DNA of 64,000 nt from the NCBI RefSeq assembly GCF_026340305.1, contig NZ_JAPEPI010000002.1:1054001-1118000 (forward strand), read 5' to 3'. This DNA is from Streptomyces sp. NBC_01381. GTDB taxonomy: Bacteria > Actinomycetota > Actinomycetes > Streptomycetales > Streptomycetaceae. Both the position numbers and the translations under genes were made by a program. Positions 1 through 64,000 of this stretch are shown piece by piece; positions within the stretch are counted from its first letter, which is position 1, and each line of letters opens with the position of its first letter. Under the pieces are notes generated by a model. The model was not told the origin of the DNA. It saw nothing but the letters and a program-made list of their open reading frames with translations, and searched no databases.

Positions 1-46
1 AGATCTCGTCGACCAGTTCCTGGTAGTCGCCTTTCACGCTGTCCAT
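1..46 (-). CDS. 5' end of a divergent regulator gene (partial), possibly PucR-type
   Basis: Only the first 15 codons are inside the window. They start at an ATG read leftward from position 46 and give MDSVKGDYQELVDEI. No domain can be seen in so short a piece. The guess that this is the PucR-type activator of proline catabolism rests on its divergent position next to pruB, an arrangement I recall from other streptomycetes. No strong ribosome binding site precedes the ATG. Confidence 0.5.
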   Translation of the reverse strand, partial: MDSVKGDYQELVDEI

Positions 47-69
47 TCTGACGCAGTTCGCCCTTGCCT

Positions 70-85
70 TCAGACAGATGTCTGA
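70..85. promoter_or_regulatory. 16-bp palindrome between the divergent regulator and pruB
   Basis: TCAGACA-GA-TGTCTGA has perfect 7-bp arms. It lies in the 179-bp gap between the divergent regulator and pruB, so it is a good candidate operator for that regulator. No other gene is visible in this gap. Its function is inferred from position only. Confidence 0.45.
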
Positions 86-225
86 GATCCAGGGCACGGA
101 TGCGTGACAGGTGTCGATGGCCCAGGATCGGAGGGATCCTTAAGTTTCACGGTGGTTCTCCGTGCCGTACCGGTTCGTTCCGCATATCCGGGTACGGCCC
201 CGTTCTACTCCCCGTGGAGGTGCCC

Positions 226-1152
226 GTGCTGGGTCCCGTGATCCTCGCCGCGTCACGCAGCGACAAGATGCGCCGTTTCGTATCGGCGGCCCCCGGCACC
301 AAGCAGGTCGTCGACCGCTTCATCGCCGGCGAGACGGTGGACCAGGTCGTGCCGATCATCACGGACGCCGTCGACAAGGGCCTCGAGGTCACCCTCGACG
401 TCGTCGGCGAGGACATCACCACGCCCGAGCAGGCCTCCGCCGCCCGCGACGCCTACCTGGAGCTCGTCGAGCGCCTCAAGGACCTGGGCCTCGGGACCAA
501 GGCCGAGATGTCGATCAAGCTGTCCATGTTCGGCCAGGCGCTTGAGGGCGGCCACGAGCTGGCCCTCGCGAATGTCCGTCCCGTCGTCGAGGCCGCCGCC
601 GCGATCGGCACCACGGTCACCCTGGACGCCGAGGACCACACCACCCTCGATTCGATGTTCGCCATCCACGAGGAGCTGCGGAAGGACTTCCCGCAGACCG
701 GCTGCGTCATCCAGTCCTACCTCTTCCGCACCGAGGACGACGCCCGCCGCCTGGCCGCCGCGGGCAGCCGCGTACGCATCGTGAAGGGCGCCTACAAGGA
801 GCCCGCCGAGGTCGCGTACCAGGACAAGGCGGAGATCGACAAGGCGTACGTCCGCATCATGCAGATCCTGATGGAGGGCGACGGGTATCCGATGATCGGC
901 TCCCACGACCCGCGCCTGATCTCCATCGCACAGGAGCTCGCGCGCCGTGCCGGGCGCAAACTGGATGAGTACGAGTTCCAGATGCTGTACGGCATCCGCA
1001 GCGACGAGCACCTGCGGCTCGCGGCCGAGGGCCACCGGATGCGCGTCTACACCGCCTACGGCACCGACTGGTACGGATATTTCATGCGCCGCCTCGCGGA
1101 GAAGCCGGCCAACCTGCTCTTCTTCGCCCGCTCCATCCTCACCAAGGGCTGA
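226..1152 (+). CDS. pruB: Proline dehydrogenase (monofunctional)
   Basis: This 308-residue FAD enzyme oxidises L-proline to 1-pyrroline-5-carboxylate, the first step of proline catabolism. The GTG start at 226 is chosen because GGAGG at 216-220 stands five bases before it; a longer reading back to 64 would add a low-quality N-terminus. The length fits the short monofunctional enzymes of Gram-positive bacteria. The C-terminal motif YGTDWYGYFMRRLAE, with its Arg-Arg pair for binding the proline carboxylate, is typical of the family. The P5C dehydrogenase gene follows after 41 bp, so the two form an operon that takes proline to glutamate. Confidence 0.96.
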   Translation: MLGPVILAASRSDKMRRFVSAAPGTKQVVDRFIAGETVDQVVPIITDAVDKGLEVTLDVVGEDITTPEQASAARDAYLELVERLKDLGLGTKAEMSIKLSMFGQALEGGHELALANVRPVVEAAAAIGTTVTLDAEDHTTLDSMFAIHEELRKDFPQTGCVIQSYLFRTEDDARRLAAAGSRVRIVKGAYKEPAEVAYQDKAEIDKAYVRIMQILMEGDGYPMIGSHDPRLISIAQELARRAGRKLDEYEFQMLYGIRSDEHLRLAAEGHRMRVYTAYGTDWYGYFMRRLAEKPANLLFFARSILTKG

Positions 1153-1193
1153 GCTCCCTTTCCCCCGACCCCCCTTAAGGAGATACGGAACTC

Positions 1194-2825
1194 ATGGACT
1201 CTGTGACCCAGGTCCCCGCGCCGGTCAACGAGCCGGTGCACGGCTACGCCCCCGGTTCCCCGGAGCGTGCCCGCCTCGAGACCAAGCTCAAGGAGCTCTC
1301 CGAGAACCCCATCGAGCTGCCGATGACCATCGGCGGCGTCAAGCGCCTCGGTGGCGGTGAGCCCTTCCAGGTCGTGCAGCCGCACAACCACCAGGCCGTC
1401 ATCGGCAACGGCCGCGGCGCCAGCCAGCAGGACGCCCAGGACGCGATCGACGCCGCCCTCGCCGCCGCCCCGGCCTGGCGCGCGATGTCCTTCGACGACC
1501 GCGCCGCGATCATCCTGCGCGCCGCCGAGCTGCTCTCCACGACGTGGCGCGAGACGCTCGCCGCGTCCACCATGCTCGGCCAGTCGAAGACCGCCCAGCA
1601 GGCCGAGATCGACACTCCCTGTGAGCTCGTCGACTTCTGGCGCTTCAACGTCAAGTACGCCCGTGACCTGCTCGCCGAGCAGCCCGTGGCGAACTCGACC
1701 GGCGTCTGGAACCGTCTGGACCACCGCCCGCTCGAGGGCTTCGTCTACGCGATCACGCCGTTCAACTTCACCGCGATCGCCGGCAACCTGCCGACCGCCC
1801 CGGCCCTCATGGGCAACGTGGTCGTCTGGAAGCCGTCCCCGACGCAGACGCACGCCGCCGTGCTGCTCATGCAGCTCCTGGAGGAGGCGGGCCTGCCCAA
1901 GGGCGTCATCAACCTGGTGACCGGCGACGGCATCGCCGTCTCCGAGGTGGCCCTTAACCACCGCGACCTGGCGGGCATCCACTTCACCGGCTCGACGAAG
2001 ACCTTCCAGCACCTGTGGAAGACGGTCGGCGAGAACATCGCGAACTACCGCACGTACCCGCGTCTGGTCGGCGAGACCGGCGGCAAGGACTTCGTGGTCG
2101 CGCACCCGAGCGCCGACCGCGCCGTCCTGAAGACGGCCCTGACCCGTGGCTCCTTCGAGTTCCAGGGCCAGAAGTGCAGCGCGTCGTCGCGTGCCTACGT
2201 CCCGGCCTCGATCTGGAACTCCGGTTTCAAGGAGGAGTTCGCTGCCGAGGTCGACGGCATCAAGATGGGCGACGTCACGGACCTCTCCAACTTCATCGGA
2301 GCGGTCATCGACGAGCGCGCGTTCGCCAAGAACAAGGCGGCCATCGACCGCGCGGCGGCCGACCCGACCTGCACGATCGTCGCGGGCGGCACGTACGACG
2401 ACTCGGTGGGCTACTTCGTCCGCCCGACCGTCGTCGAGTGCTCGGACCCGGCCAACGAGGTCTTCACGACCGAGTACTTCGGCCCGTTCCTGGCGATCCA
2501 CGTCTACGAGGACGACAAGTACGAGGAGATGCTGACCCAGATGGAGTCGGCATCGGACTACGCCCTGACGGGCGCGGTCATCTCCAACGACCGCGCCGCG
2601 GCCGCGTACACGATGGAGAAGCTCCGCTACGCCGCGGGCAACTTCTACATCAACGACAAGTCGACCGGCGCCGTCGTCGGCCAGCAGCCCTTCGGCGGCG
2701 GCCGCGCTTCTGGCACCAACGACAAGGCGGGCGCCCCGCAGAACCTGCAGCGCTGGACGCTGACCCGCGCCATCAAGGAGACGCTGGTCCCGCCGACGGA
2801 CTACTCGTACCCGCACATGGGCTGA
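1194..2825 (+). CDS. pruA: 1-pyrroline-5-carboxylate dehydrogenase
   Basis: This 543-residue aldehyde dehydrogenase oxidises P5C (as glutamate semialdehyde) to glutamate with NAD+, finishing the pathway begun by PruB. Family motifs are intact: VGETGGKD carries the general-base Glu and GQKCSASSR carries the catalytic Cys. AAGGAG about ten bases before the ATG supports the start. The length is that of the stand-alone enzyme rather than of the fused PutA. A strong hairpin follows the stop. Confidence 0.97.
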   Translation: MDSVTQVPAPVNEPVHGYAPGSPERARLETKLKELSENPIELPMTIGGVKRLGGGEPFQVVQPHNHQAVIGNGRGASQQDAQDAIDAALAAAPAWRAMSFDDRAAIILRAAELLSTTWRETLAASTMLGQSKTAQQAEIDTPCELVDFWRFNVKYARDLLAEQPVANSTGVWNRLDHRPLEGFVYAITPFNFTAIAGNLPTAPALMGNVVVWKPSPTQTHAAVLLMQLLEEAGLPKGVINLVTGDGIAVSEVALNHRDLAGIHFTGSTKTFQHLWKTVGENIANYRTYPRLVGETGGKDFVVAHPSADRAVLKTALTRGSFEFQGQKCSASSRAYVPASIWNSGFKEEFAAEVDGIKMGDVTDLSNFIGAVIDERAFAKNKAAIDRAAADPTCTIVAGGTYDDSVGYFVRPTVVECSDPANEVFTTEYFGPFLAIHVYEDDKYEEMLTQMESASDYALTGAVISNDRAAAAYTMEKLRYAAGNFYINDKSTGAVVGQQPFGGGRASGTNDKAGAPQNLQRWTLTRAIKETLVPPTDYSYPHMG

Positions 2826-2863
2826 CGCCCCCCTCGGGCTTCGCCGCCCGTCCCCTGAACCCC

Positions 2864-2896
2864 GCCTCCGATCTGGGCCCCACCCCGATCGGAGGC
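2864..2896. terminator. Bidirectional hairpin between pruA and bla
   Basis: GCCTCCGATC (2864-2873) pairs perfectly with GATCGGAGGC (2887-2896). The two flanking genes converge here, so one 10-bp stem can serve both. There is no clear U-run, as is usual in Streptomyces. Confidence 0.8.
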
Positions 2897-2915
2897 GGTG
2901 TTGTCTCCGCCGCGG

Positions 2916-3818
2916 TCAGGCGAGGGCGTCGACCACGATGCGGGTGATGTCCTCGGCGATCCGGTCCTCGCCGGGCGTTTCCGGGTCGAGGCGGGTCGTG
3001 TACACGGAGATGACCAGGGGCGCCCGGTCCGGCGGCCAGGTCACGGCGACGTCATTGACCCCGCCGTAGGCGGGCGTACCGGTCTTGTCGCCGACCCGCC
3101 AGCCCTTCGGAAGGCCGGCCCGGATCCGCTTGTCGCCCGTGGTGTTCTCCAGGAGCCAGCGGGTCAGCTGTCCGCGGTCGAGCGGGTCGAGGGCGTCGCC
3201 GAGGACGAGCTTGTCGAGGTTCGCGGACATCGACGCGGGGGTCGTGGTGTCCCGCGGGTCGCCGGGGATGTTGGTGTTGAGCTCGGGCTCCCACCGGTCG
3301 AGCCGGGTGCGGGAGTCGCCGAGGGACCGCGCGAACGCGGTGATGCCGGCCGGGCCGCCCATCCGCCGCATCAGCAGATTGGCGGCGGCGTTGTCGCTGT
3401 AGGTGATGGTCGCGTCGCACAATTCCCGTACGGTCATGCCGGTTTCGAGGTGCAGCTCGGTCCTCGGCGATGCCGTGACGAGGTCCTCACGCGTGTACTC
3501 GACGAGTGCGTCGAGCAGACCAGGCTCCTTGTCCCGCGCCCTGCGCAGGATCTCCGCGGCGGCGAGCACCTTGAACGTCGAGGCGATCGCGAAGCGTTCG
3601 TGCTCGCGGTAGCCGATGGACGCGCCGCTGCCGGTGTCCAGGGCGTGCACGCCGATGCGGCCGGGGTAGTCCTTCTCGAGCTCGCGCAGCTGCCTGCGTA
3701 CGTCGGGGAAGGCGCTCGCACCCGCGGTGCCGGGCACGGAGAGGAAGACGGGAGTCAGGGCCGCGGCGCCGATGAGCGTCCTGCGGGAGAGGGTCATGCG
3801 GGAGGGGGCTAAGTTCAT
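2916..3818 (-). CDS. Class A serine beta-lactamase, Tat-exported
   Basis: This 300-residue protein has all class A active-site motifs: S80-T-F-K83 (nucleophile and base), S141-D-N143, E177-x-x-x-N181 (the Glu166 equivalent), and K245-T-G247. The N-terminus has a twin-arginine signal (LSRRTLIGAAALTPVF), so folded export is expected. The start at 3818 is preferred because its ATGA overlaps the stop of the upstream hydrolase remnant; an ATG at 3797 is possible. It probably hydrolyses penicillin-type beta-lactams, although the spectrum cannot be read from sequence. It was once second in an operon with the broken hydrolase. Confidence 0.93.
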   Translation of the reverse strand: MNLAPSRMTLSRRTLIGAAALTPVFLSVPGTAGASAFPDVRRQLRELEKDYPGRIGVHALDTGSGASIGYREHERFAIASTFKVLAAAEILRRARDKEPGLLDALVEYTREDLVTASPRTELHLETGMTVRELCDATITYSDNAAANLLMRRMGGPAGITAFARSLGDSRTRLDRWEPELNTNIPGDPRDTTTPASMSANLDKLVLGDALDPLDRGQLTRWLLENTTGDKRIRAGLPKGWRVGDKTGTPAYGGVNDVAVTWPPDRAPLVISVYTTRLDPETPGEDRIAEDITRIVVDALA

Positions 3819-3956
3819 GATCCCGACCGTATCGGGGCGGCGAGGCGCCGGGCGAGGAAGTCGTCGATCAGCGCGCCGATCTGCGCGGCGTGCGTCTCCA
3901 GAGCGAAGTGTCCGGCGGGCAGCAGATGTCGTGCCGGGGTGCCGTTGCCGGCGGGG
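3815..3956 (-). pseudogene. C-terminal remnant of an alpha/beta hydrolase
   Basis: Read leftward, this stretch gives about 46 residues containing LLPAGHFALETHAAQIGALI and ending DDFLARRL. This is the typical C-terminus of an alpha/beta hydrolase, with the catalytic His in the GHF segment. There is no start codon, and a stop lies just upstream. The rest of the gene is missing where the toxin gene and its terminator begin. Its own stop overlaps the beta-lactamase ATG, which shows the original two-gene arrangement. Confidence 0.7.
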
Positions 3957-3975
3957 CTTCATTCACTTTGCGGGC

Positions 3976-4007
3976 GCCGTGCCCGGTCGGGGCCTCCCGG
4001 GCACGGC
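3976..4007 (-). terminator. Terminator hairpin after the PIN toxin gene
   Basis: GCCGTGCCCGG (3976-3986) and CCGGGCACGGC (3997-4007) form a perfect 11-bp stem with a 10-nt loop. It lies immediately downstream, on the minus strand, of the toxin stop codon. Confidence 0.75.
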
Positions 4008-4008
4008 A

Positions 4009-4410
4009 TCAGTGGGTCGTCGACCGGACACCGGGCAAGTCGTCGAATGCAGCCTTGCCGTCCGTGGTGAGGAGTTCCCTTGCGGTGGTCGCCGCAGTGG
4101 CCGCGATGATCAGGTCGTGTGCCCCTCGGGGTTTGCCCTCCCGCCGTACGTGCGCGAGCAAGCGGGCGTGCACTCGTGCCACATCGGCTGTGTAGTCCTC
4201 GATCGGGATCAGGGCGCGTACACCGTCGACGAACTCCTGCCGCCGTGTGCGCCGGGCGTCGTCGGCGAGCTCGACGCCGAGTTGCAACTCGGCGAGGGTG
4301 ATGGCGGCGATGGTGATGTCGTCGTCCCCGTTGAGGAGACCGGCCAGAGCGCCGCCGTCACGTTCGGAGCGGATGAGCAGGCCGGTATCCAGGATCAGGC
4401 GTCGGGCCAC
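4009..4410 (-). CDS. PIN-domain toxin (VapC-like)
   Basis: This 133-residue protein is a single PIN domain, the fold of metal-dependent RNases that act as type II toxins. The acidic cluster expected for metal binding can be seen: D8 (ILDTGLL), E41 (TLAEL), D99 (AHDLIIAATA) and D117. It overlaps the upstream antitoxin gene by 16 bp, the usual translational coupling in such modules. Typical VapC targets are tRNA or rRNA; this one's target is unknown. It ends beside a strong hairpin and a broken hydrolase gene, which suggests the module arrived by insertion. Confidence 0.88.
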   Translation of the reverse strand: MARRLILDTGLLIRSERDGGALAGLLNGDDDITIAAITLAELQLGVELADDARRTRRQEFVDGVRALIPIEDYTADVARVHARLLAHVRREGKPRGAHDLIIAATAATTARELLTTDGKAAFDDLPGVRSTTH

Positions 4411-4649
4411 GTCGCCCCCAGCTCGTCAGTGGTGATCTCGCGAGCGGCCAGTACGTCCTCCGCGAAGCTGTCGTCGACCGGATGGGCGGCCAGGAAATCC
4501 TTGAGCGCCGCGCCGTTACCGGCAGGCGCCGGAGCGAGTATGGCCAGCCGGCGACCGCCTCTGGTGATCACGATGGTCTCGCCGTGTTCCGCGCTGTCGA
4601 GTACGGATGCGAAGTTCCGGGAGACCTCTGTCGCAGTCATCGTCCTCAT
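4395..4649 (-). CDS. Phd/YefM-type antitoxin
   Basis: This 84-residue protein starts TATEVSRNFASVLDSAEHGE and continues ETIVITRGGRRLAILAP, the standard Phd/YefM DNA-binding and dimerisation region. The acidic C-terminal part should wrap around and block the PIN toxin encoded just downstream. An ATG three codons later (4640) has a better spaced AGGACG before it and may be the true start. The complex normally represses its own promoter; a matching inverted repeat lies directly upstream. Confidence 0.88.
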   Translation of the reverse strand: MRTMTATEVSRNFASVLDSAEHGETIVITRGGRRLAILAPAPAGNGAALKDFLAAHPVDDSFAEDVLAAREITTDELGATWPDA

Positions 4650-4651
4650 GG

Positions 4652-4668
4652 AATCAGAGTATCTGATT
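4652..4668 (-). promoter_or_regulatory. Inverted repeat upstream of the antitoxin gene, likely autoregulatory operator
   Basis: AATCAG-AGTAT-CTGATT is an AT-rich inverted repeat starting three bases before the antitoxin ATG. On the minus strand it also contains ATACTC, which could serve as a -10 element. An operator overlapping the promoter is what autorepression by a toxin-antitoxin complex requires. Confidence 0.5.
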
Positions 4669-4735
4669 TCCACTGCTCGGGATGGTGAACCGAGTGCTAC
4701 GGGGCTCGCGTACCAGTGGAACGGCGCGCAGCGCG

Positions 4736-5107
4736 TCACCCCGCCCGCGGGCTCCCGGCCGCCGCCGTGATCACCTCGTCCAGTACCTCCCGCGCCCGCA
4801 GCAGATCCGCCACCTGGCGGTCGATCCTGGCCCGCTCCTCGGTCAGCTCGTCGACCAGCCACGGCGTCGCCGTCTCCGACGGGCCGCCGTCCTTGTCCCG
4901 CATGCACGGCAGGAGCTGGACGATCTTCGCGCTGCACAGGCCCGCCGCGAACAGTTCCTGGATGTGCACCACGCGGTCGACCGCCGCTTCGGGATAGTCG
5001 CGGTGGCCGCCCGGCGTGCGGTCCGCGTACAGCAGGCCCTGCTTCTCGTAGTAGCGCAGGGACCGTTCGCTCACGGCGGTACGCTGCGCCAGTTCGCCGA
5101 TCCTCAT
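4736..5107 (-). CDS. MerR-family transcriptional regulator
   Basis: This 123-residue protein begins MRIGELAQRTAVSERSLRYY, the MerR winged-helix DNA-binding domain, followed by GLLYADRTPGGHRDY and a coiled dimerisation helix (about residues 85-115). There is a single Cys in GLCSAK and another in LLPCM, but no clear metal-binding loop, so the signal may be an organic compound. It is transcribed divergently from the Old Yellow Enzyme gene, with a MerR-type operator between them. It probably controls that enzyme. Confidence 0.92.
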   Translation of the reverse strand: MRIGELAQRTAVSERSLRYYEKQGLLYADRTPGGHRDYPEAAVDRVVHIQELFAAGLCSAKIVQLLPCMRDKDGGPSETATPWLVDELTEERARIDRQVADLLRAREVLDEVITAAAGSPRAG

Positions 5108-5155
5108 GCCGTCTGAACCTCCACGCCCGAAGAACCTCCACGCTCGAATCTCCGC

Positions 5156-5186
5156 TTGAATCTCACACCGGTGTCAGCTTTTACCG
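5156..5186 (+). promoter_or_regulatory. MerR-type promoter with long spacer for the OYE gene
   Basis: TTGAAT at 5156-5161 and TTACCG at 5181-5186 are 19 bp apart, the long spacing that MerR activators untwist. The spacer is centred on ACACCGGTGT (5165-5174), a perfect palindrome. The OYE ATG is at 5194, so the transcript has almost no leader. Confidence 0.6.
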
Positions 5187-5193
5187 TTCCGGC

Positions 5194-6288
5194 ATGACGA
5201 ACACCTCGCTTCTCGCCCCCTATTCCGCAGGCCGCATCGGCCACCTCCCCAACCGCATCGTCATGGCCCCCATGACCCGCGCCCGCGCCGCGGATGACGG
5301 CACTCCGCTGCCGGTCGTCGCCGAGCACTACGCCCAGCGCGCGAGCGCGGGCCTCATCGTCACCGAGGGCATCTGGCCCAGCAGTCGGGGGCAGAGCGGC
5401 TGGCGCTATCCGGGGCTGCAGACCGCCGCGCACGTCGAGGGCTGGCGGCGGGTCACCGACGCCGTGCACGCCGCCGGTGGCCGGATCTACGCCCAGCTGA
5501 TGCACGGCGGTCGCAACGGCCACCCGCTGGCCCGCATTGATGGGGACCTGCCGCTCGCGCCGTCGGCCGTGATACCGCCCGGCCATGCGCACGGCCCCGA
5601 CGGAAGCAAGCCCGACTACGTCGCCCCGCGCGAGATGAGCGTCGACGACATCCGCACGGCGGTCCAGGACTTCGTGGACGCCGCCCGCAACGCCATCGCC
5701 GCGGGCTTCGACGGGGTCGAACTGCACGGCGCCAACAGCTACTTGATCCACCAGTTCCTCGCGGACAACACCAATCTGCGGGACGACGCGTACGGCCGGG
5801 GCTCGGTCGCCAACCGCATCCGTTTCGCCGTCGAGGTTGTGCGTGCCGTCGCGGATGCGGTCGGCGCCGAGCGGCTCGGGCTTCGGCTCTCCCCGGGCAA
5901 CCCGCAGTTCGGCATGGCGGAGGCCGACCCCGGCCCCGTCTACCGCGCGCTGCTCGACGAGATCGACGGCATCGGCCTCGCCTACCTCCACCTCACCGAC
6001 AACGACCGCTACCCGGCCCTCACCGACCTGCGCCCCCACTGGCACGGCACGCTCATCGGCAACGTCGGCGAGAACGGCGACCCGACCACGCGGGAGGCGG
6101 GCGAGGCGGTCCTCGCGTCCGGGGTCGTCGACCTCGTCTCGTACGGGCGCGCGTTCATCTCCAACCCCGACCTGCCGGAGCGGTTCGCGGCGGGCGCGGC
6201 GCTCCAGGAGATCGACGAGGCGCACCTCTACACCAACGGGGCCGAGGGGTACACCGACTACCCGTTCCTGGAACGCCAGTTGGCCTAG
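5194..6288 (+). CDS. Old Yellow Enzyme family alkene reductase
   Basis: This 364-residue FMN- and NAD(P)H-dependent TIM-barrel flavoprotein belongs to the N-ethylmaleimide/morphinone reductase group. Signatures include NRIVMAPMTRARA near the N-terminus, the substrate-binding ELHGANSYLIHQFL, and the C-terminal FMN-phosphate region VSYGRAFISNPDLPERF. Members reduce activated C=C bonds of electrophiles such as quinones, enones and nitro compounds. The divergent MerR gene suggests induction by such compounds. The nitroreductase gene converges 14 bp downstream. Confidence 0.92.
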   Translation: MTNTSLLAPYSAGRIGHLPNRIVMAPMTRARAADDGTPLPVVAEHYAQRASAGLIVTEGIWPSSRGQSGWRYPGLQTAAHVEGWRRVTDAVHAAGGRIYAQLMHGGRNGHPLARIDGDLPLAPSAVIPPGHAHGPDGSKPDYVAPREMSVDDIRTAVQDFVDAARNAIAAGFDGVELHGANSYLIHQFLADNTNLRDDAYGRGSVANRIRFAVEVVRAVADAVGAERLGLRLSPGNPQFGMAEADPGPVYRALLDEIDGIGLAYLHLTDNDRYPALTDLRPHWHGTLIGNVGENGDPTTREAGEAVLASGVVDLVSYGRAFISNPDLPERFAAGAALQEIDEAHLYTNGAEGYTDYPFLERQLA

Positions 6289-6302
6289 CGCCTTCGGTTG
6301 GC

Positions 6303-7010
6303 TCAGACCTCCACTAGGACCTGGTCAAGGGATTTCCGTACGAGATCGGGGACCCTGCAGTCCTCCGCCGGATAGCCCACGGGGATCACCGCGAACGCCT
6401 TCTCGTTCTCCGGGCGGCCGAGCACCTGCGAGAGGAACCGCATCGGGCTCGGCGTGTGGATCAGCGCGGCCAGGCCCGACAGGTGCAGGGCGGAGAGCAG
6501 CATGCCGACCGCGATGCCGACCGACTCGTCGACGTAGTAGTGCTTGTGCTTGGTGCCGTCCTCGCCGAGCCAGTAGCGCTGCTGGAAGACGACGATCAGC
6601 GCGGGCGCGTCCGTGAGGTGCGGTTTCACCTCGTCCGTGCCCAGCGGGCGCAGGGCGGCGAGCCACTCGTCGCCGAGCCGTCCGTCGTACGAGATCTGCT
6701 CCTCGTGCTCGGCGGCCTCGCGGATGCGGCGGCGGATGTCCGGGTCCTGGACGAGGGCGAACGTCCACGGCTGCTGGTGCGCGCCGGACGGCGCCGTCGC
6801 CGCGCACGCGATGGCGTCCCGCACCACCTGCGCGGGAACGGGGTCCGGCGCGAACTGCCGCACCGTGCGTCGCTCCCGCATCCGCGCCCGCAACTCGGCG
6901 GCGTGCGCGAGGGATTCGGCCTCCGGCATGCGCTCCGGGCGGTACGGCACGGAGCGGTAGGGCTCGCCGTGGATGGGGGTCCATGCTTGCTGCTGCTCGG
7001 TCTCAGACAT
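6303..7010 (-). CDS. Nitroreductase-family flavoprotein
   Basis: This protein of about 235 residues has the nitroreductase fold: RERRTVRQFAPDPVP and APSGAHQQPW bind FMN, and the C-terminus (FAVIPVGYPAED) completes the site. The last pattern and the GIAVGMLLSALHLSGLAAL helix resemble the iodotyrosine-deiminase-like/BluB subgroup. The physiological substrate is unknown. ATG at 7010 is chosen; an upstream extension to 7091 looks non-coding. Facing an OYE reductase, it may share a role in detoxifying electrophiles. Confidence 0.88.
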   Translation of the reverse strand: MSETEQQQAWTPIHGEPYRSVPYRPERMPEAESLAHAAELRARMRERRTVRQFAPDPVPAQVVRDAIACAATAPSGAHQQPWTFALVQDPDIRRRIREAAEHEEQISYDGRLGDEWLAALRPLGTDEVKPHLTDAPALIVVFQQRYWLGEDGTKHKHYYVDESVGIAVGMLLSALHLSGLAALIHTPSPMRFLSQVLGRPENEKAFAVIPVGYPAEDCRVPDLVRKSLDQVLVEV

Positions 7011-7081
7011 GGTCCGATTCTGCGGCGTGGGCCGTAGCCCGCGCCATGGTGCAGACCAACTGGGGTAGGAGAGCGGCCTGT

Positions 7082-8338
7082 TCAGCTCCATCCCGTCACG
7101 ATGAGGGAGAGTCCGATCGTGAATCCGGTGCCGAGCAGCGCAAGGTACAGGCCGTAGAACCGCCGAAGCCGGTGCACGAGGAAGCCGAAGGCTCCGAAGG
7201 CCAGGCCCACGGTGAGGGTGCGGGAGCCGCGCGAGAGGGCCGAGTGGGTGAGCCAGTCGGACGGGGCGACCTCGGCGCGGCCCGCCTCATGTGCGTACAC
7301 CTTGAAGGGGATGCCGTTCCAGGGCTGGTGCCGGACGGCCGCGGCGGACTCGACGGCGAGTTCGGCGCGCACCTCGGCGCGCATCCGGTCCGTCGTGAGC
7401 GGCTGCGGCAACTGTGCGCCGGACGCGGCCAGTTGGAGGGCGAGGAGGCCGCCCGCCAGGCTGCCGGCGAGGGCCGTGAGCGACAGCTTCAGGGCGCGGC
7501 GAGGCATGGCCACGCAGGCGATCGCGAGGAACAGCTCCGGCATCAGCGGCCAGCTCAGCGCCTCGGCGAAGGCCCAGGCGAAGGCGAGCGGCAGCCCCCA
7601 TCGGGAGGCCACGACCGCCGCGGTCCGCTTGCGCGCGGCGGAGTCCCTGAGCGGTTCTCCGGTCGTACGGCGATGCAGTGCCGCCACCGCGTCGCGGGCC
7701 TCCTCGGGGGTGGCCGACGCGGGCAGCGGATCACCGACGGCGACCCGTACGAGGGCCGGGCGGAGCCTGCCGTGCTTGGGCAGCAGACGGTCCGTGCCCG
7801 CGATGGCGACCGGCACGACCGGCACGCGCGCGTGCTCCGCGAGGACCACGGCGCCTCGGTGGAAGGCGCCGAGCTCGCCCGCCCGCGCGCGGGTTCCCTC
7901 CGGGAAGAGGACCACGGCCCGGCCCGCGCGGAGGTCGTCCGCCCTGGCGAGGAGGTCGTCCATGCCGCCTCCCGTGCGGCGTACGGGGAAGCCCGCGGCA
8001 AGCCGGCTGCAGATGCGCCTGCGCCAGGGGGAGGCGAACCAGTAGTCGGCGGCCGCGCCGATCGCCGGGGCGTGGCGGGCGTCCAGCGCAGCGAGCAGGG
8101 CGGCGGTGTCCGCGTGGGAGGAGTGGTTCGCCACGACGACGCAGCCGCCGGGCGGGAGGTGACCCTTCCGCTCGACACCTCCGGTGAGGGTGAGCAGGGT
8201 CCACCAGAGCGCCCGGCGGAGTCTGGCCGCGGGCCTGGGTGCGGCGGGCACGTGGCTCGGTCGGTCACCGGCTCCGCCGCGTTCGTCCTCAAGCGCCGGA
8301 CGGGCTGAATGTGCCCACTTGCGGCTCACGGTCCTCAT
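7082..8338 (-). CDS. 1-acylglycerol-3-phosphate acyltransferase fused to a membrane domain
   Basis: The 418-residue protein begins with a PlsC-type acyltransferase: NHSSHAD holds the catalytic H72-x4-D77, and FPEGTR (145-150) binds the phosphate. After about residue 260 there is a second, hydrophobic part with several membrane segments (around [38 protein letters not shown] and the last 50 residues), which normal PlsC proteins lack. The ATG overlaps the cdsA stop as ATGA, so translation is coupled. It should make phosphatidic acid or modify a related lipid at the membrane. The role of the C-terminal domain is unknown. Confidence 0.85.
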
Positions 8339-9198
8339 AGCGTCACCACCATCGTCAGCAACAGGGCCACCAGCAACGAGTCGATCCGGTCGAGCAGGCC
8401 CCCGAACCCCGGCAGCCAGCTCCCCGCGTCCTTCACGCCCGCCTCGCGCTTGACCATCGACTCCAGGAGATCCCCGAGTACGCAGCCGACGAGCACGGCG
8501 GCCCACAGCACCGCGGAGAACGCGCCGACCGCGGCCAGCGCGGCGGCCGTCGCCGCGGCGGCACCGGCGACGCCCGCCCAGGTCTTGTTGGGGGAGAGGG
8601 GGGAGAGCGGGCGGGCCAGGACCCCCCGGCGGCCGAGCGCCGTACCGCCACACCAAGCGCCCACATCGCCGAACGCCACAGCGACCCCCACGGCCACGGC
8701 CGTATCGCCGAGCAGCACGAGCCCGCTCAGCGACACCGGAATCCACAACAGCCCGAAAACCGTCCGGCACGCGCGCGTGAAGCCCTGCGAGGCGTCTCCG
8801 GAGAAGAGGGCCACCCCCGCGGCGGCGATGAGCAGTACCCCTGCCGTCCGCAGGTCAAGGGCGCCGGGCGCGGCCCAGGCGACCCCCGGCACCGCCACGG
8901 CGGCCGCCCCGAGCACCAGCCGCTCACCCCGAGGCAGCCCCGCCATCCGCGCGTACTCCCCGACGGCGATGACCCCGAGCCCGGCAGCGAGCGCGAACGC
9001 ACCCGCCCGCCCCACGAAGAACGCCCCGAGAAACAGCGGCGCGGCCACGGCCCACGTCCGCCACCGCTTACGCAACTCACCCCGCATCCGCACCCGCGAG
9101 GGCAAGGCCGCAACAGCGACCCCACCCGCACCAAGCACCCCGGCGACAACGGGCATCGCCCGCCCGGCAGCTTCGCCGGCGATGAACGCGGCGCTCAT
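8335..9198 (-). CDS. cdsA: Phosphatidate cytidylyltransferase (CDP-diglyceride synthase)
   Basis: This 287-residue polytopic membrane protein ends with the CdsA signature: [28 protein letters not shown] and [13 protein letters not shown], which contain the metal-binding acidic residues. It activates phosphatidic acid with CTP to CDP-diacylglycerol. Its position between a CDP-alcohol phosphatidyltransferase and an acyltransferase makes a coherent phospholipid pathway. The N-terminus ([10 protein letters not shown]) matches the repeat motif of the ORF just upstream. It is probably a second CdsA, since streptomycetes usually carry the essential copy elsewhere; this cannot be tested here. Confidence 0.9.
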
Positions 9199-9617
9199 CG
9201 CTCGCCTCCGATCTCAGACGAGGCGCCCAACTCCTGCGACAGCCGGGCCCATGCTCGCGACGGCAGCATCGAGCGTGCGCCGCCGCGCGCTGCGACGGCG
9301 GCGGGCAGGGTGCGTCGGGCGGGCTCACCGGCGGTGAAGCCGATGTAGGTCGTGCAGGTCATCGGCGTACGCGCCTGCGTGGCCGGCGCCCGCGAGGGCA
9401 GCGGCGCGACGGTGAATCCGTCCGCACTCCGCGATTCGGTGGCGACGGGCAGGACGCGCCGGCCGGCCTCGCCTGCGGTGAAGCCGACCTGGGTCGTGCC
9501 GGTCATCGGCTTGCGCGCCTGCGTGGCCGGCGCCCGCCAGGGCAGCGGCGCGACGGTGAATCCGTCCGCACCGCGCGAACCCCCGGCGGCCTCGCCGGCG
9601 ATGAACGCGGCACTCAT
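9195..9617 (-). CDS. Small ORF of tandem 48-residue repeats, inserted in the lipid operon
   Basis: This 140-codon ORF opens with the ATGA overlap of the upstream gene and closes with an ATGA overlap onto cdsA. Two 48-residue repeats make up most of it, each with [16 protein letters not shown], a TT(Q/Y)(V/I)GFTAGE segment and RR.LP. The first 12 residues equal the start of cdsA ([12 protein letters not shown]), and the last ones ([17 protein letters not shown]) resemble the end of the upstream gene ([17 protein letters not shown]). It therefore looks assembled by duplication of the gene junction plus repeat expansion. No signal peptide, membrane segment or known domain is visible, and it may be a nascent or non-functional product. 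Confidence 0.55.
9298..9585. repeat. Two tandem 144-bp direct repeats
   Basis: Corresponding points recur exactly 144 bp apart; for example GTGAAGCCGA begins at 9334 and again at 9478. The copies are about 90 percent alike by eye and stay in frame (48 codons each). A further block of about 74 bp, near 9180-9253, recurs near 9599-9672 and covers the end of one gene and the start of the next. Confidence 0.85.
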
Positions 9618-10213
9618 CGCGCACCCCCCATCTCCGGCGCAGTCCCCAACTCCCGCCACAGCCGGGCCAGTCGAAGCCCCGCCGTGAGTGCCGAGCCCGC
9701 TGCGATCACCGTGAGTACCGGTACGACCCAGCCCGACGCCGCCGCCACCACGACCAGTGCGCAGCGTTCCGTCTTGCCCACCGGGCCGCCGTTGAGGCGG
9801 GGTGCGCCCGCTGTTGCGCCCGCCAGGGACACCCAGGACGGCAGCGTCGCCGCCAGGCCCGCCGTTGCCACCAGCCACAGCGGGGCAAGCGGCAGAAAGC
9901 CTGCCAGGACGGTCAAGTCGGCCGCGCGGTCGCCCAGTTCGTTCAGGAGCGCGCCCCTGCGCGTCGTGCGGCCCGTGTCGCGGGCCAGTGCGCCGTCCAG
10001 GTTCGCGAACGCCAGGCGTGCCGCGAGCAGTGCCGCGACCAGCGGCGCCGAGACGCCGAAGGGCAGCCAGGCGAGCGCGGCCGCGGCGCCCGCCGCGCAC
10101 ACCACGCCCGCCGCCGTGAGCGTGTCGGGCGACACCTCGCGGCGGACGAGCGCGGCACGCACGCCGGAGAGCCGGTCCGCGTACCAGGGCTTGAGAGCGT
10201 AAAGGCCGTTCAT
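9614..10213 (-). CDS. CDP-alcohol phosphatidyltransferase
   Basis: This 199-residue membrane enzyme carries the CDP-alcohol transferase signature from DGALARDTGR through RRGALLNELGDRAAD, with the Asp residues that bind the metal and CDP. It transfers a phosphatidyl group from CDP-diacylglycerol to an alcohol. The head-group (glycerol phosphate, inositol phosphate or other) cannot be told from sequence alone. It is the first gene of a four-gene coupled operon with cdsA and the acyltransferase, and is divergent from the acetyltransferase at 10290. Confidence 0.87.
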   Translation of the reverse strand: MNGLYALKPWYADRLSGVRAALVRREVSPDTLTAAGVVCAAGAAAALAWLPFGVSAPLVAALLAARLAFANLDGALARDTGRTTRRGALLNELGDRAADLTVLAGFLPLAPLWLVATAGLAATLPSWVSLAGATAGAPRLNGGPVGKTERCALVVVAAASGWVVPVLTVIAAGSALTAGLRLARLWRELGTAPEMGGAR

Positions 10214-10257
10214 GGGACCGACTCTGCCGCCGGGCGGGCGCCGGGAAATCGGTGTGC

Positions 10258-10280
10258 GTACTCATATCCGGGCTGAGTAC
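10258..10280 (+). promoter_or_regulatory. Inverted repeat in the divergent promoter before the AAC(2')-like gene
   Basis: GTACTCA (10258-10264) and TGAGTAC (10274-10280) are perfect 7-bp arms around 9 bp. The repeat ends ten bases before the GTG of the acetyltransferase, overlapping any promoter there. It is a candidate operator; no cognate regulator is adjacent. Confidence 0.45.
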
Positions 10281-10289
10281 GGTGGTGAG

Positions 10290-10817
10290 GTGACCACTCT
10301 GCGTACAGCCCACACCAGCGATCTGACGGCGGTCGAGCTGCGCGCCGCCCGTGCCCTGCTCGACGAGGCCTTCGACGGCGACTTCAGTGATCAGGACTGG
10401 GATCACGGACTCGGCGGCGTCCACGCCCTCGTGCATGACGAGGCGGGCGCACTGCTCGCGCACGGTTCTGTGGTGCAGCGCCGGATTCTGCACAACGGCC
10501 GTTCCCTGCGGGTCGGTTATGTGGAGGCGGTCGCCGTCCGGCCCGCCATGCAGCGGCAGGGGCTCGGCGGGCAGGTCATGGGCGCCCTGGAGCGGGTCAT
10601 CGACGGTGCGTACGCGCTCGGGGCGCTCTCCTCGTCGGACGAGGGCGCGCGGCTCTATCTGGCCCGCGGCTGGGTGGAGTGGAAGGGTGCGGTCGGGGTC
10701 ATCGGCCCGGGTGGTGTCGTTCAACTGCCGGACGAGGAACCGCCGTTGCTCTGGGGCGCCGACCTGGACCCCTCGTACGAGCTGCTCTTCGACTGGCGCG
10801 ACGGCGACATTCTCTGA
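10290..10817 (+). CDS. AAC(2')-I-type aminoglycoside N-acetyltransferase
   Basis: This GNAT protein of about 175 residues resembles mycobacterial AAC(2')-Ic along its whole length: FDGDFSDQDWDHGLGGVHAL, GSVVQRRI, LRVGYVEAVAVRP, the acetyl-CoA loop RQGLGG, GALSSSDEGARLYLARGW and the C-terminal LLFDWRDGDIL. The family acetylates the 2'-amino group of aminoglycosides such as gentamicin and tobramycin. The GTG start at 10290 follows GGTGG. It may give aminoglycoside tolerance or, as proposed for mycobacteria, act on cell-envelope or other natural substrates. Family assignment is firm; substrate is inferred. Confidence 0.87.
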   Translation: MTTLRTAHTSDLTAVELRAARALLDEAFDGDFSDQDWDHGLGGVHALVHDEAGALLAHGSVVQRRILHNGRSLRVGYVEAVAVRPAMQRQGLGGQVMGALERVIDGAYALGALSSSDEGARLYLARGWVEWKGAVGVIGPGGVVQLPDEEPPLLWGADLDPSYELLFDWRDGDIL

Positions 10818-11042
10818 CGCCGCGGCCTCCGCCGGGTGAGTGACGGGGACTTCTGTCGCCGGAATGAGCCGACCGGCAAAGGAGCCTATCTTACCAACTC
10901 CCCGTTCCCTTCGGAGAGTTGTCGCGGTGGGCGGCTCCGGTGGACGGTGCGGCCTTCTAACGTGTGCCGCGCGTCAGGCAACCGCCCCAGGGCGGACGTG
11001 CGTGGCGCCGCCGCAGCAGCCGCCCCGCAGGAGGAGATTCCC

Positions 11043-11846
11043 GTGAACGTATACGACTTGGAGGGGCGCAAGGCCCTGGTGAGCGGGGGCGCGCAGGGGC
11101 TGGGCGCGGCGATGGCCGAGGCGCTGGCCCGCGCCGGTGCGGCCGTCGTCGTCGCCGACATCCAGGAGGACGCGGGCCTGGCCACCGCCGAGATCCTGCA
11201 GAAGGCGGGCGGCAACGCGGCGTTCGTACCCCTCGACGTGACCGACGACGCGAGCTGGGAGTCGGCCGTCGCCCACGCCGTGGACGAGCTCGGCGGCCTG
11301 GACATCGTCGTCAACAACGCCGGCATCGAGATCTCCGGCCTGGTCGTCGACCTCGACCCGCAGGACGTCCGCAGGATGCTCGACGTGAACGTCCTCGGCG
11401 TCGCGCTCGGCACCAAGCACGCCTTCCGCGCGATGCGGCCCGGCGGCCCGTCCGGCCGGGGCGGCGCGGTCGTCAACGTCTCGTCGGTGGCCGCCACGAT
11501 CCCCTTCCCCGGCATCGCCGGATACTCCGCGACGAAGTCCGCGGTCGACCGGCTGACCCGGGTGGCCGCCCTGGAGTCCGGCAAGCTCGGCTACGGCGTA
11601 CGGGTCAACTGCGTCTACCCCGGCCTCGTACCGACGGAGATGGGGGTGAAGCTCGCCCAGGACATGGAGACCATGGGGCTCTGGCCGAGCGCGGAGGCCG
11701 CCGTCGGCCACGTCGTCGGACTGACCCCGCTGGGGCGGCTCGGCGAGGTCGCCGACATCGCCGACGCCGTGGTCTTCCTCGCCTCCGACGCCGCCCGTTT
11801 CATCACCGGCGCGGGACTTCCGGTCGATGGCGGCCTCGGCATGTGA
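11043..11846 (+). CDS. Short-chain dehydrogenase/reductase
   Basis: This 267-residue classical SDR has the NAD(P) motif SGGAQGLG, NNAGIE, the catalytic Ser in VNVSSVA, and YSATK with Tyr and Lys. An acidic residue at the end of beta-2 (VVADIQED) suggests preference for NAD(H). It resembles 3-alpha/20-beta-hydroxysteroid dehydrogenases, but its substrate is unknown. GTG at 11043 is chosen because AGGAGG precedes it at good spacing. The 225-bp leader upstream contains no gene that I can support. Confidence 0.9.
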   Translation: MNVYDLEGRKALVSGGAQGLGAAMAEALARAGAAVVVADIQEDAGLATAEILQKAGGNAAFVPLDVTDDASWESAVAHAVDELGGLDIVVNNAGIEISGLVVDLDPQDVRRMLDVNVLGVALGTKHAFRAMRPGGPSGRGGAVVNVSSVAATIPFPGIAGYSATKSAVDRLTRVAALESGKLGYGVRVNCVYPGLVPTEMGVKLAQDMETMGLWPSAEAAVGHVVGLTPLGRLGEVADIADAVVFLASDAARFITGAGLPVDGGLGM

Positions 11847-11972
11847 TGCGGGGGCGTGTAATTCAGGGTCATGTGATGCTGGGCCATTCGAATATGCCGA
11901 AGGCTCCTCTGTCGCGCCGCGCAGTGGCCTAAAATCCCGGAGACGCCTCCGGTGAACAGAGCTGGCACAGCC

Positions 11973-12929
11973 ATGAAGATTCCTCGGGAAAATGTTCGGT
12001 GCCTATGGGTGTGCGCGGGCGCCGCGGTCACCTTCACCGGTATCGCGTGGCGGCTCGCCGACGGCCCTTTCGGCACCCTCTGTCTCGCACCGTTGACTCT
12101 CCTTGCCGCTGCGGCGGCCGTGGTCCTGTGCCGCCAGGCGCGCGCCATCACCGCACTGCGGGTGGTGGCGCGCACCCTCCAAGAAGGGATGCTCCGGCCG
12201 CTCCCCAGCCGCGTCGGCGGACTGCGCACCGAGGTCCGCTACGTGGCCGCGCAGCCCGGGGCCCAGGTCGGCGGGGACATCTACGACGTCGTCAGCACCC
12301 CCTTCGGCGTACGGCTGATCATGGGCGACGTCATGGGCAAGGGCATGCCGGCGGTCGGCACCGCCATGGACGCCCTCGGCGCCTTCCGTGAACTCGCCCA
12401 GTGCGAGGCCCGGTTGCCCATGGTCGCCCAGCGCATGGACGCGGCCCTCGCGCACCGGGAGAGCAGCGAGGACTTCGTCACCGCCCTGCTGCTCGGCACG
12501 TCCGACGGCGACGGCAGCGTGGACCTTGTCTGCTGCGGCCATCCGCCGCCCCTGCTGATCCGCGCCCGCCGCGCCACGTTCGTGGACGCCCTGCCGCCTT
12601 CGCCGCCGCTCGGCCTCTTCGGGCTGCAGGACGAGTGGTGCCGGTCCAGTTCGGTGCCGCTCGTCGCGGGTGACCGGCTGCTGCTCTACACCGACGGCGT
12701 CACCGAGGCGCGGGACGACGCGGGCGACTTCTATCCGCTCGAAGAACGGGCCGTGGCTCTATACGACGAGGATCCCGGCGCATTCCTCGACGCGCTCTCC
12801 GCCGATCTGACGCGGCACACCAAGGGCCGGCAGATAGACGACGCCGCTCTCCTCCTGGTCGATTTCGGAGACATTCGATCCCCTTCCGAACAACCGCATT
12901 CAGAAACTTCGCGGTCGCTCCGGATCTGA
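11973..12929 (+). CDS. Membrane-anchored SpoIIE-type PP2C serine phosphatase
   Basis: The protein (318 residues from the ATG, 325 if a GTG at 11952 is used) has two N-terminal membrane segments and then a PPM/SpoIIE phosphatase domain. Metal-binding motifs include GAQVGGDIYDV, IMGDVMGKGM, LLLYTDGVTEARD and IDDAALLLVD. Such proteins dephosphorylate anti-anti-sigma factors and so release sigma factors. A perfect hairpin (CCGGAG/CTCCGG, 11937-11952) and a TAAAAT at 11930 lie just upstream. It is followed by an NB-ARC protein gene after only 45 bp, suggesting a shared signalling role. Confidence 0.88.
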   Translation: MKIPRENVRCLWVCAGAAVTFTGIAWRLADGPFGTLCLAPLTLLAAAAAVVLCRQARAITALRVVARTLQEGMLRPLPSRVGGLRTEVRYVAAQPGAQVGGDIYDVVSTPFGVRLIMGDVMGKGMPAVGTAMDALGAFRELAQCEARLPMVAQRMDAALAHRESSEDFVTALLLGTSDGDGSVDLVCCGHPPPLLIRARRATFVDALPPSPPLGLFGLQDEWCRSSSVPLVAGDRLLLYTDGVTEARDDAGDFYPLEERAVALYDEDPGAFLDALSADLTRHTKGRQIDDAALLLVDFGDIRSPSEQPHSETSRSLRI

Positions 12930-12931
12930 CA

Positions 12932-12958
12932 AAGAAAAGCAAGAAAAGCAAGAAAAGC
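12932..12958 (+). repeat. Three tandem AAGAAAAGC units before the NB-ARC gene
   Basis: The 9-bp unit AAGAAAAGC occurs three times without a break and runs into AAGAGAAGAGG, which includes the ribosome binding site. A 40-bp all-purine-rich block of this kind stands out strongly in such GC-rich DNA. It fills the whole gap between the phosphatase stop and the next start. Confidence 0.85.
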
Positions 12959-12974
12959 AAGAGAAGAGGCGACC

Positions 12975-15029
12975 GTGGCCGGCAATCTGCCTACGGAGCA
13001 CACCCCCTTCGTCGGCCGCCGCCGCGAACTCACCCTGCTCCGCCAGCTCTGCACCCACTCCCGCACGGTGACCGTGACCGGCCTCGGCGGCATCGGCAAG
13101 ACCCGCACCGCACTGCGCGCCGCCGTCGACGTGGCGGACCGTTTCGCCGACGGAGTCTGGTTCGTCGAGCTCTCCGGCCTCCAGGACGGCGCCCTCCTCG
13201 TGCACGCGGTCGCCACGGCGCTGCGCGTCACCGACCACACGGCCAAGCCGCAGCGCGACGTCCTCGCCGAGCACCTCGCCGACAAGCGTCTGCTGCTCGT
13301 CCTCGACACCTGCGAACACCTCGTCGATGCCTGCGCGGAACTCGCCGCGCTGCTGCTGCAGGCGGCCCCCGGCCTGCACATCCTCGCCACCAGCAGGCAG
13401 CCCATCGGCATCCTGGGCGAGCAGGTCTTCGCCGTGGAGCCGATGTCCGTCGCGGCCGACGCGGCGCGGCTCTTCGAGCAGCGCGCCCGCGCCGTACGCC
13501 CCGACTTCGCGCTCACCGCCCGCAACAGGCCCACGGCGGAGCGGATCTGCGCCCGCCTCGACGGCATCCCCCTGGCCATCGAACTCGCCGCCGGGCGCCT
13601 CGGCGACGAACGGCTCGGCGATCTCCTCGGCCGCCTCGACGACCGCTTCCAGCTGTGCGCCGACGCGCCGGGCCGCACCACCCGGCACAGCACACTGCGT
13701 ACGACGATCGGCTGGAGCCACGAACTCTGCCCGCCCGCGGAGAGGTTGCTGTGGGCCCGCCTCTCCGTCTTCGCGGGCAGCTTCACCCAGGAGGCGGCCG
13801 AGGCGGTGTGCGCCGACGACGCCCTTGAGCGGGCCGGGATCGGCAGGCTGCTCGCCGGTCTCGTCGACAAGTCCCTGCTGGTGCGGGAGCAGGGGCCCCA
13901 GGGCGAGCGCTTCCGGCAGCTCGACACCGTGCGCGCGTACGGCGCCGAGTGGCTGCGGCGGCTCGGCGAGGAGCTGTCGGGGCGCGGCCGCCACCTCGCC
14001 TGGTGCCAGGAGTTCGCCGAGCGGGGCGAGGCGGACTGGTTCGGGCCCGGCCAGGCCGCCGTCTTCCACGCGACGCGGCGCGAGCACACCCAGCTCTTCG
14101 CCGCCCTCGACTTCGCCCTGTCGACGCCGGGCCACGGGCAGGCGGGGGCGCGCCTCGCCGGGACGCTCTGGTTCTACTGGGTCGGCTGCGGGCTCCTCGG
14201 CGACGGCCGCTACTGGCTCGACCGCGCGCTCGCCGCGGCCCCCGACCTCAGCCGCGCACGGCTCAAGGCGCTCTGGGTGGGCGGCTATGTGGCCATCCTC
14301 CAGGGCGACACGCGGGCCGCGGCCGCCATGCTCGACGACTGCCGGTCCGGCGCGCTGCGCAGCGACGACGACACGGCGTACGCGTACTCCACGCACCGCC
14401 TCGGCTGCGCCGCGCTGATCCGGGACGAACACGCCGTGGCCGAGCGGTACTTCAAGGCGTCGGTGACCGGCTACGCGGAACTCGGCGAGCTCAACAGCAA
14501 CGTGATGATGGCGCGCATCGAACTGGCCATGGCGCTCGCCTTCCAGGGAGATCTGGAAGCGGCCGTCGGCCTCTGCGCGGAGGCCCGCGCCACCTGCGAG
14601 GCACACGGCGAGCGCTGGGCCAAGGCGTACGCCCTCTATGTGCTCGCCTTCGCCGCCTGGGCCGGCGGCCGCACGGACGAGGCGGCGCGCCTCGCCAGGG
14701 AGTGCCTGCTGATCAACTACGAGTTCCGCGACCTCGTCGGAATCGTCCTGCCCATCGAGGTCATCGCGCTGCTCCGGGCCTCCGCGGGCCACTGCGAGCA
14801 GGCCGCCGTCCTCCAGGGCGGGGCACGGCGGATCTGGCAGCGCGTTGGCCTGCCGCTCTTCGGCTCCGCGTACTTCAACGCACCGCACGACACGGCCGTC
14901 GCCCTGGCCCGCGAAGGCCTCGGAGACCAGGGCTACGAAGCGGCGTTCGAGCGCGGCACTGCCCTGGGCCTCGACGAGGTGGTCGCCGCGGTCCTGGACG
15001 GCACGCACGAGCCGCTGCGGATCCAGTGA
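12975..15029 (+). CDS. NB-ARC ATPase with tetratricopeptide-like C-terminus
   Basis: This 684-residue protein starts with a signal-transduction ATPase domain: FVGRRREL, Walker A GLGGIGKT (36-43), Walker B LLLVLDTCEH (106-115), LATSRQPIGI and the GIPLAIELAA motif. The second half is helical repeat sequence of TPR type, as in the AfsR and LuxR-type STAND proteins. It has no DNA-binding domain at either end, so it probably works through partners. It starts with GTG behind AGAGG. Coupling to the PP2C gene upstream suggests a two-part regulatory unit, but the signal is unknown. Confidence 0.85.
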   Translation: MAGNLPTEHTPFVGRRRELTLLRQLCTHSRTVTVTGLGGIGKTRTALRAAVDVADRFADGVWFVELSGLQDGALLVHAVATALRVTDHTAKPQRDVLAEHLADKRLLLVLDTCEHLVDACAELAALLLQAAPGLHILATSRQPIGILGEQVFAVEPMSVAADAARLFEQRARAVRPDFALTARNRPTAERICARLDGIPLAIELAAGRLGDERLGDLLGRLDDRFQLCADAPGRTTRHSTLRTTIGWSHELCPPAERLLWARLSVFAGSFTQEAAEAVCADDALERAGIGRLLAGLVDKSLLVREQGPQGERFRQLDTVRAYGAEWLRRLGEELSGRGRHLAWCQEFAERGEADWFGPGQAAVFHATRREHTQLFAALDFALSTPGHGQAGARLAGTLWFYWVGCGLLGDGRYWLDRALAAAPDLSRARLKALWVGGYVAILQGDTRAAAAMLDDCRSGALRSDDDTAYAYSTHRLGCAALIRDEHAVAERYFKASVTGYAELGELNSNVMMARIELAMALAFQGDLEAAVGLCAEARATCEAHGERWAKAYALYVLAFAAWAGGRTDEAARLARECLLINYEFRDLVGIVLPIEVIALLRASAGHCEQAAVLQGGARRIWQRVGLPLFGSAYFNAPHDTAVALAREGLGDQGYEAAFERGTALGLDEVVAAVLDGTHEPLRIQ

Positions 15030-15083
15030 CCTGGCCCGTCCTGTCCGCCGTCCGCCGACCGCTGCCGTGCAGGCCCCGCGATG

Positions 15084-16088
15084 TCACAGCTCCGCGCCGA
15101 CCGCCCGGACGATGATCTTGCCCAGGTTCTCGCCCCGCAGCATCCCCAGGAACGCGTCCACGATCCCGCCGAAGCCCTCGACCACGGTCTCGTCGAGCCC
15201 GATGCGCCCGCTCTGCAGATGCGGCACCACGAACGCGTTCAATTCCTCCTGCACATCGCGGTGGTTGCGCACCAGGAACCCCTCCATGCGCAGGCTCTTC
15301 TCCACGATGTCGGGGAGATTGCGCAGCGCGTACGGCGCGCCCGTCGCGTTGTACTGCGCGATCGTGCCGATCCGTACGATCCGCCCGTACTCGCGCAGCG
15401 AGGAGATCGCGGCCTCCAGGTGCTCGCCGCCCACGTTGTCCATATAGAGGTCGATGCCGTCGGGCGCCGCCTTCGCGAGCAGCTCGGCCGCCGGGCCCGC
15501 GTGATAGTCGAAGACCTCGTCGTAGCCGACGTGTTCGGTGAGGTACGCCGCCTTCGCCGCCGTCCCCGCGCTGCCGACGAGCCTCCCCGCACCCATCAGC
15601 CGGGCGAGCCGCCCGGTGGCCGTGCCCACGCCGCCGGCCGCCGCCGAGACGAACAGGTCCTGCCCCTCCCGGAGTTGGGCGATGCGGGTGAGCCCGACGT
15701 ACGCGGTCAGGCCCGTGCCGCCCAGGATGCTCAGGTGCGCCGAGAGGGGTACGCCGTCGAAGCGGGGGACGCGGCGGGCCTCTTCGGGGGTGACGACGGA
15801 GTGGGTGCGCCAGCCCTGCCGGTGGAAGACGATCTCCCCTTCGGGGAGCGCGGGGTCGCGGGACTCCACGACCCAGCCCAGGGCACGGCCCTCCAGCGGG
15901 GCGTTCAACTCGAAGTCGCCGTCCATCATTTCGCGGTGGTAGGGGTCGACGGACCAGTAGAGGTTCTCCACCAGGGCGGTGCCGGGGCCCGGCACGGGCG
16001 GCGCGGACTCGACGAAGGCGAAGTGGCCGGGGGTGGGGAAGCCGTGGGGGCGGGCGGTCTGGTGCACGGTGAGCGCGGTGTCGGTCAT
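15084..16088 (-). CDS. Zinc-free NADP-dependent medium-chain oxidoreductase
   Basis: This 334-residue enzyme belongs to the leukotriene B4 12-hydroxydehydrogenase/YncB group of enoyl or alkenal/one reductases. It has the NADP-binding region SAAAGGVGTATGRLARLMGA, the YMDNVGGEHLEAAI motif, and no zinc-binding residues. It probably reduces the double bond of alpha,beta-unsaturated ketones or aldehydes. ATG at 16088 is used; an in-frame ATG at 16139 would add 17 residues lying inside the operator region. It is divergent from a LysR gene that should control it. Confidence 0.88.
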   Translation of the reverse strand: MTDTALTVHQTARPHGFPTPGHFAFVESAPPVPGPGTALVENLYWSVDPYHREMMDGDFELNAPLEGRALGWVVESRDPALPEGEIVFHRQGWRTHSVVTPEEARRVPRFDGVPLSAHLSILGGTGLTAYVGLTRIAQLREGQDLFVSAAAGGVGTATGRLARLMGAGRLVGSAGTAAKAAYLTEHVGYDEVFDYHAGPAAELLAKAAPDGIDLYMDNVGGEHLEAAISSLREYGRIVRIGTIAQYNATGAPYALRNLPDIVEKSLRMEGFLVRNHRDVQEELNAFVVPHLQSGRIGLDETVVEGFGGIVDAFLGMLRGENLGKIIVRAVGAEL

Positions 16089-16134
16089 GGCGGTGACCGT
16101 ACGGAGGAATGCGGGGGCCGGGCAGAGGGTTGCG

Positions 16135-16169
16135 CTCATGGAACGGCCCGATCCATGAGGGGCCCTCAT
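16135..16169. promoter_or_regulatory. Triple ATGAG repeat, LysR-type operator
   Basis: CTCATGG (16135-16141) and CCATGAG (16153-16159) form an inverted repeat with an 11-bp spacer, matching the T-N11-A shape of LysR sites. The second arm also pairs with CCTCAT (16164-16169) across GGC. Overlapping sites of this sort fit LysR activation of the reductase and autorepression. Confidence 0.6.
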
Positions 16170-16189
16170 AGAAGCAGGTGGGAGCCGTG

Positions 16190-17095
16190 ATGGACGCCGC
16201 TGAAACCGCTGGAAAGACCGCCGCCACCGCCGACCTCGCCCCGCACGAGCTCCGCATCCTCGTCGCCGTCGACGACCGGCGCGGCTTCTCCGCGGCGGCA
16301 CAGGCCCTCGGCCTGACGCAGTCCGCGGTCTCGCACTCCATCCGGGGCACGGAACGCAAGGTCGGAGCGGTGCTCTTCGAGCGGGGCCGCAAGGGCGCGA
16401 CACCGACCGCCGCCGGATCCGCGGCCGCCGCGCACGCCCGCCGCGTCCTGCGGCTGCTCGACACCCTGGTGGCCGAGGCCCGCGGCGCCGACCGGGGCAC
16501 GGTCGACGGACCCCTGCGCATCGCCGCCTTCCGCAGCGTCGCCCTGCATCTGCTCCCGGCAGCCCTGGAACGCCTCACCGCCCGCCACCCCGGCATCCGG
16601 CCGGAGGTCCGGGTGGTGCGCGAGCTGGGCGCGGGCACTGCGGGCGAGGTCGCCGATGGCCGCGCCGACGTGGGCATCGCGACGATCGGCGGCAGCTCGC
16701 CCGTGCCCGCGGGGCTCATCGGCGACGTACTCCTCGAAGAGCCCTACGCGCTCGTGCACCCGGCGGGCCACCCTGCCCCGCGCTCGCTGCCGCTGGTGGA
16801 CTGGCACGAGAACTGCGGCTCCTACACCCGGGAGTGGTGGCGCAGACAGGACTGGATCCCCAAGGCGACCGTCCTGACCGAGGACGACGGAGCAGTGCTC
16901 TCGATGGTGAGCAACGGTCACGGCATGGCGATCATGCCCGCGCTCTCCCTGACCGGAGCACCGGACACCATCGAGATCACTGATCTCGGAACGGAGCGCC
17001 CGACCCGCTCCGTGGGCTATGTCACCACCCCTGAGCTGGCCTCTTCCACCGCCGTACGCGCCCTGATCCGCGAGCTCAGAGCGGTGCGCGCATGA
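16190..17095 (+). CDS. LysR-family transcriptional regulator
   Basis: This 301-residue protein has an N-terminal winged helix (LRILVAVDDRRGFSAAAQAL, LTQSAVSHSIRGTE) and a periplasmic-binding-protein-like effector domain from about residue 100. The start at 16190 follows GGTGGGAG. Its divergent placement and the LysR-type repeats between the genes point to control of the reductase at 15084. The inducer is unknown, most likely the reductase substrate. Confidence 0.92.
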   Translation: MDAAETAGKTAATADLAPHELRILVAVDDRRGFSAAAQALGLTQSAVSHSIRGTERKVGAVLFERGRKGATPTAAGSAAAAHARRVLRLLDTLVAEARGADRGTVDGPLRIAAFRSVALHLLPAALERLTARHPGIRPEVRVVRELGAGTAGEVADGRADVGIATIGGSSPVPAGLIGDVLLEEPYALVHPAGHPAPRSLPLVDWHENCGSYTREWWRRQDWIPKATVLTEDDGAVLSMVSNGHGMAIMPALSLTGAPDTIEITDLGTERPTRSVGYVTTPELASSTAVRALIRELRAVRA

Positions 17096-17307
17096 GGCCC
17101 GTCTCAGATAGTAGGAAGTCCGAGTAATTGTGGAGACAGATGCTCCGTCCTCACTTAGCTTTGTAGAAGCCGAACGTCTCGCTCGATCAAGCGAATGGCG
17201 GTCGTGAGCCGGAGCCCCATGCAGGCAACCCCTGCCGCTCCACCGCTCCCCGCCCCTTTCCGGCGTCTCGAAATCACCCTGCTCTTCCCTCAAGGAGTGG
17301 ATCTCCC
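17096..17307 (+). promoter_or_regulatory. Long leader before the 42-residue protein gene, with hairpins
   Basis: This 212-bp stretch holds no ORF that I can support. It contains several small hairpins, for example TCGCT-cgatca-AGCGA and GCAGG-caacc-CCTGC, and it is less GC-rich at its start (near 17105-17170). It could be a promoter plus structured 5' untranslated region. I cannot assign it to a known riboswitch class. Confidence 0.3.
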
Positions 17308-17436
17308 ATGGCCGAGACGACCGCACGCCGAGTCCGCCACGCCTCCCGCACGAACGAGTCCGAGCGCAGGAACGCCGCCGCCGCCCTGCAGCGAGCCCTC
17401 GACCGCAGGGACAACGGCGGCGCGACGGGTCACTGA
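17308..17436 (+). CDS. Small basic protein, 42 residues
   Basis: A short ORF begins MAETTARRVRHASRTNESER and ends RRDNGGATGH. It is rich in Arg (9 of 42) and is predicted to be one helix. AAGGAG ten to fifteen bases before the ATG and typical codon bias support real translation. No domain is recognisable. It could bind nucleic acid or a protein partner. Its neighbours (a LysR gene and a secreted phosphatase gene on the other strand) do not suggest a role. Confidence 0.6.
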   Translation: MAETTARRVRHASRTNESERRNAAAALQRALDRRDNGGATGH

Positions 17437-17458
17437 CCTGTCGCGCCACCCGTAACCG

Positions 17459-19048
17459 CTACTTACCGCGCACCACCTCGAAGTGGTCCACGCGCTCCCC
17501 GCTCTCGGCGAGCGCGGAGACCGTCAGCTTCGGGCTCGCCCCGGCCGTCACCTCCACCGCGAGGAACGAGAAGCCGGTGTACCGCACCCGTGACCACTCC
17601 ACCGTGTCCGGGTCCGGGAGGCGCAGCTTCGTCCAGTGGAACGACAGGATCGAATCGCGGTCGTCGACGTTCCCCTCGTAGCTGTCCTTCACCCCGAGGC
17701 CGAAGCTGTAGAGGTCCTTGCCCGCGCCGCCCGCGGTGACGTACACGATGCCGTCGCGCGTCGGATCGGTCGACGCGCCGACCGGTACGGGCTTGCCGAC
17801 CTCGCCGCCCTTGATCGCGTCCGTGCGCTCATAGACGTGGTTGTGGCCGTTGATCACCAGGTCCACCTGGTGCTTGGTGAACAGCTCGAGCCACGCGTCG
17901 CGCACCCCTCCGTCCGAGGCGTGGGTCGCCGTCGAGTACATGCAGTGGTGGAAGAAGACCACGATGAAGTCGATGGAGTCGTCCGCGCGCAGTGCGGCGA
18001 GGCGCTTGTCCAGCCAGGCCGTCTGCTTGCCGTCCGTGTAGCCCTTGTTGGCGGGGATCTCGTACGAGACGTCGTTCGCGTCGAGCGCGACGACGCCGAC
18101 ATTGCCGTACGCGAAGGAGTAGACGCCCGGCGCGTTCTTCGCGTCGAAGCCGTTCTCGGGGAGCGACCAGCGGGCTGACTGGCCGCCGTAGCCGTTCGGT
18201 GAGTACCAGGCCTCCATGTCGTGGTTGCCGGTCGTCACCATCCACGGGACGGACTTCGCCACGGACTCCGTCTGCGCGAGGAACGTGTCCCACACGCGTG
18301 CGTCGTACGTGTCGGACTCCTTGCCGTGGCCGGTGCTGTCCGCGTAGCAGATGTCGCCCGCGTGCAGATGGAACGACGGGTTCTGGCCCAGGATCAACTG
18401 GTCGTTGGCGAGCGCGTCATAGCTCACGCCCTGGTCGCCGAAGGCCGTGAAGACGAACTTCTCCGCCGTGGCCGGGGCCGTGCGGAAGGCGCCGATCGTC
18501 GCCATCCGCTCGGGCGATGCCGGGTCGAAGCCGTCGTGCCCGACGCCGTAGTAGTACGTCGTGCCGGGCTTCAGGCCGTCGAGCGCCGCGTGCAGGTAGT
18601 ACTGCTCGACCGCGGGCAGCTTCTTCGACAGGGACGGGGTGTGAAGGTCGCGCACCTCCGCCGCGACCTTCTGGCTCAGCTCCCAGGGCTTCAACCCGAC
18701 CCGCAGATAAGGGGACTTGACGGCGAAGGGCACCTGCCAGGAGACACGCATCTGGGTCTTCGGGTCGGCCCCGAAGGCGAGATGCCTGCCGAACGGCGCC
18801 ACCAGCTTGCCGTCGACCTTGACGGGCGCGGACGGCGCGGCGAGCGGCCGTGATGCCGAAGCGCCCTCGCCGTACGCGCTGCCCGAGCTGCCCGCGAGCA
18901 GGCCGATGCCGCCGACCGTGCCGGCCGTGGCGAAAGAGCTCGCCAAGACCTTGCGGCGGGAGAACTTCTTGCGCAGGTACTCGTGCTGCTCCGGCATGCT
19001 CATCTCGGAGGCGAGCTGCTCCGGTATGCCGACATTGGGGGTGTCCAT
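17459..19048 (-). CDS. Tat-secreted purple-acid-type metallophosphoesterase
   Basis: This 529-residue protein has a twin-arginine signal (KFSRRKVLASSFATAGTVGG), a fibronectin-like N-terminal domain of purple acid phosphatases (to about residue 200) and a calcineurin-type domain. Metal ligands are in FTAFGDQG, GDICYAD, TTGNHDMEAW, FFHHCMYS and NGHNHVYERT. The GDICYAD form has the Tyr that gives purple acid phosphatases their colour. It should release phosphate from organic esters outside the cell. Phosphate control is likely for such enzymes, but I see only one weak half of a PHO-box-like repeat upstream. Confidence 0.9.
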   Translation of the reverse strand: MDTPNVGIPEQLASEMSMPEQHEYLRKKFSRRKVLASSFATAGTVGGIGLLAGSSGSAYGEGASASRPLAAPSAPVKVDGKLVAPFGRHLAFGADPKTQMRVSWQVPFAVKSPYLRVGLKPWELSQKVAAEVRDLHTPSLSKKLPAVEQYYLHAALDGLKPGTTYYYGVGHDGFDPASPERMATIGAFRTAPATAEKFVFTAFGDQGVSYDALANDQLILGQNPSFHLHAGDICYADSTGHGKESDTYDARVWDTFLAQTESVAKSVPWMVTTGNHDMEAWYSPNGYGGQSARWSLPENGFDAKNAPGVYSFAYGNVGVVALDANDVSYEIPANKGYTDGKQTAWLDKRLAALRADDSIDFIVVFFHHCMYSTATHASDGGVRDAWLELFTKHQVDLVINGHNHVYERTDAIKGGEVGKPVPVGASTDPTRDGIVYVTAGGAGKDLYSFGLGVKDSYEGNVDDRDSILSFHWTKLRLPDPDTVEWSRVRYTGFSFLAVEVTAGASPKLTVSALAESGERVDHFEVVRGK

Positions 19049-19199
19049 GGCAAGGGAACTTCCCAGTAACTTCCAACTCCCGCCAGACCTGAAGGTGAAG
19101 AGAGGGTGTCCATGTCATGGCGCCCCCGTGGCGTGACCAGGAGTGTCCGCATGCCGGACTGCGAGTGTCATCCCCTGGGACGGAGCGTAGGCTGCCGTC

Positions 19200-20240
19200 A
19201 TGTCTCGCAGCATCAATCTCGCAGTGATCCCCGGTGATGGAATCGGCCAGGAAGTCGTGGCCCAGGGGCTCAAGGTCCTCAATGCCGTCCTCCCGCAGGA
19301 TGTGAAGCTGGAGACCAAGGAGTTCGACTTCGGCGCCAAGCGCTACCACGCCACCGGTGAGACCCTCACCGACGCCGACGTGGAAGCCCTCAAGCAGTAC
19401 GACGCGATCCTCCTCGGCGCGATCGGCGACCCCTCGGTCCCGTCCGGCGTCCTGGAGCGCGGCTTCCTGCTGAAGCTCCGCTTCCTCTTCGACCACCACG
19501 TCAATCTGCGGCCGTCCAAGCTCCTTCCGGGCGTCTCCACCCCGCTCGCCGGGCAGCCGGAGATCGACTTCATCGTCGTACGCGAAGGAACCGAGGGCCC
19601 CTACACGGGCAACGGCGGCACCATCCGCCAGGGCACCGAGCACGAGGTCGCCACCGAGGTCTCCGTGAACACCGCGTTCGGTGTCGAGCGCGTGGTCCGT
19701 GACGCCTTCACCCGCGCGCAGGCCCGCCCGCGCAAGAAGCTGACGCTGGTCCACAAGAACAACGTCCTCGCGTACGCGGGTCACCTCTGGACGAACGTCT
19801 TCAACAAGGTGGCCAAGGAGTTCCCCGAGGTCACCACCGACTATCTGCACGTGGACGCGGCGACGATCTTCCTCGTCACCGACCCCTCGCGGTTCGACGT
19901 GATCGTCACCGACAACCTCTTCGGCGACATCATCACCGACCTCGCCGCGGCCGTCTCCGGCGGCATCGGTGTCGCGGCGTCCGGGAACATCAACCCCGCG
20001 CGTGAGTTCCCCTCGATGTTCGAGCCCGTGCACGGCTCGGCCCCCGACATCGCGGGCCAGGGCAAGGCCGACCCCTCGGCCACCGTCCTCTCCGTCGCGC
20101 TGCTCCTGCGCCACCTCGGGTACGAGGACGAGGCCGCCCGCATCGAGACCGCCGTCTCCGCCGACCTGGCCGAGCGCGGCGACTCGGCCCGCACGACGGA
20201 CCAGATCGGCGACGCGCTCGCCGTACGAGTAGCCGGCTGA
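19200..20240 (+). CDS. leuB: 3-isopropylmalate dehydrogenase
   Basis: This 346-residue NAD-dependent enzyme catalyses oxidation and decarboxylation of 3-isopropylmalate in leucine synthesis. Signatures are GDGIGQEVV, the substrate-binding [27 protein letters not shown] and the metal-binding [19 protein letters not shown] element ends only four bases before the ATG, so the transcript may be leaderless. A strong hairpin follows, separating it from ilvE. Confidence 0.97.
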
Positions 20241-20269
20241 CCCGGCAGCTCACTCACCATCGACGAGAC

Positions 20270-20300
20270 GCCGCCGGGTCCACATCGGACACCCGGCGGC
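20270..20300 (+). terminator. Terminator after leuB
   Basis: GCCGCCGGGT (20270-20279) pairs with ACCCGGCGGC (20291-20300), a perfect 10-bp stem, followed by TTCTC. Confidence 0.8.
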
Positions 20301-20402
20301 TTCTCGTATGCGGCTCCGGGTGCCACCATCGACCCCTGGGCCGCAATCACGCTGTTCCTTCCACCGGTTCCCGCGAGCGATAATCGAACGTGGGGCCGCG
20401 GA

Positions 20403-20447
20403 ATGCAGGGAAGCTCGGACGTCCTAGTACCGGAAGTACAGACGTGA
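20403..20447 (+). CDS. Putative Val/Leu leader peptide of ilvE
   Basis: The ORF encodes [14 protein letters not shown]. Four of its 14 residues are Val or Leu, including a run Val-Leu-Val with the rare codons CTA and GTA. A GATAAT -10 element lies 19 bp upstream (20379-20384), so it would be the first ORF on the transcript. It ends five bases before a hairpin that contains the ilvE ribosome binding site. This is the layout of a branched-chain amino acid leader, inferred from sequence. Confidence 0.45.
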
Positions 20448-20452
20448 GCGCG

Positions 20453-20479
20453 GTCCGTCACCATCACACCGTGAAGGAC
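20453..20479 (+). promoter_or_regulatory. Hairpin sequestering the ilvE ribosome binding site
   Basis: GTCCGTCAC (20453-20461) pairs with GTGAAGGAC (20471-20479) with one mismatch. The 3' arm contains GAAGGA, the likely Shine-Dalgarno of ilvE. An upstream GGACGT (20417-20422) inside the leader ORF could compete by pairing with the GTCC arm. Together these could give ribosome-controlled translation. Confidence 0.5.
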
Positions 20480-20488
20480 GAAGCACTC

Positions 20489-21580
20489 ATGACGACGACG
20501 CCGACCATCGAGCTCAAGCCCTCCTCGGCCCCGCTGTCCACAGCGCAGCGCGAGGCGATCCTGGCCAACCCCGGGTTCGGCCGCCACTTCACCGATCACA
20601 TGGTGACCATCAAGTGGACGGAGGGCCGCGGCTGGCACGACGGCCAGCTCGTTCCGTACGGCCCGCTCGCCCTCGACCCGGCGACGAACGTCCTGCACTA
20701 CGCCCAGGAGATCTTCGAGGGCCTCAAGGCCTACCGCCAGCCCGACGGCTCGGTGGCCTCCTTCCGCCCCGACGCCAACGCCCGCCGCTTCCAGGCCTCC
20801 GCACGCCGGCTCGCGATGCCGGAGCTGCCCGTCGAGACGTTCATCGAGGCGTGCGACGCGCTGGTCAAGCAGGACAAGGGCTGGGTGCCCGCGCACGGCG
20901 GCGAGGAGTCCCTCTACCTGCGCCCGTTCATGATCGCGACCGAGGTCGGCCTGGGCGTGAAGCCCGCCAACGAGTACATGTTCATCGTCATCGCGTCGCC
21001 CGCGGGCGCGTACTTCCCCGGCGGGGTCAAGCCCGTCTCGATCTGGCTCTCCGAGGACCGGGTGCGCGCCGTGCCCGGCGGCGTGGGCGACGCCAAGACC
21101 GGCGGCAACTACGCGGCGTCGCTGCTGGCGCAGGCCGAGGCGGCGGGGAAGGGGTGCGACCAGGTCGCGTACCTCGACGCGGTCGAGCACAAGTGGGTCG
21201 AAGAGCTCGGCGGCATGAACCTGTACTTCGTGTACGGAAACAAGATCGTCACCCCCACGCTGACCGGCTCCCTGCTCGCCGGCATCACCCGCGACTCGCT
21301 CCTCACGGTCGCCCGTGACCTCGGCTACGAGTCGGAGGAGGCCCGGGTCTCCATCGACCAGTGGCAGGCGGACTCCTCGGACGGCACCCTGACGGAGGTC
21401 TTCGCCTGCGGCACCGCCGCGGTGATCACTCCTGTCGGGACGGTCAAGTGCCGGTCGGGGGAGTGGGAGCAGAGCGGTGGGCAGCCGGGCGAGGTCACGA
21501 TGAAGCTGCGTGAGGCGTTGCTTGATGTTCAGCGGGGCACGTCGAAGGACCAGCACGGCTGGATGCATGACCTCGGCTGA
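20489..21580 (+). CDS. ilvE: Branched-chain amino acid aminotransferase
   Basis: This 363-residue PLP enzyme of fold type IV interconverts Val, Leu and Ile with their 2-oxo acids and feeds branched starter units for fatty acids and polyketides. Recognisable parts are [41 protein letters not shown] (with the catalytic Lys upstream of it), [14 protein letters not shown] and [12 protein letters not shown]. The ATG at 20489 is preceded by GAAGGA. A leader ORF and hairpin upstream suggest amino-acid-dependent control. Confidence 0.96.
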
Positions 21581-21597
21581 GGGCTGAGCGGTGCGTG

Positions 21598-21635
21598 AAG
21601 GCGGGGTCCGGCGATGTGTCGCCGGGCCCCGCCTT
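21598..21635. terminator. Bidirectional terminator between ilvE and the permease
   Basis: AAGGCGGGG-t-CCGGCGA pairs with TCGCCGG-g-CCCCGCCTT around TGTG. The arms are complementary apart from one opposed base pair. Both flanking genes end here. Confidence 0.85.
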
Positions 21636-21640
21636 TGCAG

Positions 21641-23134
21641 TCAAGCCTTCGTTGCCGCCTGCGGTTCGTCTGCGGGTGCTTCGTGGCTTGTCGCGCCGTT
21701 CCCCGCGCCCCTTCGGGGCCCGTTCGGCAGCCCGCGTTCGAGTGCTAGGTACGCCAGGCCGCCCACAAGGCCCGACAGCAGGAAGCTGCAGTCCACCCCG
21801 CCCGTCAGGGAAAGCAGCGGGCCCTCGTACGTCGGCAGGGAGACGGCCGCCAGGCCGACCACCGCGCCCAGGACCCAGGACACCGTCGCCGGGATGTTCC
21901 AGCCTGCGCTGTACCAGTAGGCGCCGCCCTTGGAGCGGCGGTTGAAGACCTGCAGCGCGTCCGCGTCGTAGGCGCCCTTGCAGCGGGCGAAGCCGATGAG
22001 GGTGATCACCGCCCAGGGCGTGCCGATGGCGGTGAGCAGCAGGACGAACGACGTCATCGCATCGGCCGCCTCCCAGGCGTAGTGGCCCACGAAGACGCAC
22101 GCCGTGGCCACGACGGCGACCGTGTACGTGGCCCGTGCGCGGGACGCCTTCGGCAGGATCGCGTCCAGGTCGAGGCCCATCGAGTACAGCATCAGGCCCG
22201 CGTTGCCGACCGATCCCGCCGAGGCGGCCAGGAGGAGCGGGATCAGGTACCAGGTCGGGGACGCGGAGACCAGCGGGCCCGCGTAGTCGAGGGCCGCGCG
22301 CGCCGCGTACGCCGTGAACGTACCGAAGAGCTGCGGCACCAGGAGCCCGGCGAGCAGACCGATCCACGTCGCCCGCAGCACCGAGCGCGAGGTGTGCCGC
22401 TCGGGGGAGATGTAGCGGGTGTAGTCGCCGAGGAGCGTGATGAAGGCGATCGGGCCCGAAAGCCCCGCCGCCACCATCGCGAGCAGCCAGGTCGGCCAGA
22501 ACGAGCCGAGCAGATAGCCTTCCCCAAGCTCTTGATGAGCAGGGGAGACCCCATCCGTCGGCAGGGCCGAGGTCGTGAAGTCGGGGGCGTACGCGACGGC
22601 GCCGAGGACCAGGAGCGCGGTCATGCCCACGGCGAGGATGCGGGACAGACGAAGCAGCACCCGGTAGCCGTAGACCGCGCCCGCCACCGTGGCGGCGCCG
22701 AGCAGCGCGTACACGATCCCGTACGAGAGGCCGCCGGCCGGGAGGCCGATGAGGCGGTGCAGCACGCCCACCATCACGTCGCCGCCGATCCAGACGGTCA
22801 GCGCGGTGTAGCCGAGGGCCAGGAGCAGGCCGACGATCGAGCCGACCAGGCGGCCGCGTACGCCGAACTGGGCTCCGGAGGATGTGGAGAGGTTCGTCCC
22901 CGTACGCAGCGAGACGAGGGCGAGGGGCGCGGTCAGGACCGTGCCGATCACCGTGCCCGTCACCACCGAGGTGACCGACGCCCACCAGCCCAGGCCGAAC
23001 GACACCGGCAGCCAGCCGAAGACGATCACCCCGAGACAGAGGTTGGAGCCGAGCAGGATCGAGATGAGATCACGGGGACCGCTGGTGCGTTCCCCGTCCG
23101 GGATGGTGTCTACTCCGCGCTGTTCTATCGGCAT
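21641..23134 (-). CDS. NCS1-family (purine/cytosine-type) permease
   Basis: This 497-residue protein has about 12 membrane helices and the NCS1 pattern, including the N-terminal LISILLGSNLCLGVIVFGWL and the SGPIAFITLLGDYTRYIS segment of helices 6-8. The family imports nucleobases, hydantoins, allantoin or thiamine-like compounds with Na+ or H+. It is divergent from the urease-like operon and shares two operator-like repeats with it, so its substrate may feed that pathway. A short palindromic element is embedded in frame at 22521-22546. ATG at 23134 is chosen over an upstream extension. Confidence 0.88.
   Translation of the reverse strand: MPIEQRGVDTIPDGERTSGPRDLISILLGSNLCLGVIVFGWLPVSFGLGWWASVTSVVTGTVIGTVLTAPLALVSLRTGTNLSTSSGAQFGVRGRLVGSIVGLLLALGYTALTVWIGGDVMVGVLHRLIGLPAGGLSYGIVYALLGAATVAGAVYGYRVLLRLSRILAVGMTALLVLGAVAYAPDFTTSALPTDGVSPAHQELGEGYLLGSFWPTWLLAMVAAGLSGPIAFITLLGDYTRYISPERHTSRSVLRATWIGLLAGLLVPQLFGTFTAYAARAALDYAGPLVSASPTWYLIPLLLAASAGSVGNAGLMLYSMGLDLDAILPKASRARATYTVAVVATACVFVGHYAWEAADAMTSFVLLLTAIGTPWAVITLIGFARCKGAYDADALQVFNRRSKGGAYWYSAGWNIPATVSWVLGAVVGLAAVSLPTYEGPLLSLTGGVDCSFLLSGLVGGLAYLALERGLPNGPRRGAGNGATSHEAPADEPQAATKA
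22521..22546. repeat. Short palindromic repeat inside the permease gene
   Basis: TCCCC-aa-GCTC-ttgat-GAGC-a-GGGGA is followed by GACCCC. This resembles the CCCCAAGCTC/GAGCAGGGG elements I recall as scattered between genes in streptomycetes. Here it lies inside a coding region and stays in frame, adding the loop residues around GVSPAHQELGEG. Confidence 0.6.
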
Positions 23135-23194
23135 GAGGGTGCCCCTGACGCTCGAGGGTGGCGGCCTGCGCACACAGGGTCGCCGTTCGACTGT

Positions 23195-23279
23195 TTGAGT
23201 GCCGCTCTATGTGACCTGAGTCAAGCTCGCCCGTCAATGTTTCCGTGGAATGAATCTCATGGTTAGAGTGATGCTCTAA
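23195..23279. promoter_or_regulatory. Two related operator sites between the permease and ureAB
   Basis: A perfect repeat TTAGAG-TGATG-CTCTAA lies at 23263-23279. A related copy, TTGAG-TGCCG-CTCTA, lies at 23195-23209; the two share AGTG..GCTCTA. They sit in the divergent promoter region, one near each start. The TetR protein encoded at the end of the operon is the obvious candidate to bind them. Confidence 0.6.
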
Positions 23280-23297
23280 AGACGGAGGTGTGGTGTC

Positions 23298-23978
23298 GTG
23301 CGACTTACCCCCACGGAACGCGACCGGCTGCTGCTCTTCGGGGCCGCCGAGCTCGCCAGGGCCCGCAAGGCGCGCGGCCTCAAGCTCAACGTCCCCGAGG
23401 CGACCGCGCTGATCGCGGACACGGTGTGCGAGGCGGCCCGCGACGGGGCCAGGCTCGCCGAGGCCATCGAACACGCGCGGGCGGTCCTCGGGCCCGACGA
23501 CGTGCTGCCGGGCGTGGCGGACGTGGTCACCGAGGTGCATGTGGAGGCCGTCTTCGACGACGGCTCCCGGCTCGCCGTCGTGTCCCGGCCGATCGGGGCG
23601 GGCCTCGGCAGCGAGGCGCCGGGCGCGCTGCTGCCCGGGCCCGAGCACGCGGATCTCGCCCCCGACGTGACGCTGACCGTGCACAACACCGCCACCGTGC
23701 CCGTCTCCGTCACCTCGCACTTCCACCTCTTCGAGGCGAACCCCCGGCTCGACTTCGACCGCTCGGTCGCGTACGGCATGCGCCTTGCGGTGCCCGCCGG
23801 GTCTTCCGTGCGTTTCGGGCCCGGGGAGAGCGTCGAGGTGGGGCTTGTGCCGATCGGCGGCGACCGTGTCGCGATCGGCTTCGCCGGTCTGGTGGACGGC
23901 GCGCTCGACGCGCCCGGCGCGAAGGAAGAGGCCCTGCGCAGGGCCAGGGCCTGCGGCTACCTGGGAGCTGACCGATGA
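23298..23978 (+). CDS. ureAB: Urease-like gamma-beta fusion subunit
   Basis: This 226-residue protein joins a UreA-type domain (MRLTPTERDRLLLFGAAELA, LKLNVPEA, about 1-100) to a UreB-type domain (from about 105, with VTSHFHLFEANPRLDFDR). Fused gamma-beta subunits are known in some actinomycetes and in Helicobacter. The GTG start at 23298 follows GGAGG. The stop overlaps the ureC ATG, so the subunits are made together. It should form the non-catalytic part of a UreC complex. Confidence 0.9.
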   Translation: MRLTPTERDRLLLFGAAELARARKARGLKLNVPEATALIADTVCEAARDGARLAEAIEHARAVLGPDDVLPGVADVVTEVHVEAVFDDGSRLAVVSRPIGAGLGSEAPGALLPGPEHADLAPDVTLTVHNTATVPVSVTSHFHLFEANPRLDFDRSVAYGMRLAVPAGSSVRFGPGESVEVGLVPIGGDRVAIGFAGLVDGALDAPGAKEEALRRARACGYLGADR

Positions 23979-25672
23979 CCGGACAGAACATCGATCCGTA
24001 CGCGTACGCCTCCACCCATGGGCCCCGCGCGGGCGACCGGGTCCGGCTTGGTGACTCGGGTCTGATCGTGCGTGTGGAGTCTGACGCGCAGCAGTACGGC
24101 GATGAGTTCCTGGCGGGCTTTGGCAAGACCGCCCGTGACGGGCTGCACCTGAAGGGTGCGGCGGTTCGCGAGACTTGCGACGTCGTGATCAGCAATGTCG
24201 TCGTCATCGATGCGGTGCAGGGCATCCGCAAGGTGTCCATCGGGATCCGGGAGGGCCGGATCCATGCCATCGGGCGGGCCGGCAATCCGGACACGCTCGA
24301 TGGGGTCGATGTCGTGGTGGGTACGGGTACGTCGATCGTGTCCGGTGAGGGGCTGATCGCCACCGCCGGTGCCGTGGACACGCATGTCCATCTGTTGTCG
24401 CCGCGGATCATGGAGGCCTCGCTTGCCTCCGGGGTGACGACGATCATTGGTCAGGAGTTCGGGCCGGTGTGGGGGGTGGGCGTCAACTCGCCCTGGGCGC
24501 TGCGGCACGCGTTCAACGCCTTCGATGCGTGGCCGGTCAACATCGGTTTCCTGGGCCGGGGTTCGTCCTCGCACGATGCGCCGCTGATCGAGGCGCTCGC
24601 GGAGGGCGGTGCGTCGGGTTTCAAGGTGCACGAGGACATGGGCGCGCACACGCGGGCGTTGGACACGGCGTTGCGGGTGGCCGAGGAGCATGACGTTCAA
24701 GTCGCCCTGCACAGCGACGGGTTGAATGAGTGTCTCTCCGTCGAGGACACCCTCAAGGTCCTGGAAGGGCGGACGATTCACGCCTTCCACATCGAGGGGT
24801 GTGGTGGTGGGCATGTGCCGAACGTGTTGAAGATGGCGGGCGTCCCGAACGTCATCGGCTCCTCCACCAACCCCACGCTGCCCTTTGGGCGGGATGCGGT
24901 GGCCGAGCACTACGGGATGATCGTCTCCGTCCATGATCTGAAGACGGATCTGCCGGGTGATGCGCACATGGCCCGTGACCGGATCCGGGCCGGGACGATG
25001 GGTGCCGAGGACGTGCTGCACGACCTGGGCGCGATCGGCATCACTTCCTCGGATGCGCAGGGCATGGGGCGCGCGGGTGAGACCGTACGCCGCACGTTTG
25101 CGATGGCCGGGAAGATGAAGGCCGAGCTGGGTCCGATGGACGGCGACGGCGCGGACGACGACAACGCGCGTGTGCTGCGTTACATGGCCAAGCTGACGAT
25201 CAATCCGGCCATCGCGCACGGCCTCGCCCACGAGGTCGGTTCCCTCGAGGTCGGCAAGATGGCCGACATCGTGTTGTGGCGCCCGCAGTTCTTCGGGGCG
25301 AAGCCGCAGATGGTCCTCAAGTCCGGCTTCCCCGCCTATGGGGTCACCGGGGATCCCAATGCCGCCACCGACACCTGTGAACCCCTTGTCCTGGGGCCGT
25401 TGTTCGGGGCTCATGGTGCGACGCCCGCCGACATCTCGGTTGCCTTCGTTGCCCAGGCCGCTGTCGATCAGGGCAACGACACGATGACCACCCGGCGCCG
25501 CCGTGTCGCCGTTCGCGGCACGCGTGGCATCGGGCCCGCCGATCTGCGTCTCAACTCCCGTACCGGTGCCGTGGACGTCGATCAGCGCTCCGGTCTGGTC
25601 ACGCTCGACGGTGACCCGCTCAGCTCCGAGCCCGCCGACTCGGTCTCCCTCAACCGCCTGTACTTCCTGTGA
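23975..25672 (+). CDS. ureC: Urease-like alpha subunit, divergent paralogue
   Basis: This 565-residue amidohydrolase keeps all catalytic residues of urease at positions close to those of Klebsiella UreC: H137 and H139, the Lys to be carbamylated K217 (GFKVHED), H246, H272, H320 and D360 (TSSDAQ). However, the flap Cys319 is Val, the neighbouring His321 is Asp, and the loop that reads GGGTGP...ATTCTPG in normal ureases is shortened to QEFGPVWGVGVNSPW. No ureD, E, F or G accessory gene is in this window. The next gene encodes agmatine deiminase. It may therefore hydrolyse a ureido compound other than urea; this is inference. Confidence 0.88.
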   Translation: MTGQNIDPYAYASTHGPRAGDRVRLGDSGLIVRVESDAQQYGDEFLAGFGKTARDGLHLKGAAVRETCDVVISNVVVIDAVQGIRKVSIGIREGRIHAIGRAGNPDTLDGVDVVVGTGTSIVSGEGLIATAGAVDTHVHLLSPRIMEASLASGVTTIIGQEFGPVWGVGVNSPWALRHAFNAFDAWPVNIGFLGRGSSSHDAPLIEALAEGGASGFKVHEDMGAHTRALDTALRVAEEHDVQVALHSDGLNECLSVEDTLKVLEGRTIHAFHIEGCGGGHVPNVLKMAGVPNVIGSSTNPTLPFGRDAVAEHYGMIVSVHDLKTDLPGDAHMARDRIRAGTMGAEDVLHDLGAIGITSSDAQGMGRAGETVRRTFAMAGKMKAELGPMDGDGADDDNARVLRYMAKLTINPAIAHGLAHEVGSLEVGKMADIVLWRPQFFGAKPQMVLKSGFPAYGVTGDPNAATDTCEPLVLGPLFGAHGATPADISVAFVAQAAVDQGNDTMTTRRRRVAVRGTRGIGPADLRLNSRTGAVDVDQRSGLVTLDGDPLSSEPADSVSLNRLYFL

Positions 25673-25691
25673 CACCTGTGAGGACCCCGCG

Positions 25692-26705
25692 ATGACTTTC
25701 CGTATGCCCGCCGAGTGGGCCCCGCACGAGCGCACCTGGATGGCGTGGCCGAGCCCCAACCCCACGTTCACCAACGACGAGGAGCTGGCCGAGGGCCGCG
25801 CTGCCTGGGCGAACGTGGCCCGCGCCGTGCGCCGCTTCGAGCCCGTCACCATGGTCGTCGGGACCGGCCAGAGCGAGTCCGCCCGCGCGCTGCTCGGCCC
25901 GGACATCGACCTTGTCGAGCGCGACCTGGACGATGCGTGGATGCGTGACATCGGCCCCACCTTCGTCCGTGACGGTGACCAACTGGCCGCCGTGGACTGG
26001 GTGTTCAACGGCTGGGGCGGCCAGGACTGGGCCCGCTGGGAGCACGACTCGAAGATCGCCCGGCACATCGCCGACATCGCGGGCGTGCCCGTGCACTCCT
26101 CGCCGATGGTCAACGAGGGCGGCGGCATCCACGTCGACGGCGAGGGCACCGTGCTGCTCACCGACACGGTCCAGCTCGACCCGGGCCGCAACCCCGGCCT
26201 GACCCGTGAGCAGGCCGAGGAGGCGATCCACGCCCGCATCGGGACCACGAAGGCCATCTGGCTGCCGCGCGGCCTGACCGGCGACTACGGCACCTTCGGC
26301 ACCCGCGGCCATGTCGACATCGTCGCCGCGTTCGCCGCGCCCGGCGTGGTCCTCGTGCACGCGCAGCAGGACCCAGCCCACCCCGACTTCGAGGTCAGCA
26401 AGGAGATCATCGGGGTCCTCCAGGGGCAGACGGACGCCCGCGGCCGGACCCTGGAGATCGTCGAGGTGCCCGCGCCGACCGTCCTCACCGACGACGAGGG
26501 CTGGGTCGACTACTCCTACATCAACCACTACATCTGCAACGGCGGCGTCGTCCTGTGCGCCTTCGACGACCCGCGTGACGAGATATCGGCGGGCATCTTC
26601 CGCCGTCTCTTCCCCGACCGGACGGTGACACTCGTGGACGCCCGTACGATCTTTGCCGGGGGTGGTGGCATCCACTGCATCACCCAGCAGCAGCCGAAGG
26701 TGTGA
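25692..26705 (+). CDS. aguA: Agmatine deiminase
   Basis: This 337-residue protein belongs to the guanidino-group-modifying family and converts agmatine to N-carbamoylputrescine and ammonia. Seen motifs are WMAWPSPNPTF, the substrate-binding DDAWMRDIGPTFV, NEGGGIHVDGEGT, GTRGHVDI and the catalytic Cys in GGGGIHCITQQQ. It starts 20 bp after ureC and belongs to the same operon. Its ureido product makes a carbamoyl-releasing enzyme in the same operon plausible. Confidence 0.93.
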   Translation: MTFRMPAEWAPHERTWMAWPSPNPTFTNDEELAEGRAAWANVARAVRRFEPVTMVVGTGQSESARALLGPDIDLVERDLDDAWMRDIGPTFVRDGDQLAAVDWVFNGWGGQDWARWEHDSKIARHIADIAGVPVHSSPMVNEGGGIHVDGEGTVLLTDTVQLDPGRNPGLTREQAEEAIHARIGTTKAIWLPRGLTGDYGTFGTRGHVDIVAAFAAPGVVLVHAQQDPAHPDFEVSKEIIGVLQGQTDARGRTLEIVEVPAPTVLTDDEGWVDYSYINHYICNGGVVLCAFDDPRDEISAGIFRRLFPDRTVTLVDARTIFAGGGGIHCITQQQPKV

Positions 26706-26720
26706 TCTAGGAGTAACCCC

Positions 26721-27347
26721 ATGGCCGGGACAGCCCGTGCGCGCAAGAACGCACCGCCGCGCGAGGACGTCCTTGCCGCGGCCATGGAGATGATCGCCGA
26801 GCGCGGCCTGGAGAAGCTGACCATGGCCGCGCTCGGCCGTGAGGTGGGCATGAGCAGCGGCCACCTCCTCTACTACTTCCGCACCAAGGACGAGCTGCTC
26901 CTGCGCACCCTGGAGTGGAGCGAGTCCGCGCTCGGCGCCGAGCGGAGCCGGCTGCTCGCGCGGCGCGGCACGGCCCGCGAGCGGCTCGACGCGTACGTCG
27001 ATCTGTACGTCCCCGACGGCCCCGGCGACCCGCACTGGACGCTCTGGCTGGAGGTCTGGAACCGCTCCCTGAACGCCGACGAGGACGAGCGCGACCGGCA
27101 GGTCGCCATCGAGAGCGCCTGGCACCGGGATCTGGTGGCGCTGCTCGCCGAGGGCGTCTCGCGGGGCGAGTTCAAGGGCCTCGACCCCGACCGGTTCGCG
27201 ACGCGCCTTCGCGCGCTGCTCGACGGGTTCTCCATCCATGTGGCGATCGGCCTTCGGGGCACGGGCCGGGACCAGATCCTGGCGCACGTACGGGAGTTCC
27301 TGGACGGTGCGCTCTTCCCGGGAACCGAGGACGCTCCGGGGGCGTAA
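26721..27347 (+). CDS. TetR-family regulator of the urease-like operon
   Basis: This 208-residue protein has an N-terminal TetR helix-turn-helix (MIAERGLEKLTMAALGREVG, MSSGHLLYYFRTKDELL) and a ligand-binding C-terminal part. The C-terminus resembles the BetI/TetR_C group. A GGAG site before the ATG and the 15-bp gap after aguA place it at the end of the operon. It is likely to repress the divergent permease and ureAB promoters through the repeats at 23195-23279, with agmatine or a related amine as possible inducer. Confidence 0.9.
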   Translation: MAGTARARKNAPPREDVLAAAMEMIAERGLEKLTMAALGREVGMSSGHLLYYFRTKDELLLRTLEWSESALGAERSRLLARRGTARERLDAYVDLYVPDGPGDPHWTLWLEVWNRSLNADEDERDRQVAIESAWHRDLVALLAEGVSRGEFKGLDPDRFATRLRALLDGFSIHVAIGLRGTGRDQILAHVREFLDGALFPGTEDAPGA

Positions 27348-27374
27348 GACCTCGCTGCCCCCGTCTAGGTTGTA

Positions 27375-27393
27375 CGCAATCCGGCGGATTGCG
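27375..27393 (+). promoter_or_regulatory. Perfect inverted repeat before the PD40 gene cluster
   Basis: CGCAATCC-GGC-GGATTGCG has 8-bp arms. It sits 28 bp after the tetR stop and directly follows TAGGTT (27365-27370), a possible -10 for the next genes. It could be an operator at that promoter or part of a terminator for the operon upstream. Confidence 0.45.
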
Positions 27394-27471
27394 TGTCTTC
27401 GCGTGGTGCGCTTGTATCCCCGTGGGTCTTCGGTACCGGGCCGGGGGGATCGACAGGTTTTGGGGGAAGCC

Positions 27472-28530
27472 ATGTCCACTGCTAGACGGGTGTCCTTGAG
27501 TGCCTTACTGGTCGCGGCGCTCGGCACCACCCTGTTACCGGCCGCGGCGCAGGCCGCGCCGCGGCAGCCGCCGGCGCCGAAGGTGGAGCGCGTGAGCGTC
27601 GCGGCCGACGGCACCGAGGCCGACGGGGCTTCCCGTACCGCGTCCATCTCGGGGAACGGCCGCTACGTCGCCTTCTACAGCGACGCGGAGAATCTGACCG
27701 AGGGTCATCAGGGGCCGTACGACTGGGCGTTCGTGAAGGATCTGGAGACCGGAGAGGTCAAGCGCCTCAAGAACTCCATGGCCGCCCCCGTGATCAGCGA
27801 CGACGGGCGGTACGCGGCGCACACCGGCTGGGGCACGCACGGCATCAACGTCTTCCTCACCGACCTGAGCACGGGGGAGATCAAGCAGATCGACGGCAGG
27901 GGCTTCAAGTACAGCGCGTCATCCCCGGCCATCAGCGCGAACGGCCGCTACGTCGCCTACGACCTGCAGCCGCAACACCCCGGAGACCCCCAGCGGGTCG
28001 AGGTCTACGACCGCGAGACGGACACCCGCGAGCTCATCAGCGACGGACCGCCGGACTCGGCCCGCGACATGGTGGATCCGTCCATCAGCGCCGACGGCCG
28101 CCACGTCGCCTACGAGGACAAGGGCACCGGCCAGGTCCGGCTCCGCGACCGCACCACGGGCAGCCTCACCCGGATCGACGACGGCACCCCGTCCAAGGTG
28201 GTGGAGGTCAGCGGACGGACAGTTGCGCTGAACTCGGCGGACGGCGCGTACGTACGCGATCTGCGCACCGGAAAGGTCCAGCGCTTCGCGGGCAAGGGCG
28301 CGCAGGCCGTCAGCCCGGACGGGCGCCAACTCCTTTACCGGGACGCCGAGTCGGACGTCGTCCTGCGCGATCTCCGCAGCGGACACGAGGTGACCGTCGG
28401 CCACGGCGGGGCGCGTGCGGGCGCGATCGCCGACAAGGGGAAGAGCGTCGTCTACAGCTCGGACGCCACGGACGTGGTGCCGGGCGACACGAACGGCCTG
28501 GGGGACGTCTTCAAGTGGACGGCGCGCTGA
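27472..28530 (+). CDS. Secreted TolB-like PD40 beta-propeller protein (first of three)
   Basis: This 352-residue protein has a Sec signal peptide (SLSALLVAALGTTLLPAAAQA) and then repeated blades with the motif S.(D/N)GRYVA(F/Y).S, each followed by DL.TG...L, typical of WD40-like PD40 repeats. TolB-like propellers usually mediate protein contacts. It lacks any enzyme domain. The ATG follows GGGGGAAG. It shares its end motif (VVPGDTNGLGDVFKWT) with the two genes that follow, so the three are paralogues from tandem duplication. Confidence 0.82.
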   Translation: MSTARRVSLSALLVAALGTTLLPAAAQAAPRQPPAPKVERVSVAADGTEADGASRTASISGNGRYVAFYSDAENLTEGHQGPYDWAFVKDLETGEVKRLKNSMAAPVISDDGRYAAHTGWGTHGINVFLTDLSTGEIKQIDGRGFKYSASSPAISANGRYVAYDLQPQHPGDPQRVEVYDRETDTRELISDGPPDSARDMVDPSISADGRHVAYEDKGTGQVRLRDRTTGSLTRIDDGTPSKVVEVSGRTVALNSADGAYVRDLRTGKVQRFAGKGAQAVSPDGRQLLYRDAESDVVLRDLRSGHEVTVGHGGARAGAIADKGKSVVYSSDATDVVPGDTNGLGDVFKWTAR

Positions 28531-28604
28531 TGCCGCGTCTCTCAGGGGATGAGCAGACCAGCACTCGGCCGAGCAGCATTCATCTGAACCGGGGGAACCA
28601 TGTC

Positions 28605-29921
28605 ATGAACGCCAGAACCAGCAAGAGAGCCGTCACAGGCCTGTGCCTGACCGCCGTGCTCGGCACGATGGGAGCGCTCCCCGCCCATGCCTCGGGCACC
28701 GCGGCGCCCAAGCCCCCGTGGACGGAGCGCATCAACGTCACCGCCGACGGGGCCCAGACCACCGACGCCCCCGGTGGACCCGCCGTGAGCGCCGACGGCC
28801 GTTACGCCGCCTTCGCCACGGCGCGCTCGCTCACCGGGCCCGACGACACCAACAACAGCAACGACGTGTACGTCAGGGACCTTCGCCGCGGCACGGTCGA
28901 GCGGGTCGGGCTTCAGGACTCCGGTGCCGAGTTCGCCGACGGCACGGGCGCCGCGCAGCTCAGCGACGACGGACGGTACGTGCTCTTCGCCGCCCGGCTC
29001 GGCAGCACGGACGACGGCTTCATCGACCGCTACTACCTGCGGGACCGCAGAACGGACAGGACCGAGCTGGTCAGCCTTTCCGACGACGAAAGGCCCGTCC
29101 ACGGCGACTACGCGGCACAGGCCAGGATGAGCGCGGACGGCCGCTACATCGCCTTCGTCTCCCGCCTGAAGGAGCACGGCGATTCCGCCGAGCGCACGCA
29201 GTACGGCGTCTATGTACGGGACCGCAAGGCGGGCACCACCCGGCTGATCAGCAAGGCCCCCGCCCCCGGCCAGGACGACCCCGGCTACGGCGTCACCGGT
29301 CTGGAGATGAGCGCCGACGGCAGCCGCATCACCTACGGCTACACGCAGTTCAGGCCCGGCTACGACCGGCAGGTGTACGCCTACGACCGGCGCCACGCCA
29401 CCACCGACCGGCTCGACCTCACACCCGCCGGCGCCGACATCGCGATGACCGTCCCCACCTTGAGCGGGAACGGGCGGACGATGGCCTTCTCCTCCTGGTC
29501 CGACGGCCTGGTCCCTGACGACACCAACGGGCAGAGCGACGTCTTCCTGCGCGATGTGCGCGACGGCACCGTCGAGCGGATCTCCCTGAACGCCGAGGGC
29601 GAGCAGACGGAGTTCGAGTCGCTCAACCCCCGCATCAGTGCCGACGGCCGACACGTGGTGTTCCACTCCTGGGACACCCACCTGGTCGAGGGGGAGACGG
29701 CACGCGGCACGCTCTTCATCCGCGATCTGCGCACGCGCACCAACCAGCGGGTGACCGCGGCGCACGACGGAGGCGAGAGCGACTGGCTCGACCTGCCGGA
29801 GGCCGAGGTGAGCGCCGACGGCGGCGCGATCGTCTTCGTGTCCCGCGCGGGCAACCTGGTCCCGGACGACACGAACACGTGGTGGGACGCCTTCGTGCGC
29901 CATATCGGGCCGAGCAGCTGA
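28605..29921 (+). CDS. Secreted TolB-like PD40 beta-propeller protein (second)
   Basis: This 438-residue paralogue has a signal peptide (AVTGLCLTAVLGTMGALPAHA) and about seven blades with SADGRY(A/I)AF and DDTN...DV(F/Y)(V/L)RD motifs. It ends with VPDDTNTWWDAFVRH, the same closing pattern as its neighbours. GGGGGAA before the ATG resembles the site before the first gene, and the gap of 74 bp suggests one transcript. Function is unknown beyond the likely extracellular binding role. Confidence 0.82.
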   Translation: MNARTSKRAVTGLCLTAVLGTMGALPAHASGTAAPKPPWTERINVTADGAQTTDAPGGPAVSADGRYAAFATARSLTGPDDTNNSNDVYVRDLRRGTVERVGLQDSGAEFADGTGAAQLSDDGRYVLFAARLGSTDDGFIDRYYLRDRRTDRTELVSLSDDERPVHGDYAAQARMSADGRYIAFVSRLKEHGDSAERTQYGVYVRDRKAGTTRLISKAPAPGQDDPGYGVTGLEMSADGSRITYGYTQFRPGYDRQVYAYDRRHATTDRLDLTPAGADIAMTVPTLSGNGRTMAFSSWSDGLVPDDTNGQSDVFLRDVRDGTVERISLNAEGEQTEFESLNPRISADGRHVVFHSWDTHLVEGETARGTLFIRDLRTRTNQRVTAAHDGGESDWLDLPEAEVSADGGAIVFVSRAGNLVPDDTNTWWDAFVRHIGPSS

Positions 29922-29950
29922 ACCACCAAGCCGAGCAGTTGAACCACCAA
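29909..29950 (+). repeat. 21-bp direct repeat spanning the stop codon of the second PD40 gene
   Basis: Two adjacent 21-bp copies (29909-29929 and 29930-29950) differ at a single base. Each contains GCCGAGCAG and GAACCACCAA. The stop codon of the second gene falls within the first copy. It is probably a slippage duplication. Confidence 0.85.
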
Positions 29951-29977
29951 CCACAAGGAACCACGGGGGACTTGAAC

Positions 29978-31237
29978 ATGTCCGGGAACCACCGCAAGCG
30001 CTTCGCCCTGACCGCCGCGGCCGTCGTCGCGGCCGTCACCGTCACCACCCTGCCCGCCGCCTTCGCCGCACCCGGCGCCGACGCCGCGCCCCGCACGGAG
30101 GGCGTCAGCGTCACGGCCGACGGCAAGGCGGCCAATGACCGCTCATCGGGGGCCGCCCTCAGCCGCGACGGCCGGTACGCGGCCTTCGACTCCGAGGCCA
30201 CCGACCTGACCGCAGGCGACACGAACGGTCTTCGCGACATCTTCGTACGCGATCTGCGCACCGGAAAGACGGAACGCATCGCCCTTGCGGGCCGCGAGGT
30301 CAGGGGCCCGTCCCTGAGCGCCGACGGCCGCTACGTCGCGTTCGTCTCCTCGCCCGCGGGCAACTACTCGGACTCCGACGTCCGGCTCTACGACCGCAGG
30401 ACCAAGAAGACCGAGCGCCTCGACGTCGAGCTGCCCGACGGCTTCGACGGCACCGGCGCGGGCGGCGTCTCGCTGAGCGCCGACGCCCGGTACGCCGTCT
30501 TCGACACCGACCACCGCGAGGACGGCGGCGTCGTCTTCCTGCGCGACCGCAAGACCGGCACGACGGAGCGGATCAGCCAGCCGAACGACACCTGGGAGCC
30601 GCGCGCCTCGCACTCGGCGACCGTCAGCGACGACGGCAGCCGCGTCGTCTACGCCCGCAACTACACCAACGGTCCGCGCGGCGACGACTGGAGCGACGTC
30701 TGGCTGCGCGACCGCACGACCGGCGAGCTGACGGAGATCGACCGCTCCCACGACGGCTCCGAGACCGAGAAGGAGTCCCTCGACCCGTCCATCAGCGGTG
30801 ACGGCCGCAAGGTCGTCTTTGAGTCACGCGACACGCATCTCGTCCCCGACGACAACGACGCCGCCTGGAACGTCTTCGTGCACGACATCGCCTCCGGCAA
30901 GAACCAGCGGATCCACGGCACCCAGGGCGGCCCCGGCGAGGCCTACACCCGCTCGCCCGCGATCAGCGCGAACGGCCGCCTGCTCACGTTCATGACGGAG
31001 CTCGCCGAGCCGGGCTCCGAGTACGGCAAGGAGTGGCCCGCCTACCTGCGGGACCTGAAGACCGGCACGACCACGCTGATCAGTCCGGACACCACGGGCG
31101 GCACGGCATCGGCCAAGGTCGCCCCCGGCGGCATCTCGGCGAGCGGCGCGCGGATCGCCTTCTACTCCGCCGACGCGACCCTGCTGAGCGGCGACACGAA
31201 CGACGGCTACGACGTCTTCGTACGCCACATGCGCTGA
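29978..31237 (+). CDS. Secreted TolB-like PD40 beta-propeller protein (third)
   Basis: This 419-residue paralogue has a signal peptide (FALTAAAVVAAVTVTTLPAAFA) followed by PD40 blades (SRDGRYAAF, SADGRYVAFVS, SGDGRKVVFES). The DTNG.RDIFVRDLRTGK motif near the first blade and DTNDGYDVFVRHMR at the end match the other two. The start is supported by a GGGGGAC element. A strong terminator 25 bp downstream closes the three-gene unit. Confidence 0.82.
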   Translation: MSGNHRKRFALTAAAVVAAVTVTTLPAAFAAPGADAAPRTEGVSVTADGKAANDRSSGAALSRDGRYAAFDSEATDLTAGDTNGLRDIFVRDLRTGKTERIALAGREVRGPSLSADGRYVAFVSSPAGNYSDSDVRLYDRRTKKTERLDVELPDGFDGTGAGGVSLSADARYAVFDTDHREDGGVVFLRDRKTGTTERISQPNDTWEPRASHSATVSDDGSRVVYARNYTNGPRGDDWSDVWLRDRTTGELTEIDRSHDGSETEKESLDPSISGDGRKVVFESRDTHLVPDDNDAAWNVFVHDIASGKNQRIHGTQGGPGEAYTRSPAISANGRLLTFMTELAEPGSEYGKEWPAYLRDLKTGTTTLISPDTTGGTASAKVAPGGISASGARIAFYSADATLLSGDTNDGYDVFVRHMR

Positions 31238-31262
31238 CACCTCAGGCTGACGCTTCACTCGT

Positions 31263-31290
31263 GCGGGCGACGTTCGGACACGTCGCCCGC
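31263..31290 (+). terminator. Terminator after the PD40 genes
   Basis: GCGGGCGACGT (31263-31273) and ACGTCGCCCGC (31280-31290) form a perfect 11-bp stem around TCGGAC. Confidence 0.82.
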
Positions 31291-31340
31291 ATGGTGAGAC
31301 GGGGCAGCGCGGTGTGTGCGGGCTGTGGCAGGCTGCCACC

Positions 31341-31391
31341 GTGCTCTCGTTCGCCATGATTATTGGCAGCAGGCGCGCCGGTCCGCAGTGA
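31341..31391 (+). CDS. Ile-Ile leader peptide of cimA
   Basis: A short ORF from GTG 31341 (or ATG 31356) encodes VLSFAMIIGSRRAGPQ. The two adjacent Ile residues use ATT, a rare codon in such GC-rich DNA. The ORF ends just before an attenuator-type terminator in front of citramalate synthase, whose product leads to isoleucine. The match of codon and pathway supports a real leader. Confidence 0.6.
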   Translation: MLSFAMIIGSRRAGPQ

Positions 31392-31473
31392 CCGTCTCGT
31401 ACCACCATGTACGGGCGGACACCGTCGTCTTCAGACCCGCGCGCAAACCTCTCGTACCCACGAGGGGTTTTTT
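31381..31473 (+). promoter_or_regulatory. Transcription attenuator of cimA
   Basis: Four segments can be seen. Segment 1 (GTCCGC 31381-31386 and CGTAC 31398-31402) pairs with segment 2 (GTACG 31409-31413 and GCGGAC 31415-31420). Segment 2 can instead pair through GTACG with CGTAC 31453-31457 in segment 3. Segments 3 and 4 (CCTCTCGT 31448-31455, ACGAGGGG 31460-31467) make a terminator stem followed by six T. Segment 1 starts inside the last codons of the leader peptide. This is the classical ribosome-stalling layout. Confidence 0.7.
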
Positions 31474-31578
31474 CGTTTCCTGGCCCAACTGCAGCCGGAC
31501 GCGGAGCGCGAGGGATCATTGAGGCGGTGGAGCCGGTCATTCCGGTAGACCGAGATCCGACACAGGAGCCAGATCAGC

Positions 31579-33183
31579 ATGACGGAAACCAGCACACCCG
31601 ACGATGCGTTCCACGTCTTTGACACCACGCTGCGCGACGGCGCGCAGCGCGAGGGAATCAACCTGACCGTCGCGGACAAGCTGACCATCGCCCGGCACCT
31701 GGACGACTTCGGCGTGGGCTTCATCGAGGGCGGCTGGCCGGGTGCCAACCCCCGCGACACCGAGTTCTTCGCCCGCGCGCAGCAAGAGATCGACTTCCGG
31801 CACGCCCAGCTCGTGGCCTTCGGCGCCACCCGCCGCGCGGGGGCCAAGGCCGCCGAGGACCCGCAGGTCAACGCGCTCCTCGACTCCGGCGCCCCCGTCA
31901 TCACGCTCGTCGCCAAGTCCCATGACCGGCACGTCGAGCTCGCCCTGCGCACCACGCTTGAGGAGAACCTGGAGATGGTGCGCGACACCGTCTCCTACCT
32001 CGTCTCCCAGGGGCGGCGCGTCTTCGTCGACTGCGAGCACTTCTTCGACGGCTACCGCGCCAACCCCGAGTACGCCAAGTCCGTCGTACGCACCGCCGCC
32101 GAGGCCGGCGCCGACGTCGTCGTCCTGTGCGACACCAACGGCGGCATGCTCCCCGCGCAGATCCAGGCGATCGTGGCGACCGTCATCGCCGACACCGGCG
32201 CCCGGCTCGGCATCCACGCCCAGGACGACACGGGCTGCGCCGTCGCCAACACCCTGGCCGCCGTGGACGCGGGCGCGACCCACGTCCAGTGCACGGCCAA
32301 CGGCTACGGCGAGCGCGTCGGCAACGCCAACCTCTTCCCCGTCGTCGGCGCCCTGGAGCTGAAGTACGGCAAGAAGGTACTGCCCGAGGGCTCGCTGACC
32401 GAGATGACCCGCGTCTCGCACGCCATCGCCGAGGTCGTCAACCTCACCCCCTCCACGCACCAGCCCTACGTCGGCGTCTCGGCCTTCGCCCACAAGGCGG
32501 GCCTGCACGCCTCCGCGATCAAGGTCGACCCGGACCTCTACCAGCACATCGACCCGGACCTGGTGGGCAACCGGATCCGCATGCTCGTCTCCGACATGGC
32601 GGGCCGCGCCTCCATCGAGCTCAAGGGCAAGGAGCTCGGGGTCGACCTGGGCGACGACCGCGAGCTGGTCGGCCGGGTCGTGGAGCGGGTCAAGGAGCGC
32701 GAGCTCCAGGGGTACACGTACGAGGCCGCCGACGCGTCCTTCGAGCTGCTCCTGCGCGAGGAGGCGGAGGGCAGGCCCCGGCGCTACTTCCGCGTCGAGT
32801 CCTGGCGGGGCATCGTCGAGGACCGGCCCGACGGCACGCACGCCAACGAGGCGACGGTGAAGCTGTGGGCCAAGGGCGAGCGCATCGTCGCCACGGCGGA
32901 GGGCAACGGCCCGGTCAACGCCCTCGACCGGGCGCTGCGCGTCGGCCTGGAGCGGATCTACCCCCAGCTCGCCAAGATGGAACTGGTCGACTACAAGGTC
33001 CGCATCCTGGAGGGCAAGCACGGCACGTCCTCCACGACCCGCGTACTGATCTCCACCAGCGACGGTGACGCGGAGTGGTCGACGGTCGGCGTGGCGGAGA
33101 ACGTGATCGCGGCGTCGTGGCAGGCGCTGGAGGACGCGTACACCTTCGGCCTGCTGCGGGCGGGCGTCACGCCCGTGGAGTGA
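31579..33183 (+). CDS. cimA: Citramalate synthase
   Basis: This 534-residue protein has an HMG-CoA lyase-like TIM barrel (FDTTLRDGAQREGINLTVAD, metal-binding GIHAQDDTGCAVANTLAAVD) and a C-terminal LeuA-type regulatory domain (from about residue 380). Its length and sequence type fit the CimA branch rather than 2-isopropylmalate synthase. It condenses pyruvate with acetyl-CoA to (R)-citramalate, the entry to threonine-independent isoleucine synthesis. The C-terminal domain usually binds isoleucine for feedback control. The Ile-rich leader and attenuator upstream agree with this assignment. Confidence 0.9.
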   Translation: MTETSTPDDAFHVFDTTLRDGAQREGINLTVADKLTIARHLDDFGVGFIEGGWPGANPRDTEFFARAQQEIDFRHAQLVAFGATRRAGAKAAEDPQVNALLDSGAPVITLVAKSHDRHVELALRTTLEENLEMVRDTVSYLVSQGRRVFVDCEHFFDGYRANPEYAKSVVRTAAEAGADVVVLCDTNGGMLPAQIQAIVATVIADTGARLGIHAQDDTGCAVANTLAAVDAGATHVQCTANGYGERVGNANLFPVVGALELKYGKKVLPEGSLTEMTRVSHAIAEVVNLTPSTHQPYVGVSAFAHKAGLHASAIKVDPDLYQHIDPDLVGNRIRMLVSDMAGRASIELKGKELGVDLGDDRELVGRVVERVKERELQGYTYEAADASFELLLREEAEGRPRRYFRVESWRGIVEDRPDGTHANEATVKLWAKGERIVATAEGNGPVNALDRALRVGLERIYPQLAKMELVDYKVRILEGKHGTSSTTRVLISTSDGDAEWSTVGVAENVIAASWQALEDAYTFGLLRAGVTPVE

Positions 33184-33234
33184 GATCCCGTGGAGTGAGA
33201 TCCGGTCTCATCCGAGGTATGACGAAGCGAAAAC

Positions 33235-33268
33235 AGTCGGGCTCCGGACGTCCGTCCGGGGCCCGACT
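33235..33268 (+). terminator. Terminator after cimA
   Basis: AGTCGGGC-tCCGGAC and GTCCGG-g-GCCCGACT form a long stem around GTCC. The stem starts 51 bp after the cimA stop. Confidence 0.8.
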
Positions 33269-33284
33269 GAGTTAGCTTCGAAGT

Positions 33285-34646
33285 ATGAGGAAGAATGGGA
33301 CGAAGCGCATTTTTGTCGCATTGTCCGGCCTTCTCGTCTCCCTGGGGGCCGTGTCGCTCACGGTCGCGCCCGGAGCCGCGGCGGCCACGAGCGTCCCGGT
33401 GGTCGCGGAGGCTTGGGAGAAGAGCCCGGTGTACGTCGATCCGGCCGCATCGGACCAGCTGTCCGGGGCCGAAGCGGACGCCATCGCGGACAAGATCACG
33501 GACGCCGACAAGCCGGTCTTCGTGGCCGTGCTGCCCGCCGACTTCCCCCAGCAGGACCTCTTCCAGAAGCTTCGCACCGAGACCGGAGTGACGGGTGTGT
33601 ACGCCATCCGGCTCGGTGACAAGTTCGACGCCGCGGCCGACAGTCAGGTCCTGAGCAACGCCGCGGTCTCGAACCTGGTGACGACGTACGGGGACGAGCC
33701 CGACACCAATACCCAGCTCAACGACTTCGTCGACCAGGCGGTCAAGGACGCGAACGGCACGGCACCGTCGTCCTGGGCCGACGCGGGATCCGAGGACGGC
33801 GTCTCCGTGGCCGCGCTGATCGGCGTCGGCGCGGTGCTCGTGGCCGGTGCCGGCGCGACGTACGCGGTGGTCAGCAGGAACCGCCGGCGCAAGGCGGACG
33901 AGCAGCGGGCGGCCCTGGAGAAGCTGCGGGTCGTGGTCGACGAGGACATCACGGCGTACGGTGAGGAGCTCGACCGCCTCGACTTCCACCCCGCGGAGGC
34001 GGGCGCGGACGACACGATGCGCGCGGACTACGAACGGGCCCTGGACTCGTACGAGAAGGCCAAGTCCTACATGGCGGCCGCGCAGCGCCCCGAGGAGGTC
34101 CGCGGCGTCACCCAGGCCCTGGAGGACGGCCGCTTCTCGCTCGCCCTCCTTGCCGCGCGCCGGGAGGGCAGGCCCCTGCCGGAGCGCCGCGCCCCCTGCT
34201 TCTTCGACCCCCGGCACGGCCCCTCGGTCAAGGACGCCCAGTGGGCACCGTCCGGCGGCGCCGAACGCTCCGTCCCGGTGTGCCTCGCCGACGCCACCCG
34301 CCTCGCCGACGGCGAGGAACCCCTTTCCCGCACGGTCGCCACCGAGTCGGGCGAGCGCCGCCCCTACTGGGAGGCGGGCCCCGCCTACGGCCCCTGGGCG
34401 GGCGGCTACTTCGGCGGCGGCATCCTGCCGGGCCTGCTCATCGGCACGATGCTGGGCGGCATGATGGCGAGCCCCGCGTACGCGGCGGACTACGGCTCCG
34501 GGTACGGCGACTTCGGGGCGGGCTCCGGGTACGACGGCGGCGACTACTCCGGGTCGGACTTCGACTCCGGGGACTTCGGGGGCGGCGGAGACTTCGGCGG
34601 CGGCGGGGACTTCGGCGGGGGCGGCGATTTCGGGGGCGGGTTCTAG
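33285..34646 (+). CDS. Secreted/membrane protein with glycine-rich repeat tail
   Basis: This 453-residue protein has a signal peptide (FVALSGLLVSLGAVSLTVAP), an extracellular domain to about residue 165, one membrane helix (VAALIGVGAVLVAGAGATYAVV), and a charged helical cytoplasmic part. A second hydrophobic stretch (GGILPGLLIGTMLGGMMA) lies near the end. The last 25 residues repeat (G)DFGGG four times. The first domain weakly resembles TPM-type domains. TAGCTT ends six bases before the ATG, so the transcript may be leaderless. Function unknown. Confidence 0.75.
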   Translation: MRKNGTKRIFVALSGLLVSLGAVSLTVAPGAAAATSVPVVAEAWEKSPVYVDPAASDQLSGAEADAIADKITDADKPVFVAVLPADFPQQDLFQKLRTETGVTGVYAIRLGDKFDAAADSQVLSNAAVSNLVTTYGDEPDTNTQLNDFVDQAVKDANGTAPSSWADAGSEDGVSVAALIGVGAVLVAGAGATYAVVSRNRRRKADEQRAALEKLRVVVDEDITAYGEELDRLDFHPAEAGADDTMRADYERALDSYEKAKSYMAAAQRPEEVRGVTQALEDGRFSLALLAARREGRPLPERRAPCFFDPRHGPSVKDAQWAPSGGAERSVPVCLADATRLADGEEPLSRTVATESGERRPYWEAGPAYGPWAGGYFGGGILPGLLIGTMLGGMMASPAYAADYGSGYGDFGAGSGYDGGDYSGSDFDSGDFGGGGDFGGGGDFGGGGDFGGGF

Positions 34647-35203
34647 GCTGCCTCCGGCTGCTCGCCCCGCCACTCGTGCGCGAGCAGCGACCAGATCTCC
34701 ATGTCGTGCCGGACCCCGCGGTAGAGGGACTGGTCCCGCAGGGTGCCGTCCAGGTGCATGCCCATCCGCTGGGCGACGGCCCTGCTGCGGGTGTTGCCCG
34801 CGCTGTTCCACCACTCGATCCGGTGCATCCCGCGCTCACCGAAGGCGTACGCGATCAAGTGCCGTACGCCCGCGCTGATCAGCCCGCGGCCCTCGCCCGC
34901 GGGCTCCGTCCACACACCGATCTCGCAGTTGCCGCGCTCGGCGTCGAACTGCACGAACATCACGCCGCCGACCAGGGTGCCGTCCAGCCAGATCCCGTAG
35001 ATCCGCCCGGCGTCGGCGGCCTGCTTGTCCGCGAAGACCTGGAGCGTGGCGCGGGCGGACTCCACGTCGGTGGAGCGCGTGGCCCACGGGATCCACGGGT
35101 CGGTGTGCGGGCGGGCCCGGTCGATGTGGGCGAGGAACTCGTCGGCCTGCCAGGGCTCCAGGAGGCGGAGCTCGGCACTCTCGGTCAGTGGTATGGCGTA
35201 CAT
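34643..35203 (-). CDS. RimJ/RimL-type GNAT acetyltransferase
   Basis: This 186-residue protein resembles ribosomal-protein Ser N-acetyltransferases: LRLLEPWQADEFLAHIDRAR, GNCEIGVWTEPAGEGRGLIS (acetyl-CoA loop), and GMHRIEWWNSAGNTRSRAVA. The usual C-terminal YRGVRHDMEIWSLLAHEW is present. Its stop codon shares CTAG with the stop of the convergent gene. The substrate may be a protein N-terminus or a small molecule. It is divergent from a TetR gene, which may control it. Confidence 0.88.
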   Translation of the reverse strand: MYAIPLTESAELRLLEPWQADEFLAHIDRARPHTDPWIPWATRSTDVESARATLQVFADKQAADAGRIYGIWLDGTLVGGVMFVQFDAERGNCEIGVWTEPAGEGRGLISAGVRHLIAYAFGERGMHRIEWWNSAGNTRSRAVAQRMGMHLDGTLRDQSLYRGVRHDMEIWSLLAHEWRGEQPEAA

Positions 35204-35261
35204 GGCGGTTCCTAGGTACGAGAGGTACGGGTACGAGGCGCTGGCGTACGTAACGAACGTT

Positions 35262-35282
35262 GGGTATGTACCCTACCGGGTA
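35262..35282. promoter_or_regulatory. GGGTA/TACCC repeats overlapping the tetR start
   Basis: GGGTA-TG-TACCC-TACC-GGGTA gives two overlapping inverted repeats, and the last arm runs into the ATG of the TetR gene. It lies in the 78-bp divergent promoter shared with the GNAT gene. It is a candidate autoregulatory operator. Confidence 0.45.
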
Positions 35283-35887
35283 TGACGCCAGCCCGTGGAG
35301 ACCATGACGCACGCCGGACCGAGGTCTCCCAGGCGGTGTGGCGGGTCCTTGCGGCGCGCGGATTCGGCGGCCTTACGCTGCGCGCGGTCGCCACGGAGAT
35401 GGGGGCGACCACCGGCCTCCTGACGCACTACTTCCCGAGCAAGCGGGCCCTGGTCCGGCACGCCCTCGACGTGCTCGACCGCAGGTCGGCGGACCGGCCG
35501 CGCCCCGCGACGGAACGGGCCGGGGCGGCGTCGGGCCTGGTGATGCTGCGGGCCCGGCTCCTGGACATCCTTCCCTTGGACGCGGAGAGCGCGGCGAGCA
35601 ACCGCATCTGGGTGGGCTCCTGGGACGTCGCGCTCGCCGACCCGGAACTGGCCGACGAGCACGCGGCGCGCTACCGCCAGGGCCGCGAGCGGATGACCGA
35701 GCACATCGCGGAGGCCCAGCGCCTGGGCGAGCTGCCACAGGCTCCACCGCCGGCGGATGTGGCGGCGGCGGCCCAGAGCTTCGTGCTCGGCCTGGTGGTC
35801 CAGGCGCTGTTCGCACCGGGGGAGTTCCCTGCCGAGCGGCAGATCGCGCTGGTGGACGAGTTTCTGGCGGGGCTGAGGGAGGGCTGA
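35282..35887 (+). CDS. TetR-family regulator
   Basis: This 201-residue protein has a typical TetR DNA-binding domain (VLAARGFGGLTLRAVATEMG, ATTGLLTHYFPSKRALV). The C-terminal half is helical and resembles the BetI/TetR_C_6-like group, with WVGSWDVALADPELADEH. The ATG overlaps a GGGTA repeat, and no ribosome binding site is evident, so it may be leaderless. Candidate targets are itself, the GNAT gene and the alpha/beta hydrolase, whose promoter contains a perfect palindrome. Confidence 0.9.
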   Translation: MTPARGDHDARRTEVSQAVWRVLAARGFGGLTLRAVATEMGATTGLLTHYFPSKRALVRHALDVLDRRSADRPRPATERAGAASGLVMLRARLLDILPLDAESAASNRIWVGSWDVALADPELADEHAARYRQGRERMTEHIAEAQRLGELPQAPPPADVAAAAQSFVLGLVVQALFAPGEFPAERQIALVDEFLAGLREG

Positions 35888-35931
35888 GGGGAGCGATCCC
35901 GCGGCGAACCGCTTGACGCCGCACTGAATTA

Positions 35932-35950
35932 ACGAGACGATACGTCTCGT
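35932..35950 (+). promoter_or_regulatory. Perfect palindromic operator at the hydrolase promoter
   Basis: ACGAGACG-ATA-CGTCTCGT has 8-bp arms. TTGACG (35913-35918) lies 17-18 bp before the -10 region, which falls inside the palindrome. Repressor binding here would block transcription of the hydrolase gene. The adjacent TetR is the first candidate. Confidence 0.65.
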
Positions 35951-35995
35951 ACCGCATCGCGTCACAGTGATCGACCGAGCAGCACTGGAGGCCCC

Positions 35996-36886
35996 GTGAA
36001 GGATTCAACTCCCCAGGAGCAGTACGTCGACGTCGCCCCCGGCGTGCGGCTGTGGACCGAACGGCGGGGCGCGCCCGACGCCCCCGCGCTGCTCCTGATC
36101 ATGGGCGCGCAGGCCTCAGGGCTCGGCTGGCCCGACCCTCTGGTCGAAGCGCTTGCGGCCCACCACCAGGTGATCCGCTACGACCACCGGGACACGGGCC
36201 GCTCGACCTCTTCCTTCGACGAACACCCGTACCCCATAACGGACTTGGCGCAGGACGCGATCGCCGTCCTGGACGGCCTGGGCATCGACCGGGCCCACGT
36301 GGTGGGCATGTCGCTCGGCGGCATGCTGACGCAGTTGCTCCTGGCGGACCACCCCGAACGCGTACTCAGCGCAACGCTGATCGGCACCTGCGCGATGAGC
36401 ACCACGCCGTACAAAGCCCCGGACGGAACCGAGATCCCCGTACCCGACCTCCCCGGCATCTCCCCCCAGATCCTGGACCTGTGGTCACGCCCGGTCGAGG
36501 ACGAGGGCCTGGAGGCGGAGCTGGACCGCAGAGTGGACCACTGGCAGGCCCTGAACGGCACCGAACTCCCCTTCGACGCCGACTACTTCCGCGCCCTGGA
36601 GCGCAGGATCATCACCCACACCGGCACCCACGCGGTCTCGACGGCCCACGCGAGGGCGGACGCCGCGAACATGCTCCGCACCAAGGAACTGGCCACCACA
36701 CAGATCCCCACCCAGATCATCTCCGCCACGGCAGAGCCGGTGTTCCCGCCCCCGCACGCCCAGCACCTGTCCCAGGTGATAGCGGGCGCACGCCTGACGG
36801 AAATCCCGGGCATGGGGCATGCGTTGCCGCCGGAGGTGCTGGGGCCGTTGGCGGAGGCGATCTTGTCGAACAGCCTTATGGGGTAA
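35996..36886 (+). CDS. Alpha/beta hydrolase
   Basis: This 296-residue protein has the nucleophile elbow GMSLGG, an oxyanion-loop region LLIMGAQASGLGWP, YDHRDTGRST, and the catalytic His in GMGHALPPE. It resembles the aclacinomycin methylesterase (RdmC)-like hydrolases. The usual acid motif (H/E)DP.FP reads AEPVFPPPH, so the expected Asp may be replaced by Glu. GTG at 35996 follows GGAGG. Substrate unknown; control by the palindrome upstream is likely. Confidence 0.88.
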   Translation: MKDSTPQEQYVDVAPGVRLWTERRGAPDAPALLLIMGAQASGLGWPDPLVEALAAHHQVIRYDHRDTGRSTSSFDEHPYPITDLAQDAIAVLDGLGIDRAHVVGMSLGGMLTQLLLADHPERVLSATLIGTCAMSTTPYKAPDGTEIPVPDLPGISPQILDLWSRPVEDEGLEAELDRRVDHWQALNGTELPFDADYFRALERRIITHTGTHAVSTAHARADAANMLRTKELATTQIPTQIISATAEPVFPPPHAQHLSQVIAGARLTEIPGMGHALPPEVLGPLAEAILSNSLMG

Positions 36887-37246
36887 GGCCGGAGGCGGCT
36901 GTACGCTCGACTCCCGTTGCCCCAGCGGCACTTGATGCTAGCCGTGCCGCCGCTCGGCCGCCGCATGCCACCACCCGGGAGGCGAAGGTCCGGTCGCCTT
37001 CGATGTCGGCTGGTCCGGGTGCAGGCCGAGTGGTCGCAGGGTGGATGAGCGGACGTGGACCGTGAACGAGCCGTGCCAGTGGCCGTCCGGGCCCCGGCCG
37101 CACATGTGGTCCCAGTAGATGTCTTCCGGCGCGAAGGGCATCCAGTCGATGCCGCGCTCACGCAGTCAAGCGCGGAGGGCCGCCATGGGGTGCGGGCGGC
37201 CGGGGGTGTTCTCGTACGCGGTGATGGTGGTCCACATGGCAGCCAT
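36876..37246 (-). pseudogene. Broken gene with an in-frame stop and likely frameshift
   Basis: Read leftward from an ATG at 37246 the sequence gives MAAMWTTITAYENTPGRP and so on, then a TGA at 37168-37166. It resumes in the same frame as LRERGIDWMPFAPEDIYWDH, with GRGPDGHWHGSFTVHV. After that, another frame gives the more protein-like RTFASRVVACGG ending ASGLTP at 36876. I do not recognise the family. One nonsense change plus a frameshift best explain it. Confidence 0.5.
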
Positions 37247-37319
37247 CGTGCCCGCTCCGGGCCCCGGCCGCAGCAGGTTTACGTCCCCGCTCAGGAAGCC
37301 GGGGGCCGGTAGCCGCCGG

Positions 37320-38306
37320 TCAGGCCGCTTGCGTGCCCAACCCCGTGAGTTCGGCGGACAGTTGCCACAGGCGGGCCGCCGCCTCCGGGTCCGTCGCCCA
37401 CGGCTTCACCCCGCCGATCAGCATGTCCTCGGTCGTCGCGGGCTCCGCGATGTCGCAGTCCTGGCAGTACGCGCCGCCGTGCGCGTCCAGGAGTGGGGAC
37501 GTCGCCGCCCAGACCGCCGTCGCCGCGCCCTGCGCCGGGGTCTTGAAACCGGGGGCCGGTGTGCCGTCGGGGGTCATCCAGCCCTGTGCGATCTGCTCGT
37601 CGCGGGGGATGTGGCGCTGCAGGGGGGTCAGGATGCTGCCGGGGTGTACGGCGAAGGCCCGGGGGCTGGTGCCCGCCGTGTCGCGCAGGGAGTTCAGGTG
37701 CACGGCGAAGAGTGCGTTCGCGGTCTTCGACTGGGCGTAGGCGAGCCAGCGGTCGTAGCCGTCGCGGACGAAGTGCGGGTCCGTCCAGCGGATGTCGGAG
37801 AGGAAGTGGCCGGAGGAGGCCACGGACACCACGCGGGCCTCCTCGGCCGAACTCAGCGCCGGATAGAGGTGGTTGGTGAGCGCGAAGTGGCCCAGGTGGT
37901 TGATCGCGAAGTGCGCCTCCCAGGTGCCGTCCGGGCCCACGCGGGTCTCCGGGCACGCCATGACGCCCGCGTTGTTGATGAGGATGTCGAGCTTGTGGTC
38001 GTCCCTCTCCAGGAGCTGGTCCGTGAACTGCCGGATGCTCGACAAGTCCGCCAGGTCGAGGGGGCGCACCTCCACCCGCGGTACGCCGTGCAGCGCCTCG
38101 CGCGCCGTGGCGGGCCTGCGTGCCGGGACGATGACGTGTGCGCCCGCCCGGCTCAGCGCCCGTGTGATCTCCAGGCCGAGCCCCGAGTATCCGCCGGTGA
38201 CCAGTGCCGTCCTGCCGTGGAGGCTGATCCCGTCGAGTACGTCGTCCGCCGTGCTGTTCGCGCCGAAACCGCTGCCGATCTTGTGCTGCTTTTGCCGTGT
38301 GGTCAT
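37320..38306 (-). CDS. Short-chain dehydrogenase/reductase (retinol-dehydrogenase-like)
   Basis: This 328-residue SDR resembles the long-chain retinol dehydrogenase/WW-oxidoreductase group: TALVTGGYSGLGLEITRALS binds the cofactor, followed by NNAGVMACPE, the catalytic Ser in VSVASSGH and YAQSKTANALFAVHL. A basic region after beta-2 (VPARRPATAR) suggests NADPH. The substrate is unknown. ATG at 38306 is chosen because the upstream extension overlaps the next gene. Confidence 0.88.
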   Translation of the reverse strand: MTTRQKQHKIGSGFGANSTADDVLDGISLHGRTALVTGGYSGLGLEITRALSRAGAHVIVPARRPATAREALHGVPRVEVRPLDLADLSSIRQFTDQLLERDDHKLDILINNAGVMACPETRVGPDGTWEAHFAINHLGHFALTNHLYPALSSAEEARVVSVASSGHFLSDIRWTDPHFVRDGYDRWLAYAQSKTANALFAVHLNSLRDTAGTSPRAFAVHPGSILTPLQRHIPRDEQIAQGWMTPDGTPAPGFKTPAQGAATAVWAATSPLLDAHGGAYCQDCDIAEPATTEDMLIGGVKPWATDPEAAARLWQLSAELTGLGTQAA

Positions 38307-38335
38307 GCGGGCGACCGTAGGAGCTGGAGCGCCCT

Positions 38336-38881
38336 CTAGCGCAAGGAGCCATCGCCGGCTGCCGTTACCTGCCAGCGGCCCGAATGGCCGGGCGGGAGCG
38401 CCAGGTCGCGCCGGACCGCCGCGTAGTACTCCTCGCGCGTCGCGCGCTGGCGGGCGAGCAGCCGCTCCCACGCCTCGGGATCCCGGGTGCCCTCGCGCAT
38501 GAAGCGTTCCATGGCGACCACCGTCATGACCCAGACCCGTGCCGTGGCCACCACTTCCGGTGTGCCGAGCATCAGCAGCGCCTCGCCGGCCGGGTCCCGC
38601 GCACTGGCCGCCTCGGCCAGGTGGGGCTCCGCGTCGGCGGGGGACAGGGGGTGCGGATGCGGGTCGTTGCCGTGGTGGGCCGAGACGCGGTAGGTGAGGG
38701 TCACCGTCTGCTTCAGGACCCGGGCGTACTCGGTGTAGACGGTGAGCCGCCGCTCCTCCCAGCGGGCGGCCTGCTCTCGCTGAAAGCGCACGCGGTCGCC
38801 GCGCATGATGGCCACGTACGAACCGAAGGCACCGACGATCACGCCTATGAGGGCGGGGAGTTGCTGCAGAAACTCGGGCAC
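38336..38881 (-). CDS. Conserved hypothetical membrane-anchored protein
   Basis: This 181-residue protein has one N-terminal membrane helix (LIGVIVGAFGSYVAIM) followed by a charged helix (RGDRVRFQREQAARWEERR) and a mostly helical soluble part. This type of single-pass protein is common in streptomycetes, but I know no function for it. It ends 29 bp before the SDR start on the same strand and may be cotranscribed. Confidence 0.7.
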   Translation of the reverse strand: MPEFLQQLPALIGVIVGAFGSYVAIMRGDRVRFQREQAARWEERRLTVYTEYARVLKQTVTLTYRVSAHHGNDPHPHPLSPADAEPHLAEAASARDPAGEALLMLGTPEVVATARVWVMTVVAMERFMREGTRDPEAWERLLARQRATREEYYAAVRRDLALPPGHSGRWQVTAAGDGSLR

Positions 38882-38913
38882 GGCCCGAACCGTATCGAAC
38901 CCCGAAACGCCGA

Positions 38914-38951
38914 GCGCCCGCCCTCCCGTTACGGGGGTGGAGGGCGGGCGC
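38914..38951. terminator. Strong terminator hairpin after the YceI gene
   Basis: GCGCCCGCCCTCC (38914-38926) and GGAGGGCGGGCGC (38939-38951) make a perfect 13-bp stem. It lies downstream of the YceI gene on the minus strand. Confidence 0.82.
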
Positions 38952-39017
38952 GCTCAGGGAGAGCTGACGCTCATGCAGGGCTGAAGGCCCTGTCAGATGG
39001 AGGGCTCAAAGCCCCCG

Positions 39018-39632
39018 TCAGGCGGCGTTCTTGATCGCGGAGATGTCGAAGTTCAGCTTGATCTTGTCGGAGACCAGCACCCCGCCCGTCTCCAGAGCCG
39101 CGTTCCAGGTGAGGCCCCACTCCGAGCGGAGGATCTCCGACTTGCCCTCGAAGCCGACGCGCTCGTTCCCGAAGGGGTCCGTGGCCGCGCCGTTGAACTC
39201 CAGGTCGATGGAGATCTCCTTGGTGGTGCCGAGGATCGTCAGGTCACCGGTGACGCGGTAGTCGTCGCCGCCGAGAGCCTCCGCCTTGGTGGAGCGGAAC
39301 GTCATCTCCGGGAACTCGTCGGTCTTGAAGAAGTCCGAGCTCTTCAGGTGGCCGTCACGGTCCGCGCTGCCGGTCTCGATGCTGTCCATCTTGATGTCGA
39401 TGGAGGCCGTCGAGCGGGACGGGTCCGTGCCGTCCAGGTGCAGCGTGCCGGCGACGTCCGCGAACGAGCCCTTGACGTTCGTGACCATGGCGTGCCGGGC
39501 GACGAAGCCGATCGACGTGTGCGAGGGGTCGATCGTGTAGTCGCCGGTCAGGGCGGCCAGCTCCGGGTTGACCGGGGCGGGCGCCGTGGCGGTGATGGTG
39601 GCGGTGTCGTTCTTGCGGCCGAAGAGACCCAT
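39018..39632 (-). CDS. YceI-family lipid-binding-type protein
   Basis: This 204-residue protein is a YceI beta-barrel: GDYTIDPSHTSIGFVARHAM opens the domain, followed by VKGSFADVAGTLHLDGTDPS, FRSTKAEALG, GTTKEISIDLEFNG and NFDISAIKNAA. Related proteins bind isoprenoids such as polyprenyl quinones. There is no signal peptide, so it acts in the cytoplasm. The ATG at 39632 has AAGGAG at good spacing. Its promoter has two operator-like palindromes. Confidence 0.88.
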   Translation of the reverse strand: MGLFGRKNDTATITATAPAPVNPELAALTGDYTIDPSHTSIGFVARHAMVTNVKGSFADVAGTLHLDGTDPSRSTASIDIKMDSIETGSADRDGHLKSSDFFKTDEFPEMTFRSTKAEALGGDDYRVTGDLTILGTTKEISIDLEFNGAATDPFGNERVGFEGKSEILRSEWGLTWNAALETGGVLVSDKIKLNFDISAIKNAA

Positions 39633-39704
39633 GACTGCTCCTTGGGGACGAGCTGCGGGCGGTGACGCCGAGCTGCGAGCTACGGGGATGTACCTGCTGA
39701 ATGG

Positions 39705-39759
39705 CTGTTGAATGTTCAACGAGATTGACTGTAACCCTATTCTGTTCAATATTCAACAG
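39705..39759 (-). promoter_or_regulatory. yceI promoter flanked by two palindromic operators
   Basis: On the minus strand TTGAAT (39756-39751) and TACAGT (39733-39728) are 17 bp apart, a good sigma-70-type promoter. One palindrome, CTGTTCAATATTCAACAG (39742-39759), covers the -35. A second, GTTGAA-TG-TTCAAC (39707-39720), lies just after the expected start of transcription. MarR-type repressors bind such sites. The region is strikingly AT-rich. Confidence 0.7.
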
Positions 39760-39919
39760 AGAGCGGAGCGTGTTCATGAGATCACGTACCGAGAGCGACG
39801 CTACGGCGGGTCGAGGCACCCCGCCCCTTGGACTTCCGCCCGGCGGTACTTGGACTGCCGCGCCCCGTCGGGCCCGACTTCGTTGACCGGGGTACGACAA
39901 CGCGGATACCCAGGTCCGC

Positions 39920-42900
39920 ATGCTCTCGTCCCGTTCCGGAAGACTCCGCTCCCGAAGACTCCGCGCGGCCTGCGCCATCGCCGCCGCATCGTCCGCCGTG
40001 TTCGCCCTGGCAGGACCCGCCACCGCCGACCCCACCCCGCAGGCCGCGCAGACGGTCATCGCCTCCGGGCAGCTCACCGTCGCCGTCGCCGACGACTTCC
40101 CCCGCGTCCTCTCGTACACCGACAAGGCGACCGGCGCCCGCCTCATCGGCAGCACCCGCCCGGTCACCGAGGTCACCCTGAACGGCAAGGCCTACAAGGT
40201 CCAGGTCAAGGGCGCCCCGCAGATCGAGGGCGCCACGGCCGCCTACACCCTGACCTTCCCCGACGTCGCCGGCGTGGAGCTCGACGCCCGGCTCTCGGTG
40301 CGCGGGCGCGCCACCACCTTCAAGATCACCGCGGTCCGCGACACCGAGGCCTTCCGCGTCGGCACCATCGACATCCCCGGCCACGACCTCGTCTCCGTCG
40401 GCAGCTCGGACGGCGGCGCCGAGACCGCGTTCACCAAGCTGGACCCGGACTCCACGCGGACCGCCGACAAGTTCGGCAAGGTCACCGCCGAGACCCCGGC
40501 GGACCAGGCGCCCGTCGGCGCCTCGTACGCCATCGTCAACACCGGGCAGCTCGCGGCCGCCGTCGAGTCCAATTCGACGTACGACAAGCCGAGCGGGGTC
40601 ACGGGCCAGGACGGCGCCCGTTTCTGGCACCAGGCCACCAAGGGCGACGACGGCGCGACCCGGGTCGGCGTCTGGTCCGGGCAGTGGGTGAACCGGGGCG
40701 CGGGCGCCGCCGAGCCCGCGAAGGGGGACGACCTGCCCTGGGCGAAGGTCGTCGTCACGCCCGACGCCAACGGCGACAAGCGCGTCGACTGGCAGGACGG
40801 CGCCGTCGCCTTCCGCGACACCATCGCCATCAGGCCCAAGGGCGGCGAAGGCACCCCCGACCGGGTCATCTCGCACATCCCCTTCAACTTCGGGAGCCAG
40901 GCCCAGCACCCCTTCCTGCGCACCCTCGACGACGTGAAGCGGGTCTCCCTCGCCACGGACGGGCTCGGGCAGCAGGCCATCCTCAAGGGGTACGCATCCG
41001 AGGGCCACGACTCCGCACACCCCGACTACGGCGGCAACTACAACCAGCGGGCGGGCGGCCTCAAGGACCTCAACAAGCTCCTGAAGGAAGGCAAGAAGTG
41101 GGGCGCCACCTTCGGCGTCCACGTGAACGCCACCGAGGCGTACCCGGAGGCGAACGCCTTCGACGAGAAGCTCGTCGACAAGACCAAGCCCGGCTGGAAC
41201 TGGCTCAACCAGAGCTACTACATCGACCAGCGCCGCGACATCAACAGCGGTGACCTGGCGAGCAGATTCAAGCAGTTGAGGAAGGAGACCGACCCGAATC
41301 TCTCCCTCATCTACATGGACGTCTACTACACCCACGGCTGGATCGCCGAGCAGACCGCGAAGGCCGTGAAGGGGCAGGGCTTCAACCTCGCCACCGAGTG
41401 GGCGGACAAGTTCGAGCGCGACTCGCTCTGGTCGCACTGGGCCAATGACCTCGACTACGGCCCCAAGACCAACAAGGGCCTCAACTCGCAGATCATCCGC
41501 TTCATCCGCAACAGCGAGAAGGACATCTGGAACGCCGACCCCGTCCTCGGCCAGACCGCCATCGACGAGTTCGAGGGCTGGACCGGCGAGAACGACTGGA
41601 ACGCCTTCTACGCCAACATCTGGCAGCGCGACCTGCCCGCCAAGTACCTCCAGCACGAGCGGATCACGCGCTGGGACGCGAAGAGCAACGACATCACCTT
41701 CACCGGCGGGGTGCGCGGCACGGTCGAGGACGGCAAGCGCACGTTCTACGACGACGGCCGCAAGGTCCTGAGCGACACCTCGTACCTGCTCCCGTGGGCC
41801 GGCGGGAAGAAGCTCTACCACTACAACAAGGCGGGCGGTACGACGAGTTGGGCGGTGCCCGGCAACTCGTACACCGTCTACAAGCTCACCGACAACGGCC
41901 GCGTCAAGACCGGCACCGTGCGCGCCGACGGCGGCAAGGTCACCCTCAAGGCCGAGCCGGGACAGCCGTACGTCCTCTACCCGGCCGACACCACCCCCTC
42001 CGCCACCGACCCGGCCTGGGGCGACGGCGGTCCGGTCAAGGACCCCGGATTCCACGACGCACGCCTGGGCGACTGGTCGAAGACCGGCACGGTCACGCGC
42101 GACACCGACAAGCTGGGCCGCCACAGCGCCGAACTGAGCGGCGCACCCAAGGCCTCAATCGCCCAGCAGATCAAGGGACTTGAGCCCGGCAAGCGCTACA
42201 CCGCGTCAGCCTGGATGGAGGTCGAGCCCGGCAAGGAACGCCGCACGACCCTCGGCATCGCGGGCACGTCCCGCTCCGTCGAGCGCTCGACCCTGCAGAA
42301 CACCGACGCGGGCAGCCAGTGGCAGGGGACCTATCTGCAGCGAGCCAAGGTCAACTTCACCGCACCGGCGAACGGCACGGCGACCCTGAAGGCCGAGGCC
42401 GCCGACGGCTCGACGGCCCGGGTGCGGATCGCCGACGTACGCGTCGTCGCCAACGCCCCCACCAGCAAGCCGGGCGACACGGTCGCGTACGAGGACTTCG
42501 AGGACGTCGACCAGGGCTGGGGGCCCTTCGCCAAGGGCAGCGGGGGAGGGGTGACGGACCCGCGCACCCACATCGCGCTCAAGCACGCCCCGTACACCCA
42601 GTCCGGCTGGAACGGAAAGCTCATCGACGACGTCCTCGACGGCGCACGCTCCCTGAAGACACACGAGGGCAACAACGGCCTCGTCTACCGCACCACCCCG
42701 GCGACCGTCCCCCTCACCAACGGACGCTCCTACAAGGTCAGTTACGACTATCAGGCGAGCCACGCCGACTCCTTCGACTGGGTCACCGGATACGACAGGA
42801 TCGCCGCGGACGGCAAGCCGGACTCGGTCGAGACGCGCCGCACCGCGCTCGGCGAGCAGCGCACGACGGGCCACTTCGAGCAGACCGTCACGGCGGGCTG

Positions 42901-43792
42901 CGGCGACACCTGGGTGGGCCTGCGGATGCGGGACGACGCCGCAGGGACCGCGGACCTCGCCCTGGACAACCTCAGGGTGACCGACCTGGGTCCGGCGACG
43001 GAGCAGCCCGCGTGCGCCACGCTCGGCCTCGCGAGCAAGGCGGAAACCCTTGAACCGGGCGTGAAGAACGAGGTCACCGCCACCTTCACCAACTACGAAT
43101 CGACGGCGGCGAAGTCCGCGCAGGCCACCATCGCCCTCCCGGACGGCTGGACCGCCGAGCCCTCGGCCCCGGTCGCCCTGGACACGGTGGCCCCGGGCGC
43201 AAAGGCCACCGCCACCTGGCAGGTCACGCCTCCCGCGGACGCCAAGTACCAGCCCTACAGGCTGAGTTCAAAGGTGACGTACGCGATCGACGGCGAGGCC
43301 AGGGAGCTGGCCGCCGAGACCTCCGTGCGCACACTGCCGCCGCCGCCCGCGGTGGACACGTACGCCTCCGACATGGACTGGACGTCCATGGAGAACGGCT
43401 GGGGCCCGGCGGAGAAGGACATGTCGAACGGCGAGACGGCGGCGGGCGACGGCAAGCCGCTGACCGTCAACGGCACGGTCTACGAGAAGGGCCTCGGCAC
43501 GGCATCACCCGGCACGATCCGCTACTACCTCGGCGGCAAGTGCACGTCCTTCACGGCGCAGGTCGGCCAGGACGACTCGCAGGGGACGCGGGGGAGCGTG
43601 CAGTTCAGCGTGGCGGCCGACGGCACGGAGAAGGTCAAGTCCCCGGTCCTGAAGGCGGCGGACGACGCGTGGTCGCTGACCGCCGATGTCTCCGGAGCCA
43701 AGTACGTCGACCTGGTGACGGGCGACGGCGGCGACGGACCCGGCAACGATCACGCGGACTGGGGGGAGGCGCGCTTCCACTGCGGGGGCTGA
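39920..43792 (+). CDS. Secreted endo-alpha-N-acetylgalactosaminidase, GH101
   Basis: This 1290-residue protein has a signal peptide (AACAIAAASSAVFALAGPATA), a beta-rich N-terminal domain and a GH101 barrel at roughly 290-620. Candidate catalytic residues are the nucleophile D467 (LIYMDVYYTHGW) and acid/base E493 (NLATEWADKFE). Galactose-binding-like modules follow, then a NEW3-type domain and a C-terminal NPCBM domain (YASDMDWTSMENGWGPAEKD). The family releases the disaccharide Gal-beta-1,3-GalNAc from O-glycosylated mucin-type proteins. It stands alone, with the stop 13 bp from the convergent KAP gene. Confidence 0.93.
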   Translation: MLSSRSGRLRSRRLRAACAIAAASSAVFALAGPATADPTPQAAQTVIASGQLTVAVADDFPRVLSYTDKATGARLIGSTRPVTEVTLNGKAYKVQVKGAPQIEGATAAYTLTFPDVAGVELDARLSVRGRATTFKITAVRDTEAFRVGTIDIPGHDLVSVGSSDGGAETAFTKLDPDSTRTADKFGKVTAETPADQAPVGASYAIVNTGQLAAAVESNSTYDKPSGVTGQDGARFWHQATKGDDGATRVGVWSGQWVNRGAGAAEPAKGDDLPWAKVVVTPDANGDKRVDWQDGAVAFRDTIAIRPKGGEGTPDRVISHIPFNFGSQAQHPFLRTLDDVKRVSLATDGLGQQAILKGYASEGHDSAHPDYGGNYNQRAGGLKDLNKLLKEGKKWGATFGVHVNATEAYPEANAFDEKLVDKTKPGWNWLNQSYYIDQRRDINSGDLASRFKQLRKETDPNLSLIYMDVYYTHGWIAEQTAKAVKGQGFNLATEWADKFERDSLWSHWANDLDYGPKTNKGLNSQIIRFIRNSEKDIWNADPVLGQTAIDEFEGWTGENDWNAFYANIWQRDLPAKYLQHERITRWDAKSNDITFTGGVRGTVEDGKRTFYDDGRKVLSDTSYLLPWAGGKKLYHYNKAGGTTSWAVPGNSYTVYKLTDNGRVKTGTVRADGGKVTLKAEPGQPYVLYPADTTPSATDPAWGDGGPVKDPGFHDARLGDWSKTGTVTRDTDKLGRHSAELSGAPKASIAQQIKGLEPGKRYTASAWMEVEPGKERRTTLGIAGTSRSVERSTLQNTDAGSQWQGTYLQRAKVNFTAPANGTATLKAEAADGSTARVRIADVRVVANAPTSKPGDTVAYEDFEDVDQGWGPFAKGSGGGVTDPRTHIALKHAPYTQSGWNGKLIDDVLDGARSLKTHEGNNGLVYRTTPATVPLTNGRSYKVSYDYQASHADSFDWVTGYDRIAADGKPDSVETRRTALGEQRTTGHFEQTVTAGCGDTWVGLRMRDDAAGTADLALDNLRVTDLGPATEQPACATLGLASKAETLEPGVKNEVTATFTNYESTAAKSAQATIALPDGWTAEPSAPVALDTVAPGAKATATWQVTPPADAKYQPYRLSSKVTYAIDGEARELAAETSVRTLPPPPAVDTYASDMDWTSMENGWGPAEKDMSNGETAAGDGKPLTVNGTVYEKGLGTASPGTIRYYLGGKCTSFTAQVGQDDSQGTRGSVQFSVAADGTEKVKSPVLKAADDAWSLTADVSGAKYVDLVTGDGGDGPGNDHADWGEARFHCGG

Positions 43793-43805
43793 TGAACCCC
43801 GGCTC

Positions 43806-46559
43806 CTACCTCTGCGGGCTCGGCCGGCGCGGGGGTGGGAGGTCCGGACCCTCCGACCGGGACGACGGCAGGCGCAGGCCCCAGGCCTCCCGGATGCCGT
43901 CGATGAGCGGACGCGCGCTGTAGGGCGACACCGCGAGCTCCATCCGGGCCTCGGCGAGAAGCTCCGGATCGCCGTCGGGACCCCGGTCGATGGCCGCGGC
44001 CCGGCGGCGGTTGAACCCCTTGCGCCCGAAGATGTCGAGCAGGGTGAGGGAGAAGTAGGCGTACGCGGCCGCCTCGTCGATGAGGGCGCGTGCCTCGTCG
44101 GGCAGATCGCCCTCCCCGAGCTCGGCCCACCGGCCGAGCGGCGCCTGGATGGCGAAGTGTTCGAGGGCCGCCCGGAGGTTCTGGGGGCGGCGGGGGCCGG
44201 TCGCACGCAGGTGGCCCACGAGGTTCCGGAACGATCCGAGGATCACGCTGGTCTCGGGCGTCCACCGCTGCTTGGCGAGCAGGGTGCGGAACCCCGCGAG
44301 CGTCTCGGAGAGCTCCTCCAGGATGATCGACCGTGAGATGACGGTGAGTTCGAGCGCGCTGGTCGCCTCCTGTATCTCCAACAGGCGCCGTGCGTACCGG
44401 ATCAGGTCGCGCGGGACGCCGCCGGACAGCGCGTGGGCGAGCAGGACGTACGGGTCCGAGATGTCGGGAGCCCGCTCTCTGAGGATCTTCACCGACTCGG
44501 CGAGCACACCTGGTTGTACGTGGATGACGTCGTCCAGCGAGCTGTCGGTGACGTCGCGGTGCGGAAGGCCGCGCCGGACGAACGCGGCGCCGACGTCCTC
44601 GGCGACGGAGATGAGGTAGTGCACGTGCTCCACGCCCAGGATCGCCTTGATCTCGCCGAGGAAGGCCAGGGCCTGGGTGTCGGTGCCCAGGCGGTCCAGC
44701 TCGTCGATGGCGATGATGACGCGGTGGCCGCGGTCGTGCAGTTCCCGCGCGACACCGCCGAGCACCCGGCGGAAGTCGGAGACCAGCTCGGGGTAGTTGG
44801 GCGGGACTGTGGAGACCGAGGTCGTCTGTGTGGCGCCGAGGGTGAGCAGCTGCAGGGTCGCGGTGTTGACCGCGGACGATGAGCTCTGGACGGTCTGCAG
44901 CCGGTAGAGGCGATTGCGGCACATGGTGACCAGGGGCGGTTCCGCCCTGATCAGGCCCCAGGAGCGGGACGTGAGGCGGAGCAGCAGGATGCCCACCAGC
45001 CAGACGCAGATCCGCTCGGGGTTCTCCGGGTCGGTCAGGATGAGCCTCGCCGGCTCGATGGAGATCAGGAGCAGCAGCGCGAGGAGGGGGATGATCAGCT
45101 TGTGGAGAGGGCCGTACAGCCGCCGCTTCGGGATCGTCCAGCGGCCGACGCGATAGGCGGTGTCGTACCAGTCCGTCCAGTACTGGATGTTGCAGATGCA
45201 CCAGAGGACGACCAGCGGCAGGAGCAGATAGAGCGTCCCGTGCTGCGGCAGCTCCCTGGCGTGCCGCCGTACATCGGGATCGAAGCCGAGCAGCGCGAAG
45301 GAACCGAGTATCAGGGCGTACGCGATCCCGGCGGGCAGCAGGCGCCGCAGCGTGCTCAGGATCCAGGAGACCGTCCAGGAACGGCGCAGGGTCCAGACGA
45401 CGACACCGGCGCCGGTCAGCACGAGCGCCGTCCCCACGGCCTCGCCCTGCCAGACGTCCGCCGCGCGCTCACCGATCGCGCCGGACACGTCGGTGACGTG
45501 CCGCCACACGGTCGCGCCGTACTCGTCCTGCAGGGCCCGGGCCGCCGCGAACAGGCCCAGGGAGATGAGTACGGCCGCCGTCCCGGCATAGGTGAGCCAG
45601 CGGGCCAGTTGCGCCAGCGGAAGGACGACGCGGCGGCGCAGCCACGACTGCCACGTCGGCAGCCGCGCGAACGCGGGGGGCATGAAGTCCTCGTACCGCA
45701 TATAGCGTTCGCAGACCTTCACGAACAGGGAGGTCACGAAGTCGTACGGGGCATACGTCGACGGAGCCTGCTGCATGACGGCGAAGGCCGAGTCCTGCAG
45801 GCAGTTCTCCAGGAGGGTCGTCTTCCCGGTCCCGCGGGGGCCGCTGACGGCTATGGTCCCGCCGTCGATCTGCTCGATCTTCCGCCGCAGGCGGCCCAAG
45901 GCGTCGTTCTCGACGATGTACTCACGGCCCCTCGGCGACCGCAGCCCTTCGTGGCTGCTGGGCAGGAGCAGCGCGTCGGGGTCCTCGCCGAGCAGTTCGT
46001 CGACGACGCGCGGCACCACACGGTTCGTTCCGTCGCGGCGCAGGGCCCTGGCCCAGGCGCGGCGTCCGATCCCGACCGGAAGCCAGAGGGCCAGCCAGGC
46101 GATGCCGAGCAGGAGCAGCATTGCCCAGCGCCCGGTCTGCTCCAGCGACTGCGGGTCCCGGAGCGCGAAGGCCAGGGCGGTCACGGTGAGGGCGATGAGG
46201 GTGACGAGGGTGAAGAGGAAGTCGGCGCCGGCGAACCAGCAGCACAGGGTGATCAGGGCCAGCGCGTAGAAGATGCCGGTCCGCCGGTTCCCATGGATTC
46301 CGTCACCGGTATGTTCGAGCGCGTCCGAGACGCTCTGCTGGTGGGCGACGGAGGCACGGTAGCTCGCGAGTGTGTCCGCGCTGGACGCGAGAGACTGTTC
46401 GACGTTGGCTTCCGTGGACATGGCGTCGAGCACGGCTGCAACCGGTGTCCTGCCCGGGCGTGCCTCAAGGCGTCTCGCCGTGCGGGGTTCCTCCAGGCAG
46501 GCCAGGACGGAATTCTTGTAGATACGCTCCTCGGTGTCGCTCTCCCAGACCCAGGGCAT
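43806..46559 (-). CDS. KAP-type membrane P-loop NTPase
   Basis: This 917-residue protein has three membrane helices near residues 95-165 and Walker A GPRGTGKTT (240-248). About six more membrane helices follow (320-530) before Walker B VIIAIDELDRLG (613-624). Membrane segments inserted between Walker A and B are the hallmark of the KAP family (Kidins220/ARMS, PifA). The C-terminal part is helical. PifA of the F plasmid excludes phage T7, so a defence role is possible but unproven. It is alone, divergent from accB. Confidence 0.82.
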   Translation of the reverse strand: MPWVWESDTEERIYKNSVLACLEEPRTARRLEARPGRTPVAAVLDAMSTEANVEQSLASSADTLASYRASVAHQQSVSDALEHTGDGIHGNRRTGIFYALALITLCCWFAGADFLFTLVTLIALTVTALAFALRDPQSLEQTGRWAMLLLLGIAWLALWLPVGIGRRAWARALRRDGTNRVVPRVVDELLGEDPDALLLPSSHEGLRSPRGREYIVENDALGRLRRKIEQIDGGTIAVSGPRGTGKTTLLENCLQDSAFAVMQQAPSTYAPYDFVTSLFVKVCERYMRYEDFMPPAFARLPTWQSWLRRRVVLPLAQLARWLTYAGTAAVLISLGLFAAARALQDEYGATVWRHVTDVSGAIGERAADVWQGEAVGTALVLTGAGVVVWTLRRSWTVSWILSTLRRLLPAGIAYALILGSFALLGFDPDVRRHARELPQHGTLYLLLPLVVLWCICNIQYWTDWYDTAYRVGRWTIPKRRLYGPLHKLIIPLLALLLLISIEPARLILTDPENPERICVWLVGILLLRLTSRSWGLIRAEPPLVTMCRNRLYRLQTVQSSSSAVNTATLQLLTLGATQTTSVSTVPPNYPELVSDFRRVLGGVARELHDRGHRVIIAIDELDRLGTDTQALAFLGEIKAILGVEHVHYLISVAEDVGAAFVRRGLPHRDVTDSSLDDVIHVQPGVLAESVKILRERAPDISDPYVLLAHALSGGVPRDLIRYARRLLEIQEATSALELTVISRSIILEELSETLAGFRTLLAKQRWTPETSVILGSFRNLVGHLRATGPRRPQNLRAALEHFAIQAPLGRWAELGEGDLPDEARALIDEAAAYAYFSLTLLDIFGRKGFNRRRAAAIDRGPDGDPELLAEARMELAVSPYSARPLIDGIREAWGLRLPSSRSEGPDLPPPRRPSPQR

Positions 46560-46802
46560 GGCACGCAGGGTCCCAGGTTTCCGCCGTACGCGGCAGGGCC
46601 GCCGTGGAGGCGGCGCGCGGTAGTCGCCTGTGAGGTGTCTCTCACGGAGCGCTTTGTGGGATCCCCACAGCTGGACATGGCTCTGAGCAGTCACTTCGCC
46701 TGTACAGCCGAGAGCTTCTGTTCGGGGGCGCCAGGAAAACGGGCCGGAGACTGTGCAGAGTCGACGGTCCGTTTTTATGGTGGCGCTTCGTAAGGTCACT
46801 AC

Positions 46803-48395
46803 ATGACCGTTTTGGACGACACCGCTTCTCCCGAGGGCGAGCCCACCGACGCGCGCGGGCGCGTGGCCGAACTGCACGCGATCCGTGCCGAGGCGCTGCG
46901 CGGGCCGAGCGAGAAGGCGACGAAGGCCCAGCACTCCAAGGGCAAGCTGACCGCGCGGGAGCGCATCGAGCTGCTGCTCGACGCGGGTTCGTTCCAAGAG
47001 GTCGAGCAGTTGCGCCGGCACCGGGCGACCGGTTTCGGCCTGGAGGCCAAGAAGCCGTACACCGACGGTGTCATCACCGGCTGGGGCACGGTGGAGGGCC
47101 GCACGGTCTTCGTCTACGCGCATGACTTCCGCATCTTCGGCGGCGCGCTCGGCGAGGCGCACGCCACCAAGATCCACAAGATCATGGACATGGCCATCGC
47201 GGCCGGTGCCCCGCTGGTCTCCCTGAACGACGGCGCGGGCGCCCGTATCCAGGAGGGCGTCTCCGCGCTGGCCGGCTACGGCGGCATCTTCCAGCGCAAC
47301 ACCAAGGCGTCGGGCGTCATCCCGCAGATCAGCGTGATGCTGGGCCCGTGCGCCGGCGGCGCCGCCTACAGCCCCGCCCTGACGGACTTCGTCTTCATGG
47401 TCCGCGAGACCTCGCAGATGTTCATCACCGGACCGGACGTGGTGCGCGCGGTGACCGGCGAGGAGATCTCCCAGAACGGTCTGGGCGGCGCGGACGTGCA
47501 CGCCGAGACCTCGGGCGTCTGCCATTTCGCGTACGACGACGAGGAGACCTGCCTCGCCGAGGTGCGCTACCTCATCGCGATGCTGCCCTCGAACAACCGC
47601 GAGAACCCGCCGGTGCACGAGTCGGACGACCCGGCGGACCGCCGCTCGGACGTGCTGCTCGACCTGGTCCCGGCGGACGGCAACCGTCCCTACGACATGG
47701 CCAAGGTCATCGAGGAGCTCGTCGACGACGGCGACTACCTGGAGGTCCACGAGCGCTGGGCCCGCAACATCATCTGCGCGCTGGCCCGTCTGGACGGCAA
47801 GGTGGTGGGCATCGTCGCCAACCAGCCGCAGTCCCTGGCGGGTGTCCTGGACATCGAGGCCTCGGAGAAGGCCGCCCGTTTCGTCCAGATGTGCGACGCT
47901 TTCAATATCCCGATCGTGACGCTCCTTGACGTCCCCGGCTTCCTGCCGGGCGTCGACCAGGAGCACGGCGGGATCATCAGGCACGGCGCGAAGCTGCTCT
48001 ACGCGTACTGCAACGCGACGGTGCCGCGGATCTCGCTGATCCTGCGCAAGGCGTACGGAGGTGCCTACATCGTGATGGACTCCCAGTCCATCGGAGCGGA
48101 CCTCACCTACGCCTGGCCGACCAACGAGATCGCGGTGATGGGCGCCGAGGGCGCCGCCAACGTCATCTTCCGCCGGCAGATCGCGGCCGCCGAGGACCCC
48201 GAGGCGATGCGTGCGCGCATGGTCAAGGAGTACAAGGCCGAGCTGATGCACCCCTACTACGCCGCGGAGCGAGGCCTGGTCGACGACGTCATCGACCCGG
48301 CAGCAACCCGCGAGGTGCTCATCAGCTCCCTGGCGATGCTCCGCAACAAGCACGCCGACCTGCCGTCGCGCAAGCACGGCAACCCCCCGCAGTAA
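46803..48395 (+). CDS. accB: Acyl-CoA carboxylase beta (carboxyltransferase) subunit, AccB type
   Basis: This 530-residue carboxyltransferase transfers CO2 from biotin to acetyl- or propionyl-CoA, giving malonyl- and methylmalonyl-CoA for fatty acids and polyketides. Crotonase-fold motifs are present in both halves (LNDGAGARIQEGV, MLGPCAGGAAYSPAL, DVPGFLPGVDQEHGGIIRHG). The specificity residue follows AYGGAY and is Ile (residue 423), as in AccB of S. coelicolor, rather than the Asp of PccB. The biotinylated alpha subunit must be encoded elsewhere. accE follows after 32 bp. Confidence 0.96.
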   Translation: MTVLDDTASPEGEPTDARGRVAELHAIRAEALRGPSEKATKAQHSKGKLTARERIELLLDAGSFQEVEQLRRHRATGFGLEAKKPYTDGVITGWGTVEGRTVFVYAHDFRIFGGALGEAHATKIHKIMDMAIAAGAPLVSLNDGAGARIQEGVSALAGYGGIFQRNTKASGVIPQISVMLGPCAGGAAYSPALTDFVFMVRETSQMFITGPDVVRAVTGEEISQNGLGGADVHAETSGVCHFAYDDEETCLAEVRYLIAMLPSNNRENPPVHESDDPADRRSDVLLDLVPADGNRPYDMAKVIEELVDDGDYLEVHERWARNIICALARLDGKVVGIVANQPQSLAGVLDIEASEKAARFVQMCDAFNIPIVTLLDVPGFLPGVDQEHGGIIRHGAKLLYAYCNATVPRISLILRKAYGGAYIVMDSQSIGADLTYAWPTNEIAVMGAEGAANVIFRRQIAAAEDPEAMRARMVKEYKAELMHPYYAAERGLVDDVIDPAATREVLISSLAMLRNKHADLPSRKHGNPPQ

Positions 48396-48427
48396 TCCTG
48401 CAGTAGCCCACAAGGAGAACGCTGCAC

Positions 48428-48619
48428 ATGACTAACCCCGACATCCGCGTCGAGAAGGGTCACGCCGAGCCGGAAGAGGTCGCCGCCATCACGGCGATCC
48501 TGCTGGCCCGTGCCGCCGCACAGCCCGCCGCCCCCGCCCGCCGAGGCCGCGACAAGGCCGGCTGGCGCCGCCTCGAGCGCACCCCGGGCTTCCGCGCCCC
48601 GCACAGCTGGCAGGGCTAG
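48428..48619 (+). CDS. accE: Acyl-CoA carboxylase epsilon subunit
   Basis: This 63-residue protein (starting MTNPDIRVEKGHAEPEEVAA, ending PGFRAPHSWQG) is the small subunit found only in actinomycete acyl-CoA carboxylases. It stabilises and strongly stimulates the alpha-beta complex. AAGGAG precedes the ATG. It is cotranscribed with accB, and a strong terminator follows. Confidence 0.95.
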   Translation: MTNPDIRVEKGHAEPEEVAAITAILLARAAAQPAAPARRGRDKAGWRRLERTPGFRAPHSWQG

Positions 48620-48645
48620 CCCCCGCCGCCTGAGGCATGCTTCTG

Positions 48646-48673
48646 GGCCCCGTACTCCAAGGAGTACGGGGCC
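48646..48673 (+). terminator. Terminator of accB-accE
   Basis: GGCCCCGTACTCC (48646-48658) and GGAGTACGGGGCC (48661-48673) pair perfectly over 13 bp with a two-base turn, followed by TTCG. Confidence 0.85.
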
Positions 48674-48716
48674 TTCGCGCTGCCGGGTAAACGGGCGGGT
48701 GGGCGGGAAACCAAGA

Positions 48717-48746
48717 GGCCTCGCACCGACGTAACGGTGCGAGGCC
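48717..48746 (-). terminator. Terminator of the first conservon operon
   Basis: GGCCTCGCACCG (48717-48728) and CGGTGCGAGGCC (48735-48746) form a perfect 12-bp stem. It lies 24 bp after the cvnD stop on the minus strand. Confidence 0.82.
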
Positions 48747-48769
48747 CATCGACGTACAGGCAAGGACCG

Positions 48770-49354
48770 CTAACGCAGCCGAGCCATCAGCGCATGCTCC
48801 ACGAGCGTGATCAGCCCGCTCTTCGCGTCCGCGCGGTGACGCGCGTCCGTCGTGATGATCGGAGTGTCCGGGCCGATCTGCAGCGCCTCGCGGACCTCGT
48901 CCGGCGTATACGGCTGGTGGCCGTCGAAGCCGTTGAGGGCGATGACGAAGGGCAGGCCGGAGTTCTCGAAGTAGTCGACGGCGGGGAAGCAGTCGGCGAG
49001 CCTCCTCGTGTCGACCAGGACCACGGCGCCGATCGCGCCGCGTACGAGGTCGTCCCACATGAACCAGAAGCGGTCCTGACCGGGCGTACCGAAGAGGTAC
49101 AGGATCAGGTCCTGGTCCAGGGTGATGCGACCGAAGTCCATCGCGACCGTCGTGGTCGTCTTGTCTCCGGTGTGGGTGAGGTCGTCGATGCCCGCGGACG
49201 CGGACGTCATGACGGCCTCGGTGCGCAGCGGGTTGATCTCAGAGACCGCTCCGACGAACGTGGTCTTGCCCACGCCGAAGCCGCCCGCCACCACGATTTT
49301 CGCGCTGGTGGTGGAGCGGGCTGTTGCTCCGCCGCTAGAGCTTGCGAAGTCCAC
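48770..49354 (-). CDS. cvnD: Conservon GTP-binding protein CvnD
   Basis: This 194-residue small GTPase is the output component of the conservon. P-loop GGFGVGKTT (24-32), the switch region FGTPGQDRFWFMW and the base-recognition NGFD are clear; the usual NKxD is NGFD, as in this family. It is expected to act at the membrane with CvnA-C, in a way likened to G-protein-coupled systems. It overlaps cvnC by 20 bp. It differs from the second CvnD (53978) at only three residues. Confidence 0.93.
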   Translation of the reverse strand: MDFASSSGGATARSTTSAKIVVAGGFGVGKTTFVGAVSEINPLRTEAVMTSASAGIDDLTHTGDKTTTTVAMDFGRITLDQDLILYLFGTPGQDRFWFMWDDLVRGAIGAVVLVDTRRLADCFPAVDYFENSGLPFVIALNGFDGHQPYTPDEVREALQIGPDTPIITTDARHRADAKSGLITLVEHALMARLR

Positions 49355-49934
49355 TGAGCACCCTTTCGAGCAGTGTCACGTCTGGCTGGCCGCCGGCGGA
49401 CTCGTCGCCGCCCGGCTGGTGGATGGCGACAAGTCCGGCCTCGGCCAGGTCGGCTACGAGGATCCGGGCGACGCCGAGGGGAATGGTGAGCAGTGCCGAG
49501 ATCTCGGCCACTGACTTGATCTCGCGGCACAGGTTGCAGATGCGCTGATGCTCGGGCAACTGGCCCTGCAACTGGTGCGGTTGTGCGGTGGTGTGCACCA
49601 GCGCCTCGATGGCGAGCTGGTAGCGGGGCCTGGTGCGGCCGCCCGTCATGGCGTACGGGCGCACCAGGGGGTTGCTCGCAGACCCCGCGGGCGCCGGTTC
49701 AGGGGCGCGTCGCTGTGGTTGCACTGGCTGGATCCTGGGTGTGTGAGGCTGCTCGTACGGGTTCTGACGGGGGCCCGGCTGCTGCGGCTGCCGGTACGGC
49801 GCGCGGTGCTGGCTGGGCGCGGAGGGGAAGTTGTACCGGTTCGGCGCCCCGTCGTGCGGCCCCTGTGCCTGGCCGTGACCAGGCGACCAGTTGGCCGATG
49901 ACGATCCGTCCGGGGGTGTTCCTGAGCCTGCCAC
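49335..49934 (-). CDS. cvnC: Conservon DUF742 protein CvnC
   Basis: This 199-residue protein has a disordered, Gln/Pro-rich N-terminal part (to about 85) and a conserved DUF742 domain: LVRPYAMTGGRTRPRYQLAI, LPEHQRICNLCREIKSVAEI, and VTLLERVLSGLRKL. The domain looks like a winged helix. It starts with GTG. The N-terminal half is quite different from that of the second copy (54543), while the domain is nearly the same. Confidence 0.92.
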   Translation of the reverse strand: MAGSGTPPDGSSSANWSPGHGQAQGPHDGAPNRYNFPSAPSQHRAPYRQPQQPGPRQNPYEQPHTPRIQPVQPQRRAPEPAPAGSASNPLVRPYAMTGGRTRPRYQLAIEALVHTTAQPHQLQGQLPEHQRICNLCREIKSVAEISALLTIPLGVARILVADLAEAGLVAIHQPGGDESAGGQPDVTLLERVLSGLRKL

Positions 49935-50027
49935 GTACTCCTCCTCCGACTGTGCCGGGCACCATCACTCTGGAGCCGCGTCCCGAAACCTTACGGCCAC
50001 GGGACGCGTGAACGCACCGTCCGTCTA

Positions 50028-50450
50028 TTAGTTGAGAAGGCTCCCCTGCAGCTCCGCACGCAGGTCGGGCGTGAGCACGGTACCGGCGCGGTCGACAAGA
50101 AGCGCCATCTCGTACCCAATGAGACCGATGTCCGCATCCGGGTGGGCAAGAACGGCCAGCGAGGAGCCGTCGGAGATGGACATAAGGAAGAGAAATCCTC
50201 GCTCCATCTCCACAACGGTCTGGGTCACGGAACCGCCCTCGAAGATCCGGGAGGCCCCGGCGGTGAGGGAGGTCAGACCGGATGCGACGGCCGCGAGCTG
50301 GTCGGCCCGGTCGCGGGGGAAGCCTTCGGACATCGCCAGAAGGAGTCCGTCGGCGGAGACCACCACGGTGTGGGACACCCCAGGGGTGTTGTCCACGAAG
50401 TTGGTGATCAACCAGTTCAGGTTCTGCGCCGCCTGGCTCATCGGGCTCAC
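50028..50450 (-). CDS. cvnB: Conservon roadblock/LC7 protein CvnB
   Basis: This 140-residue roadblock-fold protein (QNLNWLITNFVDNTPGVSHT, LLLAMSEGFPRDRADQLAAV) is thought to regulate the GTPase CvnD, as MglB does for MglA. I use the GTG at 50450 because AGGAG stands at the right distance from it; an ATG three codons on (50441) is the alternative. The start is one base after the cvnA stop, so translation is coupled. Confidence 0.93.
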   Translation of the reverse strand: MSPMSQAAQNLNWLITNFVDNTPGVSHTVVVSADGLLLAMSEGFPRDRADQLAAVASGLTSLTAGASRIFEGGSVTQTVVEMERGFLFLMSISDGSSLAVLAHPDADIGLIGYEMALLVDRAGTVLTPDLRAELQGSLLN

Positions 50451-50451
50451 A

Positions 50452-53400
50452 CTAACGCTCCTGGTTGTAGGTGCTGTCAGGACCGCGGTGATTACCGGTG
50501 TCCTGGCCATTCGTGTCACTGCCTGCGCTGCGTCCCCGCTGGACGCCACGGCGCAGGTTGCTCAGCCTGCCCCGTACGTCCTCGGGGTCGCGGGAGACCT
50601 GGGGGCCGCCCTGTGGGGTCTGTTCCGCCGTGCCCTCGACCAGATTGGCCTTGGGCACCCGCTTCGGGAGTCCGGACGGGGTGACCCCACCCGCCTTGGG
50701 CTCCTTCAGCTGCTCGGCGCGCTGCCAGCGGTCGTCGTTGGACGAACGCCAGTTGCTGTCGTTGTTGCCGAACACGTCTCCGGCCGGGGCCGGGGCCGGA
50801 GCGCTGCCGTTGCCGGTGGCACCGGTCGAGCCGCGGCGCGGAAGACCCGCGGCGGTGGTGTCGTGGACGGCGGAGGGGGCCGGTCCGGGACGCTCGAAGC
50901 CTACGCGCTCCCCGCCGTTCAGGGGAGCCGCCGGACCAGATTCCGCTTCCGGAGCGTACTGGTCCTGGAATCCGCCCGAGTTGTTCTCGTATCCGTCGCT
51001 CGAAGGCCAGTCGTCCTGGTGAGAGCGGTCCGGGTACGCGGCGAAGGGCTCGGAGACGACACCCGTACGTGCGGCGTGATCGTTGTGACCCGCCTCCGTA
51101 TAGGGGGCGTCCTGGTAGCCGTCCTGCGCCGGATAGTACGGCTCGTCGTACGACTGCTGGCCCTGCGCGCCCTGGTTGTACTCGTCGTACGCCGGTGCCT
51201 GCTGGTCGTATCCGGGATCGAATCCGCCCTGCTGGTCGAAGCCCTGCTGCGGCTCGACCTCGTCGCGGAAGAGCGGACGGCCGCCGTCGGACTGCGCCTG
51301 CGCCTCCAGAGCGGCACGCCGCTCCTCACGCATCAGCGAGCGGCCCACCGGGTCGAGCTCCGCGCCCTCGCCGTTGTCGGCGGTGTAGCGGCTGTCGTCG
51401 AAGCCGAGCTCGGCTGCCGTACGCATCGGCTGGTACGCGAAGGCCGGCTGCTCCGGAGCCTGCTGCTCCGGCATGATCGAGGAGACTGTGAACTCGGACT
51501 CGGGCAGCTGGTGTTCGCCACCGCCACCGTGCGTGATCCCGTCCGGGAGCATGACCAGCGAGGTCGTGCCGGCCTGCTCGCCCGAGGGGCGCAGCTGGAC
51601 GCGGATGCCGTGCCGGTCCGAGAGGCGGCCGACCACGAACAGGCCCATGCGCTGGGAGATCGCGGCGTCCACCGTCGGCGGGTTGGCCAGCTTGTGGTTG
51701 ATGTCCGCGAAGTCCTCGGCGGTGAGGCCGATGCCCTTGTCGTGGATCTCGACCATGACGCGGCCGTCGGGCAGACGGGTCGCGGTGACGCGGACCTTGG
51801 TCTGCGGCGAGGAGAACGTGGTGGCGTTCTCCAGAAGCTCGGCGAGCAGGTGCACGAGGTCGGTCACGGCCAGGCCGTGGATCTCGGCCTCCGGGACGCC
51901 GGACAGCTCGATGCGCTCGTACTGCTCCACCTCGGAGGAGGCGGCGCGCAGGACGTCGACCAGCGGGACCGGCTGGTCCCAGCGGCGGCCCGGCTCCTCG
52001 CCGGAGAGGACCAGGAGGTTCTCGCCGTTGCGTCGCATACGGGTCGCCAGGTGGTCCAGGCGGAAGAGGCTCTCCAGCTGGTCCGGGTCGGCCTCGTTGT
52101 TCTCCAGGTCGGTGATGAGGGTCAGCTGGCCCTCGATCAGCGACTGGTTGCGGCGCGAGAGGTTGGTGAAGATCGCGTTGATGTTGCCACGGAGCAGCGC
52201 CTGCTCGGCGGCGAGCCGCACGGCCTCGCGGTGCACCTGGTCGAAGGCGCGGGCCACCTCGCCGATCTCGTCCGTGGAGTTGATCGGGATGGGCTGTACG
52301 CGGGTGTCGACACGGCCCGGATCCGTACGGGAGAGCTGGTCGACCAGCATCGGAAGACGCTGCTCGGCGATGCCGAAGGCGGCGGTCCGCAGCCGGCGCA
52401 TCGCGTTGCTCATCTGGCGGGCCATGAGCCCGGCCAGGATGAACGCGGCGAGCAGCGCGACGACGACGATGGCGCCGGTGATGTACGCGTTGCGCTGCGC
52501 GTTGTCGGCGATGTCCGACGCCTCGCTCACGGCCTTGTCGGCGAGGTCGGACTCGATGTCGCGGTACGCGTCGAACTTGGCGGTGGTGGTGGCCCACCAG
52601 GCCTCGGCGGTGATGCCCTTCCCGGCGAGCGCGAGGCGGGCGCTGGGCTGCGTGGTCTGCAGACCCGCGATGCCCGCGACCATCTTCTCGGGGGCCGGCG
52701 GCGGGACGAAGGTCTCGCCCTTGGCCTTCGCGGCGGCGGCGGCCTGCTTGGCCTGCCTCTCGCCGTCGGCCTGCAGCTGCTTCTTGGCGGCTTCCAGCTT
52801 GGCGAGGTCCTCGGGGGTGCCGCCGCCCTTGTACTCCTCGATGGCGATGCCCTCGAGGTAGGCGTACGAGGCGAGCGAGGTGCGCTGCGTGGCGAAGGAC
52901 GAAGCGGTCGGGCCGGGCTTGACCAGCAGGTGCGTACCGATGGAGCGCTCGAGGGAGAGCGCGGCCTTGGTCAGCGAGATGGCGTAGACGGTGCGGCCGT
53001 AGCTGGTGATGTTTCCGGTGCCGAGGCCCAGCTCGTTGGCGAACTCCATCAGCGGGTGCTGGATCGCGACGTAACCCTCTTCGGTCTTCGAACCGGAGAG
53101 CTTGGAGGTGTACGCGGCCTGGCGCAGTGCCTGCAGACCCGGCTCCACCTTGTGGAAGCCGTCGAGGCGGCGCTTGAGGCCTTCCTTGTCGGGCATGTTC
53201 TCGGCGGCGGCGTCGAACTCGGCCTTGGCGGCGTCGGTGGCCTTGCGGGCGCTGACGACGGCGGGGTCGTTCTTCTTGCCGCGCAGCAGCGGTGCCGCGG
53301 AGATGTCGCGCTCTTCGATGATGCGGTTGCCGTAGTCCAGCGAGGCCCGCACCAGGATGGCGGTGTTCTCGGCGTCCTGGGCCTCGCTCCAGGTGTCGAT

Positions 53401-53637
53401 CGAGGCCTTGACCTGGAAGCCGCCCATGACCAGACCGACGAGCACGGGTATGAGGAGGATCGCGTTCAGGCGGGTCGGCACGCGCCAGTTGCGCGGGGAC
53501 ATTCTGCCGCCGGAGGGGGCCGGCGGTTCATGGCCCTGCACATCTGTGGGGGACGCCGCTGCGCGCGGCGGCGGGGTGAAGTTGCCCCGCGTGTCCCGCG
53601 TCTGCGGCGGTGCGGGGCTCGTCTTGCTTCGCCTCAC
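50452..53637 (-). CDS. cvnA: Conservon sensor histidine-kinase-like protein CvnA
   Basis: This 1061-residue membrane protein has a first helix near 58-75, a large extracellular nitrate/nitrite-sensor-like domain, a second helix (GAIVVVALLAAFILAGLM), a HAMP segment and a GHKL ATPase domain (LLAELLENATTFSSPQTKV, MVEIHDKGIGL). The last 330 residues are disordered and rich in Gln, Tyr and Pro. The phospho-acceptor His region is degenerate, as is usual in CvnA. It is the first gene of the operon and starts with GTG at 53637. Confidence 0.93.
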   Translation of the reverse strand: MRRSKTSPAPPQTRDTRGNFTPPPRAAASPTDVQGHEPPAPSGGRMSPRNWRVPTRLNAILLIPVLVGLVMGGFQVKASIDTWSEAQDAENTAILVRASLDYGNRIIEERDISAAPLLRGKKNDPAVVSARKATDAAKAEFDAAAENMPDKEGLKRRLDGFHKVEPGLQALRQAAYTSKLSGSKTEEGYVAIQHPLMEFANELGLGTGNITSYGRTVYAISLTKAALSLERSIGTHLLVKPGPTASSFATQRTSLASYAYLEGIAIEEYKGGGTPEDLAKLEAAKKQLQADGERQAKQAAAAAKAKGETFVPPPAPEKMVAGIAGLQTTQPSARLALAGKGITAEAWWATTTAKFDAYRDIESDLADKAVSEASDIADNAQRNAYITGAIVVVALLAAFILAGLMARQMSNAMRRLRTAAFGIAEQRLPMLVDQLSRTDPGRVDTRVQPIPINSTDEIGEVARAFDQVHREAVRLAAEQALLRGNINAIFTNLSRRNQSLIEGQLTLITDLENNEADPDQLESLFRLDHLATRMRRNGENLLVLSGEEPGRRWDQPVPLVDVLRAASSEVEQYERIELSGVPEAEIHGLAVTDLVHLLAELLENATTFSSPQTKVRVTATRLPDGRVMVEIHDKGIGLTAEDFADINHKLANPPTVDAAISQRMGLFVVGRLSDRHGIRVQLRPSGEQAGTTSLVMLPDGITHGGGGEHQLPESEFTVSSIMPEQQAPEQPAFAYQPMRTAAELGFDDSRYTADNGEGAELDPVGRSLMREERRAALEAQAQSDGGRPLFRDEVEPQQGFDQQGGFDPGYDQQAPAYDEYNQGAQGQQSYDEPYYPAQDGYQDAPYTEAGHNDHAARTGVVSEPFAAYPDRSHQDDWPSSDGYENNSGGFQDQYAPEAESGPAAPLNGGERVGFERPGPAPSAVHDTTAAGLPRRGSTGATGNGSAPAPAPAGDVFGNNDSNWRSSNDDRWQRAEQLKEPKAGGVTPSGLPKRVPKANLVEGTAEQTPQGGPQVSRDPEDVRGRLSNLRRGVQRGRSAGSDTNGQDTGNHRGPDSTYNQER

Positions 53638-53808
53638 TCGACCAACAACCTCTCGGCGGCGGGGCCCGAATCGGCTCCGCTGTCGTCTCCAAGGCCCGTG
53701 CTACTGGGCAGTTCAGCGCATTCCAGCACGTCAGGGGGTCCTCTTCCAAACAGTGGGAAGCGGAAGTTCCGAGTGGTGTAAGCCTCAGATAAAACGGTCA
53801 AAAAGAGC

Positions 53809-53832
53809 GAGCCCCGCCAAAAGGCGGGGCTC
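53809..53832 (-). terminator. Terminator with U-run between the two conservons
   Basis: GAGCCCCGCC (53809-53818) pairs with GGCGGGGCTC (53823-53832) around AAAA. On the minus strand it is followed by GCTCTTTTTG, so it ends transcription from the upstream conservon. The 340-bp gap 53638-53977 otherwise holds only the hairpin at 53905 and the promoter region of the 50452-53637 gene. Confidence 0.85.
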
Positions 53833-53904
53833 TTGTGAGCGCAGCGACACCAGATGACCGCGACGCGTGGCGGCGCCCGGCGAATTCTCTGTCGAAACGT
53901 TATG

Positions 53905-53947
53905 AACAGAGCGGTCAGTGGTGTCAAAAGACACAGACCGCTCTGTT
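53905..53947 (-). terminator. Long hairpin after the second cvnD
   Basis: AACAGAGCGGTC (53905-53916) pairs with GACCGCTCTGTT (53936-53947), with an inner stem GTGTC-AAAA-GACAC. Its position 31 bp after the cvnD stop makes it the first of two successive terminators. Confidence 0.78.
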
Positions 53948-53977
53948 GAATCTACGGCAACTGCCGTACTCCCTCGT

Positions 53978-54562
53978 CTACTTGAGTCGTGCCATAAGTG
54001 CGTGCTCGACCAGTGTGATCAGGCCGCTCTTTGCGTCCGCACGGTGTCGCGCATCGGTCGTGATGATGGGCGTCGCGGGGCCGATCTGCAGGGCTTCTCG
54101 CACTTCATCGGGGGTGTAGGGCTGATGTCCGTCGAAGCCGTTGAGGGCGATGACGAACGGCAGGCCACTGTTCTCGAAGTAGTCGACGGCCGGAAAGCAG
54201 TCGGCGAGACGGCGGGTGTCGACAAGCACGACGGCGCCGATGGCACCCCGTACGAGGTCGTCCCACATGAACCAGAAGCGGTCCTGACCGGGCGTACCGA
54301 AGAGGTACAGGATCAGGTCCTGGTCCAGGGTGATGCGGCCGAAGTCCATGGCCACCGTGGTGGTGGTCTTGTCTCCGGTGTGGGTGAGGTCGTCGATGCC
54401 CGCGGACGCGGACGTCATGACGGCCTCGGTGCGCAGCGGGTTGATCTCGGAGACGGCGCCGACGAACGTGGTCTTGCCGACACCGAAGCCGCCCGCCACC
54501 ACGATCTTTGCGGATGTGGTGGAGCGGGCTGTTGCTCCGCTGCTAGAGCTTGCGAAGTCCAC
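53978..54562 (-). CDS. cvnD: Conservon GTP-binding protein CvnD (second operon)
   Basis: This 194-residue GTPase is identical to the CvnD at 48770 except at three residues (near position 8, in IGP.TPI, and the last residue). The same P-loop GGFGVGKTT and FGTPGQDRFWF are present. The DNA is also nearly identical over long blocks. Such identity between genes whose cvnA partners have diverged suggests gene conversion. By its place beside gltX this operon probably corresponds to cvn1 of S. coelicolor (from memory). Confidence 0.93.
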   Translation of the reverse strand: MDFASSSSGATARSTTSAKIVVAGGFGVGKTTFVGAVSEINPLRTEAVMTSASAGIDDLTHTGDKTTTTVAMDFGRITLDQDLILYLFGTPGQDRFWFMWDDLVRGAIGAVVLVDTRRLADCFPAVDYFENSGLPFVIALNGFDGHQPYTPDEVREALQIGPATPIITTDARHRADAKSGLITLVEHALMARLK

Positions 54563-54947
54563 TGAGCACCCTTTCGAGCAGTGTCACGTCTGGCTGGCCG
54601 CCGGCGTTCTCGTCGCCGCCGGGCTGGTGAATGGCGACGAGCCCGGCCTCGGCCAGGTCGGCCACGAGGATGCGGGCCACGCCGAGCGGCATGGAGAGCA
54701 GAGCCGAGACCTCGGCCACCGACTTGACCTCGCGGCACAGGTGGCAGATCCGCTGGTGCTCGGGGAGCAGCCCCATCAGCTGGGCCGGGTCGGCCGTCGT
54801 GCTCACCAGCGCCTCTATCGCGAGCTGGTAGCGGGGCCTGGTCCGGCCGCCGGTCATCGCGTATGGACGCACCAGCGGCTGGTCGCCTTCCATGCCGTAC
54901 GAGGCTTGCGAGCCGTACGGGTCGTGAGAGGCGTTGGGCGGGGTCAT
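54543..54947 (-). CDS. cvnC: Conservon DUF742 protein CvnC (second operon)
   Basis: This 134-residue DUF742 protein (LVRPYAMTGGRTRPRYQLAI, LPEHQRICHLCREVKSVAEV) has a much shorter N-terminal extension than its paralogue. The ATG at 54947 has GGAGG four bases before it. It overlaps cvnD by 20 bp, just as in the other operon. Confidence 0.93.
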   Translation of the reverse strand: MTPPNASHDPYGSQASYGMEGDQPLVRPYAMTGGRTRPRYQLAIEALVSTTADPAQLMGLLPEHQRICHLCREVKSVAEVSALLSMPLGVARILVADLAEAGLVAIHQPGGDENAGGQPDVTLLERVLSGLRKL

Positions 54948-55078
54948 GGATCCTCCGGGCGGGACAGCAGGTGGTCTGCGTGCCGTCGAATAGAGCCGGT
55001 GGGGGGCACCAGTGGCGGCCGGACGGTTGGTCAGTACGTTCGGACGGTGGGGCGGCCGATGGGATATCTAGCGGATAT

Positions 55079-55501
55079 CTAGTGGAGCAGGCTGCCCTGC
55101 AGTTCGGCGCGGAGGTCGGGGGTGAGGACAGCGCCCGCACGGTCGACAAGGAGCGCCATCTCGTAGCCGACGAGGCCGATGTCGCACTCGGGGTGTGCGA
55201 GCACGGCCAGCGACGAACCGTCGGACACGGACATGATGAAAAGGAACCCCCGCTCCATCTCGACCACGGTCTGGGTGACGGTGCCGCCCTCGAAGATCCG
55301 GGAGGCGCCGGCGGTGAGTGACGTGAGCCCCGACGCGACCGCGGCGAGCTGGTCGGCGCGGTCACGCGGGAAGCCTTCGGACATCGCCAGAAGGAGCCCG
55401 TCCGCGGACACCACGACGGTGTGGGACACCCCGGGGGTGTTGTCCACGAAGTTGGTGATCAACCAGTTCAGGTTCTGTGCCGCCTGGCTCATCGGACTCA
55501 A
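55079..55501 (-). CDS. cvnB: Conservon roadblock/LC7 protein CvnB (second operon)
   Basis: This 140-residue roadblock protein is very close to the CvnB at 50028, with differences mainly in MSVSDGSS and HPECDIGLVG. The start used is TTG at 55501, directly after the cvnA stop and well spaced from AGGAG; ATG at 55492 is the alternative. A 131-bp gap separates it from cvnC, containing two GGATATCTAG copies 11 bp apart across its stop. Confidence 0.93.
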   Translation of the reverse strand: MSPMSQAAQNLNWLITNFVDNTPGVSHTVVVSADGLLLAMSEGFPRDRADQLAAVASGLTSLTAGASRIFEGGTVTQTVVEMERGFLFIMSVSDGSSLAVLAHPECDIGLVGYEMALLVDRAGAVLTPDLRAELQGSLLH

Positions 55502-58500
55502 CTAACGCTCCTGCTGGTGAGTGGGGAAGCTGCCGGTCTGGCCGGTACCGGCCTGGCGACCCTGCTGGATGCCCCGACGGAGATTGGTCAGCCGGCCGCG
55601 TACGTCGTCGGGCGCACGCGAGACCTGCGGACCTGTGCTGTCCTGCTGCTGCTGTGCCGTGCCCGCGACGAGGTTGGCTCGCGGGACGCGGCGCGGCAGG
55701 CCGGATGTGGTGACGCCACCGGCGGACGGCTGCCGGACGCGCTCGGCCTGGCGGCCCAGCTCGTCGTTCGGCGAGGTGCGCCAGGCGGCGCTGCTGCCGT
55801 TCGTGACGTTGGCGCCGTTGCCGCCACCGCCGGCCTGGTTGGCGGCGGGTGCGGCGGCCGGTCGTGGGGGACCGGCGGGGGACTGCGGCTGCTGGGCCTG
55901 TGGCCGCGAGGGGGGCGGCGACGAGGGCGACGAGGGCTGGGGCCGCTGCGGGCGCCGCGGCTGCTCCGGGGCGGGGGCGGCGGGCTCGGCGGGACGGTTG
56001 CCACCGGAGTTGCCACCGGACTGCGGGGCGCCACCGGACCGCTGGGCCTCCTGCTCCTGCTGCTGCTGGAACCAGTTGGTCTCCAGCGTGTCGAACAGCG
56101 GGGTACGGCCGTCGCCGGGACCGGCGGGCGGCAGCTCGTCGGGCTGCACGGGCTGCTGAGGCTGCTGCGACCGGGCGGGCAGCTGAGGCTGCTGCGGCGG
56201 CTGTGAAGGCTGCTGGGACTGCGAAGGCTGCGGCGGAACGCCGAGCTGACCGCCGCCCTGACCGGGACCGCCCTGGCCCTGGCCCGGACCTCCCTGGCCC
56301 GGACCCCGGCGCGGCGCACTCGTGCCGGGCCGCTCGAACTGACCCGTGCCGGAGGAGTCCTGGCCACCGAAGACATCGGGACGCACGAACTGACCGGTGC
56401 CCTGCTGGTTCTGCTGGCCCTGCTGACCCGCGCCGGACGGCGAACCGGCGCCGGGCGGCGGCCCATTGAAGTCGGGACGCGCGAACTCCGCGGTCGCACC
56501 AGGACCCTGCGTCGCGCCACCGGCGGTCGGCTGCGGGAACTGGCCGGTGGTCTCCGGCTCCTCGTGACCGCGCGGGGCGTCGAACGGCTCGCGCGAGACC
56601 TGCGGCTGCGCGTTCTCGTCGCTCCAACTGGGCACGCGCGGCTGCGGATTGCCACCCGGAAGCTCGGCACGCGGACCGCCGCGCGGCGGCAGCTGCGGCC
56701 TGCGGCCCTGGTCACCGGCGTCGTTCGAGGCGTTGGCGGGGTTCGGAACGTTCCCCGCGGGGTTCACCGGATTCGTGCGCTGCTGGGGCACGGGAGGCAG
56801 CGGCGCGGAGCCCGCGCCACGGCCGGCGTCCGGCCGACCCTCGAAGAGGCTGCCATTGCCGCCCTGCTGGGAGCCCGTCGGCCCCACGGGAGCCGAAGGC
56901 GAACCGGCCCGCGGCCCCTGGCCCTGACCCTGCCCGGGCGCCTGGCCCGGACCCGAGTCCCGCGACGGCAGCGCGGCACGCGGCCCCGTTCCCGTGACCT
57001 GGCCACGCGGCGCACCGGCACCGAGCCGTCCGGCGGAACCCGCGGGTCCTGCCGAGCCGGGTCCGCCGTTGCCTGCGCCGACACCGCGACGCGCGGCGGC
57101 GACACCGCCGGCGGCCTGCGCTGCGGCCGGGCCACCGCCCTGGCCGGGGGCACCGGGCTTGCCCGGAACCTTCTTGCCGCCCTGGGCGACATCGACGGGC
57201 AGCATGACCAGCGCGGTCGTACCACCGGAGTCGGACGGACGGAGCTGGATGCGGATGCCGTGACGCTGCGACAGACGACCGACCACGAACAGACCCATGC
57301 GGCGCGAGACCGAGACGTCCACGGTGGGCGGCGACGCGAGCCGCTCGTTGATCGCCGCGAGGTCCTCGGGCGACAGACCGATACCGGTGTCGTGGATCTC
57401 GATCAGCACACGGCCGTCGGGCAGCGCGTGACCGGTGACCTTGACCTTCGTCTGCGGGGACGAGAAGGAGGTGGCGTTCTCGAGCAGCTCGGCGAGCAGG
57501 TGCACGAGGTCGTTGACGACGCGGCCCGCGACCTCGGTGGTCGGCACCGAGGCGAGCTCGATGCGCTCGTACTGCTCCACCTCGGAGGCGGCGGCACGGA
57601 GCACGTCGACGAGCGGGACGGGCCGGGTCCACCGGCGACCGGGCTCTTCACCGGCGAGAACGAGGAGGTTCTCACCGTTACGGCGCATGCGGGTCGCGAG
57701 GTGGTCGAGCTTGAAGAGGGACGACAGCTGATCAGGATCAGCCTCGCGCGACTCCAGCTCGGAGATAAGCGACAGCTGACGCTGGATAAGACCCTGGGAA
57801 CGACGCGAGAGGTTGGTGAACATCGCGTTGACGTTGCCTCGCAGGAGGGCCTGCTCGGCGGCGAGGCGGACGGCCTCGCGGTGCACGTCGTCGAAGGCCG
57901 CGGCCACCTGGCCGATCTCGTCCCGGGAGTGCACACCGACGGACTCGACGGAGGTGTCGACGTCCTGCGGGTCCGACTCCGAGAGCTGCTTGACCAGCTC
58001 GGGCAGACGGTCCTGGGCGACCTTGGTCGCGGTGTCCTGCAGTCGCCGCAGCGAGCGGATCATGGACCGGGCCACGACGAAGGCGCCGACGAGCGAGACA
58101 CCGAGCACGAGCAGGATCAGCGCACCGTTGAGGATGGCCGTCTGCTCGGACTCGTTGCGCAGCTCGCGGGCCTTCTGCTCCATTTCGTTGAGCAGCGTGA
58201 GCTCGATCTTGGACATCGCGTCGATCTTGGTGGTGTCGTTGTCGACCCAGTCCTTGTACGACCGCTTGTCCTGAAGCTTGATGCCGCCCTCCTGCTCAAG
58301 CACGCGCTTGGCGTAGGAGTCGGCGCCCTTGATGGAGGCATTGCCGCCGTCGATGGGCTTGGTGAGCTCGTCGGCGGTGCCCGCGTAGATGCCCTTGAAG
58401 GCATCCAGCTCGGAGTTCTCCTTGTCGAGCGCGGAGAAGCCGTAGCGCCGGTCGGTCTCGGAGATCTTGCCGAACGCGGAGTCGCCCGCCGGCAGCGCGG

Positions 58501-59326
58501 CCGCGATGATCGCGCGCTGCACCGATGCGTACTCCTTGGCGGAGGAGAACGCCGTCAGCGCACGGGTGCGCTGGATCATGTCCGGGTTGCTGGTCGCCTG
58601 CGCCATGTCCGAGGAGAGCGCGAGCAGCTGCTCGATGAGCTGGCTGTAGGCGTCGACCGTCTGCGACGTCGAGGTCGGGTCCTTGTACGCGTTCTTGCGT
58701 ACGTCGTTGATCTTCTGGAGCTGCTGGGTGATCTCGACGGTGTTCGCCCGGACGCCGAGCAGACCCTTGTCGCCCTCGGTGTCGTCGAGGTCCTGCGTCC
58801 CCTGGAGGAAGCGGTTGTACGCGCGGTCGGTCTTCTGCCGGGCGCCCTTGACCACGTAGTCCGAGGGCTTCGCACCGTGCGCGAGGGGGCCTGCCGAGCG
58901 GTCGCGCTCCTCCTGGAGCGCGGAGGCCAGCTCGGTGGCCTGCTTGGTCATGTCGGTCAGCAGCTTCATGTTGTCGAGCTGCTGGATCTCGTCCATCGAC
59001 TCGTTGATACGAAGCGCGCCGAGAGAGGTCGCGGTGATCACGGGGAGCGCGAGCAGCGAGACCAGGCGGGTGGAGATGCGCCAGTTGCGCAGGGCTATTC
59101 GCGAGCCGGGCCCGCTGGGCGACTTGCCGCCCGACGAACCGCTCGCCTTCGCCGCGGCCGGGGGCAAACTGCCGCCACCCGCCGCGCGTGCGGCGCCCGG
59201 GCCGCTGTCGCCGGACGGCACCGGTCCGGGGTTCTGGGCGTGCTGGGCCGAGGAGCCGCGGTCGGTTCCGCCGCGCTCCGGCTCTGCCGCAGCGCTGCTG
59301 CCATCCCTCTTGAAACGTCCCTGCAC
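55502..59326 (-). CDS. cvnA: Conservon sensor histidine-kinase-like protein CvnA (second operon)
   Basis: This 1274-residue protein starts at GTG 59326 (VQGRFKRDGSSAA), the start pattern typical of the family. It has a first membrane helix (LVSLLALPVITATSLGAL), a nitrate/nitrite-sensor-like extracellular domain, a second helix (NGALILLVLGVSLVGAFVVA), HAMP and a GHKL ATPase domain (LLAELLENATSFSSPQTKV). The last 550 or so residues are low-complexity Gly/Pro/Gln repeats such as GPGQG and QQPQQP, much longer than in the other copy. A reading back to 59626 is possible but unlikely. Confidence 0.92.
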   Translation of the reverse strand: MQGRFKRDGSSAAAEPERGGTDRGSSAQHAQNPGPVPSGDSGPGAARAAGGGSLPPAAAKASGSSGGKSPSGPGSRIALRNWRISTRLVSLLALPVITATSLGALRINESMDEIQQLDNMKLLTDMTKQATELASALQEERDRSAGPLAHGAKPSDYVVKGARQKTDRAYNRFLQGTQDLDDTEGDKGLLGVRANTVEITQQLQKINDVRKNAYKDPTSTSQTVDAYSQLIEQLLALSSDMAQATSNPDMIQRTRALTAFSSAKEYASVQRAIIAAALPAGDSAFGKISETDRRYGFSALDKENSELDAFKGIYAGTADELTKPIDGGNASIKGADSYAKRVLEQEGGIKLQDKRSYKDWVDNDTTKIDAMSKIELTLLNEMEQKARELRNESEQTAILNGALILLVLGVSLVGAFVVARSMIRSLRRLQDTATKVAQDRLPELVKQLSESDPQDVDTSVESVGVHSRDEIGQVAAAFDDVHREAVRLAAEQALLRGNVNAMFTNLSRRSQGLIQRQLSLISELESREADPDQLSSLFKLDHLATRMRRNGENLLVLAGEEPGRRWTRPVPLVDVLRAAASEVEQYERIELASVPTTEVAGRVVNDLVHLLAELLENATSFSSPQTKVKVTGHALPDGRVLIEIHDTGIGLSPEDLAAINERLASPPTVDVSVSRRMGLFVVGRLSQRHGIRIQLRPSDSGGTTALVMLPVDVAQGGKKVPGKPGAPGQGGGPAAAQAAGGVAAARRGVGAGNGGPGSAGPAGSAGRLGAGAPRGQVTGTGPRAALPSRDSGPGQAPGQGQGQGPRAGSPSAPVGPTGSQQGGNGSLFEGRPDAGRGAGSAPLPPVPQQRTNPVNPAGNVPNPANASNDAGDQGRRPQLPPRGGPRAELPGGNPQPRVPSWSDENAQPQVSREPFDAPRGHEEPETTGQFPQPTAGGATQGPGATAEFARPDFNGPPPGAGSPSGAGQQGQQNQQGTGQFVRPDVFGGQDSSGTGQFERPGTSAPRRGPGQGGPGQGQGGPGQGGGQLGVPPQPSQSQQPSQPPQQPQLPARSQQPQQPVQPDELPPAGPGDGRTPLFDTLETNWFQQQQEQEAQRSGGAPQSGGNSGGNRPAEPAAPAPEQPRRPQRPQPSSPSSPPPSRPQAQQPQSPAGPPRPAAAPAANQAGGGGNGANVTNGSSAAWRTSPNDELGRQAERVRQPSAGGVTTSGLPRRVPRANLVAGTAQQQQDSTGPQVSRAPDDVRGRLTNLRRGIQQGRQAGTGQTGSFPTHQQER

Positions 59327-59840
59327 TAGCGTCGCAACCTCTGGACCAGGCGTCCTTCCGCATGAACGGACGGACGGTGTCGGCGTCGTGGGGCACTGAG
59401 CGCGCCCCATGGTGGTCGTGAGTGAGCCGGCGCTGCTCCCCTTTCCCGCCGCCACTCGGCGCTGCGTTGCGCCCCTGCGCGCCGGTTCGATCCCGCGGCG
59501 GTCCCGGGAATTCCAGCACAGTGCAGGATCTCCAACAAGGCCCGTGTGTCGCGCCGGGCTTTCCGTGACAGGGCGTGAGTGGGGCGTCACGAGATGTAGA
59601 ACGTTATCCGGGGCAAAAAGGCCCATTAACGGCAGAACGCCTACGGGTGGGGGGTGTCCCAGTCTTCATGATCGGGAGCGGAATGGTGCCTTCAATGGCT
59701 GAATGTCCGATTCCAACAGGGCCTTCACGAGCCGGAATTGACCCTTTTGCCCGCTAGCTCGTGAGCAAACTCACATCAAGATCATGGCCTCAAAAGGACT
59801 TTGGCCGGGAATTGGATGTTTAGCCTGACGCTTTACAGGG
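59327..59840. promoter_or_regulatory. 514-bp divergent promoter region of the second conservon and the NPRRT peptide gene
   Basis: I see no supported gene here. It contains an inverted repeat TCACGAGC (59725-59732) / GCTCGTGA (59757-59764) and a TAGCCT (59821-59826) that could be the -10 for the peptide gene. The stretch 59580-59840 is clearly less GC-rich than the coding DNA around it, as expected for a regulatory region. Confidence 0.5.
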
Positions 59841-60104
59841 ATGGCGAATCCGACAACCCGCGTCCACCCCGCGACGCCCCAACTGACAAGGCCTGAACAA
59901 CAGATGAAGACTGTGAAGTCGGCGATGTTCCGCAACATAGCCAACCCGCGCCGCACCACTCTGGCCCACCTCACGGACGCCGACGAGTTCCAGGCGGCCC
60001 CCGAGCAGCCGGAGCACGCGCTGGAACTCCCGACGCAGACGGCGAACCCCAGGCGCACGATCCTCATGGACGCGCCGGAGCAGCCGACGCCGGTCGCGGG
60101 CTGA
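59841..60104 (+). CDS. Small protein with three NP-(R/T)-x-T repeats
   Basis: This ORF of 87 codons contains ANPTTRV near the start, ANPRRTTLAHL in the middle and ANPRRTILMD near the end. The spacers are acidic and rich in Pro, Glu and Gln (EFQAAPEQPEHALELP). There is no signal peptide, Cys or known domain. A later ATG at 59904 (MKTVKSAMFRNI) would leave two repeats. The repeated motif pattern is reminiscent of a peptide precursor or a docking peptide. No modifying enzyme is adjacent; its neighbours are the conservon and an FAH gene. Confidence 0.6.
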   Translation: MANPTTRVHPATPQLTRPEQQMKTVKSAMFRNIANPRRTTLAHLTDADEFQAAPEQPEHALELPTQTANPRRTILMDAPEQPTPVAG

Positions 60105-60178
60105 CGCGCGAAGCCGACCCCTCCCGTTAGCCTGGAGCGTCAGACTCCACCCACATTCATCAAGGGGCCAAGGCTCAC

Positions 60179-60967
60179 GTGCGCATCGCCAGGTTCTCCA
60201 TCGACGGCAACGTCGCCTTCGGCGCGGTCGAGGGTGACAAGCCCGACGAGCTAGTCGTCGACATCATCAAGGGCAGCCCGTACGTCGCCGAGTTCGAGCT
60301 GAGCGGTGTCAAGGTCCCGCTCGGCAAAGTCCGGCTGCTGCCCCCCGTCATCGGTCACAAGATCGTGGCGTTCGGCCGCAACTACGCGGAGCACGCGAAG
60401 GAGCTCGGCAGCGACGTCCCCGACGTCCCGTTCGCCTTCTTCAAGCCCGCGACCTCGATGATCGGCTCCGGCGACGCCATCGCGTACCCGCCCTTCTCCG
60501 AGGAGCTGCACCACGAGGCCGAGCTGGCCGTGGTCATCGGCCGCATGTGCCGCGAGGTCCCGCGCGAACGCGTCAAGGACGTGATCTTCGGCTACACCTG
60601 CGCCAACGACGTCACGGCCCGTGACGTGCAGCGCCGTGAGAAGCAGTGGGCCCGCGCCAAGGGCTTCGACAGCGCCTGCCCGCTCGGCCCCTGGGTGGAG
60701 ACGGACATCGACCTGACCGCGGCCAACGACCTCACGATCCAGTGCACGGTCAATGGCGAGCAGCGCCAGCTCGGCCGTACCAGCGAGATGGTCCACTCCA
60801 TCGAGGACCTGATCGTGAACATCACCGAGGCCATGACGCTGCTCCCCGGCGACGTCATCCTCACGGGCACCCCGGCAGGGGTCGGCCCCCTCAACGTCGG
60901 CGACGAGGTCGCCGTCACCATCGAACGCATCGGCACTCTCACCAACAAGGTGATCAAGCGTGGCTAA
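60179..60967 (+). CDS. Fumarylacetoacetate hydrolase-family protein
   Basis: This 262-residue enzyme has the FAH C-terminal fold with metal ligands in LHHEAELAVVIG and YTCANDVTARDVQ, and GTPAGVGPLNVGDEV near the end. The family includes acylpyruvases, oxaloacetate decarboxylases and hydratases of aromatic degradation. The substrate cannot be fixed from sequence. Its 3' end overlaps the gltX start by eight bases, which implies linked expression. The GTG start follows AAGGGG. Confidence 0.9.
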   Translation: MRIARFSIDGNVAFGAVEGDKPDELVVDIIKGSPYVAEFELSGVKVPLGKVRLLPPVIGHKIVAFGRNYAEHAKELGSDVPDVPFAFFKPATSMIGSGDAIAYPPFSEELHHEAELAVVIGRMCREVPRERVKDVIFGYTCANDVTARDVQRREKQWARAKGFDSACPLGPWVETDIDLTAANDLTIQCTVNGEQRQLGRTSEMVHSIEDLIVNITEAMTLLPGDVILTGTPAGVGPLNVGDEVAVTIERIGTLTNKVIKRG

Positions 60968-62441
60968 CGCGACGAACGTACGCGTACGTTTCTGTCCCTC
61001 CCCGACCGGCAACCCCCACGTGGGCCTGGTCCGCACCGCCCTCTTCAACTGGGCGTTCGCCCGGCACAACGAGGGCACCCTGGTCTTCCGCATCGAGGAC
61101 ACCGACGCGGCTCGCGACTCCGAGGAGTCCTACGAGCAGCTCCTGGACTCGATGCGCTGGCTGGGCTTCGACTGGGACGAGGGCCCCGAGGTCGGCGGCC
61201 CGCACGCGCCGTACCGCCAGTCGCAGCGCATGGACATCTACCAGGACGTGGCGCAGAAGCTCCGGGACGGCGGCTACGCCTACCCCTGCTACTGCACCAC
61301 CGAGGAGCTGGACACCCGCCGCGAGGCCGCCCGCGCCGCCGGCAAGCCGTCCGGCTACGACGGCCACTGCCGCGACCTGACCGCCGCGCAGATCGAGGCC
61401 TACGAGGCCGAGGGCCGCAAGCACATCGTGCGCTTCCGGATGCCGGACGAGGCGACGACCTTCACGGACCTGGTCCGCGGCGACATCACGGTCCAGGCGG
61501 AGAACGTCACGGACTACGGCATCGTGCGCGCCAACGGAGCCCCGCTCTACACGCTCGTCAACCCGGTCGACGACGCCCTGATGGAGATCACCCACGTCCT
61601 GCGCGGCGAGGACCTGCTCTCCTCCACGCCCCGCCAGATCGCCCTCTACAAGGCGCTGATCGAGCTGGGCATCGCCAAGGGCATCCCCGAGTTCGGGCAC
61701 CTGCCGTACGTCATGGGCGAGGGCAACAAGAAGCTGAGCAAGCGCGACCCCCAGGCGTCGCTCAACCTCTACAGGGAGCGCGGCTTCCTCCCCGAGGGCC
61801 TGCTGAACTATCTCTCCCTCCTGGGCTGGTCGTTCTCCGCGGACCAGGACGTCTTCTCGATCCCCGACATGGTCGCCAAGTTCGACCTCGCGGACGTGAA
61901 CGCCAACCCGGCCCGCTTCGACCTGAAGAAGGCCGAGGCGATCAACGCCGACCACATCCGCATGCTGGACGTGAAGACCTTCGCCGAGGCCTGCGAGCCC
62001 TGGCTGAAGGCCCCGCACGCCAACTGGGCCCCCGAGGCGTTCGACCAGGCGGCCTGGGAGGCCATCGCCCCGCACGCCCAGACCCGTATCAAGGTGCTCT
62101 CCGAGATCACGGAGAACGTGGACTTCCTCTTCCTCGACGCGCCCGTCGAGGACGAGGCGTCCTGGACGAAGGCCATGGGCAAGGGCGACCCGGCCGCGCT
62201 CCTGACGACGGCTCGCGCCAAGCTCGAGGCCGCCGACTGGACCTCCCCCGAGTCCCTCAAGGAGGCCGTCCTGGCCGCCGGCGAGGAGCACGGCCTGAAG
62301 CTCGGCAAGGCCCAGGCCCCGGTCCGCGTGGCCGTCACCGGCCGCACGGTCGGCCTGCCGCTCTTCGAGTCCCTGGAGATCCTGGGCAAGGAGAAGTCCC
62401 TGTCCCGCATCGACGCGGCCCTGACGAAGCTCGCCGCGTAG
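60960..62441 (+). CDS. gltX: Glutamyl-tRNA synthetase
   Basis: This 493-residue class I aminoacyl-tRNA synthetase charges tRNA-Glu. The ATP-binding motifs are PSPTGNPHVG (HIGH equivalent) and KKLSKRD (KMSKS equivalent). Actinomycetes generally lack GlnRS, so this enzyme is expected to be non-discriminating and to form Glu-tRNA-Gln as well, later amidated by GatCAB. Finding tRNA-Gln and tRNA-Glu genes 1 kb downstream fits this. The GTG start overlaps the FAH gene. Confidence 0.96.
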   Translation: MANATNVRVRFCPSPTGNPHVGLVRTALFNWAFARHNEGTLVFRIEDTDAARDSEESYEQLLDSMRWLGFDWDEGPEVGGPHAPYRQSQRMDIYQDVAQKLRDGGYAYPCYCTTEELDTRREAARAAGKPSGYDGHCRDLTAAQIEAYEAEGRKHIVRFRMPDEATTFTDLVRGDITVQAENVTDYGIVRANGAPLYTLVNPVDDALMEITHVLRGEDLLSSTPRQIALYKALIELGIAKGIPEFGHLPYVMGEGNKKLSKRDPQASLNLYRERGFLPEGLLNYLSLLGWSFSADQDVFSIPDMVAKFDLADVNANPARFDLKKAEAINADHIRMLDVKTFAEACEPWLKAPHANWAPEAFDQAAWEAIAPHAQTRIKVLSEITENVDFLFLDAPVEDEASWTKAMGKGDPAALLTTARAKLEAADWTSPESLKEAVLAAGEEHGLKLGKAQAPVRVAVTGRTVGLPLFESLEILGKEKSLSRIDAALTKLAA

Positions 62442-62459
62442 GCACGCACGTACGCGACG

Positions 62460-62494
62460 AAGGGCCCGGAAGCCACCACGGCTCCCGGGCCCTT
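62460..62494 (+). terminator. Terminator after gltX
   Basis: AAGGGCCCGG-a-AGCC pairs with GGCT-c-CCGGGCCCTT around ACCAC, a stem of 14 bp with one bulged position on each side. Confidence 0.85.
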
Positions 62495-62509
62495 CGCGTA
62501 CGTTCAGAA

Positions 62510-62658
62510 CATGCCGATCAAAGCCGTGGTCTGGACGTAGACACTGCATTCTTCGGGGGCTGTGACATAAGCGACTTCGTCGCGGGCCCCCGAACCCCCA
62601 GCCGGGAGCGGCGGCTGCGATTACCGTCGACACCATGCCGATCAAAGCCGTGGTCTGG
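62510..62658. repeat. 25-bp direct repeat of the HAD gene start around a 99-bp insert
   Basis: The first 24 coding bases of the HAD gene plus the base before its ATG occur twice, at 62510-62534 and 62634-62658, without a mismatch. The upstream copy opens an ORF (MPIKAVVWT) that stops at once. The 99 bp between contain an inverted repeat TTCGGGGGC (62552-62560) / GCCCCCGAA (62586-62594) with a nested GCGAC-ttc-GTCGC. It looks like a small insertion that duplicated its target, or an attachment-site scar. Confidence 0.85.
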
Positions 62659-63363
62659 GACATCGACGACACGATCTTCGATTACGCGCAGGCCGACTCC
62701 GCCGGCATGCACGCGCACCTCGCCGCCGAGGGACTCCTGCAGCGGTTCGGTTCGGCCGAGCGTGCGCTGACGCTCTGGCGTGAGATCACCCACCGCCACT
62801 GGGCGCGCTTCAGCGAGGGCCTGCGGGACTTCCAGGACCAGCGCCGCGACCGGGTACGCGAGTTCCTCGACACACCCGCCCTGGACGACGCGGACGCCGA
62901 CGCCTGGTTCGACCGCTACGTGGGCCACTACGAATCCGCCTGGGCCCTCTTCCCCGACACGGTGCCCGTCCTGGACGCCCTCGCCGACGACTACCGCCAC
63001 GCGGTCCTCTCCAACTCCGCCCTGGTCGTCCAGGACCGCAAGCTGCGCGTCCTGGGCGTGCGCGACCGCTTCGAGTCCGTCCTGTGCGCCGCCGAACTCG
63101 GCGTCTCCAAGCCCGCGGCCGAGGCCTTCCACGCGGTCTGTACGACGATGGGTCTGGAGCCGGAGGAGATCGCCTACGTAGGGGACCAGCCGGAGATCGA
63201 CGCCAGGGGCGCGCGGGACGCGGGTCTCGTCGGGATCTGGCTCGACCGCAACAGCGCAGCCCAGGAAGGCCCGTCGGGCGTCCACCGCATCACGCGGCTC
63301 ACCGAGCTGCCGCCGCTGCTCCGCGCCGATACCCGTTTTGGAGCGCCGTCCACCTTCGGGTAA
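62635..63363 (+). CDS. HAD-superfamily hydrolase
   Basis: This 242-residue HAD phosphatase has the nucleophile motif DIDDTIFD, motif II LSNSA, the Lys of motif III in VSKPAAEAF and motif IV YVGDQPEIDARGA. A helical cap lies between motifs I and II, as in the 2-haloacid dehalogenase/phosphoglycolate phosphatase group. Substrate unknown. The normal promoter may have been displaced by the 124-bp duplication just upstream; the present ATG has no clear ribosome binding site. Confidence 0.9.
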   Translation: MPIKAVVWDIDDTIFDYAQADSAGMHAHLAAEGLLQRFGSAERALTLWREITHRHWARFSEGLRDFQDQRRDRVREFLDTPALDDADADAWFDRYVGHYESAWALFPDTVPVLDALADDYRHAVLSNSALVVQDRKLRVLGVRDRFESVLCAAELGVSKPAAEAFHAVCTTMGLEPEEIAYVGDQPEIDARGARDAGLVGIWLDRNSAAQEGPSGVHRITRLTELPPLLRADTRFGAPSTFG

Positions 63364-63451
63364 TGTTCTTCCTGCGCCGCCCGAGAAGGCCGAAAGGTCC
63401 GGCAGGGAGGCGTAAGTCGAAGCAAAACTCCCGCAAGGGGTTGCGTCTCGA

Positions 63452-63523
63452 TGGCCTATGGTGTAATTGGCAGCACGACGGTTTCTGGTTCCGTTAGTCT
63501 AGGTTCGAGTCCTGGTAGGCCAG
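63452..63523 (+). tRNA. tRNA-Gln (CTG)
   Basis: The 72-nt gene folds as a cloverleaf with acceptor arms TGGCCTA / TAGGCCA, anticodon loop TTCTGGT (anticodon CTG) and T loop GGTTCGAGTCC. CCA is not encoded. Confidence 0.93.
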
Positions 63524-63544
63524 CTCGCAGAGCTTATCTGCAAC

Positions 63545-63617
63545 GCCCCCGTTGTGTAGCGGCCTAGCACGCTGCCCTCTCAAGGCAGTAGCGCCGGTTC
63601 GAATCCGGTCGGGGGTA
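63545..63617 (+). tRNA. tRNA-Glu (CTC)
   Basis: The 73-nt gene has acceptor arms GCCCCCG / CGGGGGT with a G-U first pair and anticodon stem-loop CTGCC-CTCTCAA-GGCAG (anticodon CTC). It differs from the two later copies in its anticodon stem, with a T-A pair in place of C-G. Confidence 0.94.
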
Positions 63618-63679
63618 CAGATCCTTCCCATGGAAGCAGTCCGGGTCGCACCCACTGCCGCCGATGCAGGATCGCTAGG

Positions 63680-63752
63680 GCCCCCGTTGTGTAGCGGCCT
63701 AGCACGCCGCCCTCTCAAGGCGGTAGCGCCGGTTCGAATCCGGTCGGGGGTA
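63680..63752 (+). tRNA. tRNA-Glu (CTC), second copy
   Basis: It has the same acceptor arms GCCCCCG / CGGGGGT and anticodon stem-loop CCGCC-CTCTCAA-GGCGG. It is identical to the copy at 63882. Confidence 0.95.
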
Positions 63753-63778
63753 CGCAAGGTCTAGCTGGTCTAGACCAG

Positions 63779-63850
63779 TGGGCTATGGTGTAATTGGCAA
63801 CACGACGGTTTCTGGTTCCGTTGTTCTAGGTTCGAGTCCTGGTAGCCCAG
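63779..63850 (+). tRNA. tRNA-Gln (CTG), second copy
   Basis: Acceptor arms are TGGGCTA / TAGCCCA. Compared with the copy at 63452, one acceptor pair has changed on both sides (C-G to G-C), so pairing is kept. The anticodon loop TTCTGGT is the same. Confidence 0.93.
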
Positions 63851-63881
63851 CGCAGTCCAAGCAGTGCAGATGGACAAGCTA

Positions 63882-63954
63882 GCCCCCGTTGTGTAGCGGC
63901 CTAGCACGCCGCCCTCTCAAGGCGGTAGCGCCGGTTCGAATCCGGTCGGGGGTA
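63882..63954 (+). tRNA. tRNA-Glu (CTC), third copy
   Basis: This 73-nt gene is identical to the copy at 63680, with anticodon CTC. It is the last tRNA of the five-gene cluster and is followed by a terminator. Confidence 0.95.
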
Positions 63955-63964
63955 CGCGAGTGGA

Positions 63965-63990
63965 GGGGCCTTCCCGCAAGGGAGGGCCCC
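63965..63990 (+). terminator. Terminator of the tRNA cluster
   Basis: GGGGCC-t-TCCC pairs with GGGA-g-GGCCCC around a GCAA tetraloop, followed by TTCGTCGTT. It lies 10 bp after the last tRNA. Confidence 0.85.
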
Positions 63991-64000
63991 TTCGTCGTTC

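Follow-up and report, generated by a model that had tools for sequence, protein, structure and literature searches.

A putative isoleucine-responsive transcription attenuator precedes the citramalate synthase gene cimA in Streptomyces and other actinomycetes

Overview

The stretch of DNA analysed here, 64,000 nucleotides from Streptomyces sp. NBC_01381 (hereafter the window), carries the citramalate synthase gene cimA. Upstream of the gene lie a short leader ORF with two isoleucine codons, a covarying hairpin that we call P1, and an intrinsic terminator that adjoins P1 without a linker (Table 1). Sequence comparison and folding models suggest, with a probability of roughly three in four, that these parts control cimA as a ribosome-mediated transcription attenuator responding to charged tRNA-Ile, with P1 as the antiterminator. 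Under such control cimA is most likely transcribed only when isoleucine runs short. An earlier note on this DNA had already proposed an isoleucine-sensing, translation-dependent attenuator at this place. That proposal is strongly supported by conservation, whereas the mechanism the note gave for it is not. The note was right about the downstream gene, about two rare ATT codons in the leader and about a terminator with six T.

Table 1. Features of the cimA leader region (window positions)
Feature	Position	Strand	Basis or detail
-10-like hexamer CAGGCT	31329-31334	+	6 nt upstream of leader GTG
Leader ORF MLSFAMIIGSRRAGPQ*	GTG 31341 to TGA 31389-31391	+	read from sequence
Control codons ATT ATT (Ile-Ile)	31359-31364	+	homologue comparison and window codon usage
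P1 hairpin, 5' strand GCGCGCCGGTC	31373-31383	+	covarying helix, RNAalifold unaided
Variable hairpin within P1, holding the CGTAC/GTACG 1:2 pairing	31387-31425	+	
P1 hairpin, 3' strand GACCCGCGCGC	31434-31444	+	covarying helix, RNAalifold unaided
Intrinsic terminator	31445-31473	+	hairpin 31445-31470 (stem 31445-31455 with 31460-31470); six T 31468-31473
cimA, citramalate synthase	31579-33183	+	TIGR00977 equivalog, 647 bits (cut-off 450)

Leader ORF and isoleucine control codons

The codon ATT is rare in the window, where it accounts for 6 of the 551 isoleucine codons in 37 ORFs (about 1%) and for none of the 20 in cimA. We compared 155 distinct Streptomycetales cimA upstream regions, together with 42 elements from other actinomycete families. 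All 155 distinct Streptomycetales elements kept at least one isoleucine codon at the control position, and the first control codon was ATT in 153 of them. The second was variable (ATT, ATC, ATG, ACC, ACG or AAC), and some elements have a single isoleucine codon, which counts against an isoleucine attenuator. On the same strand, the neighbouring ORFs 28515-29921 and 29879-31237 contain repeated short VSADGRYVAF-type motifs and, judged by eye, probably encode related secreted propeller-like proteins.

The start of the leader lies upstream of its internal ATG, because some homologues read ACG at that place. A -10-like hexamer, [TC]ANNNT, was found in 135 of the 155 distinct homologues, compared with 8 of 155 when the search was displaced by 20 nt as a control, and its distance to an in-frame GTG or ATG was 6 nt in 112 and 7 nt in 22 of the 135 carriers. 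Outside Streptomycetales the hexamer was present in 32 of 39 elements, and a motif resembling a Shine-Dalgarno sequence was absent in all 155 distinct homologues. This arrangement suggests that the transcript is leaderless and begins at or adjoining GTG 31341.

In six homologues (L015, L063, L068, L071, L084 and L108) a one-base deletion after the isoleucine codons shifts the leader frame. These frameshifted leaders (IIGSSAPVRSDR* and similar) lose the peptide while the P1 RNA sequence stays intact, and other leaders end in ..IIG* immediately 5' of P1, indicating that the RNA and the isoleucine codons are kept rather than the peptide. Minimal leaders such as MALPLIIA* and MHRTAIIIN*, with the stop codon at P1, were found across the class.

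P1 hairpin and adjoining terminator

RNAalifold recovered both P1 and the terminator without guidance. Across 59 representative sequences, changes on both sides were seen at 6 of the 10 P1 pairs and 98.1% of cells could pair, and the score of the whole structure was reached by none of 500 shuffles. A second set, base-anchored and drawn mostly from other families, comprised 35 sequences and was assembled by hand from folded elements, with long centres shortened in two rows; 24 of its cells were double-changed, whereas shuffling gave a mean of 6.4 and a maximum of 12. Covariation across cimA leaders, which the earlier note had named as a check, was found for P1, a hairpin the note had not named; its proposed CGTAC/GTACG switch is not conserved. 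The variable hairpin inside P1 is reduced or missing in many relatives.

Among 40 freely folded elements from outside Streptomycetales, the linker between P1 and the terminator measured 0 nt in 32 and 1 nt in 8; in the Streptomycetales set the zero linker was built in, since the scan demanded that P1 touch the terminator. The isoleucine codon lies 10-17 nt 5' of P1 in the 155 distinct elements (14 nt in 120, 13 nt in 27), and the stop codon ranges from -3 to +35 relative to P1. We folded these elements with the ribosome masked and its leading edge set 15 nt from the P-site, which is the general value for E. coli. P1 formed in 99% with the ribosome at the isoleucine codon and in 0% once it stood at the stop codon. 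The analysis shows which parts are present and how they are spaced, and it shows a P1 that tolerates an isoleucine stall but not a ribosome at the stop. These findings include the general hallmarks of a ribosome-mediated attenuator: a leader ORF with control codons, an intrinsic terminator and, in folding, a structure that depends on the position of the ribosome.

Proposed mechanism

When isoleucine is sufficient, the ribosome would pass the ATT codons, pause at the stop codon and cover the 5' strand of P1. P1 could then not form, the terminator would form, and transcription would end before cimA. When isoleucine is short, we infer a stall at ATT that places the leading edge of the ribosome 1-2 nt 5' of P1 and leaves the 5' strand free, and P1 would fold once its 3' strand has been transcribed. 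Folded P1, probably together with the adjoining ribosome, would hinder completion of the terminator inside RNA polymerase, and cimA would be transcribed. This prevention of termination by P1 is, above all other steps, the one that we infer.

No base pairs shared by P1 and the terminator were found, and equilibrium folding gave the full terminator in every ribosome state, which counts against the mechanism. P1 could act as antiterminator only by kinetic or steric means. The terminator stem starts where P1 ends, so that folded P1 would keep the terminator from completing: with this geometry, no unpaired RNA would be left to carry P1 clear of the polymerase during completion of the terminator. 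This steric block is an argument from geometry.

Other pairings were considered and rejected. Extension of P1 into the terminator (GG:CC upstream) looks plausible by eye in ilvB and leuS, but several cimA leaders lack the GG, so it is not conserved. A helix between the 3' strands of P1 and the terminator (AGACCC:GGGTCT) is absent in L134 and the L138 group, and one between the 5' end of the leader (CTCTCG) and the 3' strand of the terminator is not conserved. Conserved pairing of nucleotides 5' of P1 with the terminator 5' strand was not found either (0% in the stalled state).

Alternative explanations

The earlier note had described a classical overlapping 1-2-3-4 attenuator made of CGTAC (31398-31402), GTACG (31409-31413), CCTCTCGTAC (31448-31457) and ACGAGGGG, in which the end of the leader overlaps segment 1 and the segments allow mutually exclusive hairpins. 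These segments are present in the window, and a short-lived 2:3 is possible while the terminator is incomplete. However, the stop codon sits just 5' of segment 1, and a ribosome stalled at ATT (edge about 31371) leaves segment 1 uncovered, so that segments 1 and 2 stay paired and the probability of 2:3 is about 0. Folding of the leader in the window gave 2:3 solely for a ribosome at the stop codon while the terminator was incomplete, which is the wrong sense. Over the 155 distinct homologues, upstream pairing of segment 3 above 0.5 occurred in 0% at the isoleucine stall and in 43% at the stop. In most homologues the sequence is CTCTCGCAC with GTACG, or the segments are lacking, and many members from other families possess only P1 with a short loop. 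The repeats are thus real, but as a functional switch they have inverted polarity and are not conserved, and the trp/his-type arrangement, with a 2:3 hairpin that shares a terminator strand and forms on stalling, was not found in the cimA leader; we regard it as very improbable. We give similarly poor odds to an inverted logic, in which P1 favours the terminator and finished translation of the leader favours readthrough. Nothing on paper keeps P1 and the terminator from coexisting, and folding yields both in the stalled state; the window and some relatives also allow 2:3 while the ribosome is at the stop. Against this, cimA would fall under isoleucine shortage, conservation of 2:3 is lacking, and the related ilvB1 leader of M. 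tuberculosis has the opposite polarity (PMC13236596).

It is also conceivable, though unlikely, that P1 mainly pauses RNA polymerase inside the terminator 5' strand and so synchronises it with the ribosome, the antitermination step lying elsewhere. A conserved YG step in AGACCTCTCG follows the end of P1 by 9-10 nt, an arrangement that would resemble hairpin-stabilised pauses, and the AGACCTCTCG stretch is conserved beyond what pairing needs. Pausing alone leaves the stall/stop geometry around P1 unexplained, however, and no other antiterminator is conserved; pausing at P1 and antitermination by P1 may coexist. The C-terminal RRAGPQ of the leader presumably resembles the SecM arrest motif, and RAGPQ is common in Streptomycetaceae leaders, which might point to an arrest peptide that stalls ribosomes independently of isoleucine. 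Frameshifted relatives and other families nevertheless retain P1 and isoleucine without RAGPQ, and the P1 strand accounts for the nucleotides, which leaves this explanation a negligible chance.

Distribution of the element

Searches at genus, family and order level recovered cimA in 149 of 150, 149 of 150 and 118 of 119 genomes, respectively. The sample also included 80 named loci. All these, together with further retrieved stretches, supplied the upstream regions; seven regions that could not be anchored on cimA were left out (L135, L136, L137, L141, L150, L151 and L152). A helix ending at the AGACCTCTCG terminator was present in nearly all upstream regions. Four failed the scan, among which L143, L153 and L189 carry the element on reading; it is absent from L149, upstream of a second, divergent cimA-like copy. 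In genus g7, the cimA match of six genomes (G290, G294, G303, G309, G315 and G321) has one internal TGA.

A covariance model of the element matched 156 of 297 genomes and 69 of 114 genera of the class. When the 297 genomes were also searched with TIGR00977, 148 had both element and cimA, 8 the element only, 89 cimA only and 52 neither. The element lay 25-230 nt upstream of cimA on the same strand in 72 of the 73 pairs with both positions listed, which were matched via locus labels transcribed by hand, and 38 of 42 elements examined in other families precede cimA. We also read 20 cimA regions that the model had missed: 7 show a leader by eye (L280, L282, L284, L285, L287, L290 and L291) and 13 show none, so the tally of elements is a lower bound. 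Conservation of the element across the class goes far beyond chance. In some families cimA has no leader, which counts against the proposed attenuator.

Several observations were made along the way. Families f20 and f27 (L273-L276, L277-L279, L288, L289) have cimA without a leader in the genomes read, and in f27 cimA directly follows the end of a gene that by eye resembles a branched-chain aminotransferase. In L264 and L266, elements with Val-Val and Leu-Val-Ile codons precede ilvB, and TIGR00977 found no cimA in the genus. L268 has an element with an isoleucine codon (ATT ACG TAG, with the contig end just upstream) before a gene whose best matches are threonine ammonia-lyases, below curated cut-offs; threonine ammonia-lyase is the other route to 2-ketobutyrate. 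A second element (MFALVIIM*), L258, occurs in the genome that also holds L257; no gene was recognised downstream, and it converges on an acyl-CoA ligase-like gene.

Significance

If the proposal holds, the committed step of the citramalate route is under isoleucine-specific regulation across much of the actinomycetes, bacteria that matter to both industry and medicine. The signature is recognisable (isoleucine codons, a stop codon at P1, and P1 abutting the terminator) and also describes the leaders of ilvB and leuS in this genome. We tentatively extend the proposal, at somewhat less than even odds, to a class-wide isoleucine attenuator whose antiterminator and terminator share no pairs, in which P1 and the stalled ribosome block by abutment, and whose layout also serves ilvB, leuS and occasionally a threonine ammonia-lyase gene. 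The cimA leader is a test case for whether attenuation can be achieved by two neighbouring hairpins that have no pairs in common, a question that bears on the unclear behaviour reported for Streptomyces leaders.

Comparison with known systems

With Rfam 15, only tRNAs reached the gathering score in the window, and no match up to E = 1 appeared in four loci. Five consecutive tRNA genes occupy 63452-63954 on the + strand. No description of a cimA attenuator was found in the literature searched, a scope that did not include Lopatovskaya et al. 2010 (cited in PMC10272879), and cimA is not among the leaders listed for S. lividans (PMC8079986) or in the 2005 survey of Actinobacteria (PMC1262725). 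Within Rfam 15 and this literature, the earlier note's impression of an undescribed attenuator holds, and the cimA leader is apparently a class-wide member of ribosome-mediated attenuation that had not been described.

In the enterobacterial trp and his attenuators, ribosome position selects termination or readthrough, and the 2:3 and 3:4 hairpins overlap. The choice by ribosome position is alike at cimA, whereas no 2:3 hairpin is conserved there. Upstream of trpE in the same genome (L198), no T run of at least 5 was found in the approximately 600 nt scanned.

For ilvB1NC of M. tuberculosis, it has been reported with data that a ribosome at the stop codon masks the antiterminator and a stalled ribosome lets it form (PMC13236596). 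That leader shares with cimA branched-chain codons, an intrinsic terminator and the same stall/stop polarity; it differs in serving acetohydroxyacid synthase, in its LVVI run and in its mutually exclusive hairpins, whereas P1 and the terminator of cimA abut without shared pairs. cimA is absent from that paper (PMC13236596).

In ilvBNC of C. glutamicum the antiterminator is adjacent to the terminator (PMC11857589). Like cimA, this leader and the ilvB-II motif have a near-leaderless ORF, a hairpin right after the control codons and an adjoining terminator, but the gene and codons are different, and neither the shared boundary GCC trinucleotide nor the proposed anti-antiterminator is conserved at cimA (PMC11857589, PMC10272879). 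Of the features of this C. glutamicum-type ('fast') attenuator, the cimA leader thus has the adjacent antiterminator-like hairpin right after the control codons, with a presumed antiterminator role, and no shared boundary trinucleotide was found.

The Streptomyces ilvB and leuS leaders are likewise built of control codons followed by a GC-rich hairpin that ends at the terminator base; they differ from cimA in their genes and in their Val/Leu/Ile or Leu codons (PMC1262725, PMC8079986). Codon changes in the S. coelicolor ilvB leader had no effect on regulation (PMC1262725), which counts against our model. In the genome studied here, ilvB (L194, leader MRTRILVLGKRVG*) and leuS (L202, leader MRAVRLLLSGPR*, its layout read by eye) have the same succession of control codons, GC-rich hairpin and a terminator at the hairpin base.
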